Origin: Methylobacterium mesophilicum SR1.6/6
Lineage (GTDB): Bacteria > Pseudomonadota > Alphaproteobacteria > Rhizobiales > Beijerinckiaceae
Length of the DNA stretch: 64,000 nt
Assembly (NCBI RefSeq): GCF_000364445.2
Contig: NZ_CP043538.1
Span: 4,111,447 to 4,175,446 of the forward strand
Direction of reading: 5' to 3'
The translations under genes were made by a program, and so were the position numbers. This document shows positions 1 to 64,000 of this stretch, one piece after another. Numbering within the stretch: position 1 is the first letter of the stretch; each line of letters starts with the position of its first letter. The notes beneath the pieces were generated by a model. That model worked only from the letters and a program-made list of their open reading frames with translations. It did no database searches and was not told the DNA's origin.

Positions 1-459
1 CCGGCCGAACCCGCGCAGCCGCTCCAGGCCGGTCCGTTCGTTCCGCCGCGCGCGGCCGCGCCGGCCGGCACGCCGCTCGCCCGCGCGCCGCGGATGCCGC
101 AGATCCACGAGCTGCCGCCGATCGCCCAGACCCAGATCATGGCGAGCCGCGCGGCCGAGGAGCCCGCACCGGAATCCAAGCGCACCTCGCTGCTCCGCCG
201 GCTGGCGACCCTCGGATCCGGCGGCCGTCGCGACGAGGCGGACGGCGCCCCGCTTCCGACCCGGGCCGCCCCGCCGGCGGCACCCCAGCCGCAGATGGCG
301 CAGCCGCCGGCGCCGCGCGCCCCGGCCCCTCCGGCCGTGCCGCAGTACCGTCCGGCCCAGGGCAACCTGGACGCTCAGGGCCGCGTCGCGCCGCAGCCGC
401 GCATGATGGACGACGACCAGCTCGAGATCCCGGCCTTCCTGCGCCGCCAGGCGAACTGA
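1..459 (+). CDS. ftsZ: Cell division protein FtsZ, C-terminal part (5' end outside window)
   Basis: This is the last 152 codons of an open frame that enters the window from the left. The visible part is a Pro/Ala-rich, low-complexity linker that ends in the conserved FtsZ C-terminal peptide, here DDQLEIPAFLRRQAN. In the family that peptide binds FtsA and other membrane tethers, while the tubulin-like GTPase core lies upstream and is not seen. The long disordered linker is typical of alphaproteobacterial FtsZ. The next gene, lpxC, is the usual neighbour in this group. A strong hairpin follows the stop codon. The identification rests on the tail peptide and on context. Confidence 0.88.
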   Translation, partial: PAEPAQPLQAGPFVPPRAAAPAGTPLARAPRMPQIHELPPIAQTQIMASRAAEEPAPESKRTSLLRRLATLGSGGRRDEADGAPLPTRAAPPAAPQPQMAQPPAPRAPAPPAVPQYRPAQGNLDAQGRVAPQPRMMDDDQLEIPAFLRRQAN

Positions 460-490
460 CCGGCTCCGGATCCTGAGAAGGACCCTCAAC

Positions 491-526
491 GGCGCGGGAG
501 CCGGCGGAGACGCCGGCTCCCGCGCC
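491..526 (+). terminator. Stem-loop terminator after ftsZ
   Basis: Arms of 16 nt (491-506 and 511-526) are perfectly complementary around the 4-nt loop GAGA. It lies 31 nt after the ftsZ stop codon. Only a short T stretch follows, so termination may be partial or Rho-assisted. Confidence 0.65.
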
Positions 527-737
527 GCGTTGCAGCAACTCTGGGTTGCGATTCCGCGCACGCGCTGCCGCTTCGGCCATGCGATCGCGGCGAGTCACCT
601 GTTGACTTGATGCATCCATGCCACAGAACGGCCGCCGGTTAGCCACGCATTAACCAACCTTTAAGCCTTTGGTGGATCAACGTTTTACTGCGGGCTGCGC
701 GCAAGCGTGTCTGTAACACAGCGTAAGAATCCGTGAT

Positions 738-766
738 TTGGCTGCCCTGTGCGGTGCAGCTATAGA
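738..766 (+). promoter_or_regulatory. Possible sigma70 promoter for lpxC
   Basis: TTGGCT (738-743) and TATAGA (761-766) are separated by 17 nt in the relatively AT-rich 445-nt gap between ftsZ and lpxC. This would give a leader of about 130 nt. Each hexamer matches the consensus at four of six positions. The rest of the gap shows no convincing gene. Confidence 0.35.
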
Positions 767-904
767 AACGTCGAGACCGAAGAGACGCGCACCAGGACAC
801 AACCTGATAGCGTGGGCAGGGGCATCAAGCAGCGGACGGATCAGCCAGTTTCCTCACCCTCCCCGTTGGGATGGTGGGACCTGATCGCGGCCTGGGGCTA
901 AGGA

Positions 905-1852
905 ATGCGAACGCATAAACAGACGACCCTCAAAGGGCCGGCGACTCTCTCGGGTATCGGGGTCCATTCCGGGAACCCCGCCGAGATCACCATCCGGCCC
1001 GCTCCCGCCAATCACGGCATCGCCTTCCTTCGAACCGGCACCACCCACGGCAACGACCGCCTGATCAAGGCCCATCACGCCCTGGTCTCCGCCACCGAGC
1101 TCTGCACCGTCCTCGGGGACGTCGAGACCGGCGCGGTGGCCACCGTCGAGCACCTGATGTCGGCCCTGTACGGGCTGGGGGTCGACAACGCCCTCGTCGA
1201 GATCGACGGGCCCGAGATGCCGATCCTCGACGGATCGGCGCTCCCCTTCGTCCAGGCGATCGACCAAGTCGGGATCGCCACCTGCGACACACCCCGGCGC
1301 TGGCTGAAGATCCTGCGCCACGTCCGCATCGAGACCGGCCGGTCCTTCGCGGAACTCCGCCCCATCGATCGGGGCTTCCGCCTCGACGTCGAGATCGATT
1401 TCGACAGTCCGGTGATCGGCCGCTCGCGCAAGGCGATGGACCTGTCGCCCGCCTCCTACCGCCGCGAGATCGCCGGCGCCCGCACCTTCGGGATGATGCG
1501 GGATGTGGAGCGCTACTGGAAGGCGGGCTTCGCCCTCGGCGCGTCCCTGGAGAACACCGTCGCGGTCGGCGAGAGCGCGGTGGTCAACCCCGAGGGCCTG
1601 CGCTTTCCGGACGAGTTCGTCCGCCACAAGGTCCTCGACGCCGTCGGCGACCTCGCCTTGGCGGGACTGCCGATCCAGGGCGCGTACCGCTCCTATTGCG
1701 GCGGCCACCGGATGAATGTCGGGGTGCTGTCCGCGCTCTTCTCCGATCGGGCCAACTACGCCATCGTCGAGGCACAGGGTTCCCGCCGCGAGACCGTGCT
1801 CTCCGAGCTGGGCGTCGGTCTGGGCATCGCCGCCTTCGCGGGCGATCTCTGA
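905..1852 (+). CDS. lpxC: UDP-3-O-acyl-N-acetylglucosamine deacetylase
   Basis: LpxC catalyses the committed step of lipid A synthesis, a cytoplasmic zinc-dependent deacetylation of UDP-3-O-acyl-GlcNAc. The 315-residue length is normal. The family zinc-site residues are visible: H83 in VEHLMSAL, H241 and D245 in HKVLDAVGD, and H268 in GGHRMN. The N-terminus contains the typical GIGVHSG segment, which supports the ATG at 905. The gene sits between ftsZ and bamD, the common order in Hyphomicrobiales, which links envelope synthesis to division. It appears to have its own promoter region because ftsZ ends in a strong hairpin. Confidence 0.97.
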   Translation: MRTHKQTTLKGPATLSGIGVHSGNPAEITIRPAPANHGIAFLRTGTTHGNDRLIKAHHALVSATELCTVLGDVETGAVATVEHLMSALYGLGVDNALVEIDGPEMPILDGSALPFVQAIDQVGIATCDTPRRWLKILRHVRIETGRSFAELRPIDRGFRLDVEIDFDSPVIGRSRKAMDLSPASYRREIAGARTFGMMRDVERYWKAGFALGASLENTVAVGESAVVNPEGLRFPDEFVRHKVLDAVGDLALAGLPIQGAYRSYCGGHRMNVGVLSALFSDRANYAIVEAQGSRRETVLSELGVGLGIAAFAGDL

Positions 1853-2043
1853 AAAGCGCCTGTGGCCTACAAGACACAGCCGGAAACCGATCCTGATCGC
1901 CGCAGCCTTGCCGCTTTCGTGCCCGAATCAAACGGCACGGTTTAACGGTCCGTGAACGGGAGGCACGGCCCGGAAGGGTCGGATCCCCCTCACGCGATGG
2001 CACGACGGCGCGGGACGGCGCCGGTTCCGGGAAAGAGCGCCAG

Positions 2044-2925
2044 ATGCCTGTCACCATTCGTCATCGCCGGGCGGCAGCCTTCGCGGCGCCCCTCGTGGCC
2101 ATTCTCGGCCTTGGCCTCGGCGGCTGCGACTTCGATCCGACCAGTATCTTCGCCGAGAAGTACAAGCCCGAGGTCGTGCCGGACGTCCCGGCCGACAAGC
2201 TCTACAGCGACGGCTTGGCCAAGCTGGAAGACAGCGACTACGACGGCGCCATCAAGAAGTTCGACAGCCTCGACAAGCAGTATCAGTATTCCGAATGGTC
2301 TCGGAAGGCGCTGCTCATGACGGCCTACGCGAACTACGAGGGCCAGAAATACGACGACGCGATCAATGCCTCGAAGCGGTACCTGCAGCGCCACCCGGCC
2401 AGCAAGGATGCGGCCTACGCGCAGTACCTGATGGCCATGTCGAACTATAAGCAGATTCCGGACGTGACCCGCGATCAGGAGCGGTCCGAGAAGGCGCTGA
2501 GCGCCCTGCAGGAGTTGGTCCAGAAATACCCGACTTCGGAATACGCCGCGGACGCCAAGGCGAAGATCCAGATCACCCGCGACCAGCTCGCCGGCAAGGA
2601 GATGGAAGTCGGCCGCTTCTACCTTGAGAAGCGCAACTTCCCGGCCGCGATCAACCGGTTCCGCGACGTGGTCTCCCGGTATCAGACGACCCGTCACGCC
2701 GAGGAGGCCCTGGAGCGCCTGACCGAGGCCTACTGGGCGCTGGGCATCACCCAGGAGGCGCAGAACGCCGCCGCGGTGCTGGGGCACAATTTCCCCGAGA
2801 GCCCCTGGTACAAGGACGCGCACGCACTTCTGGCGCAGAACGGCCTGGAGCCGCGCGAGGAGAAGTCCTCCTTCCTCTCGAAGATCTATCGCACGGTGAC
2901 GGGCAAGACCGCCTCAGCCGAGTGA
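2044..2925 (+). CDS. bamD: Outer membrane assembly lipoprotein BamD
   Basis: BamD is the essential lipoprotein partner of BamA in the beta-barrel assembly machine on the periplasmic face of the outer membrane. The 293-residue product has a short signal peptide with a lipobox (LGGC, lipidated Cys28). Helical TPR-like repeats follow, for example LYSDGLAKLEDSDYDGAIKK and RFRDVVSRYQTTRHAEEALE. Its length matches the family. It follows lpxC by 191 nt and precedes recN, as in related genomes. A GC-rich stem-loop follows the stop codon. Confidence 0.95.
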   Translation: MPVTIRHRRAAAFAAPLVAILGLGLGGCDFDPTSIFAEKYKPEVVPDVPADKLYSDGLAKLEDSDYDGAIKKFDSLDKQYQYSEWSRKALLMTAYANYEGQKYDDAINASKRYLQRHPASKDAAYAQYLMAMSNYKQIPDVTRDQERSEKALSALQELVQKYPTSEYAADAKAKIQITRDQLAGKEMEVGRFYLEKRNFPAAINRFRDVVSRYQTTRHAEEALERLTEAYWALGITQEAQNAAAVLGHNFPESPWYKDAHALLAQNGLEPREEKSSFLSKIYRTVTGKTASAE

Positions 2926-2962
2926 CAGGCCGGGCCGGCGACGGCCCGGACCGCGAAGTTCC

Positions 2963-2990
2963 AGGGCCCGGAGCCGCCGCTCCGGGCCCT
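2963..2990 (+). terminator. Stem-loop after bamD
   Basis: A perfect 12-bp stem (AGGGCCCGGAGC paired with GCTCCGGGCCCT) encloses a 4-nt loop, 38 nt after the bamD stop. The T tract is weak. It separates bamD from recN. Confidence 0.55.
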
Positions 2991-3096
2991 TGCCGTTCCC
3001 GCGCGCCTCGCTGCCGGTGCGACGCATTTTTGGGGTGATTCCGCGCCGCAGCGGCCTTATGTCTGCGATCCCATCCAGAGGAATCCCCGCCGCCGC

Positions 3097-4770
3097 ATGC
3101 TGGCGCAGCTCGCGATCCGCGACATCGTTCTGATCGACAGGCTCGAACTGAATTTCCGGACGGGCCTGAGCGTCCTCACCGGGGAGACCGGTGCGGGCAA
3201 ATCGATCCTGCTCGACGCCTTCGCCCTGGCGCTGGGCGGCCGCGGCGACGGGCGCCTCGTCCGCCACGGAGAGGCCCAGGGCGTCGTCACGGCGGTGTTC
3301 GACTTGGCCCCCGACCATCCGGCGCGCCGCATCGCCGCCGAGGCGGAGATCGATACCGAGGGTGATCTGATCCTGCGCCGCACGCAGATGGCCGACGGCC
3401 GCACCCGCGCCTTAGTCAACGACCAGCCGGTGGGCGTGCAGGTGCTCCGCGCCATCGGCGCGGCGCTCGTGGAGATCCACGGGCAGCACGACGACCGGGC
3501 GCTGGCCGATCCGGCGTCGCACCGGGCGATCCTCGACGCGTTCGGGGGCCTGCAGGGGCAGCTCACGAAGGTCGCGACGGCGTCCCGGGCGGTCCGCGCC
3601 GCGCGGACCGAACTGGCCGATCACCGCGCCCGCGTCGAGGCGGCGCGCAAGGAGGCCGACTTCCTGCGCCACGCCGTGGAAGAACTCGGCGCCCTCGCGC
3701 CCCTGCCCGGGGAGGAGGCCCAGCTCGCCGAGCGCCGCAGCGTCATGCAGCAATCCGAGAAGGTCGCGCGCGAGCTGAACGAAGCCCTCGACGCCGTGGG
3801 TGGCCCACATTCCGGCGTGCCCCATCTCTCGGCCGCCCTGCGCAAGCTGGAGCGCCGGGCCGCACAGCTTCCGGCCCTCGTCGATCCGTGCGTGAACGCC
3901 CTGGACGCCGCGATGGTCGCCCTGGACGAAGCTCGGGCCGTGCTGGACGCCGCGGTCGCCGAGACGGAGTTCGATCCCCGCGACCTGGAGCGGGTGGAGG
4001 AGCGGCTGTTCGCCCTCCGGGCCGCCTCGCGCAAGTACGACGTCGCTGCCGACGACCTCGCGGCCCTCGCGGAGCGCTACGCCGGCGATGTGGCGGCGAT
4101 CGACGCCGGCGAGGCGGCGCTGTCGGGCCTGGAACAGGCGCTGGCGGCGGCCGAGACCGATTACGCGGAGGCGGCCGAGAAGCTCAGCGCCGGGCGGCGC
4201 CGGGCGGCCAAGCAGCTCGATGCCGCCGTGAAGGCCGAGCTGCCGCCGCTCAAGCTGGAACGGGCGCGGTTCATCACCGAGATCGCCACCGATCCGGACT
4301 CGCGCGACCCGGCCGGCACCGACCGGGTGGAGTTCTGGGCCCAGACCAATCCGGGCACCAAGCCGGGTCCGATGATGAAGGTGGCCTCCGGCGGCGAGTT
4401 GTCGCGCTTCATGCTCGCCCTGAAGGTGGTCCTGGCCGACAAGGGCTCGGCGCCGACGCTGATCTTCGACGAGATCGACACCGGCGTCGGCGGCGCCGTG
4501 GCGGACGCCATCGGGCTGCGCCTCGCACGCCTCGCGGCGACCGTGCAGGTGGTCGCCGTGACCCACGCGCCGCAGGTCGCGGCACGCGCCGACACGCACT
4601 TCCTGATCGCCAAGGCGCCCGTGAAGGGCGCCGGCCGCGTGGCGACGCGGGTGTCGAGCCTCCCCGTGAGCGAGCGACGGGAGGAGATCGCCCGGATGCT
4701 GGCGGGCGCCACCGTGACCGACGAGGCCCGGGCCGCGGCGGCGCGCCTGCTGCAGGGCGCGGATGCGTGA
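3097..4770 (+). CDS. recN: DNA repair protein RecN
   Basis: RecN is an SMC-like ATPase that acts in double-strand-break repair. The 557-residue product has Walker A GETGAGKS at residues 29-36. A long Ala/Arg/Glu-rich coiled-coil middle follows. The C-terminal ATPase half carries a signature segment (SGGELSRFMLALK) and Walker B (LIFDEIDTGVGG), then the VVAVTHAPQVAA segment typical of RecN. The length is normal. The ATG at 3097 places Walker A at the expected distance from the N-terminus. In many relatives ligA follows recN, but here a small NepR-like gene follows. Confidence 0.97.
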   Translation: MLAQLAIRDIVLIDRLELNFRTGLSVLTGETGAGKSILLDAFALALGGRGDGRLVRHGEAQGVVTAVFDLAPDHPARRIAAEAEIDTEGDLILRRTQMADGRTRALVNDQPVGVQVLRAIGAALVEIHGQHDDRALADPASHRAILDAFGGLQGQLTKVATASRAVRAARTELADHRARVEAARKEADFLRHAVEELGALAPLPGEEAQLAERRSVMQQSEKVARELNEALDAVGGPHSGVPHLSAALRKLERRAAQLPALVDPCVNALDAAMVALDEARAVLDAAVAETEFDPRDLERVEERLFALRAASRKYDVAADDLAALAERYAGDVAAIDAGEAALSGLEQALAAAETDYAEAAEKLSAGRRRAAKQLDAAVKAELPPLKLERARFITEIATDPDSRDPAGTDRVEFWAQTNPGTKPGPMMKVASGGELSRFMLALKVVLADKGSAPTLIFDEIDTGVGGAVADAIGLRLARLAATVQVVAVTHAPQVAARADTHFLIAKAPVKGAGRVATRVSSLPVSERREEIARMLAGATVTDEARAAAARLLQGADA

Positions 4771-4886
4771 CGGCGCGTCAACCTTAACCTTTGGTTGACG
4801 GTAACGTTTTATTAACCATTCGTGGTGAGAGTGCCGGAATCCCGGTGTTGTCGCGCATCGTGCCGGTGGATGGGCGGGAGGACGCC

Positions 4887-5087
4887 ATGAAGCTGACGGC
4901 TGTCGAGTCCGACGGGCCTCTGCGTGCGGTTCAGCCGCAGAAGCAGGCGATCGACACGCACCGGCTCGGCAACACTCTCCGCACGGTCTACGAAGGCAGC
5001 ATCGACACGCAGCCGATCACCGACGCCCATGTCGAGCTGCTCCTGCGCCTGCGCCAGAAGGAGCGGGAACTCCGCCGGGCCGGCTGA
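4887..5087 (+). CDS. Small NepR-like protein (possible anti-sigma factor)
   Basis: This 66-residue protein starts at ATG 4887 behind a good ribosome site (GGGAGG, 6 nt upstream). Residues about 24-60 (LGNTLRTVYEGSIDTQPITD, then HVELLLRLRQKE) resemble the NepR helix-loop-helix pattern, LGxxLRxxYxxxxxxPxxDxxxxLLxxL. In alphaproteobacteria NepR sequesters the general stress sigma factor EcfG until phosphorylated PhyR takes NepR away. No phyR or ecfG gene is nearby, so this would be an orphan copy. The assignment is by pattern only. It could equally be an unrelated small helical protein. Confidence 0.6.
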   Translation: MKLTAVESDGPLRAVQPQKQAIDTHRLGNTLRTVYEGSIDTQPITDAHVELLLRLRQKERELRRAG

Positions 5088-5099
5088 TCCCGCCGGACG

Positions 5100-5345
5100 C
5101 TACCAGCGGCGCGCCCCCGGACGACGGCGGTACTCGGCGGCTCGAATCAGCGTCAGGATCCGATCGAGGCTGACGAGCAGTTCGGCTTCCTCGCGCCGCG
5201 CCTCCGCGACCGTATTCTGATCGGTGCTGAACTTCTGGCGCGCCTGCGCCAGGGTCAGGGCGCGCTCCACCGCCGCCCGCTCGGCGTGCAGGGCCAGCCA
5301 TGCGGGATCGGCATCCAGCGCCGTATCGACCTCCTCGCCCGCCAC
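5100..5345 (-). CDS. Small hypothetical helical protein
   Basis: An 81-residue frame, convergent with the NepR-like gene (12 nt between stops). The sequence is rich in Ala, Glu, Arg and Leu with heptad-like spacing through residues 12-70 (for example HAERAAVERALTLAQARQKF), which suggests a short coiled coil. It has no signal peptide and no Cys. I do not recognise a family. It is divergent from pstS, so its upstream region is shared with the Pho box region. It looks like a real gene because its composition is protein-like and it fills the gap cleanly. Confidence 0.5.
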   Translation of the reverse strand: MAGEEVDTALDADPAWLALHAERAAVERALTLAQARQKFSTDQNTVAEARREEAELLVSLDRILTLIRAAEYRRRPGARRW

Positions 5346-5425
5346 GTCCGACCCATCCGTTCCTGCCGTTGAGAGGGATGAACGCGCAAAGGCGATGAAC
5401 CGTGCCGTGCATTCCCGCAGGGCGA

Positions 5426-5453
5426 TGTCATGCCGGTGTCATCTACCTGTCGT
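5426..5453 (+). promoter_or_regulatory. Pho box: three direct PhoB half-sites upstream of pstS
   Basis: TGTCAT (5426-5431), TGTCAT (5437-5442) and TGTCGT (5448-5453) recur with exact 11-bp spacing. This is the defining layout of PhoB binding sites (CTGTCAT repeats separated by 4 bp). It lies about 140 nt upstream of the pstS start. PhoB is encoded at the end of the same gene cluster. Confidence 0.85.
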
Positions 5454-5593
5454 AACCGCCCCGCCATCGGGCGGCCGGCGCCAAGCCTCTTCGGACGATG
5501 TCCCATCCGGAGTTCGGCCGCACAGCTCAGCCGCGGGCATGGGCTTGCCGGCGGAGCGGCGCAGGCTCTCGCCCGACGGCAACGGAGATTCCC

Positions 5594-6634
5594 TTGAGAC
5601 CCTTCGCTTACGCGCTCGCCGTCGGCCTCGCGACGGTTCAGATGGCGTCGGCGGCGCTCGCCGCCGACATCACCGGCGCCGGGGCCACGTTCCCCTTCCC
5701 GGTCTACTCGAAGTGGGCCGAGGCCTATCGCAAGGAGACCGGTTCGGGCCTCAACTATCAGTCGATCGGCTCGGGCGGCGGGATCAAGCAGATCCAGGCC
5801 AAGACCGTCGATTTCGGCGCCACCGACGCGCCGCTGAAGGCCGAGCAGCTCGCCAAGGACGGCCTCGTCCAGTTCCCCACCGTGATGGGCGGCGTCGTGC
5901 CGGTGGTGAACATCCCGGGCGTCGAGCCCGGAAAGCTCAAGCTCACCGGCGAGGTGCTCGCCGACATCTACGCCGGCAAGATCGCCAAGTGGACCGACCC
6001 GCGGATCGCCAAGCTGAACGACGGGCTGAAGCTGCCCGAGACCAACATCACGCCGGTCTACCGCTCCGACGCCTCGGGGACGACCAACATCTTCACCACC
6101 TATCTCTCCCAGTCCTCCGAGACCTGGAAGAAGGAGTACGGCGCGGCCACCACGATCTCCTGGCCGGTCGGCCAGGGCGGCAAGGGCAACGAGGGCGTGA
6201 CCGCCACCGTCAAGCAGGTGCCGAATTCGATCGGCTACGTCGAATCGGCCTACGCCAAGCAGAACAAGCTCGCCTACGCCCTGCTGCAGAACAAGGCCGG
6301 CAAGTTCCCGCAGCCCGACGACAAGGCGTTCCAGGCCGCGGCCGCCAGCGCCGACTGGAAGGCGGCGCCCGGCTTCGGCATCTCGCTCACCAACCAGCCG
6401 AGCGACGACGCGTGGCCGATCACGGCGGCGACCTTCATCCTCGTCCACAAGGATCCGGCCGATCCGGCCAAGGTCGGCGACGTGCTCAAGTTCTTCGACT
6501 GGGCCTACAAGAACGGCGACAAGCTCGCCTCGGATCTCGACTATGTTCCGCTGCCCGACAACGTCGTGGCGCTGATCCACGAGGAGTGGAAGACCATCAA
6601 GGGCAAGGACGGCAAGCCCGTCTTCAACATGTGA
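5594..6634 (+). CDS. pstS: Phosphate ABC transporter, periplasmic phosphate-binding protein
   Basis: PstS captures inorganic phosphate in the periplasm for the high-affinity PstCAB transporter. I chose the TTG at 5594, giving 346 residues. It has GGAG 7 nt upstream and opens directly onto a signal peptide (RPFAYALAVG to SAALAAD). An ATG at 5498 would add 32 residues before the signal peptide. Family motifs are visible: GAGATFPFPVYSKWAE, SIGSGGGIKQI, FGATDAPL and SDASGTTNIFTTYLS, which line the phosphate site. It is the first gene of the pst operon, with the Pho box upstream and a hairpin after the stop. Confidence 0.96.
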   Translation: MRPFAYALAVGLATVQMASAALAADITGAGATFPFPVYSKWAEAYRKETGSGLNYQSIGSGGGIKQIQAKTVDFGATDAPLKAEQLAKDGLVQFPTVMGGVVPVVNIPGVEPGKLKLTGEVLADIYAGKIAKWTDPRIAKLNDGLKLPETNITPVYRSDASGTTNIFTTYLSQSSETWKKEYGAATTISWPVGQGGKGNEGVTATVKQVPNSIGYVESAYAKQNKLAYALLQNKAGKFPQPDDKAFQAAAASADWKAAPGFGISLTNQPSDDAWPITAATFILVHKDPADPAKVGDVLKFFDWAYKNGDKLASDLDYVPLPDNVVALIHEEWKTIKGKDGKPVFNM

Positions 6635-6639
6635 GCGTG

Positions 6640-6670
6640 GCGGGGAGGAGGCTTCGACCTCCTCCCTCGC
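6640..6670 (+). terminator. Intercistronic hairpin between pstS and pstC
   Basis: GCGGGGAGGAGG pairs with CCTCCTCCCTCGC around a short loop, with one bulge, just after the pstS stop; TTCTT follows. Hairpins here often stabilise the pstS message or partly terminate transcription, so that binding protein exceeds permease. That role is inferred. Confidence 0.5.
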
Positions 6671-6719
6671 TTCTTGGACTGCACCGCGCTACCACGCCAC
6701 CCTTCGCAGAGAACCGCGG

Positions 6720-7697
6720 ATGTCCGCTTTGACAGAGACGATCGCCCTCGGCCGAACCCGTGCCACCGCCGCGCGGAAGGGACCGAGCCGGAACCTCGAT
6801 GCCCTGTTCCGGGCCTGCGCGTACGGCGCGGCGCTCCTCGTTCTGATCGTCCTCGCCGGCATCCTCGGCTCGATCCTCTACGGCGGCTGGCCCGCCTTCC
6901 GCGAGTTCGGCTTCGGGTTCCTGACCTCCAGCGCCTGGAACGTCGGGACGGAGCAGTACGGCGCCCTCGTCGCCGTGATCGGCACCGTGGCGTCGGCCTT
7001 CCTGGCCCTGCTCATCGGCGTCCCCGTGTCCCTCGGGATCGCGGTCTTCCTGACGCAGCTCTGTCCGGGATGGGCGCGCAAGCCGGTCGCGATGACGATC
7101 GAGCTGCTCGCCGCCGTGCCGAGCATCATCTACGGGATGTGGGGCCTGTTCGTGTTCGCCCCGCTCTTCGCGCGCTTCGTCCAGATCCCGGTCTCGAACC
7201 TCGTCGAGGGCCTGCCGATCGTCGGCACGCTGTTCTACGCCCGGGTGCCGTCGGGCGTCGGCGTGCTGACCGCGGGCATCATCCTGGCGATCATGATCGT
7301 GCCGTTCATTGCCTCGATCGCCCGCGACATGCTCGACCAGATCCCCACCGTCCTGCGCGAGAGCGCCTACGGGATCGGCTGCACCACCTGGGAGGTGGTG
7401 CGCCACGTGCTCGTGCCGCAGGCCGCCGTCTCGATCATCGGGGCGATCATGCTGGGCCTCGGTCGCGCGCTGGGTGAGACCATGGCGGTGACCTTCGTGG
7501 TCGGGAACGCGAACCGCCTCTCGGCCTCGATCTTCGACCCGAGTTCCACCATCGCGTCGCGCATCGCCAACGAGTTCAACGAGGCGGACGGCCTCCAGCT
7601 CAACGCCCTGATGGCGCTCGGCTGCATCCTGTTCGTGATCACCTTCGTGGTGCTGATGATCGCCCGGCTGCTGACGCGCCGCGTCAAGGCCGCCTGA
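6720..7697 (+). CDS. pstC: Phosphate ABC transporter permease PstC
   Basis: One of the two inner-membrane permease subunits of the Pst transporter. The 325-residue protein has about six predicted membrane segments, starting near residues 40-62. It has the ABC permease (EAA) loop, where RESAYGIGCTTWEVVRHVLV precedes PQAAVSIIGAIMLGLGRALGET, the contact with PstB. The start is ATG 6720 with GAG-rich sequence upstream. It lies 85 nt after pstS, and its stop is 9 nt before pstA, so it is co-transcribed with pstA. Confidence 0.95.
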   Translation: MSALTETIALGRTRATAARKGPSRNLDALFRACAYGAALLVLIVLAGILGSILYGGWPAFREFGFGFLTSSAWNVGTEQYGALVAVIGTVASAFLALLIGVPVSLGIAVFLTQLCPGWARKPVAMTIELLAAVPSIIYGMWGLFVFAPLFARFVQIPVSNLVEGLPIVGTLFYARVPSGVGVLTAGIILAIMIVPFIASIARDMLDQIPTVLRESAYGIGCTTWEVVRHVLVPQAAVSIIGAIMLGLGRALGETMAVTFVVGNANRLSASIFDPSSTIASRIANEFNEADGLQLNALMALGCILFVITFVVLMIARLLTRRVKAA

Positions 7698-7706
7698 GGA
7701 GCCCGC

Positions 7707-8606
7707 ATGATGGACGCCTCCAATACCATCGCCACCGCCGAGACCGCCCTGCGGCGGAGCGGCCGTGTCCGCCCGGGCCGGCGCATCGCCGACCGGACCC
7801 TGCGCGTCGCCTGCACGGTCGCCACCGTGGTGGGCGCCGTGGTGCTGGGCTCGATCCTGGTCATGCTGATCGTCCAGGGCGTGCGCGGCTTCACGCCGGC
7901 CATGTTCACGAACCCGACCCCGGGTCCCGGCTCCGAGGGCGGCGGCATCGCCAACGCCATCCTCGGCAGCCTCGTGCTGACCGGCATCGGCATCGCCATC
8001 GCCACGCCGATCGGCGTCATGGCGGGGACCTACCTCGCCGAGTACGGCCGCGGCTCGAAACTGGCCGCGGTGATCCGCTTCCTGAACGACATCCTGCTGT
8101 CGGCGCCCTCGATCCTGATCGGCCTGTTCGTCTACACCCTGATGGTGCGGCCGATGGGAACCTACTCGGGCTGGGCCGGCGGCGTGGCCCTCGCCATCAT
8201 CGCGGTGCCGGTGATCGTGCGCACCACCGAGGACATGCTGCGGCTGGTGCCGGGGACGCTGCGCGAGGCCGGCGCCGCCCTCGGCGCCCCGCCCTCGACG
8301 GTGATCACGAGCGTCACGTGGCGGGCGGCCTCGGCCGGCATCGTCACCGGGATCATCCTGGCGCTCGCGCGCATCGCCGGCGAGACCGCGCCGCTCCTGT
8401 TTACGGCCCTGAACAACAACTCATGGTTCTCGCCCGACCTGATGGGCGGCGTCGCGAACCTGCCGGTGATGATCTACCAGTTCGCCCTCTCGCCCTACCC
8501 GAACTGGCAGAGTCTGGCCTGGGCCGGGGCCCTGCTGATCACCGGGACCATCCTGGCGCTGTCGATCGTCGCCCGCTTCGTGATCAAGCCGCAGACCGCG
8601 CGCTGA
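7707..8606 (+). CDS. pstA: Phosphate ABC transporter permease PstA
   Basis: Second permease subunit of the Pst system, 299 residues with about six membrane segments. The permease loop ([20 protein letters not shown]) and the [16 protein letters not shown] segment are characteristic of PstA. It follows pstC by 9 nt (GAGGAG ribosome site) and precedes pstB by 22 nt. Two adjacent Met codons are possible starts at 7707 and 7710. Confidence 0.95.
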
Positions 8607-8628
8607 ACCCCCCTTCGAGGATACGACG

Positions 8629-9444
8629 ATGAACGCCGCCTCCGCGATCCCCACGGTCGAGCTGAACCGGAACCACGCCGAAGAGGGCCGCCCGGTGCGC
8701 ATCGCCGTGAAGGGCCTGGACTTCTACTACGGCAGCTTCCACGGACTGAAGGACGTCTCGATCAACTTCCACGACCGGCAGGTCACGGCGCTGATCGGGC
8801 CCTCGGGCTGCGGAAAGTCCACGCTGCTGCGCTGCTTCAACCGGATCTACAGCCTCTATCCGGAGCAGCGGGCGGAGGGCGAGATCATCCTCGATGGCGA
8901 GAACATCCTCGACCCGTCCATCGATCTCAACGAGTTGCGCGCGCGCATCGGCATGGTGTTCCAGAAGCCGACGCCGTTCCCGATGTCGATCTACGACAAC
9001 GTCGCCTTCGGCCTGCGCCTCTATGAGAAGCTGCCGAAATCGGAGCTCGACGGCCGGGTGGAGGAGGCCCTGCGCAAGGCTGCCCTCTGGGACGAGGTGA
9101 AGGACAAGCTCCGGCAGCCGGGCACCGGCCTCTCCGGTGGCCAGCAGCAGCGCCTGTGCATCGCCCGCACGGTGGCGCAGGGCCCGGAGGTCATCCTGTT
9201 CGACGAGCCGACCTCGGCGCTCGACCCGATCTCCACCGGCCGGATCGAGGAGCTGATCGAGCAGCTGCGCGACGAGTTCACCATCGTGATCGTCACCCAC
9301 AACATGCAGCAGGCGGCGCGCATCTCGCAATTCACCGCCTTCATGTATCTGGGGCAGCTCGTGGAATTCGGTCCGACCAACCGGATGTTCATGAACCCGA
9401 CCGAGCGGCGCACGCAGGACTACATCACCGGGCGGTTCGGCTGA
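8629..9444 (+). CDS. pstB: Phosphate ABC transporter ATP-binding protein PstB
   Basis: Cytoplasmic ATPase of the Pst transporter, 271 residues. Walker A is [12 protein letters not shown], the ABC signature is [13 protein letters not shown], and Walker B is [13 protein letters not shown]. The typical PstB phrase [20 protein letters not shown] is present. The ribosome site GAGGA lies before ATG 8629. It follows pstA closely and precedes phoU, the usual order. Confidence 0.97.
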
Positions 9445-9558
9445 TCGGGCCGGACGCTCCGACGAACCATACCGGCCTTCGCCGCCGCGGCGGCGGGGCG
9501 GCGGATCCCCGCCAGCCCCCGCGGATCGCGATGCGGGGCCCTTATCGAAGGATCCACC

Positions 9559-10278
9559 ATGCCCGGCCATATCGTCAGCTCCTACGACACTGACCTGGAG
9601 GATCTGCGTCGCTCGATCTCCGAGATGGGCGGCGTGGCCGAGAAGATGACCGCGGAGGCGACCGACGCCCTCGTGCGCCGCGACGACGGGCTCGCCCAGG
9701 CGGTGATCATCGCCGACAAGCGCCTCGACGCGCTCCAGCGGGACATCGAGGAGCGCTCCGTTCTCCTCATCGCCCGGCGCCAGCCGCTGGCGATCGACCT
9801 GCGCGAGACGATCTCGGCGATCCGCGTCTCGGGCGACCTGGAGCGGATCGGCGACCTCGCCAAGAACGTCGCCAAGCGCGTGGTGGCGATCTCCGACCAC
9901 GCCCCGGCGCAGAAGATCGTGCTGGGTGTCCGCCACATGAGCGACCTCGCCGAGGGACAGCTCAAGGATGTGCTGGACGCCTATGCGAGCCGCGACATCC
10001 AGGCGGCCCACGACGTCTGGGAGCGCGACGGCGAGATCGACGCGCTGTACAATTCCCTGTTCCGCGAACTCCTGACCTACATGATGGAGGATCCGCGCAA
10101 CATCTCGTTCTGCACGCATCTCCTGTTCTGCGCCAAGAACGTGGAGCGGATCGGCGACCACACGACCAACATCGCCGAGACCATCCACTACCTCGCCACC
10201 GGGGAGACCCTGGCGGGCGACCGGCCGAAGAACGATGCGTCGAACTACGCGACGGTGGAGCGCGGGCAGGCTCCGTAG
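9559..10278 (+). CDS. phoU: Phosphate signalling protein PhoU
   Basis: PhoU couples the state of the Pst transporter to the PhoR kinase and damps phosphate uptake. The 239-residue product has two PhoU helical bundles with metal-binding type motifs: ERIGDLAKNVAKR near residue 94 and ERIGDHTTNIAE near residue 196. Its length is normal. It lies between pstB (114 nt upstream) and phoB. No phoR gene is present beside it, although PhoU normally works through PhoR. Confidence 0.95.
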   Translation: MPGHIVSSYDTDLEDLRRSISEMGGVAEKMTAEATDALVRRDDGLAQAVIIADKRLDALQRDIEERSVLLIARRQPLAIDLRETISAIRVSGDLERIGDLAKNVAKRVVAISDHAPAQKIVLGVRHMSDLAEGQLKDVLDAYASRDIQAAHDVWERDGEIDALYNSLFRELLTYMMEDPRNISFCTHLLFCAKNVERIGDHTTNIAETIHYLATGETLAGDRPKNDASNYATVERGQAP

Positions 10279-10465
10279 TCGGGCCGCCTCGACACAGGCG
10301 CCGGGGCGCGCTCATTCCTGTGGGGCGCCGCCGGAGAATCGGTGGGTACGGGTTGAGGCTGAGCGGCGCCTCCCGCACCTTCCGCCCGGCCGCCCGCTCC
10401 GGAGGGGGCCGGCGCGTCCGCAGGCTGAACGGCGCCGCCTCGTGAACGGGTCATCGAACGTGAGC

Positions 10466-11161
10466 ATGCAAGTCCTGATCGTCGAGGACGAGGAGGCGCT
10501 GACCACGCTGCTGCGCTACAATCTGGAGGCCGAGGGCTTCCTGGTGGACACGGCGGCGCGGGGCGACGACGCGGAGCTGCTCCTGGCCGAGCGGATCCCC
10601 GATCTGGTCCTGCTGGACTGGATGCTGCCGGGCCTCTCCGGAATCGAACTCTGCCGCCGCATCCGGGCGCGGCGCGAGACCGAACGGCTGCCGGTGATCA
10701 TGCTCACCGCCCGCGGCGAGGAGGGCGACCGGATCCGGGGCCTCGGGACGGGGGCCGACGACTACATCGTCAAGCCGTTCTCCGTGCCGGAACTGCTCGC
10801 CCGGATCCGGGCACTGCTGCGCCGGGCCAAGCCCGCCCACGTCTCGGACCGTCTGGCCGCCGGCGACCTGGAACTCGACCGCACCGGGCACCGCGTCCGC
10901 CGCGGCGGCGAGGAGCTGCATCTCGGGCCCACCGAGTTCCGGCTGCTGGAGTTCCTGATGCTGGCGCCCGGCCGGGTCTTCTCCCGCGAGCAGCTACTCG
11001 ACGGGGTCTGGGGACACGACGTCTACATCGACGAGCGCACGGTGGACGTGCATGTCGGGCGCCTGCGCAAGGCGCTGAACAGCCCGCGCCAGCCCGATCC
11101 GATCCGCACGGTCCGCGGTTCCGGATACGCCTTCGACGAGACCTTCGCGCTGGAGACGTAG
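10466..11161 (+). CDS. phoB: Phosphate regulon response regulator PhoB
   Basis: An OmpR-family transcription activator of 231 residues. The receiver domain (about 1-120) has the acidic pair E7/D8, phospho-acceptor D51 in LVLLDWMLPG, and K about 101 in DDYIVKPFS. The C-terminal winged helix (about 130-230) contains the DNA-recognition segment TVDVHVGRLRKAL. A GTG at 10460 is an alternative start two codons upstream. The Pho box upstream of pstS is its expected target. Its stop is only 6 nt from the stop of the convergent DsbD-like gene. Confidence 0.95.
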   Translation: MQVLIVEDEEALTTLLRYNLEAEGFLVDTAARGDDAELLLAERIPDLVLLDWMLPGLSGIELCRRIRARRETERLPVIMLTARGEEGDRIRGLGTGADDYIVKPFSVPELLARIRALLRRAKPAHVSDRLAAGDLELDRTGHRVRRGGEELHLGPTEFRLLEFLMLAPGRVFSREQLLDGVWGHDVYIDERTVDVHVGRLRKALNSPRQPDPIRTVRGSGYAFDETFALET

Positions 11162-11167
11162 CCCCGC

Positions 11168-13336
11168 TCAGCGGGCGAGCGCCGCGCTCCGGCCCGCGCC
11201 AGCCGGCACCGCCTCCAGGGCCGCCAGGACCGTCCCCTCGGTGAGGATCTGCGGCAGCACCTGCGGCGCCCCGCTGCCGCTGTAGAGCAGGTAGAGCGGC
11301 ACGCCGCTGCGACCGTACTTCTCCAGAAGGCGGGTGATCTCGGGGTTCTGGTTGGTCCAGTCACCCTTCATGTAGGTGACGTCGCGCTCGGCCATCGCGG
11401 CCCGCACGGCCCTGGTGTACAGCGAGGTCGCCTCGTTCACCGCGCAGGTGATGCACCAGGCCGCGGTCATGTCCACGAAGACGGGCCGACGGGCCTCCAC
11501 CAGGGCGTCGAGGCGGGCCTGGGTGAACGGCTCGACGCAGTCGGCGGCGGCCTGTGCGATCGGCGCGGCGCGGTCCCGCGGAAGCGTCGCGGCGATGGCC
11601 CCGACGGCGGCCAGCGCCAGGATTGCGGCGGCCTGCGCGATCCGCGAGGTCCGGGGTCCGGCGTGCCCGTGCTCCCAGGCCCAGGCGGCGAAGCCCACCA
11701 GCACGAGGCCGATCAGGGCCGCCAGGAGGCCGCGCGGATCGACCTGCTGTGCCAGCACCCAGACAAGCCACGCCACGGTGGCGTAGACCGGGAAGGCCAG
11801 GACCTGCTTGAGCGTTTCCATCCAAGCGCCCGGCCGCGGCAGCGCCCGCAGGGCCGGCGGCCAGAGGGTCAGGACCAGGAAGGGCAGGGCGAGGCCGAGG
11901 CCCAGGCTCGCGAAGACCGCGAGCGCCACGGCGGCGTTCTGGGTCAGCGCGAAGCCCACCGCCGAGCCCATGAACGGCGCCGTGCAGGGTGTCGCCACCA
12001 GGGTGGCAAGGACCCCCGTGAAGAAGGAGCCGCTCAGGCCGGCGCGCCGGGCGAGGCCGTCGCCGATGCCCGCGAGCCGGCCGCCGACATGGACCACGCC
12101 GGACAGGCTCAGGCCCATGGCGAAGAGAAGGTAGGCGAGCCCCGCCACCACGAGGGGCGATTGCAGCTGGAATCCCCAGCCGATCGCAGACCCGCCGCCC
12201 TTCAGGGCGATCAGCAGGGCGGCGAGCCCCAGGAAGCTCGCCAGCACCCCGGCGGTGTAGGCGAGGCCGTGCAGCCGCAGGCGCGACGGGCTCTCGCCCG
12301 CGTGCCGCACGAGGCCGAGGACCTTGATGGACAGGACCGGGAAGACGCAGGGCATCAGGTTGAGGATCAACCCGCCGAGGAAGGCGAACACCGCGGCGGT
12401 GGCGAGCGTCAGCGTGTCGATGTCGGGGGCGGGCGCCTGCGGGACCGGTACCGACGCGGCCGGGGCCGACGACGCGCTCACGGGAGGTGCCGGCTCGTCG
12501 CCGTACGCGAAGGCGAGCCGGCGCGATCCTCCCGCGCTCACCTCGTCCAGGGTGAGCACGCCGGGCAGGGAACCGGGAACCGCGTCGGCCGGACTGCTGC
12601 GGGCCAGGGTGAGGTGGAGGCCGGTCTCGTCGACCGTCATGACCTGCGCGGCGGCGTTGTCGATCGCGGTCTCGGAATAGGGGAAATAGGCGGCGTTCCG
12701 GATCGCTTCGGCCTTCAGGCCGGTCGCCGCGAAGTCGAGCCGCAGCGTGTCGCCCTGGCTGGAGAGCTGCAGCGGCCACAGAGCCGGGGCGGGCAGGGCG
12801 GCGCGGGCGCGCGCGAACAGCGCGGCGTTGTCCGGATCGGGCTTGGCCTCGCCCACCGGTACGGTGAGGGCGAGGTCGGCCGAACCGGGGACGCATTCGG
12901 TCTCGCAGACGAGATACGTCAGCTTGGCCTGGATCCGGACCGGGTCGGCGGGGTCGAGGCTCGGCGACGGCGTGACCGGCACGAGCAGCGTGACCTCGCC
13001 CTCATAGCCGTAGTTCATGAGCGTGGCGATCGGGATGCGCTCCGGGGCCGGCCACCGGATCGCGCCGGCGTTGAAGCCCGCCGGCAGAGTCCAGGTCACC
13101 TCCGGGGGCAGCCCGGAATCGCCGGGATTGCGCCAGTAGACGTGCCAGCCGGGCTTCACCTGCATGCGCACGGCCAGGGTGAAGGGCTGCGCCCCCGCGA
13201 CGGCTGCGGGCTCGGCGAGGAGGCTCGATCGCACGAGGTCCGGGGGCGTGCGGAAGCCCTGCGGAAGACCCTGCGCGACGGCGGCCGAGACGCTCGCGGC
13301 GAGCGCCAGGATCAGGATGGCAAGGCGGCGGATCAT
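11168..13336 (-). CDS. DsbD/ScsB-like thiol:disulfide reductase (membrane)
   Basis: A 722-residue protein. A signal peptide is at residues 1-22. A large periplasmic region follows, with an LVCETECVPGSA segment whose Cys pair resembles the DsbD/ScsB alpha domain. About eight membrane helices come next (from PDIDTLTLATAAVFAFLGG, including LNLMPCVFPVLSIKV and TPCTAPFMGSAV, each with one of the transmembrane thiol cysteines). A C-terminal thioredoxin domain has WCITC. Such proteins carry electrons from cytoplasmic thioredoxin to periplasmic substrates. I chose ATG 13336 because it begins the signal peptide; an in-frame ATG 12 codons upstream is possible. Length and N-terminus fit ScsB-type better than classical DsbD. 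Confidence 0.88.
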   Translation of the reverse strand: MIRRLAILILALAASVSAAVAQGLPQGFRTPPDLVRSSLLAEPAAVAGAQPFTLAVRMQVKPGWHVYWRNPGDSGLPPEVTWTLPAGFNAGAIRWPAPERIPIATLMNYGYEGEVTLLVPVTPSPSLDPADPVRIQAKLTYLVCETECVPGSADLALTVPVGEAKPDPDNAALFARARAALPAPALWPLQLSSQGDTLRLDFAATGLKAEAIRNAAYFPYSETAIDNAAAQVMTVDETGLHLTLARSSPADAVPGSLPGVLTLDEVSAGGSRRLAFAYGDEPAPPVSASSAPAASVPVPQAPAPDIDTLTLATAAVFAFLGGLILNLMPCVFPVLSIKVLGLVRHAGESPSRLRLHGLAYTAGVLASFLGLAALLIALKGGGSAIGWGFQLQSPLVVAGLAYLLFAMGLSLSGVVHVGGRLAGIGDGLARRAGLSGSFFTGVLATLVATPCTAPFMGSAVGFALTQNAAVALAVFASLGLGLALPFLVLTLWPPALRALPRPGAWMETLKQVLAFPVYATVAWLVWVLAQQVDPRGLLAALIGLVLVGFAAWAWEHGHAGPRTSRIAQAAAILALAAVGAIAATLPRDRAAPIAQAAADCVEPFTQARLDALVEARRPVFVDMTAAWCITCAVNEATSLYTRAVRAAMAERDVTYMKGDWTNQNPEITRLLEKYGRSGVPLYLLYSGSGAPQVLPQILTEGTVLAALEAVPAGAGRSAALAR

Positions 13337-13455
13337 GCTGTCCCTTCGCGCGCAGGGCGGCCGCGGTTTCATGAGTGCAGAGCTTTGCGCTGCGCGAGCC
13401 GGTCCATGATCGGGGGCCATATCATGGGCGGCCTTGAAAATCGCCAGCCCGTGGG

Positions 13456-15294
13456 TCAGCCCGGGAGCGGCGAAGTCGCCGCGTCCAGCCAGTCGCGCGT
13501 CTCGGTATCGAGGCTCGGTCCAAGCGTTTCCCGCACCCGCGCATGGTACGCGTCGATCCAGGCACGCTCGTCCGGGTTGAGCAGGTCCGGTTGGATCAGC
13601 CGGCGGTCGTAGGGCGCGAGCGTCAGCGTCTCGAAGCCGAGCACCGGCCGCTCGCCGCCCGCGATCGCGCGGGGCTCCACCAGGACGAGGTTCTCGATCC
13701 GGATGCCGTAGGCGCCGCTCGCGTAGTAGCCCGGCTCGTTCGACAGGATCATGCCCGGTTCCAGCGCCACCGTGCCGGTCTTGGCGATCCGTTGCGGTCC
13801 CTCGTGGACCGACAGGAAGGCGCCGACGCCGTGCCCGGTGCCGTGGTCGAAATCCAGGCCCGCCTGCCAGAGGGGCGCCCGGGCGAAGGCATCGATCTGC
13901 GCCCCCGTGGTGCCGGTCGGGAAGACCGCCCGCGCGATGGCGACGTGGCCCTTCAGCACCCGGGTGAAGCGGTCGCGCATCGCTGCGGTCGGCGCGCCGA
14001 CCGCGACGGTGCGGGTGATGTCGGTGGTGCCGTCCGGGTATTGCGCGCCGGAATCGATCAGGAACAGCTCGCCCGGCCGCACGGTCCGGTCGCTGGCGCG
14101 GGTCACCCGGTAATGGACGATGGCCCCGTTCGGGCCCGAGCCCGAGATCGTCGGGAACGAGACGTCGCGCAGGTCGCCGCCGGCCGCGCGAAAATCCTCC
14201 AGCGCCTCCACGGCGGCGATCTCGGTCAGCGTTCCGGCGGCGGCCGCGCCGTCGAGCCACGCGAGGAACCGCACGACGCTGGCACCGTCGCGGGCATGGG
14301 CGGCGCGCGTACCGGCGATCTCGGCGGCGTTCTTGACCGCCTTCATCCCGGTGATCGGATCCTTGCCGACATCGACGGTGCCGCCCGCCGATTCGATCTT
14401 CTCCTTCAGCGCCACCGCGCCGGTCGCCGCATCGAGCCGGACGCGCGCGCCGCCCAGGGCGGCGAGCCCGTCGTCGAGTTCGTCGCGGGTCAGGATCTCG
14501 GCGACCGGGGCGAGGGCCGCGCGCAGGCTCGGATCGACGTTCGGCGAGACCAGGAACAGCCGCGCCGCGCCGTCGCGCGGGAGGATCGCGTAGCCCAGCG
14601 CCAGGGGCGTATGGCCGACATCGGACCCGCGCAGGTTGAACGCCCAGGCGAGATTATGCGGGTCCGAGATCACCAGCGCGTCGCAGCCTGCCTCAGCCAG
14701 GGCGGCCCGCACCCGCGACAGCTTCTCGGCCACCGGTTGCCCAGCGAGCGCGTCGGGATGTGTGACCACGGGACCGGCGGGCGGCTTGGGCCGCCCGGCC
14801 CAGACCGCGTCGACGAGGTTCGGGACGGCCCGTACCGTGCCGCCGGCCTTCGCCACCGCCCGCTCCAGGCGCGCGAGCCCATCCGGCGTGTGCAGCCAGG
14901 GATCGTAGCCCAGCACCTGGTCGCGCCTGAGGTTGCTGGCGATCCAGGCCTCCGGCGTCGTCTCGGACAGCGGCACGACCGTGAGGATCCCGGTATCGAC
15001 CTGCTCGGGCGCCTGGAGGGTGTAGCGGCCGTCCACGACCAGCGCGGCGGACTCCATCAGAATGATCGCGGTCCCGGCCGAGCCGGTGAACCCCGTGAGC
15101 CACGCCAGCCGCTCCGCGTCGGCCGGCACGTATTCGGACTGGTGCTCGTCGGCCCGCGGCACGACGAATCCATCGAGACCGGTCTCGCGCAGGGCGGCGC
15201 GCAGGGCCTCGATCCGCTCGGCCCCCTTGCGGTGGCTCGGATCGTCGAAGGTCTGGAAGCGGCGGCGCGACGGGGAGGAGCTGGGCTCTGACAT
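13456..15294 (-). CDS. pepP: Aminopeptidase P family metallopeptidase (Xaa-Pro aminopeptidase)
   Basis: A 612-residue M24B peptidase that would release N-terminal residues linked to proline. Two creatinase-like N-terminal domains (about 30-330) precede the pita-bread catalytic domain (about 335-560). The metal ligands appear in order: D and D in LIDSGAQYPDGTTDITRT, H in HGTGHGVGAFLSVHEGP, E in MILSNEPGYY and E in GIRIENLVLV. A C-terminal extension (DRRLIQPDLLNPDERAWIDA) is typical of the long, eukaryote-like form. The upstream gene edge is clean. The symbol is by family only. Confidence 0.9.
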   Translation of the reverse strand: MSEPSSSPSRRRFQTFDDPSHRKGAERIEALRAALRETGLDGFVVPRADEHQSEYVPADAERLAWLTGFTGSAGTAIILMESAALVVDGRYTLQAPEQVDTGILTVVPLSETTPEAWIASNLRRDQVLGYDPWLHTPDGLARLERAVAKAGGTVRAVPNLVDAVWAGRPKPPAGPVVTHPDALAGQPVAEKLSRVRAALAEAGCDALVISDPHNLAWAFNLRGSDVGHTPLALGYAILPRDGAARLFLVSPNVDPSLRAALAPVAEILTRDELDDGLAALGGARVRLDAATGAVALKEKIESAGGTVDVGKDPITGMKAVKNAAEIAGTRAAHARDGASVVRFLAWLDGAAAAGTLTEIAAVEALEDFRAAGGDLRDVSFPTISGSGPNGAIVHYRVTRASDRTVRPGELFLIDSGAQYPDGTTDITRTVAVGAPTAAMRDRFTRVLKGHVAIARAVFPTGTTGAQIDAFARAPLWQAGLDFDHGTGHGVGAFLSVHEGPQRIAKTGTVALEPGMILSNEPGYYASGAYGIRIENLVLVEPRAIAGGERPVLGFETLTLAPYDRRLIQPDLLNPDERAWIDAYHARVRETLGPSLDTETRDWLDAATSPLPG

Positions 15295-15422
15295 GGCGCG
15301 AGCCTAGCGCCCGGCGGTCCCGGCTCGCAACCGCGCAGCCAGCGTTGCGGCGCGCCCTCGTTGAGGGTTAAAAGATCGCGTCCAATCTTATCACGCCGCG
15401 GAATTTAGCCTATTCATCTGCG

Positions 15423-15686
15423 ATGCCACGCCGCGTTTATTATCGGATCTGCGACAGACCGGACGGCCGCTTCGACGCCGTCGTCACGATCGAACCCGAC
15501 ACCGTCGTCCGGCGCGACGGGTTCGCGTCGCTGGGCGAGGTCGAGGAGTGGATCGAGGGACTGCGCGTGCTGATGGCGGCGCTGGGTGCCCCGGTGGCGC
15601 AGGCGGACGCATCTTCGTCGACGGCGCCGGTCGAGGCGGCGGCGGACAGATCACGGGCACCAGGGCAGCTGCGGACCGCGAAGTGA
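15423..15686 (+). CDS. Small hypothetical protein
   Basis: This 87-residue frame starts at ATG 15423, 128 nt from the divergent pepP start. Residues 1-50 look folded (MPRRVYYRICDRPDGRFDAV, then an alternating strand pattern and a helix around EVEEWIEGLRVLMAAL). The C-terminal 35 residues are Ala/Ser/Pro-rich and probably disordered. I see no clear ribosome site and do not recognise the family. It converges with the Rmf-like gene. Confidence 0.5.
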   Translation: MPRRVYYRICDRPDGRFDAVVTIEPDTVVRRDGFASLGEVEEWIEGLRVLMAALGAPVAQADASSSTAPVEAAADRSRAPGQLRTAK

Positions 15687-15726
15687 CGCGATCGTCGCCG
15701 GCCACGTCCCCGCCGCCTCCTGACGG

Positions 15727-15915
15727 TCAGGCGTCCGTAATGGGCAGGTCCGGGGCGCGGTCGACCGGCGCGCCGTCGTAGCCTTCCAGCCAGGCCGCCC
15801 GGGCGGCCGAGTGCGCCGGATAGGGACACGCATCCTTGGGCCGTCCCTGCGCCCGGGCGCGGGCTCCCTCGGCGATGGGATCCGACGGCGGATCGGGGAG
15901 CGACGGCTGGCTCAT
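15727..15915 (-). CDS. Ribosome modulation factor-like small protein
   Basis: A 62-residue protein. Its core (ARAQGRPKDACPYPAHSAAR, followed by AAWLEGYDGA) follows the Rmf family pattern G-x-(2-4)-DxCPY-x-(6-8)-R-x-x-W-L-x-G. In gammaproteobacteria Rmf dimerises idle ribosomes in stationary phase. Alphaproteobacteria carry several short relatives of unproven role. The protein ends with an acidic tail. It lies just upstream of prmA on the same strand (30 nt), so it may share a transcript with a ribosomal-protein methyltransferase. The family match is by motif only. Confidence 0.65.
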   Translation of the reverse strand: MSQPSLPDPPSDPIAEGARARAQGRPKDACPYPAHSAARAAWLEGYDGAPVDRAPDLPITDA

Positions 15916-15945
15916 GCCCGCACAACCCGCCCGGCCGGTCCGGGT

Positions 15946-16866
15946 TCAGCGGCGGGGTCGTCGGGCCGCGCCGCCGCGCATCAGCACGAGCGCAACCCAG
16001 CCCTCGATCAGCCCGCGGCTCACGAGGGAGAAGCCCTGGAGGCGGTAGGCCGAGAGCACGCCCGGCACGTCGCGCTCGATCAGGCCCGACAGCACCAGCA
16101 CGCCCCCCGGCGCGACCACCCGGGTGAGGGTCGGCGCGAGGAGCCGCAGGGGCCGCGCCAGGATGTTGGCGAAGACCAGATCGAAATGCCGCGGCCTGTC
16201 CGCGAGGCGGTGGCGCACGCCGGCGCCCTCGTAGAGCTTGAGATAGGGGCCGAGCCCGTTGGCGCGGGCGTTCTCGCGGGCGGTGCGCACCGCCTCGGCG
16301 TCGAGATCGCCGGCGATCACCGGCCGGCGCAGAGCCTTGGCGGCCGCGAAGGCGAGAATGCCGGTCCCGGTCCCGACATCCAGCACATGCTTCGGACGCC
16401 GTCGCTTCAGCGCGGAGACCAGGGCCCGGAGGCAGCCGAGGGTCGTACCGTGATGGCCGGTGCCGAAAGCCAGGGCCGCCTCGATCTCGATGGGCAGGTC
16501 GTTGGCGCGCACCGCATCACGATCGTGGGACCCGTGGATGAGGAATCGTCCGGCCCGGACGGGCTTCAGCCCCTCCAGCGAGGCGCGCACCCAATCCTGC
16601 TGCGCGATCGTATGGAACTCCGCCGCATCGGCCGCGTCGCCGATCACCGGCCGGATCAGCTCCCGTACGTAGTCCTCTTCGGGCGCGTCGGCGAAATAGG
16701 CTTCGAGCCGCCATGTCCGGCCATCCGCATCCTCGAAGGCCGCCACCGCGGTCTCCGTGGGATCGAACATCTCGCCCAGCAGGTCGGTCATCGCCCGGGC
16801 CGAGCGTTCGTCGGTCAGCAGGCGCAGGACGTGGGACGGGCGGTGGGGCGGCAGGCCTTCGAGCAT
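15946..16866 (-). CDS. prmA: Ribosomal protein L11 methyltransferase
   Basis: PrmA trimethylates ribosomal protein L11 using S-adenosylmethionine. The 306-residue product has an N-terminal substrate-recognition domain, then the class I methyltransferase core. That core contains GTGHHGTT (family motif ALAFGTGHHGTTLG), the SAM motif VLDVGTGTGILAFAAAK, and FANILARPL, the PrmA form of motif IV. I chose ATG 16866 because it gives normal family length; the frame continues upstream without likeness to PrmA. Confidence 0.94.
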   Translation of the reverse strand: MLEGLPPHRPSHVLRLLTDERSARAMTDLLGEMFDPTETAVAAFEDADGRTWRLEAYFADAPEEDYVRELIRPVIGDAADAAEFHTIAQQDWVRASLEGLKPVRAGRFLIHGSHDRDAVRANDLPIEIEAALAFGTGHHGTTLGCLRALVSALKRRRPKHVLDVGTGTGILAFAAAKALRRPVIAGDLDAEAVRTARENARANGLGPYLKLYEGAGVRHRLADRPRHFDLVFANILARPLRLLAPTLTRVVAPGGVLVLSGLIERDVPGVLSAYRLQGFSLVSRGLIEGWVALVLMRGGAARRPRR

Positions 16867-17008
16867 GTGGCGGGCTGTAGCGCCCGCGCGCGCGGCATCA
16901 CAGGGGGCCGGAGCGAAAAAAATCGCGCGCGTCGGGACCGCGGAACGGGACCAGCCCGGTGCGATCGGCGCTTGTGGCCGACCGGACACAATCGGCAATA
17001 CATGTATC

Positions 17009-17030
17009 GACACTGCGCATATACAGTGTC
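17009..17030. promoter_or_regulatory. Inverted repeat, possible operator
   Basis: GACACTG and CAGTGTC are perfect inverted half-sites with an 8-nt spacer, in an AT-richer gap between prmA and the small gene at 17144. No regulator is identified. This could be chance or a binding site. Confidence 0.3.
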
Positions 17031-17143
17031 CATCCGATGGATGTGTGCTTAAACAGTTTCGGCTTCCCCAAGGCCAGACCCTCAACTCGGGCGCGCCGCT
17101 CTTGACGGACCGGCGCGCCAGTTTTGACAGATCAAAGCGCACC

Positions 17144-17287
17144 ATGAATTCGCCTCTCCTCTTCAGCGTCGGCGTCGCGCTCCTGACGACGGCAGCGGCC
17201 ACGCTGTGGGCGAAGCTCGTGGCGGCCGACATGGTCGGCCTGCCGGATGTCGACCCGACCGAGCGGCGCGATATCCGGACTTGGTGA
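17144..17287 (+). CDS. Small single-span membrane protein, hypothetical
   Basis: A 47-residue frame starting at ATG 17144. Residues 3-24 (SPLLFSVGVALLTTAAATLW) form one clear hydrophobic helix. A short charged tail (DPTERRDIRTW) follows. No family is recognised and the ribosome site is weak. The membrane-helix pattern and its position in an otherwise empty gap support it moderately. Confidence 0.42.
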   Translation: MNSPLLFSVGVALLTTAAATLWAKLVAADMVGLPDVDPTERRDIRTW

Positions 17288-17466
17288 GACGGCCGAAGGG
17301 CGGGCAACCCGAGACGGCACTCCCGATTCTCAGCCGACAGCGCCCAGGAATGCGGCAGGATGGCCAAGCGTTCATCACAAGAACCTGCAGCCGCGGAACT
17401 CGCATCGCGGAGCAGCGTTTTCGCCGGCTTTCGGCGTGTCCGACGATTGAGCAAGGTGCGTACAGC

Positions 17467-17664
17467 GTGACCAAGTCCCGGCGTTCCGGCCCGCGTGGGC
17501 CCGTGGTGGTCAACGATGCCGCGTTGCCTGCGCGGCCCCGCGAGCGGGTCTTCGGCGGCCCGACGCCGGATGGGCCGTTGCCCGGCCGCATCCTCGTGTT
17601 GCTGAGCCGTCTGCACCGGGCCGAGGCCGCGCCGAAGGACCACCACGAGAGCCAGAGCGGCTGA
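17467..17664 (+). CDS. Small basic hypothetical protein
   Basis: A 65-residue frame from GTG 17467, rich in Arg, Pro and Gly in the first half. It has a short hydrophobic stretch (PLPGRILVLLSRLHRAE) and a charged tail. No ribosome site or family is clear. It may be a non-coding frame kept open by GC content. Confidence 0.3.
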   Translation: MTKSRRSGPRGPVVVNDAALPARPRERVFGGPTPDGPLPGRILVLLSRLHRAEAAPKDHHESQSG

Positions 17665-17700
17665 AGGCGCGCGTCCACGGCGTGCCGCTGAGGATCGTCC

Positions 17701-17770
17701 ATCCGCTTGGCCGATCCGCTTGGCCGATCCGCCTGGCCGATCCGCCTGGCCGATCCGCTTGGCCGATCCG
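17701..17770. repeat. 13-bp tandem repeat (about 5.4 copies)
   Basis: The unit ATCCGCTTGGCCG occurs at 17701, 17714, 17727, 17740 and 17753, plus a partial copy to 17770. The third and fourth units carry CCT in place of CTT. It lies 67 nt upstream of modA, where copy-number change could alter promoter spacing. Confidence 0.9.
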
Positions 17771-17837
17771 CAACGTGACCCTATGATCCCCGTCGTACCC
17801 GAACGGATATAACGGGTCTCGACAGGATCGATCGTCC

Positions 17838-18653
17838 ATGCGCCTGACCCGACGAGTCTCGCTCGCGTTCGCCCTTGGCGTGCTGACGCTTCTCCCCGCC
17901 GCCCGATCGGTTCGGGCGGAGGAGCCCGTGCTCGTCTTCGCGGCGGCGAGCCTGAAGAACGCCCTGGACGAGGCCTCGGCCGCCTGGGGCCGGCAGACCG
18001 GGAAAACGGCCCGCATCTCGTACGCGGGCTCCAACGCCCTGGCCAAGCAGATCGAGGCCGGGGCGCCGGCCGACCTGTTCATCTCGGCCGATCAGGCGTG
18101 GATGGATTATGTCGAGCGGGCGGGCTTGCTGAAGCCTGGGACGCGCAGCGACCTCCTGCGCAACGCGCTTGTCCTGGTCGCGCCCGGGCCCAGGAACGCC
18201 GGCTCCGATCCCCAGATGGCGCTGGCGCCGGACCTCGGCACCACGCTGACGAAGGCGCTGGGTGGCGGCAAGCTGGCGATGGCGACGATCGACGCGGTCC
18301 CGGCCGGCAAGTACGGAAAGGCCGCCCTGGAGAAACTCGGTGCCTGGGACGCCGTGAAGGGGCAGGTGGCGCAGGCCGAGAACGTCCGCGCCGCCCTGCT
18401 GCTGGTCGCCCGCGGCGAGGCGCCCCTCGGCATCGTGTACGCCACGGACGCGGCCGCCGACCCGAACGTCCACGTGGTCGCGACCTTCCCGGCCGACAGC
18501 CACCCGCCGATCGTCTATCCGGCCGCGCTGATCAAGGACTCGCGCAACCCGGATGCCGCCGGCCTGCTCGCGTATCTGCGCGGCCCGGCCGCCAGCGGCT
18601 TCTTCACGCGACAAGGCTTCACGGTGGTCGCCCAACCCGGCGCCAGCCAGTAA
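17838..18653 (+). CDS. modA: Molybdate ABC transporter, periplasmic binding protein
   Basis: ModA binds molybdate in the periplasm for the ModBC transporter. The 271-residue protein has a signal peptide (about residues 1-28, ending SVRAEE). The mature start VLVFAAASLKNALDEAS is typical, as are ISYAGSNALAKQIEAGAPAD and FISADQAWMDYVE. These cover the oxyanion-binding serines. The 3' end is 16 nt before the modB start. Molybdenum is needed by the NasA nitrate reductase encoded later in the window. Confidence 0.95.
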   Translation: MRLTRRVSLAFALGVLTLLPAARSVRAEEPVLVFAAASLKNALDEASAAWGRQTGKTARISYAGSNALAKQIEAGAPADLFISADQAWMDYVERAGLLKPGTRSDLLRNALVLVAPGPRNAGSDPQMALAPDLGTTLTKALGGGKLAMATIDAVPAGKYGKAALEKLGAWDAVKGQVAQAENVRAALLLVARGEAPLGIVYATDAAADPNVHVVATFPADSHPPIVYPAALIKDSRNPDAAGLLAYLRGPAASGFFTRQGFTVVAQPGASQ

Positions 18654-18669
18654 CGGCGCGCGCTCCGCC

Positions 18670-19362
18670 GTGCTCGGCCTGACCCCGGAGGAGTGGACCG
18701 CCGTCGCCTTGAGCCTGCGCGTGGCCACCGTGGCCACGCTCGCGAGCCTCGGCCCCGGCTTGGCGGTGGCGTGGCTGCTGGCCCGGCGCCGCTTCCCCGG
18801 CCGCGCCCTCCTCGACGGCCTGGTCCACCTGCCGCTGATCCTGCCGCCCGTGGTGACCGGCTACCTGCTCCTCCTCCTCCTCGGGCGGCGCGGGACGCTG
18901 GGGGCCGCCCTCGCGGAAATCGGGATCGTGTTCTCGTTCCGGTGGACCGGCGCGGCACTCGCCTGCGCGGTGATGGGGTTCCCCTTGATGGTGCGGGCGA
19001 TGCGCCTGTCCATCGAGGCGGTGGACCGTCGGCTCGAGCAGGCGGCGGCGACGCTGGGGGCACGGCCGCTCGCCGTGTTCGTCACCGTGACGCTGCCGCT
19101 CAGCCTGCCGGGCTGCATCGCGGGCGCCGTGCTGGCCTTCGCCAAGGCGATGGGGGAATTCGGCGCGACCATCACGTTCGTGTCGAACATCCCGGGCGAG
19201 ACCCAGACTTTGCCCTCGGCGATCTACACGCTGACCCAGGTTCCGGGCGGCGAGGGTCCGGCCCTGCGCCTCACCCTGGTGTCGATCGCCGTGTCGGTCA
19301 CGGCCCTGCTGGTGTCGGAGTTTCTGGCCGCCAGGGCCGGGCGGCGGCTGGGAGCCGGCTGA
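18670..19362 (+). CDS. modB: Molybdate ABC transporter permease
   Basis: Inner-membrane subunit of the molybdate transporter. I start it at GTG 18670, giving 230 residues, the normal ModB length, opening with LGLTPEEWTAVALSLRVATV. The frame is open further upstream but overlaps modA. About five membrane helices are seen. The permease loop EQAAATLGARPLAVFVTVTL and the ModB-typical AFAKAMGEFGATITFVSNIP, with GETQTLPSAIY, are clear. It is not followed directly by modC, because a GST gene on the other strand intervenes. Confidence 0.93.
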   Translation: MLGLTPEEWTAVALSLRVATVATLASLGPGLAVAWLLARRRFPGRALLDGLVHLPLILPPVVTGYLLLLLLGRRGTLGAALAEIGIVFSFRWTGAALACAVMGFPLMVRAMRLSIEAVDRRLEQAAATLGARPLAVFVTVTLPLSLPGCIAGAVLAFAKAMGEFGATITFVSNIPGETQTLPSAIYTLTQVPGGEGPALRLTLVSIAVSVTALLVSEFLAARAGRRLGAG

Positions 19363-19425
19363 GTGGCGGCGCGGGCGCGGCGATCCCGATCCGCGGACGG
19401 GCGCGGGGACGCTGGGCAGGTTTGC

Positions 19426-20082
19426 TCACGCATACGCGTAGGGACCGCCGGCCTGCAGCGCCCGGCCATAGGCGGGACGGTCGTGGATGCGGGCGAGCCA
19501 CGCCGTGACGCGCGGGCCCGCACCGGTGCCGCGCGCCGCGAAGGCTTCCAGGGGGAAGCTCATCATGATGTCGGCGGCGGTGAAGTCCGCACCGCAGAAG
19601 TAGGGCCGGTCGGCGAGTTCCGCCTCCCAGTAGGCCGCGTGCCGGCGCAGGTCCGGATCGACGAAGCCCTGGAGCACGCGGTCAGCGATCCGGCGGACCA
19701 GCGGGCGCAGCAGCCGGGGGCTGCCCGGGGCGAGGCGGGAGAAGATCAGCTTGAGCAGCAGCGGCGGCATCGCCGACCCTTCCGCGTAATGGAGCCAGTA
19801 GGTGTAGCGCGCGTGGGCCTCGGTGCCCTCGGTCGGCACCAGCAGACCGCCGGCCTTCGCGGTCAGATAGGTGACGATGGCACCGGTCTCGGCGACCACG
19901 CGCCCCGCGTCGGTGATCACCGGCGACTTGCCCAGCGGATGGATCGCCAGGAGTTCGGGCGGGGCCCGGAGGGTGCGGGGATCGCGCGCGTAGCGCTGCA
20001 CCCGGTAGGGCAGGCCGAGTTCCTCCAGCAGCCACAGCACGCGCTGCGAGCGACTGTTCTCGAGATGGTGGACCGTGATCAT
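19426..20082 (-). CDS. Glutathione S-transferase family protein
   Basis: A 218-residue protein with an N-terminal thioredoxin-like domain. It opens MITVHHLENSRSQRVLWLLE, where the Ser of the SRSQR segment is the likely glutathione-activating residue. Next come the cis-Pro region (GKSPVITDAGRVVAETGAI) and a helical C-terminal domain. It resembles bacterial GSTs of the type often called YibF/Gst-like. Its substrate is unknown. It lies between modB and modC on the opposite strand. Confidence 0.85.
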   Translation of the reverse strand: MITVHHLENSRSQRVLWLLEELGLPYRVQRYARDPRTLRAPPELLAIHPLGKSPVITDAGRVVAETGAIVTYLTAKAGGLLVPTEGTEAHARYTYWLHYAEGSAMPPLLLKLIFSRLAPGSPRLLRPLVRRIADRVLQGFVDPDLRRHAAYWEAELADRPYFCGADFTAADIMMSFPLEAFAARGTGAGPRVTAWLARIHDRPAYGRALQAGGPYAYA

Positions 20083-20144
20083 GGCGGGCGCGTCCGGGCC
20101 GGCGCCGTCTCGCGCCGCGTCCCGTGTTATCCGAGAGGCGCCGC

Positions 20145-21248
20145 GTGAGCATCCAGGTCGACGTCGAGCTCCGGCGCGGCGCCTTCACCCTGGCGGCGGC
20201 CTTCGAGGCCGGGCCGGGGCTGACCGCCCTGTTCGGGCGCTCGGGCTCGGGCAAGACGACGCTGATCGACCTGATCGCGGGGCTCGCCAGACCGGATCGG
20301 GGCCGGATCGTCGCCGACGGGACCGTGCTGGTCGACGGCGCGGCGCGGATCTTCCTGCCGCCGCACCGGCGGCGGATCGGCGTGGTCTTCCAGGATGCGC
20401 GGCTGTTCCCGCATCTGAGCGTGCGGAGCAATCTCGGCTACGGCCGCGCCTTCGCCCGTCGGCCCAAGGATCCGGCCACCTTCGCGGCGGTGACCGGCAT
20501 GCTCGGCATCGACCCTCTCCTGGACCGGCGGCCGGACGGCCTCTCGGGGGGCGAGCGCCAGCGGGTCGCGATCGGGCGCGCGCTGCTCGCAGGGCCACGC
20601 CTCCTGCTGATGGATGAACCGCTGGCGGCTCTGGACGAGGCCCGCAAAGCCGAGATCCTTCCGTACATCGAGCGCCTGCGCGACGAGGCCGGCGTGCCGA
20701 TCGTCTACGTGAGCCACGCCGTCTCGGAGGTGGCGCGGCTCGCCACCACGGTGGTCGTCCTCGAAGCGGGGCGCGTGGCCGCCGCCGGACCCGCCGAGGC
20801 GATCCTGCGCCGGGCCGACCTCGTGCCCGTCCACGAGGCGGAGGCCGGCGCGCTCCTCGACATGCTGGTGACGGAGCGCGATGCGCAGACCGGCCTCACG
20901 CGCCTGACCGGGACCGCCGGGGAGCTGCTGGTGCCGGGACTGTCGCGCCCGGCCGGGACGCGGTTGCGGATCCGGATCCCCGCGCGGGACGTCTTGGTGG
21001 CCACCGAGCGGCCGCGGGGGCTCAGCGCGCGCAACATCCTGGCCGGTCAGGTCTGCGGGTTGAGCCCGTCAGGATCCGAGATGGCCGTGGAGATCGACTG
21101 CAACGGCGCGCGCCTCGTGGCGCGGCTGACGGCGGCCGCTTCCCGCGAGCTGGCTCTGGACATCGGGCGCCCCGTCTACGCGGTGGTGAAGAGCGCCGCC
21201 TTCGACCCGGCGGGGATCGGCCTGGTGCGCGCGCCGGTCACGATCTGA
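20145..21248 (+). CDS. modC: Molybdate ABC transporter ATP-binding protein
   Basis: ATPase of the molybdate transporter, 367 residues from GTG 20145, which has GAGAGG upstream. A GTG at 20124 is an alternative start. Walker A is GRSGSGKTTL, the signature is LSGGERQRVAIGRALL, and Walker B is LLLMDEPLAALDEARK. The C-terminal part (about 290-367) is a molybdate-binding MOP/TOBE domain, which separates ModC from other ABC ATPases. modA and modB lie upstream, separated by the GST gene on the opposite strand. Confidence 0.93.
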   Translation: MSIQVDVELRRGAFTLAAAFEAGPGLTALFGRSGSGKTTLIDLIAGLARPDRGRIVADGTVLVDGAARIFLPPHRRRIGVVFQDARLFPHLSVRSNLGYGRAFARRPKDPATFAAVTGMLGIDPLLDRRPDGLSGGERQRVAIGRALLAGPRLLLMDEPLAALDEARKAEILPYIERLRDEAGVPIVYVSHAVSEVARLATTVVVLEAGRVAAAGPAEAILRRADLVPVHEAEAGALLDMLVTERDAQTGLTRLTGTAGELLVPGLSRPAGTRLRIRIPARDVLVATERPRGLSARNILAGQVCGLSPSGSEMAVEIDCNGARLVARLTAAASRELALDIGRPVYAVVKSAAFDPAGIGLVRAPVTI

Positions 21249-21283
21249 CGACGCTCTGGCATCGCCGGCTGGATAGCCGCGTT

Positions 21284-21311
21284 CGGGCGGCGCGGCGCGG
21301 GCAGCCGCCCG
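21284..21311. terminator. Hairpin between modC and the microprotein gene
   Basis: CGGGCGGC (21284-21291) and GCCGCCCG (21304-21311) form a perfect 8-bp stem with a 12-nt loop, between two convergent genes. It has no T tract on either strand, so termination is only plausible. Confidence 0.35.
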
Positions 21312-21419
21312 TCACCCCATCTGGGTCAGCAGCGTGAAGGCGCCGAAGATCAGGACCGCGCCCACGGAGGCGGCCAGCAGAATCAGGGCGGCGCGCGATT
21401 CCCGCAACTCCGGCGACAT
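21312..21419 (-). CDS. 35-residue single-span membrane microprotein
   Basis: It reads MSPELRESRAALILLAASVG and then AVLIFGAFTLLTQMG, starting at 21419. A very strong ribosome site (GGGAGGGG) ends 3 nt before the ATG. Residues 10-31 form one hydrophobic helix, with a charged N-terminus probably in the cytoplasm. It is convergent with modC. No family is recognised. The ribosome site and the clean membrane helix are the reasons to call it. Confidence 0.55.
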   Translation of the reverse strand: MSPELRESRAALILLAASVGAVLIFGAFTLLTQMG

Positions 21420-21734
21420 GAGCCCCTCCCGTCTCGGCACGCGTTGGATCGCGGCACGGCAACGGTGACGTTCGCATCGATCCGGCGGGCTGTCGACACG
21501 GGTAGCCGTAACGCCGCGCGCACTTTGTCCGAGCCGGCACCGCTTTTGACCGGTGGCGGCGCGCGGGCTGATCCCGCGTCGATCGCGCAGGTCGAGGGCT
21601 GAGTTCGTGACGGGAGGGGCCCTGAAGGAAGATGGCCGATGCGACGCTGAACCATCGCCTACTCCTGGGCGCTTAACCGCCTTCGCGGAGGCGGACGGAA
21701 AGGGCGATTGACGGAGACGGAGGAACGTGACCAT

Positions 21735-21756
21735 GTTTGTACCGATCGGTACAAAC
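21735..21756. promoter_or_regulatory. Perfect 22-bp palindrome, likely TetR operator
   Basis: GTTTGTACCGATCGGTACAAAC is fully self-complementary. It lies 17 nt before the DUF1348 gene and overlaps the -10 region of a candidate promoter with -35 TTGACG at 21708-21713. A TetR-type regulator is encoded two genes downstream, so auto-repression is the simple reading (inferred). Confidence 0.75.
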
Positions 21757-21772
21757 CTCGGAGCAACGTCCC

Positions 21773-22240
21773 ATGTCGGATCGCCCGCCCTTCCCGCCCT
21801 TCACCGCCGAGACCGCGGCCCAGAAGGCCCGCATGGCCGAGGATGCCTGGAACGGGCGCGATCCCGAGCGCGTCTCGCTCGCCTATACGCCGGACAGCGT
21901 CTGGCGGAACCGAAGCGAGTTCTTCACCGGCCGCGAGGCCATCGTCGCCTTCCTCCAGCGCAAGTGGACGAAGGAGCTCGACTACCGGCTGATCAAGGAG
22001 CTCTGGACCTTCGGGGGCGACCGCATCGCCGTGCGCTTCGCCTACGAGTGGCACGACGCCGAGGGACGCTGGTTCCGCTCCTACGGCAACGAGAACTGGG
22101 AGTTCGACGCGCGCGGTTTGATGCGCCGCCGGATCGCGAGCATCAACGATCTGCCGATCCCGGAGGCCGAGCGAAAGTTCCACTGGCCGCTGGGCCGGCG
22201 CCCCGACGACCATCCGGGCCTCAGCGATCTCGGTCTCTGA
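21773..22240 (+). CDS. DUF1348 / nuclear transport factor 2-like protein
   Basis: A 155-residue SnoaL/NTF2-fold protein of the DUF1348 type. Typical phrases are [52 protein letters not shown] and [15 protein letters not shown]. The C-terminus (HPGLSDLGL) is also characteristic. The biochemical function of the family is not established. ATG 21773 has GGAG upstream. A tetR gene follows after 5 nt, and a perfect palindrome lies upstream, so the pair appears to be one regulated operon. Confidence 0.88.
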
Positions 22241-22245
22241 CGGCG

Positions 22246-22797
22246 GTGAGCGGCCGTGCCGGTCTGCTGCCCGTGCTCGCGGAGGTGTTTCGCGCGCACG
22301 GCTACGAGGGCGCGAGCCTGACGCTGATCAGCCGGGCGACGGGCCTCGGCAAGGGCAGCCTGTACAACCTCTTCCCCGACGGGAAGGCCGAGATGGCCGC
22401 CTGCGTGCTGGCCGAGATCGACGCGTGGTTCGAGACCAACCTGTACGCACCCCTGCGCGAGGCCGAGCACCCCGACGAGGCTGTGTCGACCATGTTCGAC
22501 GCCGTCGAGACGTACTTCCGGTCCGGCCGGCGGGTCTGTCTTGTGGGGGTCGTGGCCCTCGGCTCGGAGCGCGACCGTTTCGCCGAGGCGGTGCGGAGCT
22601 ACTTCGCGCGCTGGGTCGCGGCGCTGGCCGAGGCCCTGCGGCGGTCCGGCCGGGACCCGGTGGCGAGCACCGCCCTGGCCGAGGAGGTTGTCGCCCAGAT
22701 CCAGGGGGCGATCGTCCTGGCCCGCGCCCTCGACGAGCCGGCGGTGTTCACCCGGGCGATGACGGCGCTGAAAGGAAGGGTGGCCGCCGCTGGCTGA
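22246..22797 (+). CDS. TetR/AcrR family transcriptional regulator
   Basis: A 183-residue protein from GTG 22246. The N-terminal helix-turn-helix (about 10-50) reads GYEGASLTLISRATGLGKGS, then LYNLFPDGKAEM, matching the TetR pattern. The helical C-terminal ligand domain (about 60-183) resembles the group with LVGVVALGSERDRFAEAV. It starts 5 nt after the DUF1348 stop, so translation is probably coupled. The 22-bp palindrome at 21735 is the likely operator. The ligand is unknown. Confidence 0.85.
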   Translation: MSGRAGLLPVLAEVFRAHGYEGASLTLISRATGLGKGSLYNLFPDGKAEMAACVLAEIDAWFETNLYAPLREAEHPDEAVSTMFDAVETYFRSGRRVCLVGVVALGSERDRFAEAVRSYFARWVAALAEALRRSGRDPVASTALAEEVVAQIQGAIVLARALDEPAVFTRAMTALKGRVAAAG

Positions 22798-22818
22798 GCG
22801 GCGCGGCGGCCCGGTGCC

Positions 22819-23979
22819 TCACGCGGCGGTGCGGCGCTCCACCATCCGCGCCAGGAAGGCGCTGCCGATCGGGATGATCGAGTCGTCGAAGTTGTAGCCG
22901 GCATTGTGCAGGCCGGGGCCCGGGTTGGCGCCGAGCCAGACATAGGCGCCCGGCACCGCCATGGTCATGTCGGCGAAGTCCTCGCTGCCCATCTTCGGGA
23001 CCACGTTCGCCTCGACCTTGTCGGCCCCGAGCAGCTCGGTGGCGACCTCGGTGGCCGCGGCAGCCTGCTCGGGGGCGTTCTCCAGCACGGAGAACACGTC
23101 CTGCAGGTCGACTGTGACCTCGGCGCCGTAGGCCGCCGCGAAGCCCGCCGCCAGCTCGCGCATGCGGGTGCCGGCGAGCGCGCGGGTCTCCTTGTCGAAG
23201 GTCCGGATCGTGCCGGCGAGATGCGCCGTCTCGGGGATGACGTTGTAGGCGGAGCCCGCCTCGATCCGGGTGATCGACAGCACGATGGACTTCAGCGGGT
23301 CGGCGTTGCGCGAGACGATCGACTGCAGCGCCTGGGCGAGGCCGGCGGCGACGATGATCGGGTCGGTGCCCCGGTGCGGCTGGGCGGCGTGGATGCCCTT
23401 GCCGCGGATGTGGATGTCGAAGAAATCCGCCGCCGCCATGATCGGGCCGGGCCGCAGCTTGATCATGCCGTGGCCGCCGCCCGGCTGGTTGTGCAGGCCG
23501 TAGATCTCGTCGCAGGGGAACTTCTCGAAGAGGCCGTCCTTCAGCATGGCCCGGGCGCCGCCGCGCCCCTCCTCGGCCGGCTGGAACACGAACACCGCGG
23601 TGCCGTCGAAGTCGCGGGTCTCGGCGAGGTAGCGCGCCGCGCCCAGCAGCATCGTGGTGTGGCCGTCATGGCCGCAGGCGTGCATCTTGCCCGCATAGGT
23701 CGAGCGGTAGGGGAGGTTGGTCTCCTCCTCGATGGGCAGGGCGTCCATGTCGGCGCGCAGGCCGATCCGGCGGCCGTTGTCGGTGCGGCCCTTGAGCAGC
23801 CCGACCACGCCCGTGCCGCCGATCCCGCGATGCACCTCGCAGCCGAGCTTCTCCAGCATGTCGGCCACGATGCCGGCGGTGCGCACCTCCTCGAAGCCGA
23901 GCTCCGGATGGGCGTGCAGGTCGCGGCGGAGCGCCGTCAGCTCGTCGGCATAGGTCTGGATGCGGTCGATCGGGCTCAT
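22819..23979 (-). CDS. M20 family amidohydrolase (hippurate hydrolase-like)
   Basis: A 386-residue metallopeptidase of the M20D type (hippurate, indole-acetyl-amino-acid or N-acyl-amino-acid hydrolases). Metal-site motifs are visible: LRRDLHAHPELGFEE, LRADMDALPI, HACGHDGHTTMLLGAA and FQPAEEGRGGARAM. The C-terminal NVVPKMGSEDFADM completes the site. ATG 23979 overlaps the stop of the upstream DUF482 gene by 4 nt, so the two are translationally coupled. The substrate cannot be read from the sequence. Confidence 0.92.
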   Translation of the reverse strand: MSPIDRIQTYADELTALRRDLHAHPELGFEEVRTAGIVADMLEKLGCEVHRGIGGTGVVGLLKGRTDNGRRIGLRADMDALPIEEETNLPYRSTYAGKMHACGHDGHTTMLLGAARYLAETRDFDGTAVFVFQPAEEGRGGARAMLKDGLFEKFPCDEIYGLHNQPGGGHGMIKLRPGPIMAAADFFDIHIRGKGIHAAQPHRGTDPIIVAAGLAQALQSIVSRNADPLKSIVLSITRIEAGSAYNVIPETAHLAGTIRTFDKETRALAGTRMRELAAGFAAAYGAEVTVDLQDVFSVLENAPEQAAAATEVATELLGADKVEANVVPKMGSEDFADMTMAVPGAYVWLGANPGPGLHNAGYNFDDSIIPIGSAFLARMVERRTAA

Positions 23980-25259
23980 GTCTCGGAACTCTCGGGGGGA
24001 CTTGCGGGAGGAGTGTCGGGGGACGGCGTCGCGGCGGGTGCGCAGGCGCTGCCCGAGTCGGTGCGCCGGAACGGCGTGAGCGTGTCGAGGACGTCCACCG
24101 CCTCGGCGACGTGGGCGCGCTCCCGCTGCAAGTAATCGGCCACCGCGCGGCGCAGCGCCGGGTCGGCGATGTCGTGGGCCGAGCGCATCAGGACCGGCCG
24201 GTAGCCGCGGGCGAGCTTGTGCTCCCCCTGCGCGCCGGCCTCGACGCGCGTCAGGCCCCGGGCGATCGCGAAATCGATCGCCTGGTAGTAGCAGACCTCG
24301 AAGTGCAGGAACGGGTGGTCCTCGATGCAGCCCCAGTTCCGGCCGTAGAGCGCCGTGTCGCCGATCAGGTTGATGGCGCCGGCGATGTAGGCGCCGTCGC
24401 GCTTCGCCATCACCAGGAGCACCCTGTCGGCCATGCGCTCGGTCAGGAGCGAGAAGAACCGGCGGTTCAGGTAGGGTCGGCCCCACTTCCGCGAGCCCGT
24501 GTCCGTGTAGAAGTCGTAGAACGCGTCCCAATGGGCCTCGGTGATGGCGGCGCCGGTCAGGTGCTCCACGGTGATCCCGGGGGCGAGGGCGTCGCGGCGC
24601 TCCTTGCGGATGGTCTTGCGCTTGCGCGAGGCGAGGGCGGCCAGGAAGTCGTCGAAGGTCGCGTAGCCGTCGTTCTCCCAATGGAACTGCTGGTCGGTGC
24701 GCAGCAGGAACCCGGCGGCGCCGGCCCGGTCCCACTCGGCCTCGCGCATGAACGTGACGTGGATCGAGGAGGCCTTGGTCTCGCCCCGCAGCGCCCGCAG
24801 GCCCGCCACGAGGCCGGCGGTGGCCTCGTCCGGATCCGCGCCAGGGGCGATCAGGAAGCGCGGGCCGGTCACCGGCGTGAACGGCACGCTCACCTGGAGC
24901 TTCGGGTAGTACGATCCGCCGGCGCGCTCGTAGGCGTCGGCCCAGCCGTGATCGAACACGTACTCGCCCTGGCTGTGCGATTTCAGGTAGCAGGGCACGA
25001 CGCCGAGGCGCTGGCCGTCGCGCTCCACCGAGACGTGGAGCGGCAGCCAGCCGGTCCGGCGGGAGACGCAGCCGGAATCCTCCAGCGCCGACAGGAAGGC
25101 GTGCGAGAGGAACGGGTTGTGGGTCTCGTCGCCCCCCGCCAGGGTCTCGGGGGAGAAGGCGCAGGCATCCCAGTCCGCGGCGCCGATCTCCTTCAATCCG
25201 GGCAGCGCCCGCACGGTGAGCGTGGGGGATTCCGGCGTCGGCCCGGGTGCGTGCTTCAT
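23976..25259 (-). CDS. GNAT-like acyltransferase of the DUF482 / FemAB-related family
   Basis: A 427-residue protein. It has the DUF482 pattern: NPFLSHAFLSALEDSGCVSR, HSQGEYVFDHGWADAYERAG, YYPKLQVSVPFTPVTGPR and LEVCYYQAIDFAIARGL-like text near the C-terminus (FEVCYYQAIDFAIARGLTRV). The fold is two GNAT-like halves. It is often annotated as a peptidoglycan-biosynthesis related protein, but no activity is established. The C-terminal 25 residues are Pro/Ser/Thr-rich. Its stop overlaps the M20 gene start, which suggests linked function. Confidence 0.85.
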   Translation of the reverse strand: MKHAPGPTPESPTLTVRALPGLKEIGAADWDACAFSPETLAGGDETHNPFLSHAFLSALEDSGCVSRRTGWLPLHVSVERDGQRLGVVPCYLKSHSQGEYVFDHGWADAYERAGGSYYPKLQVSVPFTPVTGPRFLIAPGADPDEATAGLVAGLRALRGETKASSIHVTFMREAEWDRAGAAGFLLRTDQQFHWENDGYATFDDFLAALASRKRKTIRKERRDALAPGITVEHLTGAAITEAHWDAFYDFYTDTGSRKWGRPYLNRRFFSLLTERMADRVLLVMAKRDGAYIAGAINLIGDTALYGRNWGCIEDHPFLHFEVCYYQAIDFAIARGLTRVEAGAQGEHKLARGYRPVLMRSAHDIADPALRRAVADYLQRERAHVAEAVDVLDTLTPFRRTDSGSACAPAATPSPDTPPASPPESSET

Positions 25260-25717
25260 GTCCCCGAGTCTAGCCGGTGTCCGGGGCGGGGCAAGCGGGC
25301 GGATGCGCGCGGCGGCGATGGCAGCCTTGTCAGATGGCCGCGGACGTCACACCGTTTCCTGGCCGAATCCGGGTACGCGACTCGGCACGATGGCCCGGCA
25401 CGCCTCAGACCCCGGCATCGGCAGGGTGGCCGACCGGTCTTCGCCGGACGATTTCGTCGAGGATGTCCTGTGCGAGAAGAGCAATCTCGACACGCAGGAT
25501 ACGAACGTGCCGGGTACGATCGTCGTCTCGACTGCGCTCGGTTCGCCTGGGCCGCGGGTGACGTGATATCCGGGTCGGGCGGGCCGGACCTTGCCCTACC
25601 GGATCGTCTCAATCGAAGCCGATCCGAAGGTGCGGGACGATGTTCTTCAGACACCGGCCGCCCGGGCTCAGCTGCGCGGCCCCGGGATGACCGAGGCGAG
25701 GCCGGAGGCCAGCCTGA
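25260..25717. other. Intergenic gap, no supported gene
   Basis: This 458-nt gap lies between the DUF482 gene start and the glycerophosphodiesterase stop. Frames of 94-149 codons exist on both strands, but they are Arg/Pro/Ser-rich with no ribosome site or recognisable pattern. I see no RNA gene or repeat. Confidence 0.5.
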
Positions 25718-26467
25718 TCACGGCACGAAGCCCTCGAACACCATCTGGTCCGCGTGCGCGCCCGCGCGGGCGCGCTGCTCCTCGCTCCGCACCGTCCAGG
25801 TCATCACGGGGATCCGGCCGAGCAGCCGGCACAGGTAGGTCGGCGCGCAGGGCAGGTCGTCCACCCGCCAGGACAGGAAGTCCGGCCGGGTCTCGGCGAA
25901 GTGCAGGAGGTTGGACAGGGCGAGCCGCGCGCTCGGCGGCAGCGCCGCGTAGGCCGGATCGTCCTGAGTGGTCTCCGCCACGATGCCCCGCGGGATCGTC
26001 GGCGGGCACAGGTCGCGCAGCGCCGCGACCACCTGCGGATCGAAAGATTTCAGCGCCACCGGCCCGTCGCAGGCCGCCGCGACCGCGGCGGCGCGGGTCG
26101 CGAGCCGCAGGTCGCCGTCGTAGCGGGACTTCACCTCGATCACGACCGGCACGGCCCCGGCCACCGCCGCCAGGAAGGCCGGGAGCGTCGGGATCGTCTC
26201 CGCGGAGCCGGCCACCGCGAGGCGCCCGAGCTCGGCCGCGGAAAGCTCCGCCACCGCCGCGCTCGCCCCGGTCAGCCGCCCCAGGGCGGCGTCGTGGAAG
26301 ACCATCGCCTCGCCGTCGGCGCTCAGCTGCACGTCGCACTCGATGGCGAAGCCGCCCGCGACGGCCGCCCGGGCAGCCGCCAGCGTGTTCTCCGGCCGGC
26401 CCGCGGCCCGGTCGTGCAACCCGCGATGCGCGATCGGCCGCGCGGTGAGCCAGTCGGGGACGGCCAC
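25718..26467 (-). CDS. Glycerophosphodiester phosphodiesterase
   Basis: A 249-residue GDPD enzyme that would hydrolyse glycerophosphodiesters to glycerol-3-phosphate and an alcohol. Catalytic and metal motifs are present: IAHRGLHD, PENTLAA, FAIECDVQLSADGEAMVFHD (with the second His) and VPVVIEVK. The start is GTG 26467, just 2 nt after the RidA stop, so the two genes are coupled. No signal peptide is seen, so it is cytoplasmic (UgpQ-like). Confidence 0.92.
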   Translation of the reverse strand: MAVPDWLTARPIAHRGLHDRAAGRPENTLAAARAAVAGGFAIECDVQLSADGEAMVFHDAALGRLTGASAAVAELSAAELGRLAVAGSAETIPTLPAFLAAVAGAVPVVIEVKSRYDGDLRLATRAAAVAAACDGPVALKSFDPQVVAALRDLCPPTIPRGIVAETTQDDPAYAALPPSARLALSNLLHFAETRPDFLSWRVDDLPCAPTYLCRLLGRIPVMTWTVRSEEQRARAGAHADQMVFEGFVP

Positions 26468-26469
26468 CC

Positions 26470-26943
26470 TCAGCGGACCTCGAACAGCGCCTCGACCTCG
26501 ACGGCGGCGTCGAGGGGCAGCTCCGCGACACCGACGGTGGAGCGGGCGTGCCGCCCGCTCTCGCCCAGCAGCTCGACCATCAGGTCGGAGGCGCCGTTCA
26601 TCACGCCGGCCACCGCCGAGAAGCCCGGCGCCGCGTTGATGAAGCCGCCGAGCCGGACGCACTGGACCACCGCGCGGTCGAGGTCGCCCACCGCCGCCTC
26701 GAGCTGGGCGAGGACGTTGAGCGCGCAGAGGCGCGCGGCCGCCTTGCCGGCCTCGGCCGAGACGGTGCCGCCGACCTTGCCCGTGTGCTCGGCCGCGATG
26801 GTCCCGTCCGCGCCGAAGCAGACCTGGCCGGAGATCACCACGAGGTTGCCCGTGCGCACGAACGGCACGTAGTTGGCGACCGGGGCCGCCGCCTTCGGCA
26901 GGGTTAGGCCCAGCGTCTCCAGGCGTTCCTTGACCGTGCTCAT
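26470..26943 (-). CDS. RidA / YjgF family protein
   Basis: A 157-residue protein of the RidA superfamily, long type. Members hydrolyse reactive enamine/imine intermediates. Recognisable text: NYVPFVRTGNLVVISGQVCF, HTGKVGGTVSAEAGKAAARL, CVRLGGFINAAPGF and STVGVAELPLDAAVEVEALF. The ATG at 26943 gives the family N-terminus (MSTVKERLETLGLTLP). It is followed after 2 nt by the GDPD gene. Longer RidA proteins lack the catalytic Arg in some subgroups, so activity is uncertain. Confidence 0.9.
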   Translation of the reverse strand: MSTVKERLETLGLTLPKAAAPVANYVPFVRTGNLVVISGQVCFGADGTIAAEHTGKVGGTVSAEAGKAAARLCALNVLAQLEAAVGDLDRAVVQCVRLGGFINAAPGFSAVAGVMNGASDLMVELLGESGRHARSTVGVAELPLDAAVEVEALFEVR

Positions 26944-27211
26944 CGGGTTTCGCTCCCTGACTGTGACCGGCCGGAGCTGGAGCATGGTGCCCCCCGCCGC
27001 GCAAGGGGGGCGCGCCGCCGTCGCGGAGTAGAAGACGGCCTTGGGGGAGCATCGCGCAGACCTGCCGCGCGTGCCCGCTGATCAGCGAAACGTTGACAGC
27101 GCCCGGCACTTTCATAGTAATCGCGCGCGTGCCGCCCATCACTGAGGCGGCACTTTCATTTGGAGCCGGCTAACGCCTGCTCGGCTTCTACGAGAAACGG
27201 AGATGGGACCC

Positions 27212-28402
27212 GTGACGTCAGCCCTTCTGCCGACCTACGTCCGCGCGCCGCTCGCCTTCGAGCGCGGCGAGGGCGCGTGGCTCGTGACGGAGGGCGGCGA
27301 GCGATACCTCGACTTCGGCGCCGGGATCGCGGTGAACGCCCTCGGCCACGCGCATCCGCACCTCGTCGGGGCGCTGACCGAGCAGGCGAATCGCATCTGG
27401 CACACCTCGAACTTGTTCGAGATCCCGGGCGGCGAGCGCCTGGGCCGGCGGCTGGTCGAGGCGACCTTCGCCGACGTGGTGTTCTTCTGCAACTCGGGAG
27501 CCGAGGCCAACGAGGCGGCGATCAAGATCGCCCGGAAGTACCACGCGGCCGACGGCCATCCCGAGCGCTACCGGATCGTCACCTTCGCGGGCGCCTTCCA
27601 CGGGCGCACGCTGGCGACGCTCGCGGCCGGCGGCCAGCAGAAATACATCGAGGGCTTCGGCCCGAAGGTCGAGGGCTTCGATCAGGTGCCGGCCGGGGAC
27701 TGGGCCGCGCTGGACGCGGCGATCGGACCGGAGACGGCGGCGCTGATGATCGAGCCGATCCAGGGCGAGGGCGGCGTACGGGTGATCCCCCACGCGGACC
27801 TGCGCCGCCTGCGCGAGATCTGCGATGCCAACGGCCTGCTGCTGATCATGGACGAGGTCCAGACCGGCGTCGGCCGCACCGGCCGGCTGTTCGCGCACGA
27901 ATGGTCCGGCATCACCCCGGACATCATGAGCGCGGCCAAGGGCATCGGCGGCGGCTTCCCGATGGGCGCCTGCTTCGCCACGCGCGAGGCTGCCCGCGGC
28001 ATGACGGCCGGCACGCACGGCACGACCTTCGGCGGCAACCCGCTCGCCATGGCGGTGGGCAACGCGGTGCTGGACGTCGTGCTGGCGGACGGCTTCCTCG
28101 ACCGCGTCGCCCGTTCGGGCCTCCTGCTCAAGCAGAAGCTCGCCGCTTTGCGCGACCGGCACCCGCACGTCTTCGAGGAGATCCGCGGCGAGGGCCTGAT
28201 GCTGGGGCTCAAGCTCGGCGTGCCGAATACCGACTTCGCCGCCGCCGCGCGCGACGCGCATCTGCTGGTGATCCCGGCCGGCGACAACATCGTGCGCCTG
28301 CTGCCGCCGCTCACCATCGGCGACGCCGAGATCGACGAGGCGGTCCGCCGGCTGGACGCGGCCGCGTCCGGCTTCGAGGCCGCCCGCGGCGCAGCCGAGT
28401 AA
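27212..28402 (+). CDS. argD: Acetylornithine aminotransferase
   Basis: A PLP-dependent class III aminotransferase of the arginine pathway, converting N-acetylglutamate semialdehyde to N-acetylornithine. PLP motifs are present: [44 protein letters not shown] and the Schiff-base lysine in [14 protein letters not shown] (K243 from GTG 27212). I prefer GTG 27212 (396 residues) because GGAGA sits 8 nt upstream. ATG 27203 would add three residues. It is followed by argF 168 nt later on the same strand. Confidence 0.94.
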
Positions 28403-28570
28403 CGCCGAGCCCGACCGGCTCAGAATACCGCCCCCGGACCCCGGGGGGCGGCCCGAAGCATTTCCGGGCGCGGCCTGTCCCGCCGCGCGTGACGGAGATG
28501 CCCCTGCCAGGAGGTAGAGTGCGGTTCATGATCAGGTGATCGTTGAGCAGACTCTAGTTATTGTGACGCG

Positions 28571-29551
28571 ATGAAAGCCCAGATTGACGGCCGGGCCCCG
28601 GCCCCCGCCAGGCACCTGAACGGTGCCGGCCCTCGCCATTTCCTCGATCTCAAGGATCTCTCCGGGGCGGAGCTGCGCCGGGTGCTGGACGCCAGCGCCG
28701 CCATCAAGGCGCTCCGCCGCAAGGGCGAGGTCGCCGCCGAGCGCCCGCTGACCGGCAAGACCCTCGCGATGGTGTTCGACCGGCCCTCCACCCGCACCCG
28801 CGTCTCCTTCGACGTGGCGATGCGCGAGCTGGGCGGCGAGACGCTGATGCTCACGGGCTCCGAGATGCAGCTCGGTCGCGGCGAGACCGTGGGCGACACC
28901 GCGCAGGTCCTGTCGCGCTTCGTCGACGCGATCATGATCCGCATCCTCGACCACGGTCAGATGCTGGAGCTCGCCGAATACGCCACCGTCCCGGTGATCA
29001 ACGCCCTGACCAAGGTTTCGCATCCGTGCCAGATCATGGCCGACGTGCTGACCTTCGAGGAGCATCGCGGGCCGATCAAGGGCCGTACGGTGGCGTGGTC
29101 GGGCGACGCCAACAACGTGCTGGCGAGCTGGGTCCACGCGGCCGCGCGGTTCGACTTCACCTTGAACGTCGCGAGCCCGCCCGAACTCGCCCCTCCGTCC
29201 GCCCTGCTCGCCTGGGCGCAGCAGGAGGGTGCCGACATCCACGTCACCACGGACGCCTTCGCGGCGGTCGAGGGCGCGGATGCGGTCGTGACCGATTGCT
29301 GGGTGTCGATGGGCGACGACGACGAGGCCCACCGGCACAACCTGCTCAGTCCCTATCAGGTCAACGCCAAGCTGATGGCGGCGGCCAACCCGGACGCGAT
29401 CTTCATGCACTGCCTGCCCGCCCACCGGGGCGAGGAGGTCACGGCCGAGGTGATGGACGGCCCGCGCTCCGTCGTCTTCGACGAGGCCGAGAACCGCCTG
29501 CACGCGCAGAAGGGCATCCTGGCCTGGTGCCTCCACGCGGGCGGGCTCTGA
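28571..29551 (+). CDS. argF: Ornithine carbamoyltransferase
   Basis: Joins ornithine and carbamoyl phosphate to give citrulline. The 326-residue product has the carbamoyl-phosphate motif [14 protein letters not shown], the HPCQIMADV segment, and the ornithine-loop [13 protein letters not shown] near the C-terminus. Length is slightly above the usual 305-310 because of a Pro/Ala-rich N-terminal stretch (about residues 1-15). No strong ribosome site is seen before ATG 28571. argD lies just upstream and hslO downstream, the common alphaproteobacterial order. Confidence 0.95.
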
Positions 29552-29625
29552 GCAGGCCTGCGTCGGCCTGCCCACAAGAGGGCACGGCAGCGCGAAGGCT
29601 CGGACCGGCCTTCCCATCCACCCCC

Positions 29626-29732
29626 CATCCTGAGGTGCCGGTGCGTAGCGGAGGCCTCGAAGGAGCCCTCCAGATCGTTCCGAGATCCGTGGAGCCCTCC
29701 TTCGAGGCCCGCTTCGCGGTCACCTCAGGATG
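29626..29732. repeat. Dispersed palindromic repeat, family A, copy 1
   Basis: A 107-nt imperfect palindrome in the argF-hslO gap. The left arm starts CATCCTGAGGTGCCGG and the right arm ends GGTCACCTCAGGATG. The arms share CATCCTGAGGTG and GGCCTCGAAGGAG on complementary strands, with about 17 nt between. A second copy, inverted, lies at 57441-57548. The rest of the 538-nt gap (29552-30089) shows no gene. Confidence 0.85.
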
Positions 29733-30089
29733 AGGCGGTGGGTGGGATCATCCGATCAACGCGCCGCCGGCACTGGCGTTTACCGTCGGCAGCCCACCGC
29801 ACATCCGCTGAGCCCTGGGCTCGCGCTCGGAGAAGCGGCGCACCATATAGGCATGAGCGGGCGGCCGACGCCGTCCGCCTCCCCATCACGGCCGCCGGCA
29901 GGCGGCGTCCCGGCACCGGATACGGCGTTCCGCGCCTCCGCTCGGGCGCGGGCGGGGTGAGGGATCGATCGCTCCGTCAAGGTCCATTCCTCACGCGGCC
30001 CGGCCCACCCGGAACACGGCTCCGCCCGGGCGGCCGCCCGATCCGCGAATGGGTCGTGACGGGCGCCGGACTCATCGATCGGAGAGGGC

Positions 30090-31133
30090 ATGACCTCAGG
30101 AACGCAGTCGCCATCCCAGTCGCCATTCCAGTCGCAGCCCCCCGCCGCCGGCAACGGCCACGCGGGGGCGGACGACGCCGTGCTGCCCTTCGCCGTGGAG
30201 GCGCTGGATGTGCGCGGGCGTGTCGTCCGGCTGGGGCCCGCCGTCGACACGATCCTGCGCCGCCACGGCTATCCGGACCCGGTCGCGCGGCTCCTCGGCG
30301 AGGCGGCGGCGCTCACGGTGCTGCTCGGTTCCTCCCTCAAGTTCGAGGGGCGGTTCCAGCTCCAGACCAAGACCGACGGTCCGGTGTCGATGATCGTGGT
30401 CGATTTCGAGGCGCCCGACCGGCTGCGCGCCACCGCGCGGTTCGAGGCCGACAGGGTGACCGCCCTCGGATCCGGGCCGCTCAAGGATGCCGACCTGATC
30501 GGTACCGGCCACTTGGCCATGACCATCGACCAGGGCACCGCGGCGAGCCGCTACCAGGGCGTCGTCGCCCTCGAGGGCCAGAGCCTGGAGGAAGCCGCAC
30601 ACCAGTATTTCCGCCAGTCCGAGCAGATTCCCACGGAGGTCCGCCTCGCGGTGGCCGAGGCCGTGGGGGAGGGCGAGGGGCGCTGGCGGGCCGGCGGCCT
30701 TGTCGTACAGTTCCTGCCCCAGTCGATCGACCGCGCCCGCCTCGCGGACCTGCCGCCGGGCGACATCCCGGAGGGGCACCCGCATCTCTCGGGCGACGCG
30801 CCGGAGGACGACGCCTGGGTGGAGGCGCGCTCCCTGGTCGCCACGATCGAGGATCACGAACTGGTCGACCCCAACGTGTCGAGCGAGACCCTGCTCTACC
30901 GGCTCTTTCACGAACGCGGCGTCCGGGTGTTCGAGCGGCAGCCGGTCCACGAGACCTGCCGCTGCTCGCGCGAGCGCGTGATGGGCATGATCCGCTCGTT
31001 CACCCCGCAGGAGCGGCGCGACATGGTGGCGGACGATGGACGCATCGTCATCACCTGCGAATTCTGCTCCCGGCGCTACGATCTCGATCCACAGGAGGTC
31101 GAGGCCGAGATCGCGGAGCAGCCGCGCCAGTAG
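30090..31133 (+). CDS. hslO: Redox-regulated chaperone Hsp33
   Basis: Hsp33 is a cytoplasmic holdase activated by oxidation. The 347-residue product has the N-terminal beta-rich domain (for example LTVLLGSSLKFEGRFQLQTK) and the C-terminal zinc-binding redox switch. C290 and C292 (ETCRCSRERV) pair with C323 and C326 (ITCEFCSRRY). ATG 30090 has GGAGAGGG directly upstream. The N-terminal 25 residues (Ser/Gln/Pro-rich) extend beyond the E. coli protein. argF-hslO adjacency is common in alphaproteobacteria. Confidence 0.95.
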   Translation: MTSGTQSPSQSPFQSQPPAAGNGHAGADDAVLPFAVEALDVRGRVVRLGPAVDTILRRHGYPDPVARLLGEAAALTVLLGSSLKFEGRFQLQTKTDGPVSMIVVDFEAPDRLRATARFEADRVTALGSGPLKDADLIGTGHLAMTIDQGTAASRYQGVVALEGQSLEEAAHQYFRQSEQIPTEVRLAVAEAVGEGEGRWRAGGLVVQFLPQSIDRARLADLPPGDIPEGHPHLSGDAPEDDAWVEARSLVATIEDHELVDPNVSSETLLYRLFHERGVRVFERQPVHETCRCSRERVMGMIRSFTPQERRDMVADDGRIVITCEFCSRRYDLDPQEVEAEIAEQPRQ

Positions 31134-31302
31134 AGGCAGAATCACCCGTGCCGACGACCAGTAGAACGACGCCTACGGTCAAGCTTCATCGCGCGAAACG
31201 CGTTGGCCTCGGTATTCGTTGCGTAAATTTTTGGGCCCTCCAGGCTGAACCGTTCCGCAATCTTCGACGTTGCGTGGCAGATTCAACATTGGAGAGTTCG
31301 CC

Positions 31303-32559
31303 ATGCGGAAATTGTCCATCGGGTTGGCCGCGCTGCTAATCAGCACCTCGGCGTATGCGCAGCAGCAGGGCGGCGCCGGGCGGGGCGCAGACGGAATGGG
31401 CGGCCGCGCCGGTCAGGGCGGGGCCGAATCCAGCATGAAGTCCGGGGCCGAGGGCGGTCGCATGAGCGGCGCCGAGCGCGGCGGCGCGCAGGGCGGCCAG
31501 TCGGCGGAGCGCGGCTCTGCCGATGCGGGCCGGTCGGGACAGGGCCGGGATGCGGGCGGCGAGGGGCGGATGGCCCAGGATCGGGCCCAGGATCGCGGTC
31601 GCGCCGGCGCCGAGCGCGGTGATCGCGATGGCGCCCGCGCGGAGCGGAACGAGCGCGGCGACCGGAACGGCGCGCGCGCGGATCGCGGCGAGCGCGGCGA
31701 CCGCCGCGGGGACCGCGCCGATGTCCGCGGGCGGACCGATGTGAGCAGCCGGACCGACGTCAGCAGCCGGACCGACATCCGCGGCGGCCGCGTCGAGGGC
31801 GGCTTCCGCCGCGAGGGCCGCTACGTCTTCATCGGCGGCCGCCGGGTGGTCTACGGCTCGCCCGAGTATCGCCGCCTGATCGTCACCGAGAACCGCGGAC
31901 CGCGCGAGCGTTACGTCGTGATCCGCGGCCAGCGCGTGCTGTACGGCTCGCCCGAGTACCGCCGTCTGGTCAGCGTCCGTGAGACCGGCCCGCGCGAGCG
32001 CTACGTCGTGATCCGCGGCCACCGGGTGCTGTACGGGTCGCCCGAATACCGCCGCCTCGTCTCGGTGCAGGAGGATCGCTTCGTCACGATCCGCGGCCAG
32101 CGGGTCCGCTATGGTTCCGCGGAGTACCGTCGCCTGAGCGGCGGTGGCACCGTCAGTGCGAGCTTCCGTTCCGAGCAGCGCGCCGGCGCGCGGTTCGACA
32201 ACCACGGCGGCCGGGACGGCGTCCGGAACGCCTCGCGCACCGAGGGGCGGAACGACGGCCGGATGGACCGGGGCAATGACCGCAACGCCGATCGCGGGAT
32301 GGACCGGAAAGCCGGCCGTGATGGCCGGAACGAGGGCATGCGCAACAGCGACATGCGCGGCGGCCAGCAGGATGGCATCCGGAACGCCTCGGACCGTGGC
32401 GGCCAGCAGGGCGGCATGAAGGCCGGCGGCAACGAGGGCGGCCGGACGGGCGGCGCCGAGCGTGGCGGCATGAGCGGCGGCAGCATGGGCGGTGCCCAGG
32501 GCGCCGGCCGGTCGGGCGGCCAGTCGGGCGCGCAGACGACGGGTGCCGGCCGCAACTGA
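31303..32559 (+). CDS. Secreted Gly/Arg-rich protein with four 30-residue repeats
   Basis: A 418-residue protein with a signal peptide (MRKLSIGLAALLISTSAYAQ, cleavage near residue 20) and a GGAGAG ribosome site. Residues about 20-170 are low complexity (GGxxGG, then RGDRxGARA/ADVRGRTDVSS units). Residues about 172-278 contain four tandem copies of RYVVIRGxRVLYGSPEYRRL, about 30 residues apart. The tail is Gly/Asn/Arg/Met-rich. I recognise no family. Very high Arg content and lack of Cys suggest a polyanion-binding or extracellular matrix role, which is inference. It is convergent with speG. Confidence 0.8.
   Translation: MRKLSIGLAALLISTSAYAQQQGGAGRGADGMGGRAGQGGAESSMKSGAEGGRMSGAERGGAQGGQSAERGSADAGRSGQGRDAGGEGRMAQDRAQDRGRAGAERGDRDGARAERNERGDRNGARADRGERGDRRGDRADVRGRTDVSSRTDVSSRTDIRGGRVEGGFRREGRYVFIGGRRVVYGSPEYRRLIVTENRGPRERYVVIRGQRVLYGSPEYRRLVSVRETGPRERYVVIRGHRVLYGSPEYRRLVSVQEDRFVTIRGQRVRYGSAEYRRLSGGGTVSASFRSEQRAGARFDNHGGRDGVRNASRTEGRNDGRMDRGNDRNADRGMDRKAGRDGRNEGMRNSDMRGGQQDGIRNASDRGGQQGGMKAGGNEGGRTGGAERGGMSGGSMGGAQGAGRSGGQSGAQTTGAGRN
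31819..32136 (+). repeat. In-gene tandem repeat, 90-bp unit
   Basis: Near-identical 90-nt units at about 31819, 31909 and 31999, with a shorter diverged fourth unit near 32071. Each encodes a Y-V-x-I-x-G-x-R-V-x-Y-G-S-x-E-Y-R-R-L block. Copies 2 and 3 are the most alike at DNA level, which suggests recent duplication. Confidence 0.8.
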
Positions 32560-32592
32560 GCGGTACGAGGGGGAGGGGCTCCGACTCCTCCC

Positions 32593-33159
32593 TCACACCT
32601 TCAGCACGGGCTCGGCGATGTCACCACCGCCGCGGGCCTTGAGGTAATCAGGCTGGAACAGGCACATCCGCACCGCGTCGCGATAGCGCCCGTTCACGAA
32701 GAACTCGTCCTTCAGTACCCCTTCGGCGTGGAAGCCGCAGCGCTCGTAGATGCGCACCGCCCGGGCATTGTCCCGGTCCACGTGCAGGTAGAGCTTGTGG
32801 ATGTTGAGCACGCTGAACGCGTAATCCATGGCGATCCTTGTCGCCTGCCACGCGTAGCCCCGCCCCTGGAAGCTCGGGTGGATCGCGATCTGGAATTCGC
32901 AACGCCGGTGGAGATGGTTGATCTCCACGAGCTCGATCAGCCCGGCCGGCTCGCCGCCCGGATCGGCCACGATGAAGCGCCGCTCGGTCTGGTTGTGGAT
33001 GTTGCGCTCGTAGAGCTGCTGCAGCTCGGCGAAGGATTCGTAGGCCTCCTCGAACCAGTAGCGCATGATGCTGTCGTTGTTGTTGAGCTGGTGGACGAAG
33101 CGCAGATCCTCCCGCTCCAGCGGCCGCAGCTTGATGGTGATTCCGGTGATGGCGTTCAT
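32593..33159 (-). CDS. speG: Spermidine N1-acetyltransferase
   Basis: A 188-residue GNAT enzyme that is strikingly like E. coli SpeG through its whole length. Shared text includes [55 protein letters not shown] and [14 protein letters not shown]. SpeG acetylates spermidine and spermine to limit polyamine toxicity. Its ATG (33159) overlaps the argE stop by 4 nt, so it is coupled to an arginine-pathway enzyme whose product feeds polyamine synthesis. It ends in a short extra tail ([12 protein letters not shown]). Confidence 0.92.
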
Positions 33160-34325
33160 GACGCACAGGCCTCGATCAAGTTGCGCAGGAACCGCTCACC
33201 CTGTCCGAGGGCGTCGAGGGTGATGAATTCGTCGGGCTGGTGAGCCTGCGCGATGTCGCCGGGCCCGCAGACGACGGTCGGGAGGCCTGCCGCCTGGAAC
33301 TGCCCGGCCTCGGTGGCGTAGGGGACCGCGATGGTGCGGTTGCGGCCGGCGAGCCGCAGGCAGAGCCGCTCGGCATCCGATCCCGGCTCGGGGGCGAGGC
33401 CGGGGATGTCGACCTCCTCCAGGGTCTCGATCCGGCCGAAGTCGCCGTAACGGTTGAGGCGCTCGCGGGTGACCCGCTCCACCTCCCGGGCGAAGAGGCG
33501 CGGGATCTCGGCCGGGTCGAGGTCCGGCAGGCCGCGATACTCCCAGTGGAACCGGCATTCCTTGGCCAGGATGTTGCGGGCCGTGCCGCCGTGGATCGTC
33601 CCGACATGGACCGTGGTCGCGGCCGGATCGAACCGGCCCGAGGGATCGCCGCGCTCGATCATCAGGTCGGCGATCCGGTTGAGGCCGGCGACCAGCTCGC
33701 ACGCGGCCGACACGGCGTTCGCCCCGAGGGCGGGCCGGGCGGAATGGGCCTCGTGGCCGTGGACGGTGGTGAGGCAGGTGACGATGCTCTTGTGCGCGTC
33801 CGCGACCTCCATCCCGGTGGGCTCGCCGACGATCACCGCCGCCGGCCGCGGCAGGTCGGCGCCGAAGCGGGCGATCCCGTCCATCGAGCCGAGGCAGGTG
33901 GTCTCCTCGTCGTAGGAGAGCAGGATATGGATCGGCCGCCTCAAGCTGGCGGCGAGCATCTTGGGCACCAGCGCCAGCGCCAGGGCGTCGAAGGCCTTCA
34001 TGTCGACGGCGCCCCGACCGTAGGCCCGGCCGTCCGAGACGCGCAGCCTGAACGGGTCGCTGGTCCAAGACTGGCCGGCCACCGGCACCACGTCGGTATG
34101 GCCCGAGAGCACGACGCCCCCGTCGACCATCGGGCCGACCGTGGCGAGGAGGGCCACCTTGTCGCCCGCGGCGTTCGGCAGGCGCAGAGAGGGAATGCCC
34201 CATCCGTCGAGATAGGCGCAGACGGACTCGATCAGGGCGAGGTTCGTTTTATCGCTCTCGGTGTCGAAGGACACGAGGCGGGCGAGCATGTCGAGCGGGC
34301 TCAGCCGCTCGCCGGTCGCGGACAT
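33156..34325 (-). CDS. argE: Acetylornithine deacetylase
   Basis: An M20 metal-dependent deacetylase giving ornithine. The 389-residue protein shows [46 protein letters not shown] and [15 protein letters not shown], the standard ArgE blocks. In E. coli-type proteins the second block reads GRGTCDMKG; here it is [10 protein letters not shown]-terminal [20 protein letters not shown] completes the metal site. It is the first gene of a coupled pair with speG. Confidence 0.93.
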
Positions 34326-34361
34326 GGATTCCTCCGGAGCGGGGCCCCGGCTGCCGGGACC

Positions 34362-34754
34362 TCAGTGCAGGCTGCGGCGGACGTGCGGGCTGTCGAGGGA
34401 GAAGGCGGGGATCTCGGCCTCGAAGCTCTCACCGGCCACCGTCGCCATCGTGTAGCTGCCGGCCATCAGCCCGTCGGGCGTGTTCAGCGGGCAGCCGCTC
34501 GTGTAGCAGAAGGACTCCCCGGGCTCCAGCACCGGCTGCTTGCCGACGACGCCCGTTCCGCGCACCTCCTGACAAGCACCGTGCCCGTCGATGATGCGCC
34601 AATGACGGGAGCGCAACTGAACCTGCACGCTGCCGTTGTTCACAATCTCGACCGTGTAGGCGAAGAAGTATCGGCTCTCGTTCGGCGAGGACTCCTCCTC
34701 GACGAAGCGGGACTGAACCGTCACGCTAATTCCCCGCGTCTCGGCCTTGTACAT
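34362..34754 (-). CDS. apaG: Co2+/Mg2+ efflux protein ApaG
   Basis: A 130-residue immunoglobulin-like beta-sandwich protein. Typical text: VTVQSRFVEEESSPNESRYF, YTVEIVNNGSVQVQLRSRHW, GVVGKQPVLEPGESFCYTSG and PLNTPDGLMAGSYTM. ApaG/CorD mutants in enterobacteria affect cobalt resistance, but its molecular role is unclear. ATG 34754 gives the family N-terminus (MYKAETRGISVTVQ). It lies 36 nt upstream of argE on the same strand. Confidence 0.93.
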   Translation of the reverse strand: MYKAETRGISVTVQSRFVEEESSPNESRYFFAYTVEIVNNGSVQVQLRSRHWRIIDGHGACQEVRGTGVVGKQPVLEPGESFCYTSGCPLNTPDGLMAGSYTMATVAGESFEAEIPAFSLDSPHVRRSLH

Positions 34755-35019
34755 CGCCCTATTAGGCCCTTCTTCGGACGGTGCGATTCGACGAAGCAGA
34801 ATGAAACGCGCTCCATGGCCGGTGGTAGTAGGCAGCGGAATCGCCGTCAATTGCGGCGGACTACCTCGCGGATTGCCGAACCGCCCCGCTTCCCGGCCAG
34901 GACGACCGGCCCAGCATGACGGGACAGCCGAGACGGGTTAAGCCCCCATTAGCCAGTCCCGGCGAAAACGGACGGCGGACGCGGACCTGCCGGTGGCGCG
35001 CGAGGGAGTCAGGGGCGCG

Positions 35020-36144
35020 ATGAACGCGGGCGCAGGCAAGGAAGCCGCCGATTCGGGCGCGGAGGGCCGCGCCGGGATCCTGCCGGGCCAGGCGATCGCC
35101 GCCCTCGCGGCCTCGGGCGGCATCCGCCCCGCGCGCGCATTCGCCGCCGATCAGATCCAGCCCGCGAGCCTCGATCTGCGCCTGGGCGACAGGGCCTATC
35201 GGGTCCGCACGAGCTTCCTGCCCGGCTCGGGCCGTACGGTCCAGGCCTGCGTCGAGCGCCTGTCGCTGCATGCGATCGACCTGCGTCCCGGCGCGGTGCT
35301 GGAGACGGGCTGCGTCTACATCGCCGAACTCCAGGAGAGCCTGGCTCTCCCGGGCGATCTGGCGGCCGCGGCCAATCCGAAGAGCTCCACCGGCCGCATC
35401 GACGTGTTCACCCGGGTCATCACCGACCGGGGCGAGGCGTTCGATCAGGTCGAGCCAGGCTATACCGGGCCGCTCTACGCGGAAATCTCGCCGCGCACCT
35501 TCCCGGTCCTGGTCCGGACCGGCTCGCGCCTCTCCCAGATCCGCTTCCGACGGGGAGCGCCACGTCTGACCGAATCCGAGCTCGGATTGCTCCATGCGCG
35601 TTCGGCGCTGGTCGACGCGGGCAGCCCGTCCTTCCAGGGCGGCGTGGCCGTCTCGGTGGATCTCGCCGGCTTCGACGGCCTCGTCGGCTACCGGGCAAAG
35701 CGCCACACGGGGCTCGTCGATGTCGACGCGCCGGGCCGTCACCGGGCCGCGGATTTCTGGGAACCACTGGCGGCCGACGGATCGGGGAGCCTGATTCTCG
35801 ACCCGGGCCAGTTCTACATCCTGGCGTCGAAGGAGGCGGTCCAAGTCCCGCCCGACCACGCCGCCGAGATGGTGCCGTTCGATCCCCTGGTCGGCGAGTT
35901 CCGGGTTCACTACGCGGGCTTCTTCGATCCCGGGTTCGGCTATGCCGGAGCGGGCGGCGCAGGGGCCCGCGCCGTGCTGGAGGTGCGTTCGCGGGACGTG
36001 CCGTTCCTGCTGGAGGACGGCCAGATCGTCGGCCGCCTCGTCTACGAGCGGATGCTCAACCTGCCCGAGACGCTCTATGGGGCCGGCGCCGGCTCGAATT
36101 ATCAGGCCCAGGGTCTGAAGCTCTCGAAGCACTTCGTCCTGTAG
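35020..36144 (+). CDS. dcd: 2'-deoxycytidine 5'-triphosphate deaminase, long alphaproteobacterial form
   Basis: Deaminates dCTP to dUTP for thymidylate synthesis. The 374-residue protein (ATG 35020, AGGGG upstream) is about twice the size of E. coli Dcd. The first half contains QIQPASLDLRLGDRAYRVR, AAAANPKSSTGRIDVFTRVI and EPGYTGPLYAEISPRTFPVL. The second half repeats the pattern weakly (FRVHYAGFFDPGFGYAGAGG and VPFLLEDGQIVGRLVYERM), consistent with an internal duplication. GTG 34993 is an alternative start. Confidence 0.88.
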   Translation: MNAGAGKEAADSGAEGRAGILPGQAIAALAASGGIRPARAFAADQIQPASLDLRLGDRAYRVRTSFLPGSGRTVQACVERLSLHAIDLRPGAVLETGCVYIAELQESLALPGDLAAAANPKSSTGRIDVFTRVITDRGEAFDQVEPGYTGPLYAEISPRTFPVLVRTGSRLSQIRFRRGAPRLTESELGLLHARSALVDAGSPSFQGGVAVSVDLAGFDGLVGYRAKRHTGLVDVDAPGRHRAADFWEPLAADGSGSLILDPGQFYILASKEAVQVPPDHAAEMVPFDPLVGEFRVHYAGFFDPGFGYAGAGGAGARAVLEVRSRDVPFLLEDGQIVGRLVYERMLNLPETLYGAGAGSNYQAQGLKLSKHFVL

Positions 36145-36164
36145 TCAGGGCGCCGGGATCCGGA

Positions 36165-37277
36165 TCAGGAGCCGATCACGGAGCGTTCGAACGCGCGGAC
36201 GAGGTCCGCGTCGAGCTTACCCTCCATGCCGTGCAGGATTTTCACGGCATCCGCCGCCGGCAGGGGCGGTCGATAGGGACGGCGCTCCACCAAGGCTGCG
36301 TAGACGTCGCAGACGGTGATCAGCCTGACGATATCAGGGATGGCCGCGCCCTTCAGCCCATCGGGGTAGCCCGACCCGTCGAGCATCTCGTGGTGGTGGC
36401 GCACCACGTCGAGGACTATCTGGTCGAACCCGCCGGCCTGCACGAGGATCTCGTGGCCCAGGGCTGCGTGCTCGCGCATCACCGCGCGCTCGGCCGGATC
36501 GAGGGGGCCGGGCTTGTTCAGGATCGCCAGCGGGATTCTGGCCTTGCCGACGTCATGGACAAGGGCGGCGCGCACCAGTAGCTGGCGGTCCGCCGCCGAG
36601 AAGCCGAGGTCGATGGCAAAGGTCGCGGCCAGACCCGCCACCAGCAGGCAGTGCTGGTACGTGGCGTCATCGTAGGCGCGGACTGTCTCAAGCCACGCGT
36701 TGAGACCGCCGACCCTGATCGCGCCGAGGATCGGATCGAGGCCCTCGTCGATCAGCGCGGCGTCGACTCTCCCGGTCTCGCGCGCGGAATCGAGAAGGTT
36801 GGCGATGACGCCGCCGGCCCGGTCGGCCGCCTGAGCCACGAGCGGCGCGCCCGGTTCGACCTGCGTCGGCCTCTCCATCGGGGCTGGGGATCTGATGGCC
36901 ACGCGCAGGGCCTCGACCACGGTGGCGACCGGCGTGTCGGCCGGCAAGCAGAGCCGCCCGCCGAGGCTGCGCGCCGCAGACAGGCTGCGCGAGCCCATGC
37001 TGCGCAGCAGGAAGAGGCGCGGCAGCGCGGGCGAGGCGACCAGGAGTGAGCGCAGACCGATGAACGGGCAGGGCCGGAGCAGGTCGAGGTCGCCGATGAC
37101 GGCGAGGCATGGATCGCTCGGGGGCGCCTCCGCGGCATGGAGCATCACGCAGGGCGCGAACGCCTCGAGCGCGCGCAGGAGATCGGCGCGGCGCGTCGGC
37201 TGGTCGGTGTAAAGGACGAGGGTGCCCGCGCGCATCTGGCCCTTGAGGCGGCATACCCGCCCCGCCGGGTCTACCAC
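36165..37277 (-). CDS. HD-GYP domain protein, probable cyclic-di-GMP phosphodiesterase
   Basis: A 370-residue protein. The N-terminal half (about 1-150) has an alpha/beta pattern like a degenerate receiver (LVLYTDQPTRRADLLRALEA, CLAVIGDLDLLRP). The C-terminal HD-GYP domain contains VRAALVHDVGKARIPLAILN, then the diagnostic HHHEMLDGSGYPDGLKGAAI. HD-GYP enzymes hydrolyse cyclic-di-GMP. The start could be at GTG 37277 or at Met 15 (MRAGTLVLYTD). It lies 36 nt downstream of pgl and may be read through from the pentose-phosphate operon. Confidence 0.88.
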   Translation of the reverse strand: MVDPAGRVCRLKGQMRAGTLVLYTDQPTRRADLLRALEAFAPCVMLHAAEAPPSDPCLAVIGDLDLLRPCPFIGLRSLLVASPALPRLFLLRSMGSRSLSAARSLGGRLCLPADTPVATVVEALRVAIRSPAPMERPTQVEPGAPLVAQAADRAGGVIANLLDSARETGRVDAALIDEGLDPILGAIRVGGLNAWLETVRAYDDATYQHCLLVAGLAATFAIDLGFSAADRQLLVRAALVHDVGKARIPLAILNKPGPLDPAERAVMREHAALGHEILVQAGGFDQIVLDVVRHHHEMLDGSGYPDGLKGAAIPDIVRLITVCDVYAALVERRPYRPPLPAADAVKILHGMEGKLDADLVRAFERSVIGS

Positions 37278-37313
37278 CGCGACCTTGCCAGACCGTAACG
37301 CCAGGCGGAAGCG

Positions 37314-38039
37314 TTAGCCGGCTGCAGCTGCGTCGAGGAGCCACGCGACCGCGCCGAAGCTGGTCACGCGCCCGGCGGGCAGAGTCTCGCCCGCAGCGAG
37401 GCGAGCTAGAGGGGCGCGCTTGCCCGCGCCGGTCACCAGGAACAGCACGTGCCGGGAGGAGGCGAGTGCCGGGAAGGTGAGGGTGATGCGCGGCACGAAC
37501 GGTGCCAGCCCGGACTCGGGCACTGGCGCGACTAAACGGCCGGTCTCCGCCACGGCCGGCTTGCCGGGGAAGAGGGAGGCGGTGTGCCCGTCTTCGCCCA
37601 ATCCGAGGAGCACGAGGTCGAAGAGGGGCCGGTCTGGATCGAGGCTGTCGGCCCCGTAGAAGTCCAGCAGCGTGCGCTCGTAGGCGCGAGCCCCAGCTTC
37701 CGCGCCCTCGTCCGAAGGAATGAAGTGCAGGTGGGTCGGCGGGATCCGCGCGCCGTGGCCGAAGGCCTCGCGGACCATCCGGACGTTGCTGCGCGCATCG
37801 TCCCAGGGCACCACCCGGTCGTCGCCGAAGAACCAGTGGATCCGCTCCCACGGCACCCTGGTCGCGTAGTCCGGTCCGGCGAGGAGGCCGTACAGAACCT
37901 TGGGCGTCGAGCCGCCCGAGAGGCAGATCGCGATCCGCTCCGCGTGGTTCTCGCCGCATGCCACGATGAGCCGCTCGGCCGCCTCGCGGGCGACCGCCTC
38001 CGCGTCCTTCAGGATATGGGTACCGGCGGGAAGGCTCAT
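37314..38039 (-). CDS. pgl: 6-phosphogluconolactonase
   Basis: A 241-residue DevB-type enzyme that hydrolyses 6-phosphogluconolactone. Typical blocks: AICLSGGSTPKVLYGLL, WERIHWFFGDDRVVPWDDAR, SNVRMVREAF and LVLLGLGEDGHTASLFPGKP. ATG 38039 is 11 nt after the gnd stop. It supplies 6-phosphogluconate to the gnd product. zwf (glucose-6-phosphate dehydrogenase), its usual partner, is not in the window. Confidence 0.94.
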   Translation of the reverse strand: MSLPAGTHILKDAEAVAREAAERLIVACGENHAERIAICLSGGSTPKVLYGLLAGPDYATRVPWERIHWFFGDDRVVPWDDARSNVRMVREAFGHGARIPPTHLHFIPSDEGAEAGARAYERTLLDFYGADSLDPDRPLFDLVLLGLGEDGHTASLFPGKPAVAETGRLVAPVPESGLAPFVPRITLTFPALASSRHVLFLVTGAGKRAPLARLAAGETLPAGRVTSFGAVAWLLDAAAAG

Positions 38040-38050
38040 GGGACTGCCCT

Positions 38051-39028
38051 CTACTTCTTCGGCTCCTGATGGCCGCCGAAGCCCTTGCGCATCGCCGACA
38101 GGAGCTTGTCGGCGTAACTCGCATGCTCGCGGGAGCGGAAGCGGCGGTAGAGGGCCGCGGAGAGGACCGTCGCCGGTACGCCCTCCTCGATGGCGGCGTT
38201 GATGGTCCAGCGCCCCTCGCCGGAATCCTCGACGTAGCCGGAGAAGTCCGTGAGTTGCTCGTCGCCCGCGAGCGCCTGGGCGGTGAGGTCGAGGAGCCAC
38301 GAGGACACGACGCTGCCGCGCCGCCAGACCTCGGCGATATCGCCCATGTCGAGATCGAATCGTCGCTCGGCCGGCAGGTCCTGGGAATTGGCGTGACGGA
38401 GGATGTCGAAACCCTCCGCATAGGCCTGCATCAGCCCGTATTCGATACCGTTATGGACCATCTTCACGAAGTGTCCGGCGCCGGTCGGCCCAGCATGGAT
38501 GTAGCCCTGCTCGGCGCGCGGGTCGCGGCCCTCGCGGTTCGGTGTCTTCGGTATATCGCCGATGCCCGGCGCCAGAGTCTTGAAGATCGGGTCGAGCCGG
38601 TCGACGGTTTCCGTGTCGCCGCCGATCATCATGCAGTAGCCGCGCTCCAGGCCCCAGACGCCGCCCGACGTACCGACATCGACGTAGTGCTGGCCCTTTT
38701 CTTTCAGGGCAAGGCCGCGCCGCACATCGTCGCCGTAGAAGGAGTTGCCGCCGTCGATAACGCAGTCGCCGGACTGCATCAGATTCGAGAGCGTCTGGAC
38801 AGCTTCCTCGGTGATCGCGCCGGCCGGCAGCATCACCCAGGCCGCACGCGGCACCTCCAGCTTGGCAACCAGGTCCTCTAGGCTCGACGCGCCGACCGCA
38901 CCGGCCTCGACCAGGGCCGCAACGGCCGCCGGGTTCTGATCGAACACCACCGCCGTGTGCCCGTCCCTCAGGAGGCGCCGGACGATATTGCCGCCCATCC
39001 GGCCGAGGCCGATCATGCCGAGTTGCAT
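38051..39028 (-). CDS. gnd: 6-phosphogluconate dehydrogenase (decarboxylating), short form
   Basis: Oxidises 6-phosphogluconate to ribulose 5-phosphate. The 325-residue length marks the short, often NAD-preferring GntZ/YqeC type rather than the 470-residue E. coli type. It has the Rossmann motif [13 protein letters not shown] at the N-terminus, [19 protein letters not shown], and the substrate segment [20 protein letters not shown] with the catalytic Lys. It lies between tal-pgi (143 nt gap carrying a palindromic repeat) and pgl. Confidence 0.94.
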
Positions 39029-39048
39029 CGCTGCTCTCCTCCAGATTT

Positions 39049-39157
39049 CCCCTCCCCCTTGCGGGGAGGGGTCAGGGGTGGGGGTGGTCCAGGATCGAGC
39101 GGCGCGGTCTATCCTGCGCCACCCCCACCTCCGGCTCCTCCCCGCAAGGGGGAGGAG
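39049..39157. repeat. Dispersed palindromic repeat, family B, copy 1
   Basis: A 109-nt palindrome between tal-pgi and gnd. Outer arms each fold on themselves (CCTCCCCCTTGCGGGGAGG at the left, CTCCTCCCCGCAAGGGGGAG at the right) and pair with each other through GGTGGGGGTGG / CCACCCCCACC. An inverted 109-nt copy lies at 54529-54637. Confidence 0.88.
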
Positions 39158-39171
39158 AGAGGGTGGGCAAC

Positions 39172-42018
39172 CTACGCCACAGCCGCCTTCAGCGCCGACG
39201 CCACGCGCTTCAGCCCGGTCTCGAGGTCGCCCTTGATGTGAACCCGGAGCGCCCGGCGGCCGCGCTCGGCGAGCACCGCGAAATCACCCCGCGCCTGCGC
39301 GGCCACCACGGTGGCGAAGCCGAGCTTACGGCCGGGGATGGGGAGATCCTGCGACGGCTCCGCGGTGATCTGCAGGAACACGCCGGTGTCCGGGCCACCT
39401 TTATAGGCCTGACCCGTCGAGTGCAGGAACCGCGGTCCGAATTCCAGGCAGGTCGCGACCTTCCGCACGTCGCGCACGGCGATCCGCGCCTCCTGGAGGA
39501 TCGAAGCCGCACGCTCGTCGCGCGGCACGTAGGCGAGCAGTCCGAGATAGTCCCCGTCCTTGAGCCGGGCGAGCTGTGCCTTCAGCGCGATCTCCAGGCC
39601 GTCGGATGCCTGCGGCAGGCCCTCGGCATTCCGCGGATCGGCGTAGAGCGCGACCGCGTCGTCGGCGAAGAGCGGGGTCTCGGAAGGCAGGGCACCGCTC
39701 GCCTCGGCCTCCGCGAACAGCTTCTTGGTCTCGACCTTGCTGGCCTCGACATCGGGCTGATCGAACGGGTTGATGCCGATCACCGCACCGGCGACCGCGG
39801 TGGCCATCTCCAGGCGGTAGAATTCCTGCGGCAGCTGCTCGATGGAGTCGAGGGTTATGCGGGCGATCGGATGGCCGTCTCGCTCCAGGGCGCGCAGGGC
39901 CTCATCCTGCGCCGCCTCGGCCTTGCCGTCGACGCGCAGGTAGATGAAGAACCGGTCGTGCCCGTAGACCGCCGGAACGCCGACCGGTTCCCCGTCCACC
40001 GGCACGAGGCCCTTGCCCTGCTTGCCGGTCGATTCCGCGATGAGCTGCTCCGCCCAGGCGCCGAAGCTGTCGATGGCCGGCGAGGCGACGATCGTCACCT
40101 TGTCGCGGCCGGCCAGCGCCGCCGCGCCCATGGCCGTGCCGAGGAGCACGCCCGGGTTCACGGCCGGCGGCACGGCCGGGCCGCAGGAACGGACCATGAT
40201 GCGCGCCGTCTCCAAGAGAGCCTTCACGTCGAGGCCCATGGCGGCGGCCGGCACGAGGCCGAAGGCCGAGAGCACCGAGTAGCGCCCGCCGATCTGCTTC
40301 ACCCCGTAGAAGGTCTTCTTGAAGTTGTCCGCCTTCGCGGCACGCTCCATGTCGGAGCCCGGATCGGTCACGGCGACGAAATGGTCGCCGGCCCGGTCGC
40401 CGAGCACCACCTTGGCGCGGGCCAGGAAGTAGTCACGGAACACGTTGGGCTCCAGCGTCGAGCCGGACTTCGACGCGACGATGAACAGCGTCTTGCCCAG
40501 GTCGATGCTCGCCTCCAGGGCGCGCACCTGATCCGGGTGGGTCGAGTCGAGGATCTGGAGCTTCGGAAAACCTTCGCGCTGGCCATAGGTCAGGCTCAGC
40601 ACCTCCGGGCCGAGGCTCGACCCACCCATGCCGAGCACCACGGCGTCGGTGAAACCCTGCGCCTTCACCCAGTCGGAGAAGGCAGCGTAGTCGGCGGCCT
40701 TCTCCAGCTCCTCCTCGACAATGTGCAGCCAGCCAAGCCAGTTCGCCTCGTCGTGGCCGGACCAGACCGAGGCGTCGCCCGCCCAGAGCCGGCGGATCGA
40801 CCCGCTGGCCCGCCAGGATTCGACAGCCTTCTTCGCCTCGGCCGCCAGGGTGTCGTCCATGGAGAGGCTCTGGCCGTCCAGCCGGTGACCCAGCAGCGCG
40901 ACGCGCTTGCCTGCGACGGCGCCCAGCAGGTTGTCGGCGGCGTCGATGAAGAGCTGCACGCCCTCCTTCACCAGTTGCTCGGCGACCGCCTCGATGTCGA
41001 TCCCGGCCCGGGCGAGGCGGTTCATCACCGCCTCGGCGCCCGGCACGTCCTCCTCGATCGTGGCCCGCACCACGCCGTGGTCGCGGAACGCGTCCATGGT
41101 GGCGGGCGGCATCGTGTTGACGGTGTTCGGCCCGATCAGCTCCTCGACGTAGAGGACGTCGGAGTAGGCCTTGTTCTTCACGCCCGTGGAGGCCCAGAGC
41201 AGGCGCTGCGCCTTGCCGCCCTTCTCAGCGAGGGCGGTCCACTTGGATTCGGCGAAGATGGCCTTGTAGCGCTGGTAGGCGAGCTTGGCGTTGGCGATCG
41301 CCACTTTGCCCTTCAGCTGCTCCAGGGCGAACTTCTCGTCCGGGTCGTTGGCCTGCGCGATCTTCTCGTCGAGGAGCTTGTCGACAAGCACGTCGATCCG
41401 GCTGATGAAGAAGCTCGCCACGCTGGCGATCCGCGACACGTCGTGGCCGGCCTTCGCGCGCGCGTCGAGTCCGTCGATAAAGGCGCGAGCCACGGCCTCG
41501 TAGGCCTCCTGCGAGAACAGCAGGGTGACGTTGATCGAGATGCCCTCGGAGGTGAGCTGGCGGATCGCCGGGATGCCCTCGGGGGTCGCCGGCACCTTCA
41601 CCATGAGGTTGTCGCGGGAGACAGCCTTATGCAGGCGGCGCGCCTCGGCGAGCGTCGCCTCGGTATCGAGGGCGAGGTAGGGCGAGACCTCAAGGCTGAC
41701 GTAGCCGTCGGCGCCGTCGCTCGCCTCGTAGACCGGGCGGAGCACGTCGGCCGCCGCCTGGATGTCGGCGATGGCGAGCCCCTCGTAGAGATCGATGACG
41801 CGGCTGTCGCCGGTCGCCTGCACGGATTTCAGGCTGTCGTCGTACTCGTCCGAGTGACCGATCGCCTTCTCGAAGATCGACGGGTTCGAGGTGACGCCCC
41901 GAAGTCCGTCGCGCTCCACGAGCTGCTTCAGCTCGCCCTTCGCGATGAAGCCGCGGGCCACGAAGTCGAGCCAGACCGCCTGATCCTGTTCGTCGTGCAG
42001 GGCCTTGAGCGCGTTCAT
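39172..42018 (-). CDS. tal-pgi: Bifunctional transaldolase / phosphoglucose isomerase
   Basis: A 948-residue fusion. Residues about 1-370 are transaldolase, with [10 protein letters not shown], the [19 protein letters not shown] block and the Schiff-base Lys141 in [10 protein letters not shown]. Residues about 390-948 are phosphoglucose isomerase ([37 protein letters not shown] phosphate-site segments). It links the non-oxidative pentose pathway to glucose 6-phosphate in one polypeptide. The fusion is known from several alphaproteobacteria and others. It lies 83 nt after tkt in the same direction. Confidence 0.95.
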
Positions 42019-42101
42019 GTCGTTTCCTCGTCAGCGGACTGCGTCCCGGATCCGGAACGCACTCGCCTCCCCCCAGCTGGAGGGAGGCGGAAGCCGTCAG
42101 G

Positions 42102-44177
42102 CTACTTCTTGTGCTTGGTCACCTGCGCCTTCGCGGTCTCCAGCACCTTCTCGGGGGTAAAACCGAACTTGGTCTGGAGATCCTTGATCGGCGCAGAGGC
42201 GCCGAAAGTGTGCATGCCGATGATCGCGCCCTCGGAGCCGGCGTACCGGTCCCAGCCGATGACGCTGCCCTGCTCCACCGCCACCCGAGCCTTGACGGCG
42301 GGCGGCAGCACCGAGTCGCGGTAGGCCTCATCCTGACGCTCGAACAGATCCCAGGACGGCATCGACACCACCCGAGCCTTCACGCCCTCGGCCTTCAGCG
42401 CCTCGTAAGCACCGACGCAGAGTTGCACCTCGGAACCTGATCCCAGCAGGATCACGTCGGGCGTGCCGTCGCAATCCGCCAGCACGTAGCCGCCCTTGGC
42501 GGTTCCGGAAGCCGCGCCGTACTTCGTCCGGTCCAGGGTCGGCAGCGGCTGGCGGGAGAGTGCAAGGACCGCCGGCTGGTTCTTCAGCGAGAAGATCACC
42601 CGGTAGGCCTCAGCGACCTCGTTGGCATCGGCCGGGCGCAGGGTCACCAGGCCCGGAATGCAGCGCAACGACAGCAGCTGCTCCACCGGCTGGTGGGTCG
42701 GCCCGTCCTCCCCCACACCAATCGAGTCGTGGGTGAAGATGTGAAAGACCGGCAGCTCCATCAGCGAGGCGAGCCGGATCGGCGGCCGCATGTAGTCGGC
42801 GAAGACCAGGAAGGTCGCGCCGTAGGCCCTGAGCCCGGAGAGGCCGAGCCCGTTCACGATCGAGCCCATGGCATGCTCGCGGACGCCGAAATGCAGGTTG
42901 CGGCCGCCCGGCGAGAACGGGCCGAACGAGCCCGCGCCCTCGAAGGTCAGGTTGGATTTGTTGGACGGCGCGAGGTCGGCCGAGCCGCCGAGCAGGAACG
43001 GCACATGCTGGGCGATCGCGTTCAACACCTTGCCGGAGGATTCGCGGGTCGCGAGGCCCTTCGCGTCCGGCTCGAAAACCGGGATGTCCTTGTCCCAGCC
43101 CGCGGGCAGGCGGCCCTCCAGGAAGGCGTTCAGATCTTCGGCGTGGTCGGCATCGGCCTCCTTGGCTTCGGCGAGCAGGCCCTGCCAGGCATCGTAGAGC
43201 CCGGCGCCGCGCTTGCCGATGCCGTTGCGGAAATTCTCCTGCACGCCGTCCGGCACGAGGAACTGGGCATCCTCCGGCCAGCCATACGCGCGCTTGGCGC
43301 CCTTCACCTCGTCCTCGCCCAAAGCGTCCGAGTGGGCCTTGGAGGTGCCCTGCTTCTTCGGCGCGCCGTAGCCGATCACCGACTTGACGATGATGAGCGT
43401 CGGCCGGTCGTTCGTGGCGAGGAAGGTCTCGATCGAGCCCGCGAGCGCATGGACGTCGTTGGCGTCGGCGACGCGCAGCACCTGCCAGCCATAGGCCAGG
43501 AACCGGGTCGCCACCTCCTCGCCGAAGGCGAGTTCCGTGTGGCCCTCGATAGTGACGGTGTTGTCGTCGTAGATCCAGCAGAGGTTGGCGAGCCGCAGGT
43601 GGCCGGCCAGCGAGGCGGCTTCCGAGGCCACGCCCTCCATCAGGTCGCCGTCCGAGCAGACCGCGTAGACGTTGTAGTCGAACAGCGGCAGGTTCGGCCG
43701 GTTCAGGTGCTGGGCCAGGAAGCGGCTGCCCATCGCCATGCCCACCGAGTTGGCGACGCCCTGGCCGAGCGGGCCCGTGGTGGTCTCGACGCCGGTGGTG
43801 AAGTGGTATTCCGGATGGCCCGGGGTCCGGCTGTCGAGCTGGCGGAATTTCTTGATGTCCTCCAGCGACACCGCCGGAGCGTTGCCACCGTCGCTCTCGG
43901 CGACGCCCGCGAGGTGCAGGAGCCCGTAGAGCAGCATCGAGGCGTGGCCGCAGGACAGCACGAACCGGTCCCGGTTCGGCCAGTGCGGGTGCGCCGGATC
44001 GTAGCGCAGGTAGCGGTTCCACAAAGTGTAGGCCACCGGCGCGAGCCCCATTGGCGCACCGGCATGGCCGGAATTGGCCTTCTGCACCGCGTCGATCGCC
44101 AAGGTGCGGATCGTGTTGATGCTGAGCGTGTCGATCTCAGCGAGGGCCGCCTTGGCGGGAGTGTCAGCACCGCTCAT
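42102..44177 (-). CDS. tkt: Transketolase
   Basis: A thiamine-diphosphate enzyme moving two-carbon units between sugar phosphates. The 691-residue product has NSGHAGAPMGLAPVAYTLW, GPLGQGVANSVGMAMG, the ThDP motif (DGDLMEGVASEAASLAGHLR with NLCWIYDDN), and HDSIGVGEDGPTHQPVEQLL. Its start overlaps the stop of the GH15 gene by 4 nt, so translation is coupled. It heads a run of pentose-phosphate genes on this strand. Confidence 0.96.
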   Translation of the reverse strand: MSGADTPAKAALAEIDTLSINTIRTLAIDAVQKANSGHAGAPMGLAPVAYTLWNRYLRYDPAHPHWPNRDRFVLSCGHASMLLYGLLHLAGVAESDGGNAPAVSLEDIKKFRQLDSRTPGHPEYHFTTGVETTTGPLGQGVANSVGMAMGSRFLAQHLNRPNLPLFDYNVYAVCSDGDLMEGVASEAASLAGHLRLANLCWIYDDNTVTIEGHTELAFGEEVATRFLAYGWQVLRVADANDVHALAGSIETFLATNDRPTLIIVKSVIGYGAPKKQGTSKAHSDALGEDEVKGAKRAYGWPEDAQFLVPDGVQENFRNGIGKRGAGLYDAWQGLLAEAKEADADHAEDLNAFLEGRLPAGWDKDIPVFEPDAKGLATRESSGKVLNAIAQHVPFLLGGSADLAPSNKSNLTFEGAGSFGPFSPGGRNLHFGVREHAMGSIVNGLGLSGLRAYGATFLVFADYMRPPIRLASLMELPVFHIFTHDSIGVGEDGPTHQPVEQLLSLRCIPGLVTLRPADANEVAEAYRVIFSLKNQPAVLALSRQPLPTLDRTKYGAASGTAKGGYVLADCDGTPDVILLGSGSEVQLCVGAYEALKAEGVKARVVSMPSWDLFERQDEAYRDSVLPPAVKARVAVEQGSVIGWDRYAGSEGAIIGMHTFGASAPIKDLQTKFGFTPEKVLETAKAQVTKHKK

Positions 44178-46063
44178 GATGTCGCATCTTCCAGTTCGCC
44201 TCGCGCGGTCCGCTTCGCGGCTTCGCGCTGCCGCAGGACGGCGGGAGGAGCTCCATTGCCCTTACCACCCTGCCGGTCCGCCGGCCCTTCGCCGCGCGTA
44301 TAGCTGAGGAGCGTGTTGACGAGCGCGACGTGGGTGAAGGCCTGGGGGTAGTTACCCACAAGGCGCTTGGCTTGCACGTCGTATTCTTCGCTGACCAAGC
44401 CGAGATCGTTGCAGATGCCGACGAGGCGCTCGATGATCGCCCGCGCCTCGTCCCGCCGGCCGAGGCCGATCAGGTTGTCTGCGTACCAAAACGTGCAGGG
44501 CAGGAACGCCCCCTCGTTGCCCGACAGGCCGTCGGTGGTCTGCCCTTGCGTCTCGTAGCGCAGGATGAAGCCGTCCCGCATCAGCCCCGTGCCGATGGCC
44601 TCGACCGTGCCGACCACCCGGGGATCGTCCTGCGGCAGGAAGCCGGTATGGGCGATGAGCAGGAGACTCGCGTCGAGCGCCTTCGATCCGTAAGATTGAA
44701 CGAAGCTGTTGAGCTCGGGATCGAAGCCCTTTTCGCAGACCTCCGCGTGGATCGCGTCCCGGGCCGCGCGCCAGCGTTTGGCATGCTCCTCGGTGGCGCC
44801 GGATTCGTGCATCTCGTGCATGCGCAGGGCACGATCGAACGCCACCCAGGCCATGACCTTCGAATGGGTGAAGTGGCGCGCGCCCCCGCGCACCTCCCAG
44901 ATCCCCTCGTCGGGCCGGCGCCACGCCTGCTCCAGATGGTCCAGGATCGCCAGCCCGACCCGCAATCCGTCCTTGCTCACCGGCAAGCCGCGGGCATGGG
45001 CTTGGTAGAGCGCGTCGAACAACTCACCGTAGACGTCGAGCTGGAACTGGCTGGAGGCCGCGTTGCCGATCCGCACGGGCTTCGAGTTCTCGTAGCCCGG
45101 CAGCCAGTCGAGCTCGATCTCCGGCAGCAGTCGCTCACCACCGATACCGTAGAGGATGTGTGCCTGCTCGGGGTTTCCAGCCACGGCCCGCTGCAGCCAG
45201 TCGAGCCACTTGCGGGCTTCGTCGATGTAGCCGCCATCCATCAGGGCGATGAGCGTCAGCGTGGAGTCGCGCAGCCAGCAGAATCGGTAATCCCAGTTGC
45301 GCTCGCCGCCGAGCCCCTCGGGGAGGGAGGCGGTGGGCGCCGCCACGATGCCGCCAGTGGGCTCGTAGATCAGCGCCTTGAGGGTCAGCAGGGAGCGCTG
45401 CAGCATCCGGTCCCAGGCGGTCCCGCCGGCGCAGCGGCTCGACCAGTCCCGCCACGCCTGGTCGGCAATCTCGAGCGCCTTGCGCGGCTCGATGGCGACC
45501 GGGTCGTCCTCGTGGGACGGGCCGTAGCTCAGGACGAAACGGTGCTTGTCGCCGGCATGCACGGTGAACTCGGCGACCGTGGTCTGCGCGTCCGAGCCCT
45601 TGAGGTGCACGTCGGTGCGCAGCACCACCTTGTGGGGGCCTGAGACGGCGCGCAGGTCGCCGAGTTCCGATCGCGACACCCAGGGTACGGCTGAGCCGTA
45701 ATCGAACCGGACCGCCATCTCCATCCGCATGGCGACGCGCCCGTGCACGCCCTCGACGAGGCGCACCAGATGAGATCCGTCGCCGATCGGCATGAAATCG
45801 GTGACCAAGACCTCGCCCTGGCGCGTGACGTGCCGGGTCTCCAGCACGAGACTGCCCGGCCGATAGCTCCAGTGTGTCTCGACATGCTCGGCTTCGGGGA
45901 AGATCTTCCAGAAACCGTGCGCCTCGGTACCGAGCAGGCTGGTGAACAGGGCAGCCGCGTCAAAGCGCGGCCAGCACAGCCAGTCGACGCTGCCCTGACG
46001 GCTGATCAGCGCGGCGCTGCGGCAATCGCCGACAAGCGCGTAATCCTCGATGCGTGCAGCCAT
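44174..46063 (-). CDS. Glycoside hydrolase family 15 protein (glucoamylase/trehalase-like)
   Basis: A 629-residue protein from ATG 46063. It opens AARIEDYALVGDCRSAALIS, RQGSVDWLCWPRFDAAALF, the usual GH15 start in bacteria. It then has the catalytic-domain blocks ERNWDYRFCWLRDSTLTLIA and NEGAFLPCTFWYADNLIGLG, which carry candidate catalytic acids. Such enzymes release glucose from alpha-glucans or trehalose. It overlaps tkt, so the released glucose would feed the pentose-phosphate steps (inferred). No signal peptide is seen, so it is cytoplasmic. Confidence 0.92.
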   Translation of the reverse strand: MAARIEDYALVGDCRSAALISRQGSVDWLCWPRFDAAALFTSLLGTEAHGFWKIFPEAEHVETHWSYRPGSLVLETRHVTRQGEVLVTDFMPIGDGSHLVRLVEGVHGRVAMRMEMAVRFDYGSAVPWVSRSELGDLRAVSGPHKVVLRTDVHLKGSDAQTTVAEFTVHAGDKHRFVLSYGPSHEDDPVAIEPRKALEIADQAWRDWSSRCAGGTAWDRMLQRSLLTLKALIYEPTGGIVAAPTASLPEGLGGERNWDYRFCWLRDSTLTLIALMDGGYIDEARKWLDWLQRAVAGNPEQAHILYGIGGERLLPEIELDWLPGYENSKPVRIGNAASSQFQLDVYGELFDALYQAHARGLPVSKDGLRVGLAILDHLEQAWRRPDEGIWEVRGGARHFTHSKVMAWVAFDRALRMHEMHESGATEEHAKRWRAARDAIHAEVCEKGFDPELNSFVQSYGSKALDASLLLIAHTGFLPQDDPRVVGTVEAIGTGLMRDGFILRYETQGQTTDGLSGNEGAFLPCTFWYADNLIGLGRRDEARAIIERLVGICNDLGLVSEEYDVQAKRLVGNYPQAFTHVALVNTLLSYTRGEGPADRQGGKGNGAPPAVLRQREAAKRTARGELEDATS

Positions 46064-46403
46064 CCGGCCCCGGCTCCGGTCCAGGGACGGCTGCCCGGAC
46101 CGTCCGCTGCGATGCACCTAGGACGGGAGTGCAAGAGGTCTAGGGCAAGCGCTCGAAGGTCAGAGGTCGAGAGTAGGAGGGCGAGGGGAAGGCAGCGTTG
46201 GCCGTGGCACGCCCTGAACCGGGTATCGGCCGGGACGCGGGCATTCCGTGCCTACGGTTGGCTCGCCGGGCGAAACGGCTTCGGCGACATCCACCTCGTC
46301 TGGAGATGACGCAACAGCCGGATTCACGGCTCTCGCTCCCAACCCTGCGGGCCACCCGGCCCACACTTTCCAGGATCGCACCAACATCCTGCGGCGATAG
46401 CGC

Positions 46404-46514
46404 TTTTCCCTCCTCGTGGAAGGAGCCTGGGGTGGGGATGGTTGAAGATGAGGCAGTGCTGCGCCTTTGGCACCAGTCCCCGCTCCCAATCCTTTCCCGC
46501 ATGAGGGGAGCGGG
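46404..46514. repeat. Degenerate palindromic element related to family B
   Basis: A hairpin-like end (CCCTCCTCGTGGAAGGAG), then CTGGGGTGGGGATGG, about 50 nt, then CCAGTCCCCGCTCCC and a second hairpin-like end (CCCGCATGAGGGGAGCGGG). The plan matches family B but the sequence has drifted. The surrounding 46064-46572 gap shows no gene. Confidence 0.45.
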
Positions 46515-46572
46515 AGCCCGGCAGCACCGAAGTTCGAAGATCTCAGCCGTACAGTCCGGTCCGCGCGTTGCC

Positions 46573-47223
46573 TCAGCGCAGGCACTCGGCCACCGCTAGG
46601 GACACGGAGCCCTTCACGGCCGCAGCGCCGGTGCGCACGAGTTCGGCTGCGTCTCCGACGACACGGGCGGCGGGGGCCAGAGTGTCGGCCACCGTGTCGA
46701 CAAACGGCAGGGCCGGCCTGGGGAGCGAACCGTCCTCTGCGGCCTCTGAGGCCTCCGCGTGGGCGGCGGCGAACGGGTCGGCGCCGCGCTGCGGCGCTTC
46801 CGGGCAGCGGCGGCCGGGACAGGAGCGGCGGTTCGCGGCGGCGAGGCGCGACGCCGGCCGAGCAGAACCTCCCGCGTGCAGGGTCGAGAGTGCCGTCTTC
46901 GTCACCAGCCCGTCGAGTGGATAGGCTTCCGCGAAAGCCAGCGAGGCCGGCATCCGGCTCGGCACCGGAACGTTGGCGCCCGACCGCACGAAGGCCGTCG
47001 GCGACGGCGCGGCAGGGATCGAGGGAAGAGATTCAGTCGTGAGAGGATCCAGTTGCGCCACGTTCGCCTGGACGACAGGCCGGGCCGGATTCGAGGACGG
47101 GCAATAGAGCGAGGCGACGCCCAGCAGTGCCACGACGGCCAGCGTTGGCAGGAACGGCATCGAGACGCGGCCCGTGGCGGCGTCCGTGAGGGCGGGCTGA
47201 CTTGGCCTGCGCATCCGAATCAC
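46573..47223 (-). CDS. Hypothetical membrane-anchored protein
   Basis: A 216-residue protein. Residues about 20-42 (VSMPFLPTLAVVALLGVASL) form a single membrane helix near the N-terminus. An Ala/Pro/Ser-rich region with few hydrophobic stretches follows. Two Cys lie in SCPGRRCPEAP near residue 135 and one near the C-terminus (AECLR). No domain is recognised. The topology suggests a cytoplasmic N-tail and a periplasmic body. It is divergent from nasT, with 235 nt between their starts. Confidence 0.55.
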   Translation of the reverse strand: MIRMRRPSQPALTDAATGRVSMPFLPTLAVVALLGVASLYCPSSNPARPVVQANVAQLDPLTTESLPSIPAAPSPTAFVRSGANVPVPSRMPASLAFAEAYPLDGLVTKTALSTLHAGGSARPASRLAAANRRSCPGRRCPEAPQRGADPFAAAHAEASEAAEDGSLPRPALPFVDTVADTLAPAARVVGDAAELVRTGAAAVKGSVSLAVAECLR

Positions 47224-47458
47224 CGATCTCCATGACCGCTTCTAGACCTGCAGGATGCGGCCAGCATTGCGGCGGAAGCTGGACCGGATCTTTTCGCGGT
47301 CGTTGCAAGTGATGGCATTGGGGAAGGCGTGAAATCGGACGCGATGCGAGCGCCCGCGGCCTTCCCGGCGGCCGTCGCCGAAGGGCATATACCTTGCTTG
47401 GCTTGGGATGCCCCGACGGGGTGCCCTGCCGCGAGGATCCGCCCCGAACCGGGCTCCG

Positions 47459-48046
47459 ATGACCGAATCCAGCCTGACCGTCGCCGTTATCGATCCAAGC
47501 CGCGCGCGAGCGGCGATCCTGGAAGAGGGGTTGCGCGCGGCCAGCGTCGGCCGCGTCGTGATCATCCCCGACACGGCCGACCTCACGGAACGCCTGACCG
47601 CGCTCAAGCCCGACGTGGTGGTCATCCATCTGGAGAGCCCGAGCCGGGACATCTTGGAGCAGATGTCGGGAGTCTCCCGCCAGGTCGAGCGGCCGGTGGC
47701 AATGTTCGTGGACCGCTCGGACTCCACCATGATGCAGGCCGCCGTGGATGCCGGGATCTCGGCTTACGTCGTCGACGGGCTGCGTGCGGAGCGGATCAAG
47801 TCGATCCTCGACATCGCGATCCTGCGCTTCAATGCCTTCGCACGCCTTCAGCGTGAACTCTCGGAGGCGCGGGGCGAACTCGCCGACCGGAAGCTCATCG
47901 AGCGGGCCAAAGGCATCTTGATGAGCGTAAAGGGTCTCTCGGAAGACGAGGCCTACAAGCAGCTGCGCCGGAAGGCCATGAACGAGAAGCGCAAGATCGC
48001 CGACATCGCCCGGGCCATCGTGACGACCGCGGACCTGCTCGGATGA
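47459..48046 (+). CDS. nasT: NasT-type ANTAR antiterminator for nitrate assimilation
   Basis: A 195-residue protein. The receiver-like domain is at about 8-125. The ANTAR RNA-binding domain is at about 130-190 (ERAKGILMSVKGLSEDEAYK, QLRRKAMNEKRKIADIA). In known systems NasS holds NasT until nitrate or nitrite binds NasS. Free NasT then prevents leader termination upstream of the nas genes. Here the usual phospho-acceptor position in PDVVVIHLESPSRD is His57 instead of Asp, so phosphorylation is unlikely. ATG 47459 is preceded by a GC-rich leader. Its stop overlaps nasS by 4 nt. Confidence 0.9.
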   Translation: MTESSLTVAVIDPSRARAAILEEGLRAASVGRVVIIPDTADLTERLTALKPDVVVIHLESPSRDILEQMSGVSRQVERPVAMFVDRSDSTMMQAAVDAGISAYVVDGLRAERIKSILDIAILRFNAFARLQRELSEARGELADRKLIERAKGILMSVKGLSEDEAYKQLRRKAMNEKRKIADIARAIVTTADLLG

Positions 48047-49044
48047 GGCTTCAACTCGGCTACGTCCCGCTCTGCGACGCGGCGCCCCTAGTTGCCGCAC
48101 ACGAACTCGGCTTCGCGCGATCCGAAGGGCTCGACCTCGACCTGACACCCGAGCCGTCCTGGGCGACGCTGCGCGACCGGCTGGCACTCGGTCACCTCGA
48201 CGCTGCGCACATGCTGGCGCCGCTGGCGCTTGCAAGCCGCCTCGCCCTGTCGGGACCACCCTCCGACCTGATCGTGCCCGTGCAGCTCAGCGTCAACGGC
48301 AATGCCATCACCCTGTCGTGTGGCCTCTGGGCGGACATGCAGCCGGTGGGGACAGGGCTGGAGGCGGTCGCCCGTGCCTTCGCCAAGGTCGCCGAGGCTC
48401 GGCACCGGGCTGGCCAACCTTTGACCCTCGGCACGGTCCATCCCTTCTCGTGCCACACCTACCAGCTTCGGCTCTTCGCCGAAGCCGGCGGCCTCGATCC
48501 GACGATCCTGCGAACGGTCGTGGTCCCGCCGCAATACAGCGTCGAGACCCTCGCGCGGGGTCTTGTGGACGGCTTCTGCGCGGGCGCTCCGTGGAACGCC
48601 GTGGCGGTTGCCGCTGGCCATGGGCATGTCGCGGTGCTCGGGCACGCGCTGGCGCCTGACGCGCCGGAGAAGGTACTGGCCGTATCGGAGCGACTTGGCG
48701 GCGCCCTCCAGCCGCTGGTCCGGGCGGTAGCGCGGGCCGGGCGCTGGTGCGCCGACCCGGACAACCGGCCGGAGTTGATCCACCGCCTCGCCCGCCGGAA
48801 CTATCTCGGTCTTGACGCGACGCTCCTCGCCGCCGCCATGCCGGGCGCCACGGCCGCAGAGGCAACGGACGGGGCGCATCTCCGCTTCGGCACCACCGTT
48901 CAGGAGCCCAGCCTCGACCAAGCCCGCTGGCTCGTTCAGCAAATGTGGCTGTCGCGGCAGATATCGGGGCGGGGCGATCTCGAGGCCGCGGTGGCGACAG
49001 TCTACAGGCCCGACATCTACCGGGCGGTTGCCGCGGATCTGTGA
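48043..49044 (+). CDS. nasS: NasS-type nitrate/nitrite sensor (ABC substrate-binding-like)
   Basis: A 333-residue protein related to NrtA/CmpA periplasmic nitrate-binding proteins but with no signal peptide, so it is cytoplasmic. Blocks: LQLGYVPLCDAAPLVAAHEL, LALGHLDAAHMLAPLALA, TLGTVHPFSCHTYQLRLF and GFCAGAPWNAVAVAAGHGHV. Start ATG 48043 overlaps the nasT stop (ATGA), so the two are made together, as expected for a regulator and its inhibitor. Gene order here is nasT then nasS. Confidence 0.9.
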   Translation: MRLQLGYVPLCDAAPLVAAHELGFARSEGLDLDLTPEPSWATLRDRLALGHLDAAHMLAPLALASRLALSGPPSDLIVPVQLSVNGNAITLSCGLWADMQPVGTGLEAVARAFAKVAEARHRAGQPLTLGTVHPFSCHTYQLRLFAEAGGLDPTILRTVVVPPQYSVETLARGLVDGFCAGAPWNAVAVAAGHGHVAVLGHALAPDAPEKVLAVSERLGGALQPLVRAVARAGRWCADPDNRPELIHRLARRNYLGLDATLLAAAMPGATAAEATDGAHLRFGTTVQEPSLDQARWLVQQMWLSRQISGRGDLEAAVATVYRPDIYRAVAADL

Positions 49045-49189
49045 GCCCGGAGACAGCCGAGCTCTTTCGTCATTTTCCTGGGGCAGCGTCACGGTCGGTG
49101 CTGGAACGGCGGACGTCCTCGGCCGTTGTGCTCTCGCCATGCCCGGATGCCGCAAACTCGACACTGGTTCGTTGACGTCGCATCCGCGC

Positions 49190-49351
49190 ATGCGGGTCGA
49201 GCTTCGACGGTATGTACGCCGAGGCGGCCGGGTCCCCCGGGCGTGCAACGACAACCGCCGTCCAGGCGCAAACCGTGCCTGGTACTGGGCCCTCGCCGTG
49301 GGCGCCATGCCGACGCTGGGCCTTCTGGCGATCCTGTCATCCCTGATCTGA
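49190..49351 (+). CDS. Small basic single-span membrane protein, hypothetical
   Basis: A 53-residue frame from ATG 49190 (TTG 49172 is possible). The first 33 residues are strongly basic (MRVELRRYVRRGGRVPRACN). Residues about 34-52 (AWYWALAVGAMPTLGLLAIL) form one membrane helix at the C-terminus. No family is recognised and there is no clear ribosome site. It lies in the 773-nt gap between nasS and the nas structural genes. Confidence 0.4.
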   Translation: MRVELRRYVRRGGRVPRACNDNRRPGANRAWYWALAVGAMPTLGLLAILSSLI

Positions 49352-49641
49352 TCGATCGGCGCCGCACAACAGCGCAGATACGATAAGGCCTGCGCGCCGG
49401 TGAGCCTGCCTGCGATCGCTTGGTCCGGCGTAATCGCGAATCGAGCCAGCAGGCTGAACTGCGAAACTGAGTAGACCACGCGGCGGCTTCCTGACATCCG
49501 GACTGCGCCGACTCTGCCGATTTGGCTGTCGCCCGCCTCATTTTTGTGCAGCGCACCTGCGACGCAACGGGGGGGACGCGATGCCGCGGAATATCGGCAT
49601 TTCGCGAGCCGCCGCGGGCGCTTAGCGCTCCATCCCAAATC

Positions 49642-49657
49642 TGGCACGAAACCTGCT
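49642..49657 (+). promoter_or_regulatory. Sigma54-type promoter (-24/-12) for the nas operon
   Basis: TGGCACGAAACCTGCT matches the -24/-12 consensus TGGCACG-N4-TTGCW except for one position, with exact GG-N10-GC spacing. Transcription would start near 49668, giving a leader of about 150 nt. Sigma54 with NtrC is the common route for nitrogen control of nitrate assimilation. Confidence 0.7.
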
Positions 49658-49676
49658 CGATACGTGTCGTCCGTCA

Positions 49677-49711
49677 ACGGCGACGGGCAGCGCCGTCAGC
49701 GAGGCCGCTGA
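49677..49711 (+). promoter_or_regulatory. Two leader hairpins, candidate NasT (ANTAR) target
   Basis: Hairpin 1: ACGGCG (49677-49682) pairs with CGCCGT (49691-49696). Hairpin 2: TCAGCG (49696-49701) pairs with CGCTGA (49706-49711). Paired small hairpins just upstream of a terminator are the known ANTAR target layout. The loops here (8 and 4 nt by my pairing) are not the canonical six. Confidence 0.45.
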
Positions 49712-49730
49712 TCCGGTTCTCCTGGGGCTG

Positions 49731-49764
49731 AAGCCTGCTGGGAGCCAACCGGCAGCGGCTTTTT
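49731..49764 (+). terminator. Intrinsic terminator (attenuator) in the nas leader
   Basis: AAGCC-T-GCTG pairs with CAGC-GGCTT (one bulged base), followed by a run of five T. It sits about 65 nt after the predicted start and 53 nt before the first nas structural gene. GGTTCTCC at 49715-49722 can pair instead with GGGAG..AACC (49740-49750), which would break the terminator. Confidence 0.65.
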
Positions 49765-49817
49765 CGTGGGCGGTCCGCCAACGATCCTGCAATCGAGGTT
49801 CCAGACGCGATCGAGCG

Positions 49818-51086
49818 ATGGCGACATCTTCAATGCACACCTGCGCAGACGACGCGGGCGCTGAGACCGGACTGCCGCGCGAGAGACTGGTGGTCGTCGG
49901 CAACGGTATGGCCTCCCTGCGCTTCCTCGAGCGGCTGACGGAGGGTTCACCGGGCCACTTCGACGTCACCTGCATCGGCGCCGAGCCAACGGCCGCCTAC
50001 AATCGTGTGCTGCTCTCCTCGCTGCTGGGCGGCGAAGTCGATGAGGCAGCCTGCGCCTTCCGCGGCCTCGATTGGTACGCGGATCACGGCATTCGCCTGA
50101 TCACCGGCGCTCCGGTGACGCGGATCGACCGCGAGAACGGCCTCGTGATCGTCGGCGAGACCCACGTCCTCCCCTTCGACAAGCTGGTGCTCGCGGTCGG
50201 GTCTCTGCCGATCCGCCTGCCGAAGCCAGGCATGGATCTCCCGGGCGTCATCACATTCCGTGATCTCGCCGACGTGGCGGCGATCCGGCGGGCTGCGGTC
50301 CAGCACGCCCGGGCCATCGTCATCGGTGGCGGCCTTCTGGGACTCGAGGCTGCGGTCGGCCTCGCGCGCCTGGGTGTCGACACGACGTTGCTCCACGTCA
50401 TGGACCGGCTGATGGAGCGCCAGCTCGATCACCATGCCGCCGGGCTGGTGAAGCGCGCCATGGAGGCGCGCGGCGTGCGGGTCATCCTCAAGGCCGACAC
50501 CGACCGGATCGAGGGGGATGGCCGCGTCGAGCGCCTCGTCCTAGCCGACGGTACCGTTCTTCCGGCCGATCTGGTGGTGATGTCGGTGGGCGTGCGCCCC
50601 TCGGTGGCGCTGGCGCAGGTAGCCGGGCTGACGATCGGCCGCGGCATCACGGTCGACGACCGGATGACGACCTCGGATCCGCGCATCTTCGCGCTGGGCG
50701 AGTGTGCCGAGCACCGCGGCCAGATCTACGGCCTGGTCGAGCCCGCCTACGAGCATGCCGAGACGCTGGCCCGCCACCTTGCCGGTCATCCGGCCGAGTA
50801 CCGGGGGACGGCTCTGTCCACGAGCCTGAAGGTGTCGGGCCTGCCGGTCTTCTCGGCCGGGATCGTGGATACGCCCGACGATGCCGAGGCGATCGTGCTC
50901 TCCGATCCCGGTGCCGGCCTCTATCGCAAACTGCTGGTGCGCGAGGGCCGGCTGATCGGCGCAGTATTCGTCGGCGACATCGCCGAGCAGGGCGCCTGCA
51001 AGGGGCTGATCCGCTCCGGCGATCCGATCGAGAGCGTGGACGACTTGATGTTCGGGCGCCCGGCGCCCGAGCCGCTGGCTGCTTGA
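49818..51086 (+). CDS. FAD-dependent oxidoreductase, NirB N-terminal-like
   Basis: A 422-residue pyridine-nucleotide disulfide oxidoreductase-type flavoprotein. FAD motif: RLVVVGNGMASLRFLERL. NAD motif: AIVIGGGLLGLEAAVGLARL. Second FAD motif: RIFALGECAEHRGQIYGLVE. It resembles the N-terminal half of NADH nitrite reductase NirB/NasB but ends before any BFD [2Fe-2S] or siroheme domain. It is followed after 10 nt by a NirA-type reductase, so it may pass electrons from NAD(P)H to nitrite reduction (inferred). The leader carries the sigma54 promoter and attenuator. Confidence 0.85.
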   Translation: MATSSMHTCADDAGAETGLPRERLVVVGNGMASLRFLERLTEGSPGHFDVTCIGAEPTAAYNRVLLSSLLGGEVDEAACAFRGLDWYADHGIRLITGAPVTRIDRENGLVIVGETHVLPFDKLVLAVGSLPIRLPKPGMDLPGVITFRDLADVAAIRRAAVQHARAIVIGGGLLGLEAAVGLARLGVDTTLLHVMDRLMERQLDHHAAGLVKRAMEARGVRVILKADTDRIEGDGRVERLVLADGTVLPADLVVMSVGVRPSVALAQVAGLTIGRGITVDDRMTTSDPRIFALGECAEHRGQIYGLVEPAYEHAETLARHLAGHPAEYRGTALSTSLKVSGLPVFSAGIVDTPDDAEAIVLSDPGAGLYRKLLVREGRLIGAVFVGDIAEQGACKGLIRSGDPIESVDDLMFGRPAPEPLAA

Positions 51087-51096
51087 GGAGGCGCGG

Positions 51097-52914
51097 ATGT
51101 CCGAGACCACCACACAGATTGCCGCGGGCGCGTTCGAGGCCGAGCAGAAGCGCTACCTCGAAGGCTTCGCTTCCGGCATCGCCGCCGTCCGGTTGACCGG
51201 CGGCCTCGCCACGGGCGGGGCCGGAGCGGCCGCACCACCCACCGAGCCCACCGGCCCGGACGCGATCCACATCAAGGCGCAGGATCGGACCGTCAAGGAC
51301 GGCGGCAAGCTCTGCGAGCAGGAGAAGTGGAAGCGCGCCGAGAACCCGTTCGACGGCCACAATCGCCTGATCCAGGAGGCCGCCGCCGGCAAGCAGCCGA
51401 AGCCGGAGGACAATTTTCGCTGGCGCTACCACGGGATGTTCTGGGTCGCGCCCAACCAAGTCTCGTACATGTGCCGGATGCGGATCCCCAACGGGATCCT
51501 GCACCATTGGCAGTTCGCGGGTGTCGCCGACCTCGCCGACCAGCATGGCGGCGGCTACGTTCACGTGACCACCCGGGCGAACCTGCAGGTGCGCGAGATC
51601 GGCCCCGAGCACGCCCAGCCGTTCCTCGACGGGCTCACCGATATCGGGCTGACCGCCCAGGGCGCGGGCGCCGACAACATCCGCAACGTCACCGGCTCGT
51701 CCACCGCCGGTATCGACACGCAGGAGCTCTTGGACACGCGCCCCCTTGCCAAGTCCTGGCACAACTGGATCCTGAACGACCGCTCGCTCTACGGTCTGCC
51801 GCGCAAGTTCAACGTCGCCTTCGACGGCAGCGGCGTGATGCCGACCCTGGAGGAGACCAACGACATCGGCTTCCAGGCCGTGGAGGTGCTCGACGGCGCT
51901 TCCATGCCGCCCGGCATCTACATGCGCCTCGTGCTCGGCGGCATCTCGGGCCACCGGGACCTCGCCCGCGACACCGGCATCGTGCTGAAGCCGGAGGACT
52001 GCAACGCCGTCGCCGACGCGATCATCCGGGTGTTCATCGAGAACGGCGACCGGACGAACCGCAACAAGAGCCGGATGAAGTACGTCCTCGACGCCTGGGG
52101 CTTCGACAAGTACCTCGCGGCCGTCGAGGACAAGCTCGGCCGCAAGCTCGACCGGGTCGCGCCGGAGCAGGTCGCGCCGCGGAAGGCCACCGACCGGTTC
52201 GCCCATGTCGGCGTCCACGCCCAGAAACAGCCCGGCCTCAACTGGATCGGCGTGGTCCTGCCGGTCGGCAAGATGACCAGCGATCAGGTTCGGGCGCTCG
52301 CCAAGATCGCCGCCGAGTGCGGCGACGGCCAGATCCGCCTGACCGTCTGGCAGAACTTCATCTTCTCCGGGGTTCCGGACGCGAAGGTCGCCGAGGTTGA
52401 GCAGCGGGTGCTCGATCTCGGCCTCACTACCAAGGCGGCCGGCATCCGCTCCGGCCTCGTGGCCTGCACCGGCGCCCGCGGCTGCAAGTTCGCCGCCTCC
52501 GACACCAAGGGCCACGCCCTGATCATCGCCGACCACATCGAGAAGGCCCTGCCGAACCTCGACGTGCCGGTGAACGTCCACCTCACCGGCTGCCACCACA
52601 GCTGCGCCCAGCACTACATCGGCGATATCGGGCTGATCGGCGCCAAGGTCGTCGTCTCGGAGGAGGGCGACACCGTCGAGGGCTACGACGTGGTGGTCGG
52701 CGGCGGCTTCGCCGAGAACCCGAAGATCGGCAGCGAGATCTGGAAGGCCGTGAAGGCCGAGGACGTTCCCTCCCGCGTCGAGGCGCTGCTGCGCGCCTAT
52801 CTCGCCCTCCGGCAGGGCCCCGAGGAGAGCTTCCAGGCCTTCACCAGCCGCACCGGCGCGGAGGCGCTCCGCGACGCCGCCGAGGACCAGCCCGCCCTGA
52901 AGGCCGCCGCATGA
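51097..52914 (+). CDS. nirA: Nitrite reductase, NirA type (siroheme and [4Fe-4S])
   Basis: Reduces nitrite to ammonium with six electrons, usually from ferredoxin. The 605-residue protein has two ferrodoxin-like half domains followed by sulfite/nitrite-reductase cores. Cluster and siroheme ligands: C457 and C463 (CTGARGCKF), C499 and C503 (CHHSC, in HLTGCHHSCAQHYIGDIGLI). Other blocks: HVTTRANLQVREI and NVTGSSTAGIDTQELLDTRP. It overlaps the next gene by 4 nt. Siroheme would come from cysG downstream. The symbol is by family. Confidence 0.92.
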   Translation: MSETTTQIAAGAFEAEQKRYLEGFASGIAAVRLTGGLATGGAGAAAPPTEPTGPDAIHIKAQDRTVKDGGKLCEQEKWKRAENPFDGHNRLIQEAAAGKQPKPEDNFRWRYHGMFWVAPNQVSYMCRMRIPNGILHHWQFAGVADLADQHGGGYVHVTTRANLQVREIGPEHAQPFLDGLTDIGLTAQGAGADNIRNVTGSSTAGIDTQELLDTRPLAKSWHNWILNDRSLYGLPRKFNVAFDGSGVMPTLEETNDIGFQAVEVLDGASMPPGIYMRLVLGGISGHRDLARDTGIVLKPEDCNAVADAIIRVFIENGDRTNRNKSRMKYVLDAWGFDKYLAAVEDKLGRKLDRVAPEQVAPRKATDRFAHVGVHAQKQPGLNWIGVVLPVGKMTSDQVRALAKIAAECGDGQIRLTVWQNFIFSGVPDAKVAEVEQRVLDLGLTTKAAGIRSGLVACTGARGCKFAASDTKGHALIIADHIEKALPNLDVPVNVHLTGCHHSCAQHYIGDIGLIGAKVVVSEEGDTVEGYDVVVGGGFAENPKIGSEIWKAVKAEDVPSRVEALLRAYLALRQGPEESFQAFTSRTGAEALRDAAEDQPALKAAA

Positions 52915-54515
52915 CCCACTACGTCTCGCCCCCCCTCGTCCTGATCCCCGAGACCGCGCCCTTCAACGAGGACCAGCGCGCCTGGCTCTCGGGCTACTTC
53001 GCGGCCCTGCTCGGCCCCGCCGTCGCGGGCGCGACGGCGCTCGCGCCCGGCGAGGGCCCCGCCACGGGCCCCAAACTCGCCGACAACGACGACGCCCCCT
53101 GGCACGACCCGTCCGTGCCGATCGCCGACCGGATGGCGATGGCGAAGGACCGGCCCGAACCGCAGAAGCTGATGGCCGCCATGGCCCAGCAGGATTGCGG
53201 CCAGTGCGGCTACAACTGCGCCGACTACGCCAACGCCATCTTCCTCAAGAACGAGGCGCGCCTGAACCTTTGCCAGCCCGGCGGCAAAGAGACCCTGCGC
53301 ATGCTCAAGAAGCTGGACGAGGAGTTCGCCGCCGCCGGCGGCGCCCCCGCGGCGCCGAAGGCGGAGGACGACGCCCCGAAGGCGGCGGCCGATCTCGGCC
53401 CGCTCGGCTACTGCCGCGAGAACCCGGTCGAGGCGCTGTTCCTGTCCCGTCGACGCCTCAACGATCCGGGCGGCGAGAAGGAGACGTGGCACATCGAGAT
53501 CGGGCTCGACGGCACGCCGATCCAGTACGAGGTCGGCGACTCGCTGGGCCTGTTCCCCGCCAACGCCCCGGCGCTGGTGGATGCGGTGATCGCGGAACTC
53601 GGCGCCCGGCCCGAGCGGGTGATCGGGGAAAGGACCCTGCGCGAGCACCTGCTGATCAACTACGCGCTCGGCGCGGCGCCCGACAATCTGTACCAGCTGC
53701 TGTCGCTGCTCACCTCCGGGGCGGCGCGCAAGAAGGCGCAGGCGCTCGCCTCCGGCGAGGATCCGGACGGCGACGCCGCCTATCTCGACGTGCTCGGCGC
53801 GCTGCACAAGTTCCCGGGCGCGCGGCCCGACGCCGAGGTCTTCCTGGAGGCCTTGGACGAGCTGCAGCCGCGGCTCTACTCGATCTCGTCCTCGCCCAAG
53901 ATGGATGTCGGCCGCGTGTCGCTGACCGTGGACGCGGTGCGCTACAACCACCGCTCGCGGCTGCGGCTGGGCGTGGCCTCGACGCACCTGGGCGAGCGCC
54001 TGCCCGAGCAGACCAGGGTGAAGGTCTACATCCAGAAGGCGCACGGGTTCGGACTGCCGGCCGACCTGTCGAAGGACGTTATCATGTGCGGCCCCGGCAC
54101 CGGCATCGCGCCGTTCCGGGCCTTCCTGCGCGAGCGCGCCGCCACGCGGGCGCCGGGCCGCAACTGGCTGTTCTACGGCCACCAGCGGCAGGCCTCGGAC
54201 TTCTTCTACAAGGACGAGCTGAACAGCCTGAAGGACGACAAGGTGCTCACCCGCCTGTCCCTGGCCTGGTCGCGGGACGGGACGGAGAAGACCTACGTCC
54301 AGGACCGGATGCGCGAGAACGGCGCCGAGCTGTGGAAGTGGCTGGAGGGCGGCGCGCATTTCTACGTCTGCGGCGACGCCAAGCGCATGGCCAAGGACGT
54401 CGAGCGGGCGATCATCGACGTGGCGGCGCAGTTCGGCGGCAAGAGCCCCGAGGACGCGGTGGCCTATCTCGCGGCGCTTAAGAAGGCCGGGCGGTATCAG
54501 GCCGACGTGTACTGA
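52911..54515 (+). CDS. CysJ-like NADPH/FAD reductase with an N-terminal Fe-S motif in place of flavodoxin
   Basis: A 534-residue protein with an unusual domain order. Residues about 90-135 carry QQDCGQCGYNCADYANAIF then LNLCQPGGKET, with C96, C99, C103 and C121. This resembles the RnfB-type four-cysteine Fe-S motif. An Ala/Pro linker (about 140-160) follows. Residues about 165-534 are the FAD/NADPH module of sulfite reductase alpha: RLYSISSSPK, GVASTHLGERL, MCGPGTGIAPFRAFL and FYVCGDAKRMAKDVE. The FMN flavodoxin domain of CysJ is absent. Its ATG overlaps the nirA stop, so it is a probable electron donor to NirA (inferred). Confidence 0.88.
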   Translation: MTHYVSPPLVLIPETAPFNEDQRAWLSGYFAALLGPAVAGATALAPGEGPATGPKLADNDDAPWHDPSVPIADRMAMAKDRPEPQKLMAAMAQQDCGQCGYNCADYANAIFLKNEARLNLCQPGGKETLRMLKKLDEEFAAAGGAPAAPKAEDDAPKAAADLGPLGYCRENPVEALFLSRRRLNDPGGEKETWHIEIGLDGTPIQYEVGDSLGLFPANAPALVDAVIAELGARPERVIGERTLREHLLINYALGAAPDNLYQLLSLLTSGAARKKAQALASGEDPDGDAAYLDVLGALHKFPGARPDAEVFLEALDELQPRLYSISSSPKMDVGRVSLTVDAVRYNHRSRLRLGVASTHLGERLPEQTRVKVYIQKAHGFGLPADLSKDVIMCGPGTGIAPFRAFLRERAATRAPGRNWLFYGHQRQASDFFYKDELNSLKDDKVLTRLSLAWSRDGTEKTYVQDRMRENGAELWKWLEGGAHFYVCGDAKRMAKDVERAIIDVAAQFGGKSPEDAVAYLAALKKAGRYQADVY

Positions 54516-54528
54516 ACCGCAACTTGCT

Positions 54529-54637
54529 CTCCTCCCCCTGTGGGGAGGAGCCGGAGGTGGGGGTGGCGCAGGATGGGGCTCGGGCGGTGCCTTCTGCACC
54601 ACCCCCACCCCTAACCCCTCCCCACAGGGGGGAGGGG
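54529..54637. repeat. Dispersed palindromic repeat, family B, copy 2
   Basis: A 109-nt palindrome between the CysJ-like gene and nasA, inverted relative to the copy at 39049-39157. The left arm has CTCCTCCCCCTGTGGGGAGG, then CCGGAGGTGGGGGTGG. The right arm has CCACCCCCACCCCTAACCCC, then TCCCCACAGGGGGGAGGGGA. Confidence 0.88.
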
Positions 54638-54690
54638 AACGGCGGCGCGAAGCTTGCTCCCGCCCAGGACGACCCTGCGAGGATTCAGCC

Positions 54691-57387
54691 ATGACCCAGC
54701 CAGTGGCGGCGCCGACGGTGCGGACCACCTGCCCCTATTGCGGGGTCGGGTGCGGCGTGCTCGCGACCCCGGACGGGCAGGGCGGCGCCACCATCGCGGG
54801 CGATTCCGAGCACCCGGCCAATTTCGGCCGCCTGTGCTCGAAGGGCTCGGCGCTGGGCGAGACCCTGTCGCTCGAGAACCGCCTGCTCCACCCGCAGGTC
54901 GACGGCGCCCAGGTCTCGTGGGATGCCGCGCTCGACACGGTCGCGGGCAAGCTCCGCGCGGTGGCGGACGAGCACGGGCCGGACGCGATCGCCTTCTACC
55001 TCTCGGGCCAGCTCCTCACCGAGGATTACTACGTCGCCAACAAGCTCGCGAAGGGCTTCATCGGCACGCCGCACGTGGACACCAACTCGCGGCTCTGCAT
55101 GTCGAGCGCGGTCGCGGCCCACCGCCGGGCCTTCGGCTCCGACACGGTCCCGGGCTGCTACGAGGATCTCGACGAGGCCGACCTGATCGTGCTGGTCGGC
55201 TCCAACACCGCGTGGTGCCACCCGGTCCTGTTCCGCCGCATGGCCGACGCCAAGGAGCGCCGCGGCACCAAGTTCGTGGTCATCGACCCGCGCCGGACCC
55301 AGACCGCGCAGGAATGCGACCTGTTCCTCGGCATCCGGCCGGGCACCGACACCGCCCTGTTCTCGGGCCTGCTGGTCTACCTGTCGGACAACGGTTTCCG
55401 CGACCGCGCCTTCATCGATTCCCACACGGCCGGCCTCGACGGCGCCCTCGACCGCGCCCGCCAGATCGCGCCGGACCTCGCGGCTGTCGCCGCCGTCACC
55501 GGTGTGACCGAGGCCGACATCGCGGCCTTCTACGCCCTGTTCGCCGGCACCCGCCGGGTGGTCACGGCCTTCTCGCAGGGGGTGAACCAGTCGGCGCAGG
55601 GGACCGACAAGGGCAACAGCATCATCAACTGCCACCTCGTCACCGGCCGGATCGGCGAGACCGGGATGGGGCCGTTCTCGCTGACCGGCCAGCCGAACGC
55701 CATGGGCGGGCGCGAGGTCGGGGGGCTCGCCAACATGCTGGCCGCCCACATGCACTTCACCCCCGAGGAGGTAGACCGGGTGCGCCGCTACTGGGGCGCC
55801 CCGCGGATCATCACCGGCGAGGGCATGAAGGCGGTGGCGCTGTTCGAGGCGATCGCCCGGGGCAAGATCAAGGCGCTGTGGGTGATGGGCACCAACCCGC
55901 TGGTCTCGATGCCGCGGGCCGACGCGATCCGGGACTCGCTCGCCGGCCTCGACCTCTACGTGGTGTCCGAGGCGGTGGCGGATTCCGACACTGCGCGGGG
56001 GCGGGCCAGGACCACCGTGCTTCTCCCCGCCCAGGCCTGGGGCGAGAAGGACGGCACGGTCACCAATTCCGAGCGCCGGATCTCGCGCCAGCGCCGCTTC
56101 CTCGCGAGCCCCGGCGAGGCCAGGCCGGACTGGGCGGCGCTGGCGGATGTCGGGCGCCGCCTCGGCCACGGCCGGGCCTTCGCGTTCGATTCCGCCGCCG
56201 CGATCTTCCGCGAGCATGCCGGGCTCTCGGCCTACGAGAACAACGGCACCCGCGATTTCGACCTCGGCGCGCTCGCGGACATCGGCGACACCGCCTACGA
56301 GGCGGCCCTGCCGGTGCAGTGGCCGATCCCGAAGCGCTCCGGCTTCCGGGGCGCCCCGCAGGGGAAGGCGAGGCTGTTCGGCGACGGCCGGTTCTACACC
56401 TTCGACCGGCGCGCCCGCTTCGTCGCGGTGCAGCCGCCGGCCCTCGCGCTCGCGGCCTCGGCGGCGTTCCCGCTCATGCTCAACACCGGCCGGGTCCGCG
56501 ACCACTGGCACACGATGACCCGCACCGGGAAGAGCCAGCGGCTCTCCGCGCACCGGGCCGTGCCGTTCGTCGAGGTCCATCCGGACGACGCGGCGGCCCA
56601 CGGCCTCGCGGAGGGCGACATCGCCCGGCTCACGACCGCGCACGGCGCGGCCGAGCTGGAGGTGACGGTGACCGACACGGTGGTGCCGGGCAGCCTGTTC
56701 ATGCCGATGCACTGGGGCGGCGCCTTCGCGTCGCGGGCCCGGGTCGGCGCGCTGGTGCGGGGCATGACCGACCCGGTCTCGGGTCAGCCCGAGCTCAAGG
56801 CGACCCCCGCGGCGGTCGAGTCCGTCGGCTACCGCGCCCGCGGCTTCCTGCTGACGCGCCGACAGGTGGCGCTGCCCGAGGACTGGTGGTGGGCACGCGC
56901 CGCGATCACCGGCGGCTGGGGCGCGCAGTTCGCCACCGCCGACAGCTCCCGCGCCGTGGCGCTGATGGTGCGCGGGCTGATCCAGAGCGAGGCGCTGCCG
57001 GGCGGCGAGCTGGCGGAATATGCCGACCACGCCCGCGACCGCTACCGCTGCGCGGTCTACGACGGCGACCGCCTCGTCGCCTGCCTCGCCTACGCCCCCG
57101 CCGCCGAGCGGCCGGACTGGGAGGCCGCCAAGGTCCTGTTCGCCGCCGAGTCGCCCGACGCCGCCGAGCGGCGGGCGCTGCTCTCGGGCCGCGCGGCGAC
57201 CGCCTCGGCGGGTCCGGTGGTCTGCGCCTGTCACGGCGTCGGTGCGGACGTCATCGCCGCGACCGTCGCCGGAGGCGCCGGCTCCGTGGAGGCGGTGGGC
57301 GCCGCCTGCAAGGCCGGTACGAATTGCGGCTCGTGCATACCGGAGATCCGCAAGATGCTGGCCGGGCAGACCGCCCGCGCCGCATGA
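54691..57387 (+). CDS. nasA: Assimilatory nitrate reductase, catalytic subunit
   Basis: A cytoplasmic molybdopterin enzyme reducing nitrate to nitrite. The 898-residue protein has an N-terminal [4Fe-4S] site (C14, C17, C21, C49; CPYCGVGC). The bis-MGD core follows, with DTNSRLCMSSAVAAHRRAFG, WVMGTNPLVSMPRAD and LNTGRVRDHWHTMTRTGKS. A C-terminal BFD-like [2Fe-2S] domain has C845, C847, C879 and C882 (CACHGVG and TNCGSC). No twin-arginine signal is seen. It shares an operon with the nitrite-reducing genes, though a palindromic repeat separates them. Confidence 0.95.
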   Translation: MTQPVAAPTVRTTCPYCGVGCGVLATPDGQGGATIAGDSEHPANFGRLCSKGSALGETLSLENRLLHPQVDGAQVSWDAALDTVAGKLRAVADEHGPDAIAFYLSGQLLTEDYYVANKLAKGFIGTPHVDTNSRLCMSSAVAAHRRAFGSDTVPGCYEDLDEADLIVLVGSNTAWCHPVLFRRMADAKERRGTKFVVIDPRRTQTAQECDLFLGIRPGTDTALFSGLLVYLSDNGFRDRAFIDSHTAGLDGALDRARQIAPDLAAVAAVTGVTEADIAAFYALFAGTRRVVTAFSQGVNQSAQGTDKGNSIINCHLVTGRIGETGMGPFSLTGQPNAMGGREVGGLANMLAAHMHFTPEEVDRVRRYWGAPRIITGEGMKAVALFEAIARGKIKALWVMGTNPLVSMPRADAIRDSLAGLDLYVVSEAVADSDTARGRARTTVLLPAQAWGEKDGTVTNSERRISRQRRFLASPGEARPDWAALADVGRRLGHGRAFAFDSAAAIFREHAGLSAYENNGTRDFDLGALADIGDTAYEAALPVQWPIPKRSGFRGAPQGKARLFGDGRFYTFDRRARFVAVQPPALALAASAAFPLMLNTGRVRDHWHTMTRTGKSQRLSAHRAVPFVEVHPDDAAAHGLAEGDIARLTTAHGAAELEVTVTDTVVPGSLFMPMHWGGAFASRARVGALVRGMTDPVSGQPELKATPAAVESVGYRARGFLLTRRQVALPEDWWWARAAITGGWGAQFATADSSRAVALMVRGLIQSEALPGGELAEYADHARDRYRCAVYDGDRLVACLAYAPAAERPDWEAAKVLFAAESPDAAERRALLSGRAATASAGPVVCACHGVGADVIAATVAGGAGSVEAVGAACKAGTNCGSCIPEIRKMLAGQTARAA

Positions 57388-57440
57388 TTATCTGATAGAC
57401 TCTCGTTGAGGATGGATCGGCTTCTCCTGTCGGATCACCT

Positions 57441-57548
57441 CATCCTGCGGTGCCCGCGCGTGCGGGCCTCGAAGAAGGGCTCCAGGGATCGCGCGGCCGA
57501 CTGGAGCCCTCCCTCGAGGCCTCCGCTACGCTCCGGCACCTCGGGATG
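57441..57548. repeat. Dispersed palindromic repeat, family A, copy 2
   Basis: A 108-nt imperfect palindrome between nasA and cysG. Its right arm, read on the minus strand (CATCCCGAGGTGCCGG and onward), nearly matches the left arm of the copy at 29626. The two copies are therefore inverted relative to each other. Confidence 0.85.
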
Positions 57549-57595
57549 AGGGTGCAGACGGGATCGGTTGGATCAGGACGATTCAGGACAGGCCC

Positions 57596-59068
57596 GTGAC
57601 TGAGACCCCCCTGCGCGCAGCCCGCGCGCCCCGCGAGACCAAGGCCGCCGGCCTGGAGCCGCTGGCGGTGCTGCCCGTCTTCGTCCCCCTGCGCGGCAAG
57701 CGGGTGGTGCTCGCCGGCTCGTCCGGCGGCGCCCCCTGGAAGGTGAAGGTCCTCGCGGCGGCCGGCGCCCACGTCGACGTCTACGCGCCCGAGCCCAGCG
57801 AGGAGCTGCGCGCGGTGCCGGGCGAGATCGTCGACGGGCAGGTGGTGCTGCACGAACGCGCCTGGAGCCCGGACGACCTCTGGGGCGCGACCTTCTGCGT
57901 CGGGGCCTTGGAGGACGAGGCCGAGTGCGTCGCCTTCGTGGCGGCTGCCCGCGGGGCCGGCGCCATCGTCAACGCGGTCGACCGGCCGCATCTCTGCGAC
58001 GTGAAGTTCGGCGCCATCGTCAACCGCTCGCCACTCGTGGTCGGCATCTCGACGGAGGGCGCCGCTCCGGTCTTCGGCCAGACGGTGCGCGCCCGGATCG
58101 AGGCGATGCTGCCCCGCGGCTTCGCCCGTTGGATGGCCGCGGCCCGCGACTGGCGGGACGGCGTCACCGCGCGCTTCCACGGGTTCGCCGAGCGCCGGGC
58201 CTTCTGGGAGCGCTTCACCGACCGGGCCTTCGCGGAGCCCGACCGGGCGCCGTCGGACCGGGACCTCGCCGAGCTGCTCGGCGAGACCGAGAGCGCCCCG
58301 AAGGGCGGTGCCGTGACGTTGGTCGGCGCCGGTCCCGGCGACGCGGAGCTCCTCACCCTCAAGGCGCTGCGGGCGCTGCGCAACGCCGACGTCATCCTCT
58401 ACGACGACCTCGTCGCCTCCGAGATCCTCGACTACGCCCGCCGCGAGGCGCGCACCATGCTGGTGGGCAAGACCGGCCACGGCCCGTCCTGCCGCCAGGA
58501 CGACATCAACGCGCTGATGGTCCAGCTCGCCCGCTCCGGCAAGCAGGTGGTGCGGCTGAAATCCGGCGACCCGCTGGTCTTCGGCCGGGCCGGCGAGGAG
58601 ATCGAGGCCTGCCGGGCCGCCGGCATCCCGGTCACGGTGGTCCCCGGGATCTCGGCCGCGCAGGGTGCGGCGGCGTCCCTCGGCCTGTCCCTCACCCATC
58701 GCGATGCCGCCCGCCGCCTGCAATTCGTCACCGGCCACGACCGTCGCGGCGCCCTGCCGGACGATCTGAACTGGGGGGCGCTCGCCGATCCAAGCGTCAC
58801 CACGGTGGTCTACATGCCCAAGCGGACCCTGCGGGCGCTGCTGGCGCGCGCCGTGGAGGAAGGTCTGGCGCCCACGACCCCGGCGCTGCTGGTGTTCAAC
58901 GCCACCCGCCCGAGCCAGCGGGCGCTGCGCGGCACGGCCACCGACCTCGCCGACCGAGTCGAGGCCGCCGGCCTCGACGGCCCGGCTCTGCTGATGGTCG
59001 GCGAGGCTTTCGCCGAGATGCGGGGCGCGCTCCTAGTCCAGGCCGAGCAGAACCGCGTCGCGGTCTGA
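57596..59068 (+). CDS. cysG: Siroheme synthase CysG
   Basis: A 490-residue multifunctional enzyme from GTG 57596. Residues about 25-230 form the NAD-dependent precorrin-2 dehydrogenase/ferrochelatase part. Its nucleotide motif is VVLAGSSGGAPWKVKVLAAA, in place of the usual VVGGGxVAxRK. Residues about 240-490 are the uroporphyrinogen III methyltransferase (VTLVGAGPGDAELLTLKALR, YDDLVASEIL, RLKSGDPLVFGRAGEE and VVPGISAAQGAAASLG). It would supply siroheme to NirA encoded upstream. Confidence 0.93.
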   Translation: MTETPLRAARAPRETKAAGLEPLAVLPVFVPLRGKRVVLAGSSGGAPWKVKVLAAAGAHVDVYAPEPSEELRAVPGEIVDGQVVLHERAWSPDDLWGATFCVGALEDEAECVAFVAAARGAGAIVNAVDRPHLCDVKFGAIVNRSPLVVGISTEGAAPVFGQTVRARIEAMLPRGFARWMAAARDWRDGVTARFHGFAERRAFWERFTDRAFAEPDRAPSDRDLAELLGETESAPKGGAVTLVGAGPGDAELLTLKALRALRNADVILYDDLVASEILDYARREARTMLVGKTGHGPSCRQDDINALMVQLARSGKQVVRLKSGDPLVFGRAGEEIEACRAAGIPVTVVPGISAAQGAAASLGLSLTHRDAARRLQFVTGHDRRGALPDDLNWGALADPSVTTVVYMPKRTLRALLARAVEEGLAPTTPALLVFNATRPSQRALRGTATDLADRVEAAGLDGPALLMVGEAFAEMRGALLVQAEQNRVAV

Positions 59069-59225
59069 AGCGGCGTCTGAGTCGGTTTGAGCGGGCGGCG
59101 CTCCGCGGGACGATACCGGCTCGTCCCGCGACGATCTGCGGCGGCTTCCGAACCTGGGCAAAACCAGGGCCGGAGCCACAACAAGCCGCGGGGACGCGAT
59201 CCCCGGCACGACTCGGGAGGATGGA

Positions 59226-59726
59226 ATGACACGAACTTGGATCAACGCCGCGGCCGCGCTGGCAATCCTCGGAGGTATCGCGCCGGCGACGGCCGCGGAG
59301 AACGACCATGCCGGTCTCGTGGTCGTCCCCGACGGAGCCGCGGCCATCTACGAGCCGGGACCGCCGAACTTGCCGAAGGGCACGCAGATCAGCCGGGTCG
59401 CGGGCGATCCGTCGAAGCCCGGACCGTTCGTGCTGCGCGTGAAGGTTCCAGCCAACACGGTGATCGCGCCGCACACCCACGCGAAGCCGGAGACGCTGAC
59501 GATCCTCTCGGGCTCGATCTACCACGAGCACGGGCGTACCCTCGACAAGGCCAAAGGTTCGGCGCTCAAGGTGGGCGGCTTCGTCTACCTGCCCGAGGAC
59601 ATGCCCCATTCGCTCTGGACGACCGACGAGCCGGTCGAACTGCAGGTCAACGGCTCCGGCCCGTTCGGACTGAACTACATCAACCCGGACGACGACCCGA
59701 GCCGGAGTGCCGGCAAGCCCGGCTAG
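59226..59726 (+). CDS. Exported cupin-domain protein
   Basis: A 166-residue protein with a signal peptide (about 1-23; TWINAAAALAILGGIAPATA before AEN). Residues about 60-145 are a cupin barrel. Motif 1 is VIAPHTHAKPETLTILSG (metal His residues), with YHEHG after it. Motif 2 is near FVYLPEDMPHSLWTTDEP. A GGGAGG ribosome site lies before ATG 59226. The substrate is unknown. Such small periplasmic cupins are often annotated only by domain. Confidence 0.85.
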   Translation: MTRTWINAAAALAILGGIAPATAAENDHAGLVVVPDGAAAIYEPGPPNLPKGTQISRVAGDPSKPGPFVLRVKVPANTVIAPHTHAKPETLTILSGSIYHEHGRTLDKAKGSALKVGGFVYLPEDMPHSLWTTDEPVELQVNGSGPFGLNYINPDDDPSRSAGKPG

Positions 59727-59732
59727 TCCGGA

Positions 59733-60635
59733 TCAGGTCTCGCCGGCGACGAAGGCGCGCATCAGGTAGTTGGCGATCGCCATGGGCGGCGGGGCCTGGA
59801 TGCCCTCGGGATGCGTGCCCGCCAGCATGGCGGCGACCGCGTCCCGGGTGAACCAGCGCGCATCCTCCAGCTCGCTCGGGTCGGTGACGATGGCGTCGTC
59901 GAGCGCCTCGGCGGCGCAGCCCATCATCAGCGAGGACGGGAAAGGCCAGGGCTGCGACGTCCGGTAGGTCACCGCGCCGACGCGGATCCGCGTCTCCTCG
60001 AAGACTTCGCGGCGCACCGCATCCTCGATCGTCTCGCCGGGCTCGAGGAAGCCCGCGAGGCATGAGTACATGTGCGGCCGGAAATGCGGCCCGCGGCCCA
60101 GCAGGCAGGTATCGGCCCGGCGGACCAGCATGATGACCACCGGGTCCACCCGGGGGAAATGGTGGGCGGCGCAATTCGGGCACTCCCGCCGGAAACCGCC
60201 AGCCTTCACCGTGGTGGCGGTGCCGCAATTGGCGCAGAAGCCGTGGCGGGCGTGCCAGTCGAGCATCGACTTGGCTACCGCCAGAAGTCCGAGTTCCTCG
60301 GCTTCCACGGCGGCGTCGGTGGCGATCGACCGCAGATCGAGGGTGCGGGTCCCGGCGTCGGCGAACCGCTCCGCCGCCTCGGCGGGCGCCGCGGCGGCGA
60401 AGACGGGAGCACCGTCCCGGTGGCCGAGGAAGATGCGCGGGCCATCAGTGAGGCCGGCGGCGTCCGCGGGCGCGATCAGCGCGGTGGGTCCGCGCAGCAC
60501 GATCCGGTCGCCGCAGAGCAGGACAAGGCGTGCCTCGGGCGCCTCAAGAGGCGGGACAGCTTCCTCGGGCTGCTCGGCGGAATGGCGGTCCAGGCGGTTG
60601 CGGACGAAGCCGAGGATGTCGCGGGGATCGGTCAT
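59733..60635 (-). CDS. nudC: NADH pyrophosphatase NudC
   Basis: A Nudix hydrolase acting on NADH and NAD-capped RNA. The 300-residue protein has a zinc ribbon (CANCG and CPNC, residues about 150-175). The Nudix box is GFLEPGETIEDAVRREVFEE, and the NudC-specific SQPWPFPSSLMMG follows. ATG 60635 lies 8 nt after the HIT gene stop, so the two genes are in one operon. In the Nudix box the usual Gly after EE is Arg (EETRI), a minor change seen in this family. Confidence 0.94.
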   Translation of the reverse strand: MTDPRDILGFVRNRLDRHSAEQPEEAVPPLEAPEARLVLLCGDRIVLRGPTALIAPADAAGLTDGPRIFLGHRDGAPVFAAAAPAEAAERFADAGTRTLDLRSIATDAAVEAEELGLLAVAKSMLDWHARHGFCANCGTATTVKAGGFRRECPNCAAHHFPRVDPVVIMLVRRADTCLLGRGPHFRPHMYSCLAGFLEPGETIEDAVRREVFEETRIRVGAVTYRTSQPWPFPSSLMMGCAAEALDDAIVTDPSELEDARWFTRDAVAAMLAGTHPEGIQAPPPMAIANYLMRAFVAGET

Positions 60636-60643
60636 CGGAAGGT

Positions 60644-61063
60644 TCAGGCCGCGGTGAAGAGAGCGCCGGCGCGTTCGAGGAGCTGGGCGCGGGCGTGGGG
60701 CGGGTAGGGCGTGCGGGTCTCGAAGCCCCAGACCGGGCCGGGCCAGGCCGGGTCCGAGCGGAAGCGGCCGACCACGTGCACATGAAGCTGTGCCACGATG
60801 TTGCCGAGGGCGGCTATGTTGACCTTGTCGGGCTTGGCCAGCGCCTGCATTACCCGCGTGGCGATGCGCATCTCGTGCCACAGGGCCGCCGCATCGTCCT
60901 CGGAGAGGTCGGTAATCTCGCTGATGTCCGGCCGGCGCGGCACCAGGATGAGCCACGGAAACCGGGCATCATCCATCAGCAGCACACGGCACAGGGACAA
61001 GTCGCCAACCTCTACGGTGTCGGCCGCCAGGCGCGGGTCGAGGGTGAAATCCGAGTCGCTCAT
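60644..61063 (-). CDS. HIT family nucleotide hydrolase/transferase
   Basis: A 139-residue histidine-triad protein. The triad is QLHVHVVGR, slightly atypical in lacking the last canonical His-x-His spacing. The fold segment CRVLLMDDARFPWLILVPRR is typical of the small alphaproteobacterial HIT group. It likely hydrolyses a nucleoside phosphoramidate or dinucleotide, but the substrate is unknown. It precedes nudC by 8 nt, so both may act on nucleotide by-products. Confidence 0.87.
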   Translation of the reverse strand: MSDSDFTLDPRLAADTVEVGDLSLCRVLLMDDARFPWLILVPRRPDISEITDLSEDDAAALWHEMRIATRVMQALAKPDKVNIAALGNIVAQLHVHVVGRFRSDPAWPGPVWGFETRTPYPPHARAQLLERAGALFTAA

Positions 61064-61141
61064 CGCGGATCGGTTTAGCGCAGCTCATGCGTCCGCGCGC
61101 GGTCCGGCGTCGGGAACGATGACGCAGGCCAAGGCAATCCG

Positions 61142-61729
61142 TCAGAGGCCGGGTATGACGCCCTGGCGTCCCACCGCGACCGTGCCGGCGTCGAGGGCGC
61201 CGTCCGGCTCCGACCGCGCGAAGATCGTCACCGCGGCGCCGGGTTCGAGCAGCGCCTTCTCGCCGGGCGAGAGCTGAGTCACCGGCGTGTCGGCGGGGAT
61301 CTCGAAGGCGGAGTGGCCATCGCGGTAGGCGAGCGCCAAGCGCATCGGCGCCAGCCCACGCACATTGGCCACCCACCCGGCCGTCAGCGTTGCGCCGGGC
61401 TCGCTGTCCCAGGGCTGAGTCCCGGCCTCGAAGCCGCGCTCGGACGGGGAGTAAAGCGTCACCGCCCGCGCGCGCTGGGAGCCGTCGCCCGGAGCTCCGA
61501 CCACGCTGACGTAGCTCTCCGGCTTGATCGCACGAAGGGTCGCTTGATTGACCGCGTAGACGCGGGTCTTCGGCGTCATCCGCAGCGTGAGTGTGCTGCC
61601 GCTGCCGCGCCGGATCTCCAGGCGGTCGGCGTCGGCGCGCACGACGGTTCCCCGGAAACGCATCGACTCGGCCTGGACGGCGGAGGCGGCGGACATCGAC
61701 AACAGGGCGGCGAGGAGAAGGCGGGTCAC
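61142..61729 (-). CDS. Exported hypothetical protein
   Basis: A 195-residue protein from GTG 61729, chosen because AAGGAG lies 4 nt upstream and the start opens a signal peptide (TRLLLAALLSMSAASAVQAE). The mature part begins with a beta-rich, OB-like segment (MRFRGTVVRADADRLEIRRG, LTLRMTPKTRVYAVNQATL). A later stretch ends in PGAAVTIFARSEPDGALDAG. I do not recognise a named family, though it resembles periplasmic proteins often found near cytochrome or metal genes. The role is unknown. Confidence 0.7.
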   Translation of the reverse strand: MTRLLLAALLSMSAASAVQAESMRFRGTVVRADADRLEIRRGSGSTLTLRMTPKTRVYAVNQATLRAIKPESYVSVVGAPGDGSQRARAVTLYSPSERGFEAGTQPWDSEPGATLTAGWVANVRGLAPMRLALAYRDGHSAFEIPADTPVTQLSPGEKALLEPGAAVTIFARSEPDGALDAGTVAVGRQGVIPGL

Positions 61730-61862
61730 GGGGCTCCTTATCGCTTCCGTCCGGATGCGGGAGCCGAACGCCACGTGGGCGCGGCGGTTCCCGGTGTGCG
61801 GTGGGGATGCCGTGCGGCAGTCCGGTCGGCCATCGCCTCGGCGGTCGGCGATGCGCCCCTCA

Positions 61863-62726
61863 TCAATGGGCCATCAGCACAGGCATGTCGGCCTGGGCGA
61901 GCACGTGGCTGGTGACGCCGCCGAAGATCATCTGCCGCAGGCGGCTTTGGGTGTAGGCCCCCTTGATCAGCAGGTCGCACCCGAAACCCTTGGCCTCGGC
62001 CAGGAATGTCTCGCCGGGGACGCGCCGTCCCGAGGGAAGGGCCCGGTGCGAGGCGTCCACGCCCTCGCAGGCCAGCGCCTGGGCGAGATCCTGGGCGGTC
62101 GGGCCCGGCACCATCCCGCCTTCGACGCTCAGTACGAGGACCCGTTCGGCCCGCCGCAGGAACGGCATGGCGAAAGCCACCGCCCGGGCGGTCTCGGTGG
62201 AGCCGTTCCAGGCGATCAACACCGACGTGCCCAGACTCGCCGGCGGCTCGGGCGGGGCGAGCAGGATCGGACGGCCGCTCTCGAACAGCGCGGTCTCGAA
62301 GGTTGTCATGCGCGGCGCGTTGTCGGTGGTTCCCGGTCGACCCACCACGGTGGCCGAGAACAGCCGCGCATACTGGCCCAGGAAGGCGTCGCCCGTCGGC
62401 ACGTCCTGGCGCCATCGGTAGCGTGGGCCCGCGTCGGCAACCCGCTCGGGGATGCACAGGCCGTCGCGGGCGTGGCGCGGGATGCCGGCCGCATCCATGA
62501 ACGCGACGAAGCGGCCGCCCGCCTCCTCGGCCTCGGCCCGGTCGGCTTCCTCGTCCCGCAGCCAGGTCATGCCGCCGACCATGTCGACGGGGACGTACTC
62601 GGCCAGCGCCGGACGCAGGGACACGCCCTCGATCAGGCTGCCGAAGCGCGCCGCCGCCAGCCGTGTCGTCTCGAAGACGGAGGGCAGGGCATCGTGCATC
62701 GCGACGGGTACGAGCAGGGTCTTCAT
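61863..62726 (-). CDS. Universal stress protein (UspA family, two-domain)
   Basis: A 287-residue protein. It begins MKTLLVPVAMHDALPSVFET like a Usp domain, and the second half (from about residue 160) reads TSVLIAWNGSTETARAVAFA. The C-terminal nucleotide-site segment is KGAYTQSRLRQMIFGGVTSH. The length fits two Usp domains, the first degenerate. Its exact role is not known. Confidence 0.88.
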   Translation of the reverse strand: MKTLLVPVAMHDALPSVFETTRLAAARFGSLIEGVSLRPALAEYVPVDMVGGMTWLRDEEADRAEAEEAGGRFVAFMDAAGIPRHARDGLCIPERVADAGPRYRWRQDVPTGDAFLGQYARLFSATVVGRPGTTDNAPRMTTFETALFESGRPILLAPPEPPASLGTSVLIAWNGSTETARAVAFAMPFLRRAERVLVLSVEGGMVPGPTAQDLAQALACEGVDASHRALPSGRRVPGETFLAEAKGFGCDLLIKGAYTQSRLRQMIFGGVTSHVLAQADMPVLMAH

Positions 62727-62750
62727 GGCGGCGTCCTCCTCGGCGGCAGG

Positions 62751-63899
62751 CTAATCCGGGTGGCGCCCGTGGGAAACCGGTAGGGAGACGGCACCCACAC
62801 GGTTCTGCCCGGCGCCGGGATCGAGGAGGGCGCGGACCCGGCGGGTCAGCGGCCGCTCCACGCAGCGGTGGACCAGCAGCGCAGCCGCGACGCTCGCCAC
62901 CAGCATCAGGACCATCCCGCCCCAAGGATAGGCCGCCGACGCGAGGCCGGACCTGACCAGGCCCTCGCGCACGAGCCGCAGGGCGAAGGGATGCACGAGG
63001 TAGAGGGCGTAGGACGCATCCCCGAGTGCCACGAGGCCGCGCACCGCGTCCGGCAACCGCGCGCGCGCTCCCGCATCCCGACCCGGCCCGAGGGCGGAGG
63101 CCACCAGCAGGGCCGCGGGGACACCGACGAGGAGCGGCCGAAGAAACCCGTCGGCGCCGTCGAGGCCTGCCAAGGCGCGGGCGGACACGAGAAGACCGAG
63201 CACACCGAGGCCTGCGAGCCCGAACCGGGCTGCAGCGGACGGCCGAAAACCTTCACGATAGGCGAGGGCGAGCCCCGCACCGGCGGCGAATTCGAGGACG
63301 ATGGGATCCGCCCAGAAGCGGAGCGGCAGCGGCAGATCCGACGCGATCGTCCCGGCGGCGACGAGGAGCACGAGGACCGCGGCCAGCCACGCGACCGCGC
63401 CGCGCCGGCCGAAGCCCAGCCCGAGAGCGAAGATCACGTAGAAGAAGGCTTCGTAGTTCAGGGTCCAGCCCAGCCCGTAGAGGGGCTGGACGGTGCCATC
63501 CGGACGGGCCGCGGGCCAGAACAGGAAACCGGCCACGAGCGCGCCGGGATCCCGCACGAGGCCCGCGGCTTCCCCGAGGAGATCGGGCCGCACGAGCGCG
63601 ATGAGCAGGAAGACCAGGCTCATCAGCCAGTAGAGGGGCACCACCCGCGCGACCCGGTGGGCGAGGAACCGCGCCCGGCCGCCGGGCACGCGGAACAGGC
63701 GGTCGCTCGCGTGCACGATGACGAGGCCGGAGATCACGAAGAACAGATCGACCCCGCCCCACCACGGCAGGAGGGTCTGTGGATCGAGCTCCGGGCCGGC
63801 ACCGCGCGCGGCCATCAGGCCCGCCTCATGCCGCGCGTGGTGCCACGCCACCGTCAGGGCGGCCAGCGCGCGCAGGACCTGAACGCCGACGAGGATCAC
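62751..63899 (-). CDS. Acyltransferase 3 family membrane protein (OafA/YrhL type)
   Basis: A 382-residue integral membrane protein with about ten hydrophobic helices. The N-terminal block VQVLRALAALTVAWHHARHE carries the conserved His pair of the family, and WWGGVDLFFVISGLVIVHAS is diagnostic. Such proteins move acyl groups to cell-surface sugars (lipopolysaccharide, exopolysaccharide or Nod factor). The substrate is unknown. It lies 24 nt upstream of the universal stress protein gene on the same strand, so they may be co-transcribed. Confidence 0.9.
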   Translation of the reverse strand: MILVGVQVLRALAALTVAWHHARHEAGLMAARGAGPELDPQTLLPWWGGVDLFFVISGLVIVHASDRLFRVPGGRARFLAHRVARVVPLYWLMSLVFLLIALVRPDLLGEAAGLVRDPGALVAGFLFWPAARPDGTVQPLYGLGWTLNYEAFFYVIFALGLGFGRRGAVAWLAAVLVLLVAAGTIASDLPLPLRFWADPIVLEFAAGAGLALAYREGFRPSAAARFGLAGLGVLGLLVSARALAGLDGADGFLRPLLVGVPAALLVASALGPGRDAGARARLPDAVRGLVALGDASYALYLVHPFALRLVREGLVRSGLASAAYPWGGMVLMLVASVAAALLVHRCVERPLTRRVRALLDPGAGQNRVGAVSLPVSHGRHPD

Positions 63900-64000
63900 C
63901 GGGCGGCCGCGCGGATTGCCGGGGTCCCGTCCCCCGAACGGAGGGTCGGTGAACCGTGTCCGCGCCTTTCCCGCCCGCTCCCGGAGGGGAGCGGTGATGC
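63900..64000. other. Window end, possible gene start beyond
   Basis: This 101-nt tail has no complete gene. A purine-rich GGAGGGGAG followed by GTG or ATG in the last 10 nt could be a ribosome site and start of a rightward gene, but too little sequence is present to judge. Confidence 0.3.

Follow-up and report, generated by a model that had tools for sequence, protein, structure and literature searches.

The reductase described here is a variant of the CysJ-type systems (SiR-FP; TIGR01931, PRK10953; structures 1ddg, 6efv and 9c91). Its FAD/NADPH module is about 40% identical to that of 1ddg, and it shares with CysJ the NADPH and FAD residues, a flexible linker and a siroheme reductase gene as partner. 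However, CysJ has a flavodoxin (FMN) domain where the reductase has an RnfB-like four-cysteine domain, and the partner of CysJ is CysI, whereas that of the reductase is NirA. RnfB is a subunit of a membrane complex, whereas the reductase is a soluble NADPH enzyme. NirB and NirBD carry out NAD(P)H-driven siroheme nitrite reduction, as is proposed here for NirA and the reductase. In NirB (TIGR02374, 794 positions), the FAD and siroheme parts lie on a single chain and the flavoprotein part is of the PF07992 type, whereas NirA and the CysJ-type reductase are separate chains. Ferredoxin-dependent NirA proteins (plant Nii, cyanobacterial NirA, M. tuberculosis 1zj8 and P. aeruginosa) share the catalytic core and cysteine segments with the NirA of this locus, which differs from them in an N-terminal extension with an EQ(K/R)xYLxGF motif and in the neighbouring reductase gene. 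In the open-access PMC literature, to which the search was confined, no description of an Fe-S/FAD reductase paired with NirA was found.

CysJ-like modules also serve nitrogen assimilation in NasA-CysJ fusion nitrate reductases, which occur in other bacteria according to the available part of the source (PMC4013037). These modules are fused and include a flavodoxin, whereas the reductase is a chain of its own and carries an Fe-S domain. A Pseudomonas NirA has been reported to be active with spinach ferredoxin in its reduced form and to show minimal activity with NADPH plus flavin; though a different protein, it shows that the enzyme type can use ferredoxin (PMC8092218, available part). For Bradyrhizobium NirA, ferredoxin has been assigned as the donor, an assignment made without a donor test in the available part of that text (PMC4724949). 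The same part reports that Bradyrhizobium flp is required for growth on nitrate and not on nitrite, and NasC thus has a donor of its own (PMC4724949). In nodules of B. diazoefficiens, bll4570, a 'probable sulfite reductase (NADPH) flavoprotein', was induced with nirA (bll4571); the respective log2 values were 4.8 and 5.0 in nifH mutant nodules and 1.6 and 2.2 in nifA mutant nodules (PMC4926349, available part). Judging from genomes with the same nasT-nasS-nirA order, bll4570 is likely the Bradyrhizobium counterpart of the Fe-S type.

A CysJ-like reductase with a four-cysteine domain

The window is a 64,000-nucleotide stretch of the Methylobacterium mesophilicum SR1.6/6 genome that carries a nitrate-assimilation neighbourhood (Table 1). 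The reading frame of the reductase is open, and the database names its product 'sulfite reductase subunit alpha'. In this product, Pfam detects the domains FAD_binding_1 (87.2 bits) and NAD_binding_1 (63.1 bits) and no flavodoxin (PF00258). PF00258 is also absent from all four Fe-S-type relatives scanned (L069, L105, L107 and L109) and was found in all six CysJ-type proteins scanned (L120, L181, L111, L112, L113 and L115, of which L113 and L181 represent one gene). Alignment to the CysJ models TIGR01931 and NF008197 starts at residues 131 and 155, respectively, and is thus limited to the C-terminal part. The order of elements is an N-terminal helix, the Fe-S domain in the place of the CysJ flavodoxin, a linker and the FAD/NADPH module.

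Table 1. Coordinates of the features discussed, in positions of the window.
Feature	Position	Strand	Basis or remark
NasT-like ANTAR antiterminator	47408..48046	+	
NasS-like NMT1_2 nitrate/nitrite sensor	48043..49044	+	
NirB-N-terminal-like FAD/NAD(P)H reductase	49818..51086	+	TIGR02374 positions 1-383 of 794 only
NirA siroheme nitrite reductase, proposed partner	51097..52914	+	NF007126 1035.9 bits (cut-off 523)
NirA N-terminal motif FEAEQKRYLEGFASGI, residues 13-28	51133..51180	+	in extension outside NF007125 alignment
NirA C457, C463, C499, C503, predicted [4Fe-4S]-siroheme ligands	52465..52605	+	alignment
Fe-S/FAD NADPH reductase, proposed NirA electron donor	52911..54515	+	534 aa; NCBIfam NF004859/PRK06214
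N-terminal helix APFxxEQRxWLxGFFAxLL, residues 16-35, proposed docking/oligomerisation element	52956..53015	+	
Fe-S domain, RnfB-like, residues 64-141	53100..53333	+	motif, Pfam/NCBIfam scores, profile alignment
C96 codon	53196-53198	+	Fe-S domain
C99 codon	53205-53207	+	Fe-S domain
C103 codon	53217-53219	+	Fe-S domain
C121 codon	53271-53273	+	Fe-S domain
Low-confidence linker, about 25 residues (142-166)	53334..53408	+	pLDDT < 50 at 144-158
FAD/NADPH module, residues 167-534, 1ddg-like	53409..54512	+	structure match, alignment
Assimilatory nitrate reductase-like molybdoprotein (NasA/NasC), C-terminal BFD-type [2Fe-2S] domain	54691..57387	+	
CysG-type siroheme synthase	57596..59068	+	needed for NirA cofactor

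As in CysJ and other diflavin reductases, the FAD/NADPH module has conserved binding residues. R321, Y323, S324, S454, R455, K460, Y462, Q464 and Y534 are invariant in 43 of 43 aligned rows, as are the CysJ FAD and NADPH residues, including SRxxxxKxYxQ, which we take to be the NADPH phosphate contact. The structure model matches SiR-FP60 (1ddg_A) with a TMt of 0.88 and an rmsd of 3.6 over 379 columns.

The four cysteines of the reductase sit in CGQCGYNC...CQPGG. The pattern C-x2-C-x3-C...C-x-PGG is kept in all 151 retrieved copies (116 distinct proteins, mostly from Methylobacterium), which were chosen by a pattern that required the four cysteines and allowed either x3 or x4. The four are also invariant in the 43-row alignment, whose rows go down to 47% identity. 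This conservation exceeds chance, and a CysJ-like FAD/NADPH reductase with an RnfB-like four-cysteine segment and without a flavodoxin is a conserved family of Methylobacterium and of related bacteria from soil and plants. The relatives search took the best 80 of 481, and more distant groups may be absent from it. Two full-length copies were found in plasmid records.

The C2-C3 spacing of x3 in 151/151 reductase copies compares with x4 in all eight RnfB-like loci read, and the spacing shorter by one residue is a family-wide rule. The C3-C4 stretch is one residue longer than in RnfB; because this extra residue offsets the shorter spacing, the segment from C1 to PGG measures 30 residues in the reductase and in 8/8 of the RnfB-like loci.

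Profile comparisons bear on the nature of this segment. A profile of the N-terminal part of the family gave short matches in 196 of 398 Pseudomonadota genomes, the best (E 1.7e-13) in a stop-free frame, and the seven frames scanned among these matches were all RnfB above the family cut-off. Against the solved RnfB chains 8ahx_B (E 0.0045) and 7zc6_B (E 0.033), the profile aligned all four cysteines, with CGQCGY..C...CxPGG in common and the flanks matched over about 60 residues. The rnfB model TIGR01944 reached 35.9 bits over residues 79-135 (cut-off 68.7). Foldseek and VIA-align comparison of the Fe-S domain model gave no meaningful match to solved RnfB or to any fold. By profile, the domain appears homologous to PF04060/RnfB over its length; the four-cysteine segment is a related variant of this type and is not classed as a member.

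The original prediction of a CysJ-like reductase that lacks flavodoxin is confirmed by the Pfam domains and the reach of the CysJ models, and its remark that C-x2-C-x3-C is one residue shorter than in RnfB proved correct. Its reading of the cysteines as an Fe-S site holds up at the level of profile comparison. The match to PF04060 that it proposed as a check was borne out in part: one relative (L107, 23.8 bits) passes the gathering threshold of 23, whereas the window protein (21.8 bits) misses it by 1.2 bits and three further relatives (L105, 19.7; L109, 17.5; L069, 17.2) also fall below it.

Pairing with NirA and the flavodoxin-type relatives

The last 4 bp of nirA are also the first 4 bp of the reductase gene. 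NirA scores 353 bits against NF007125 ('ferredoxin--nitrite reductase'), below the cut-off of 594, in an alignment that begins at residue 65. Its C457, C463, C499 and C503, presumably the [4Fe-4S]-siroheme ligands, align with conserved cysteine segments of solved plant nitrite reductases. In all 116 distinct copies the reductase gene follows nirA directly, in 87 cases with the 4-bp overlap, so that the reductase, like CysJ, is paired with the gene of a siroheme hemoprotein. Among the 398 Pseudomonadota genomes, NirA above the family cut-off and the full N-terminal reductase profile occur in the same 22, and by coordinates the two are less than 300 bp apart in every one. In the class sample, NirA was found in nine of 318 genomes, eight times with the Fe-S reductase and once (G165) followed by a flavodoxin-type CysJ instead, the single FMN example of the NirA pair.

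The helix APFxxEQRxWLxGFFAxLL of the reductase is common to flavodoxin-type CysJ proteins, including CysJ copies of its own and other genomes, and resembles the NirA N-terminus. Its pattern, drawn up after inspection of both helices, has 302 matches among the ORFs of the loci (2.95 million residues), with gene copies partly counted repeatedly: 190 in Fe-S reductases, 106 in NirA, four in other CysJ-like proteins and two in others that look like NirA by eye. The hhalign value for the reductase and NirA helix windows (E 3e-11) is biased, because these windows were cut with the same pattern.

A tree of FAD/NADPH modules was built with 40 rows from 41 requested loci; L118 was lost and L181 was left out, being the same gene as L113. 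Rows were labelled Fe-S type if 'CGQCG' was present, then by length (> 850), and otherwise flavodoxin-type by default, the flavodoxin being confirmed by Pfam only for L111, L112, L113, L115 and L120. The 20 Fe-S rows lie on one side of a branch with support 99/97, and all 200 bootstrap trees (100%) need a single change of label. This clade has as its sister the flavodoxin CysJ that accompanies NirA in G165 (94/81, below the 95 mark), and next to the group stand two long frames that by length are NasA-CysJ-like fusions (91/87). A tree with a stricter pattern (42 loci requested, 12 dropped, including the own-genome CysJ) gave the Fe-S clade 90/68. One row, L117, sits on a very long branch.

Two further proposals survive these comparisons as readings of gene and domain arrangement. 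That the Fe-S domain replaces FMN is consistent with the common layout of helix, linker and module and with the flavodoxin-type NirA pair of G165 as nearest relative; that the reductase feeds NirA agrees with the co-occurrence and adjacency of the two genes.

Proposed electron path and competing explanations

It is quite probable that the reductase serves the neighbouring NirA as a dedicated subunit for NADPH oxidation, with an RnfB-type [4Fe-4S] domain in place of the flavodoxin (FMN) domain. For this pair we infer cluster type, electron path, complex formation and ferredoxin independence as follows. The reductase would work like CysJ in sulfite reductase. NADPH would reduce the FAD of the C-terminal module, which would donate electrons one at a time to the tethered [4Fe-4S] domain; the linker of roughly 25 residues may let this domain swing between FAD and NirA. 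From there, electrons would reach the [4Fe-4S]-siroheme centre of NirA, where nitrite would be reduced to ammonium with six electrons. The similar N-terminal helices of the two proteins probably hold the pair together.

A broader reading is also favoured, with some reserve: a widespread alphaproteobacterial holoenzyme would run from NADPH through FAD and [4Fe-4S] to [4Fe-4S]-siroheme without FMN or ferredoxin, and would have arisen when an RnfB-type domain replaced the flavodoxin of a NirA-serving CysJ-like reductase that kept its docking helix, linker and siroheme partner. If so, NirA of Methylobacterium, Bosea and Methylocystis, and probably that of Bradyrhizobium, would not be a ferredoxin enzyme but the catalytic subunit of an NADPH enzyme whose cluster motif has a short spacing of its own. 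This would settle the NirA donor for a large set of methylotrophs and plant-associated bacteria, for which ferredoxin has so far been assumed, and correct the misleading 'sulfite reductase' label. The natural swap within one NirA family (FMN in G165, Fe-S elsewhere) would then probe the need for the FMN domain of diflavin reductases.

That label has the score of 913.7 bits against NF004859 ('sulfite reductase subunit alpha', PRK06214; curated cut-off 432) in its favour, but the name is unspecific because the cut-off is also exceeded in the controls, the genomes of E. coli and B. subtilis. The siroheme partner matches NirA and reaches only 121.3 bits against the CysI model (cut-off 756.55). The genome also has a separate flavodoxin CysJ (L120) with a siroheme-reductase match downstream, and sulfite reduction is thus already served; a true sulfite reductase alpha subunit is hardly credible. 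It is unlikely that the four cysteines carry another centre ([2Fe-2S], [3Fe-4S] or zinc). Their spacing departs from the C-x2-C-x4-C rule of RnfB, but all four match the RnfB cluster segment in the profile alignment and the missing residue is compensated before PGG.

The reductase could also act like a ferredoxin-NADP reductase, passing electrons from FAD to free ferredoxin and thence to NirA, with a structural or regulatory Fe-S domain (e.g., a redox or NO sensor). For plants, M. tuberculosis and P. aeruginosa, NirA enzymes go by a ferredoxin-type name or were tested as such. The small size of the Fe-S domain and the lack of any match to its structure model also fit this view. Against this, the domain occupies the place of the electron-carrying FMN domain of CysJ, between the shared helix and linker, and the NirA-paired sister of G165 has a flavodoxin at that position. 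In the window, the reductase gene is also the only one that separates nirA from nasA, and we regard the ferredoxin route as very doubtful.

A donor of NasA would leave ferredoxin to NirA, and nasA is indeed the next gene in the window. The annotated fusions of CysJ-like modules with nitrate reductase in other bacteria (PMC4013037, available part) and the two fusion-like frames near the Fe-S/G165 group also fit such a role. The pairing of the reductase is nevertheless with NirA: G126, a single contig, keeps the nirA-reductase pair and has no NasA at E <= 1e-100, and a search of 17 other genomes placed NasA far off or on another contig. The Bradyrhizobium flp phenotype (PMC4724949, available part) likewise speaks for a separate donor of NasC there. 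Dedication to NirA is thus preferred, and a NasA donor seems quite improbable. The NasA of the window has its own BFD-type [2Fe-2S] domain. Based partly on gene order, the NirB-like reductase probably donates to NasA rather than to NirA; in L069 and L072-L076, its gene adjoins nasA, apart from the nirA pair.

Architecture of the predicted Fe-S reductase

The Fe-S reductase is a new variant of CysJ-type reductase, and searches of an open literature library showed no description of it. In the sequence and structure model, a disordered N-terminus is followed by a helix (residues ~20-34, inside APFNEDQRAWLSGYFAALL), a low-confidence stretch and a small helical domain (~64-141) holding C96, C99, C103 and C121. 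A linker (pLDDT < 50 at 144-158 in the structure model) leads to the FAD/NADPH module, which extends from ~167 to the C-terminal end and whose binding residues are invariant in all 43 alignment rows. Over its full length, the structure model resembles E. coli SiR-FP60 (1ddg_A), with a TM-score by target length of 0.88. Pfam returned the FAD and NAD(P) domains and, below threshold, a FeS match, and CysJ models cover the C-terminal part only. Together with the sequence, these results bear out the original observation of a four-Cys motif before the FAD/NADPH module and no flavodoxin domain. Because the FMN domain is absent, the protein is not a CysJ. The 'sulfite reductase subunit alpha' model (NF004859 / PRK06214) takes in the Fe-S type, and both control genomes, E. 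coli and B. subtilis, pass its cut-off as well; this label therefore mixes architectures.

Positions of the Fe-S reductase gene and associated features in the window
Feature	Position	Strand	Remark
NirB-like reductase	49818-51086	+	
NirA	51097-52914	+	
NirA N-terminal helix	51133-51180		
Fe-S reductase ORF	52911-54515	+	534 residues
Fe-S reductase N-terminal helix	52956-53015		
Palindromic repeat	54520-54660		~110-120 bp
NasA	54691-57387	+	BFD-type [2Fe-2S] domain

Pairing with NirA

All 109 motif-carrying loci (L001-L109) have a nirA match upstream, in the same orientation. Among 116 distinct Fe-S reductases, 114 are preceded by a frame that shows the Cys pattern of siroheme reductases and ends <=265 bp from their start; the two misses (L077, L105) have nirA by neighbourhood reading, and the overlap is exactly 4 bp in 87. 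This set is strongly weighted towards Methylobacterium, and part of it represents the best 80 of 481 relatives, so the even genome sample matters more. Across 398 Pseudomonadota genomes, NirA exceeded the NF007126 cut-off in 22 and the Fe-S reductase was found in 22, with identical handles and <300 bp between the two. The comparative evidence as a whole supports the original interpretation well; in it, the Fe-S motif would replace the FMN domain of CysJ and feed NirA, giving a ferredoxin-independent NADPH nitrite reductase. Counting against this reading, the accessible part of one report describes a Pseudomonas NirA that was active with ferredoxin and only minimally so with NADPH plus flavin (PMC8092218).

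In a class sample of 318 genomes, NirA was above the cut-off in nine, eight of which carry the Fe-S reductase. In the ninth (G165), NirA (650 bits) overlaps a CysJ-like protein whose 600 aa include a flavodoxin domain. Over both samples, each NirA above the cut-off has a CysJ-type neighbour, of the Fe-S type in 26 of 27 distinct genomes and of the FMN type in one. The G165 locus (L181; G165:C24, 2620-7769) thus holds an FMN version of the system; a formate/nitrite-type transporter gene (by eye) lies upstream on the opposite strand. A Methylocystis sp. MJC1 plasmid record shows the same island, annotated as 'NirA family protein' and 'sulfite reductase subunit alpha' with a 4-bp overlap.

In Bradyrhizobium, bll4570 ('probable sulfite reductase (NADPH) flavoprotein') and nirA (bll4571) have been listed at 4.8 and 5.0 log2 in nifH-mutant nodules and, as the columns were read, at 1.6 and 2.2 in nifA nodules; the accessible part of that paper draws no connection between the two genes (PMC4926349). 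Four genomes of one genus in Bradyrhizobium's order (L184, L193, L195, L196) have nasT-nasS-nirA followed by the Fe-S reductase. bll4570 is probably of the Fe-S type, because these genomes share the nasT-nasS-nirA order given for the nasTS-nirA cluster in PMC4724949.

Origin of the four-Cys domain

The proposed check against PF04060 had a divided outcome: the cut-off of 23 bits was missed by the window protein (21.8) and by three of four relatives (17.2 to 19.7) and passed by the fourth, L107 (23.8). Because of this score and the Cys spacing, the Fe-S reductase is not formally a member of that family. Over residues 79-135, the rnfB model TIGR01944 gave 35.9 bits, short of its cut-off of 68.7. 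Profile A1, built from 20 N-terminal regions, matched 218 of the 398 Pseudomonadota genomes at E <= 0.001, 22 of them near full length (E < 1e-50). The other 196 gave weaker matches, with best E values of 1.5e-14 for a frame interrupted by three stops and 1.7e-13 for a stop-free one; those listed mostly covered profile positions ~72-140 in frames mostly of 180-300 aa. All eight weaker-match loci that were read carry CGQCGYPGC...CxPGG with x4 spacing, and the seven of them scanned all exceed the TIGR01944 and NF003475 RnfB cut-offs. Against the PDB (E <= 0.1), A1 found two sequences only, both RnfB (8ahx_B, 0.0045; 7zc6_B, 0.033), with all four Cys matched; relative to these, the Fe-S reductase has one residue fewer between C2 and C3 and one more between C3 and C4. 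Structure searches with the N-terminal model were blank, which, like the missed PF04060 cut-off, speaks against the proposed reading.

The Fe-S reductase keeps C-x2-C-x3-C in all 151 retrieved copies (the 116 distinct proteins). Given this conservation and the C3-C4 compensation, the short spacing is, judged by sequence, a compensated, family-wide variant. The four Cys are predicted to hold a [4Fe-4S] cluster.

A tree was built from 40 FAD/NADPH modules. All 20 Fe-S rows group together (99/97), with the flavodoxin-type, NirA-linked CysJ of G165 (L113) as sister (94/81). L143 and L146, two long frames whose length and position suggest NasA-CysJ-like proteins, branch next outward (91/87). The genome's own CysJ (L120) is placed elsewhere, among other flavodoxin types. 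This topology would be expected if the Fe-S domain replaced flavodoxin in a lineage already serving NirA, a reading that draws on one flavodoxin example and includes one support value slightly below 95.

Proposed electron transfer and choice of partner

Electrons would pass from NADPH to FAD in the C-terminal module; the tethered cluster domain would then act as a one-electron carrier where FMN would stand and reach the [4Fe-4S]-siroheme centre of NirA. At ~25 residues, the linker is similar in length to the hinge of E. coli SiR-FP, for which PMC9687028 reports 30 residues. Both chains begin with a similar helix, FxxEQ(R/K)x(W/Y)LxG(F/Y) (more broadly, F-x2-(D/E)-Q-(R/K)-x-(Y/W)-L-x-G-(F/Y)), and siroheme reductases and CysJ-like proteins account for the 302 matches to the helix pattern in the retrieved loci (two assigned by eye). 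CysJ, in this and other genomes, has a similar helix ahead of its flavodoxin domain, as the Fe-S reductase has ahead of its Fe-S domain. The CysJ N-terminus drives oligomerisation. These helices may dock NirA and the Fe-S reductase together.

NasA, whose gene lies downstream in the window, is a much less likely partner. NasA was sought in 19 genomes (14 without it beside the pair, the four G420 congeners G743, G784, G536 and G576, and G165). It was present in 17, always on a different contig or ~1 Mb or more distant, and gave no match at E <= 1e-100 in G126 or G165. The G126 genome, one contig rated 100% complete, carries NirA and the Fe-S reductase (L183). Nitrate might be reduced there by one of its eight further molybdopterin oxidoreductases; G126 may assimilate nitrite only or use a different molybdenum nitrate reductase. 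The NirB-like reductase gene adjoins nasA, separate from the nirA pair, in six loci (five of Bosea, L069, L072, L073, L075 and L076, plus L074). It lies immediately upstream of nirA in most Methylobacterium loci, so its partner cannot be read from gene order by itself. In the proposed division of labour, the NirB-like reductase would serve NasA, which has a BFD [2Fe-2S] domain, and the Fe-S reductase would serve NirA. Bradyrhizobium flp has been described, in the part of PMC4724949 available, as required on nitrate and dispensable on nitrite, which leaves NirA with another donor.

The palindromic repeat separating the Fe-S reductase gene from nasA has 78 matches in its own genome (E <= 1e-5), many being one place on both strands, and is therefore a dispersed REP/MITE-like element.
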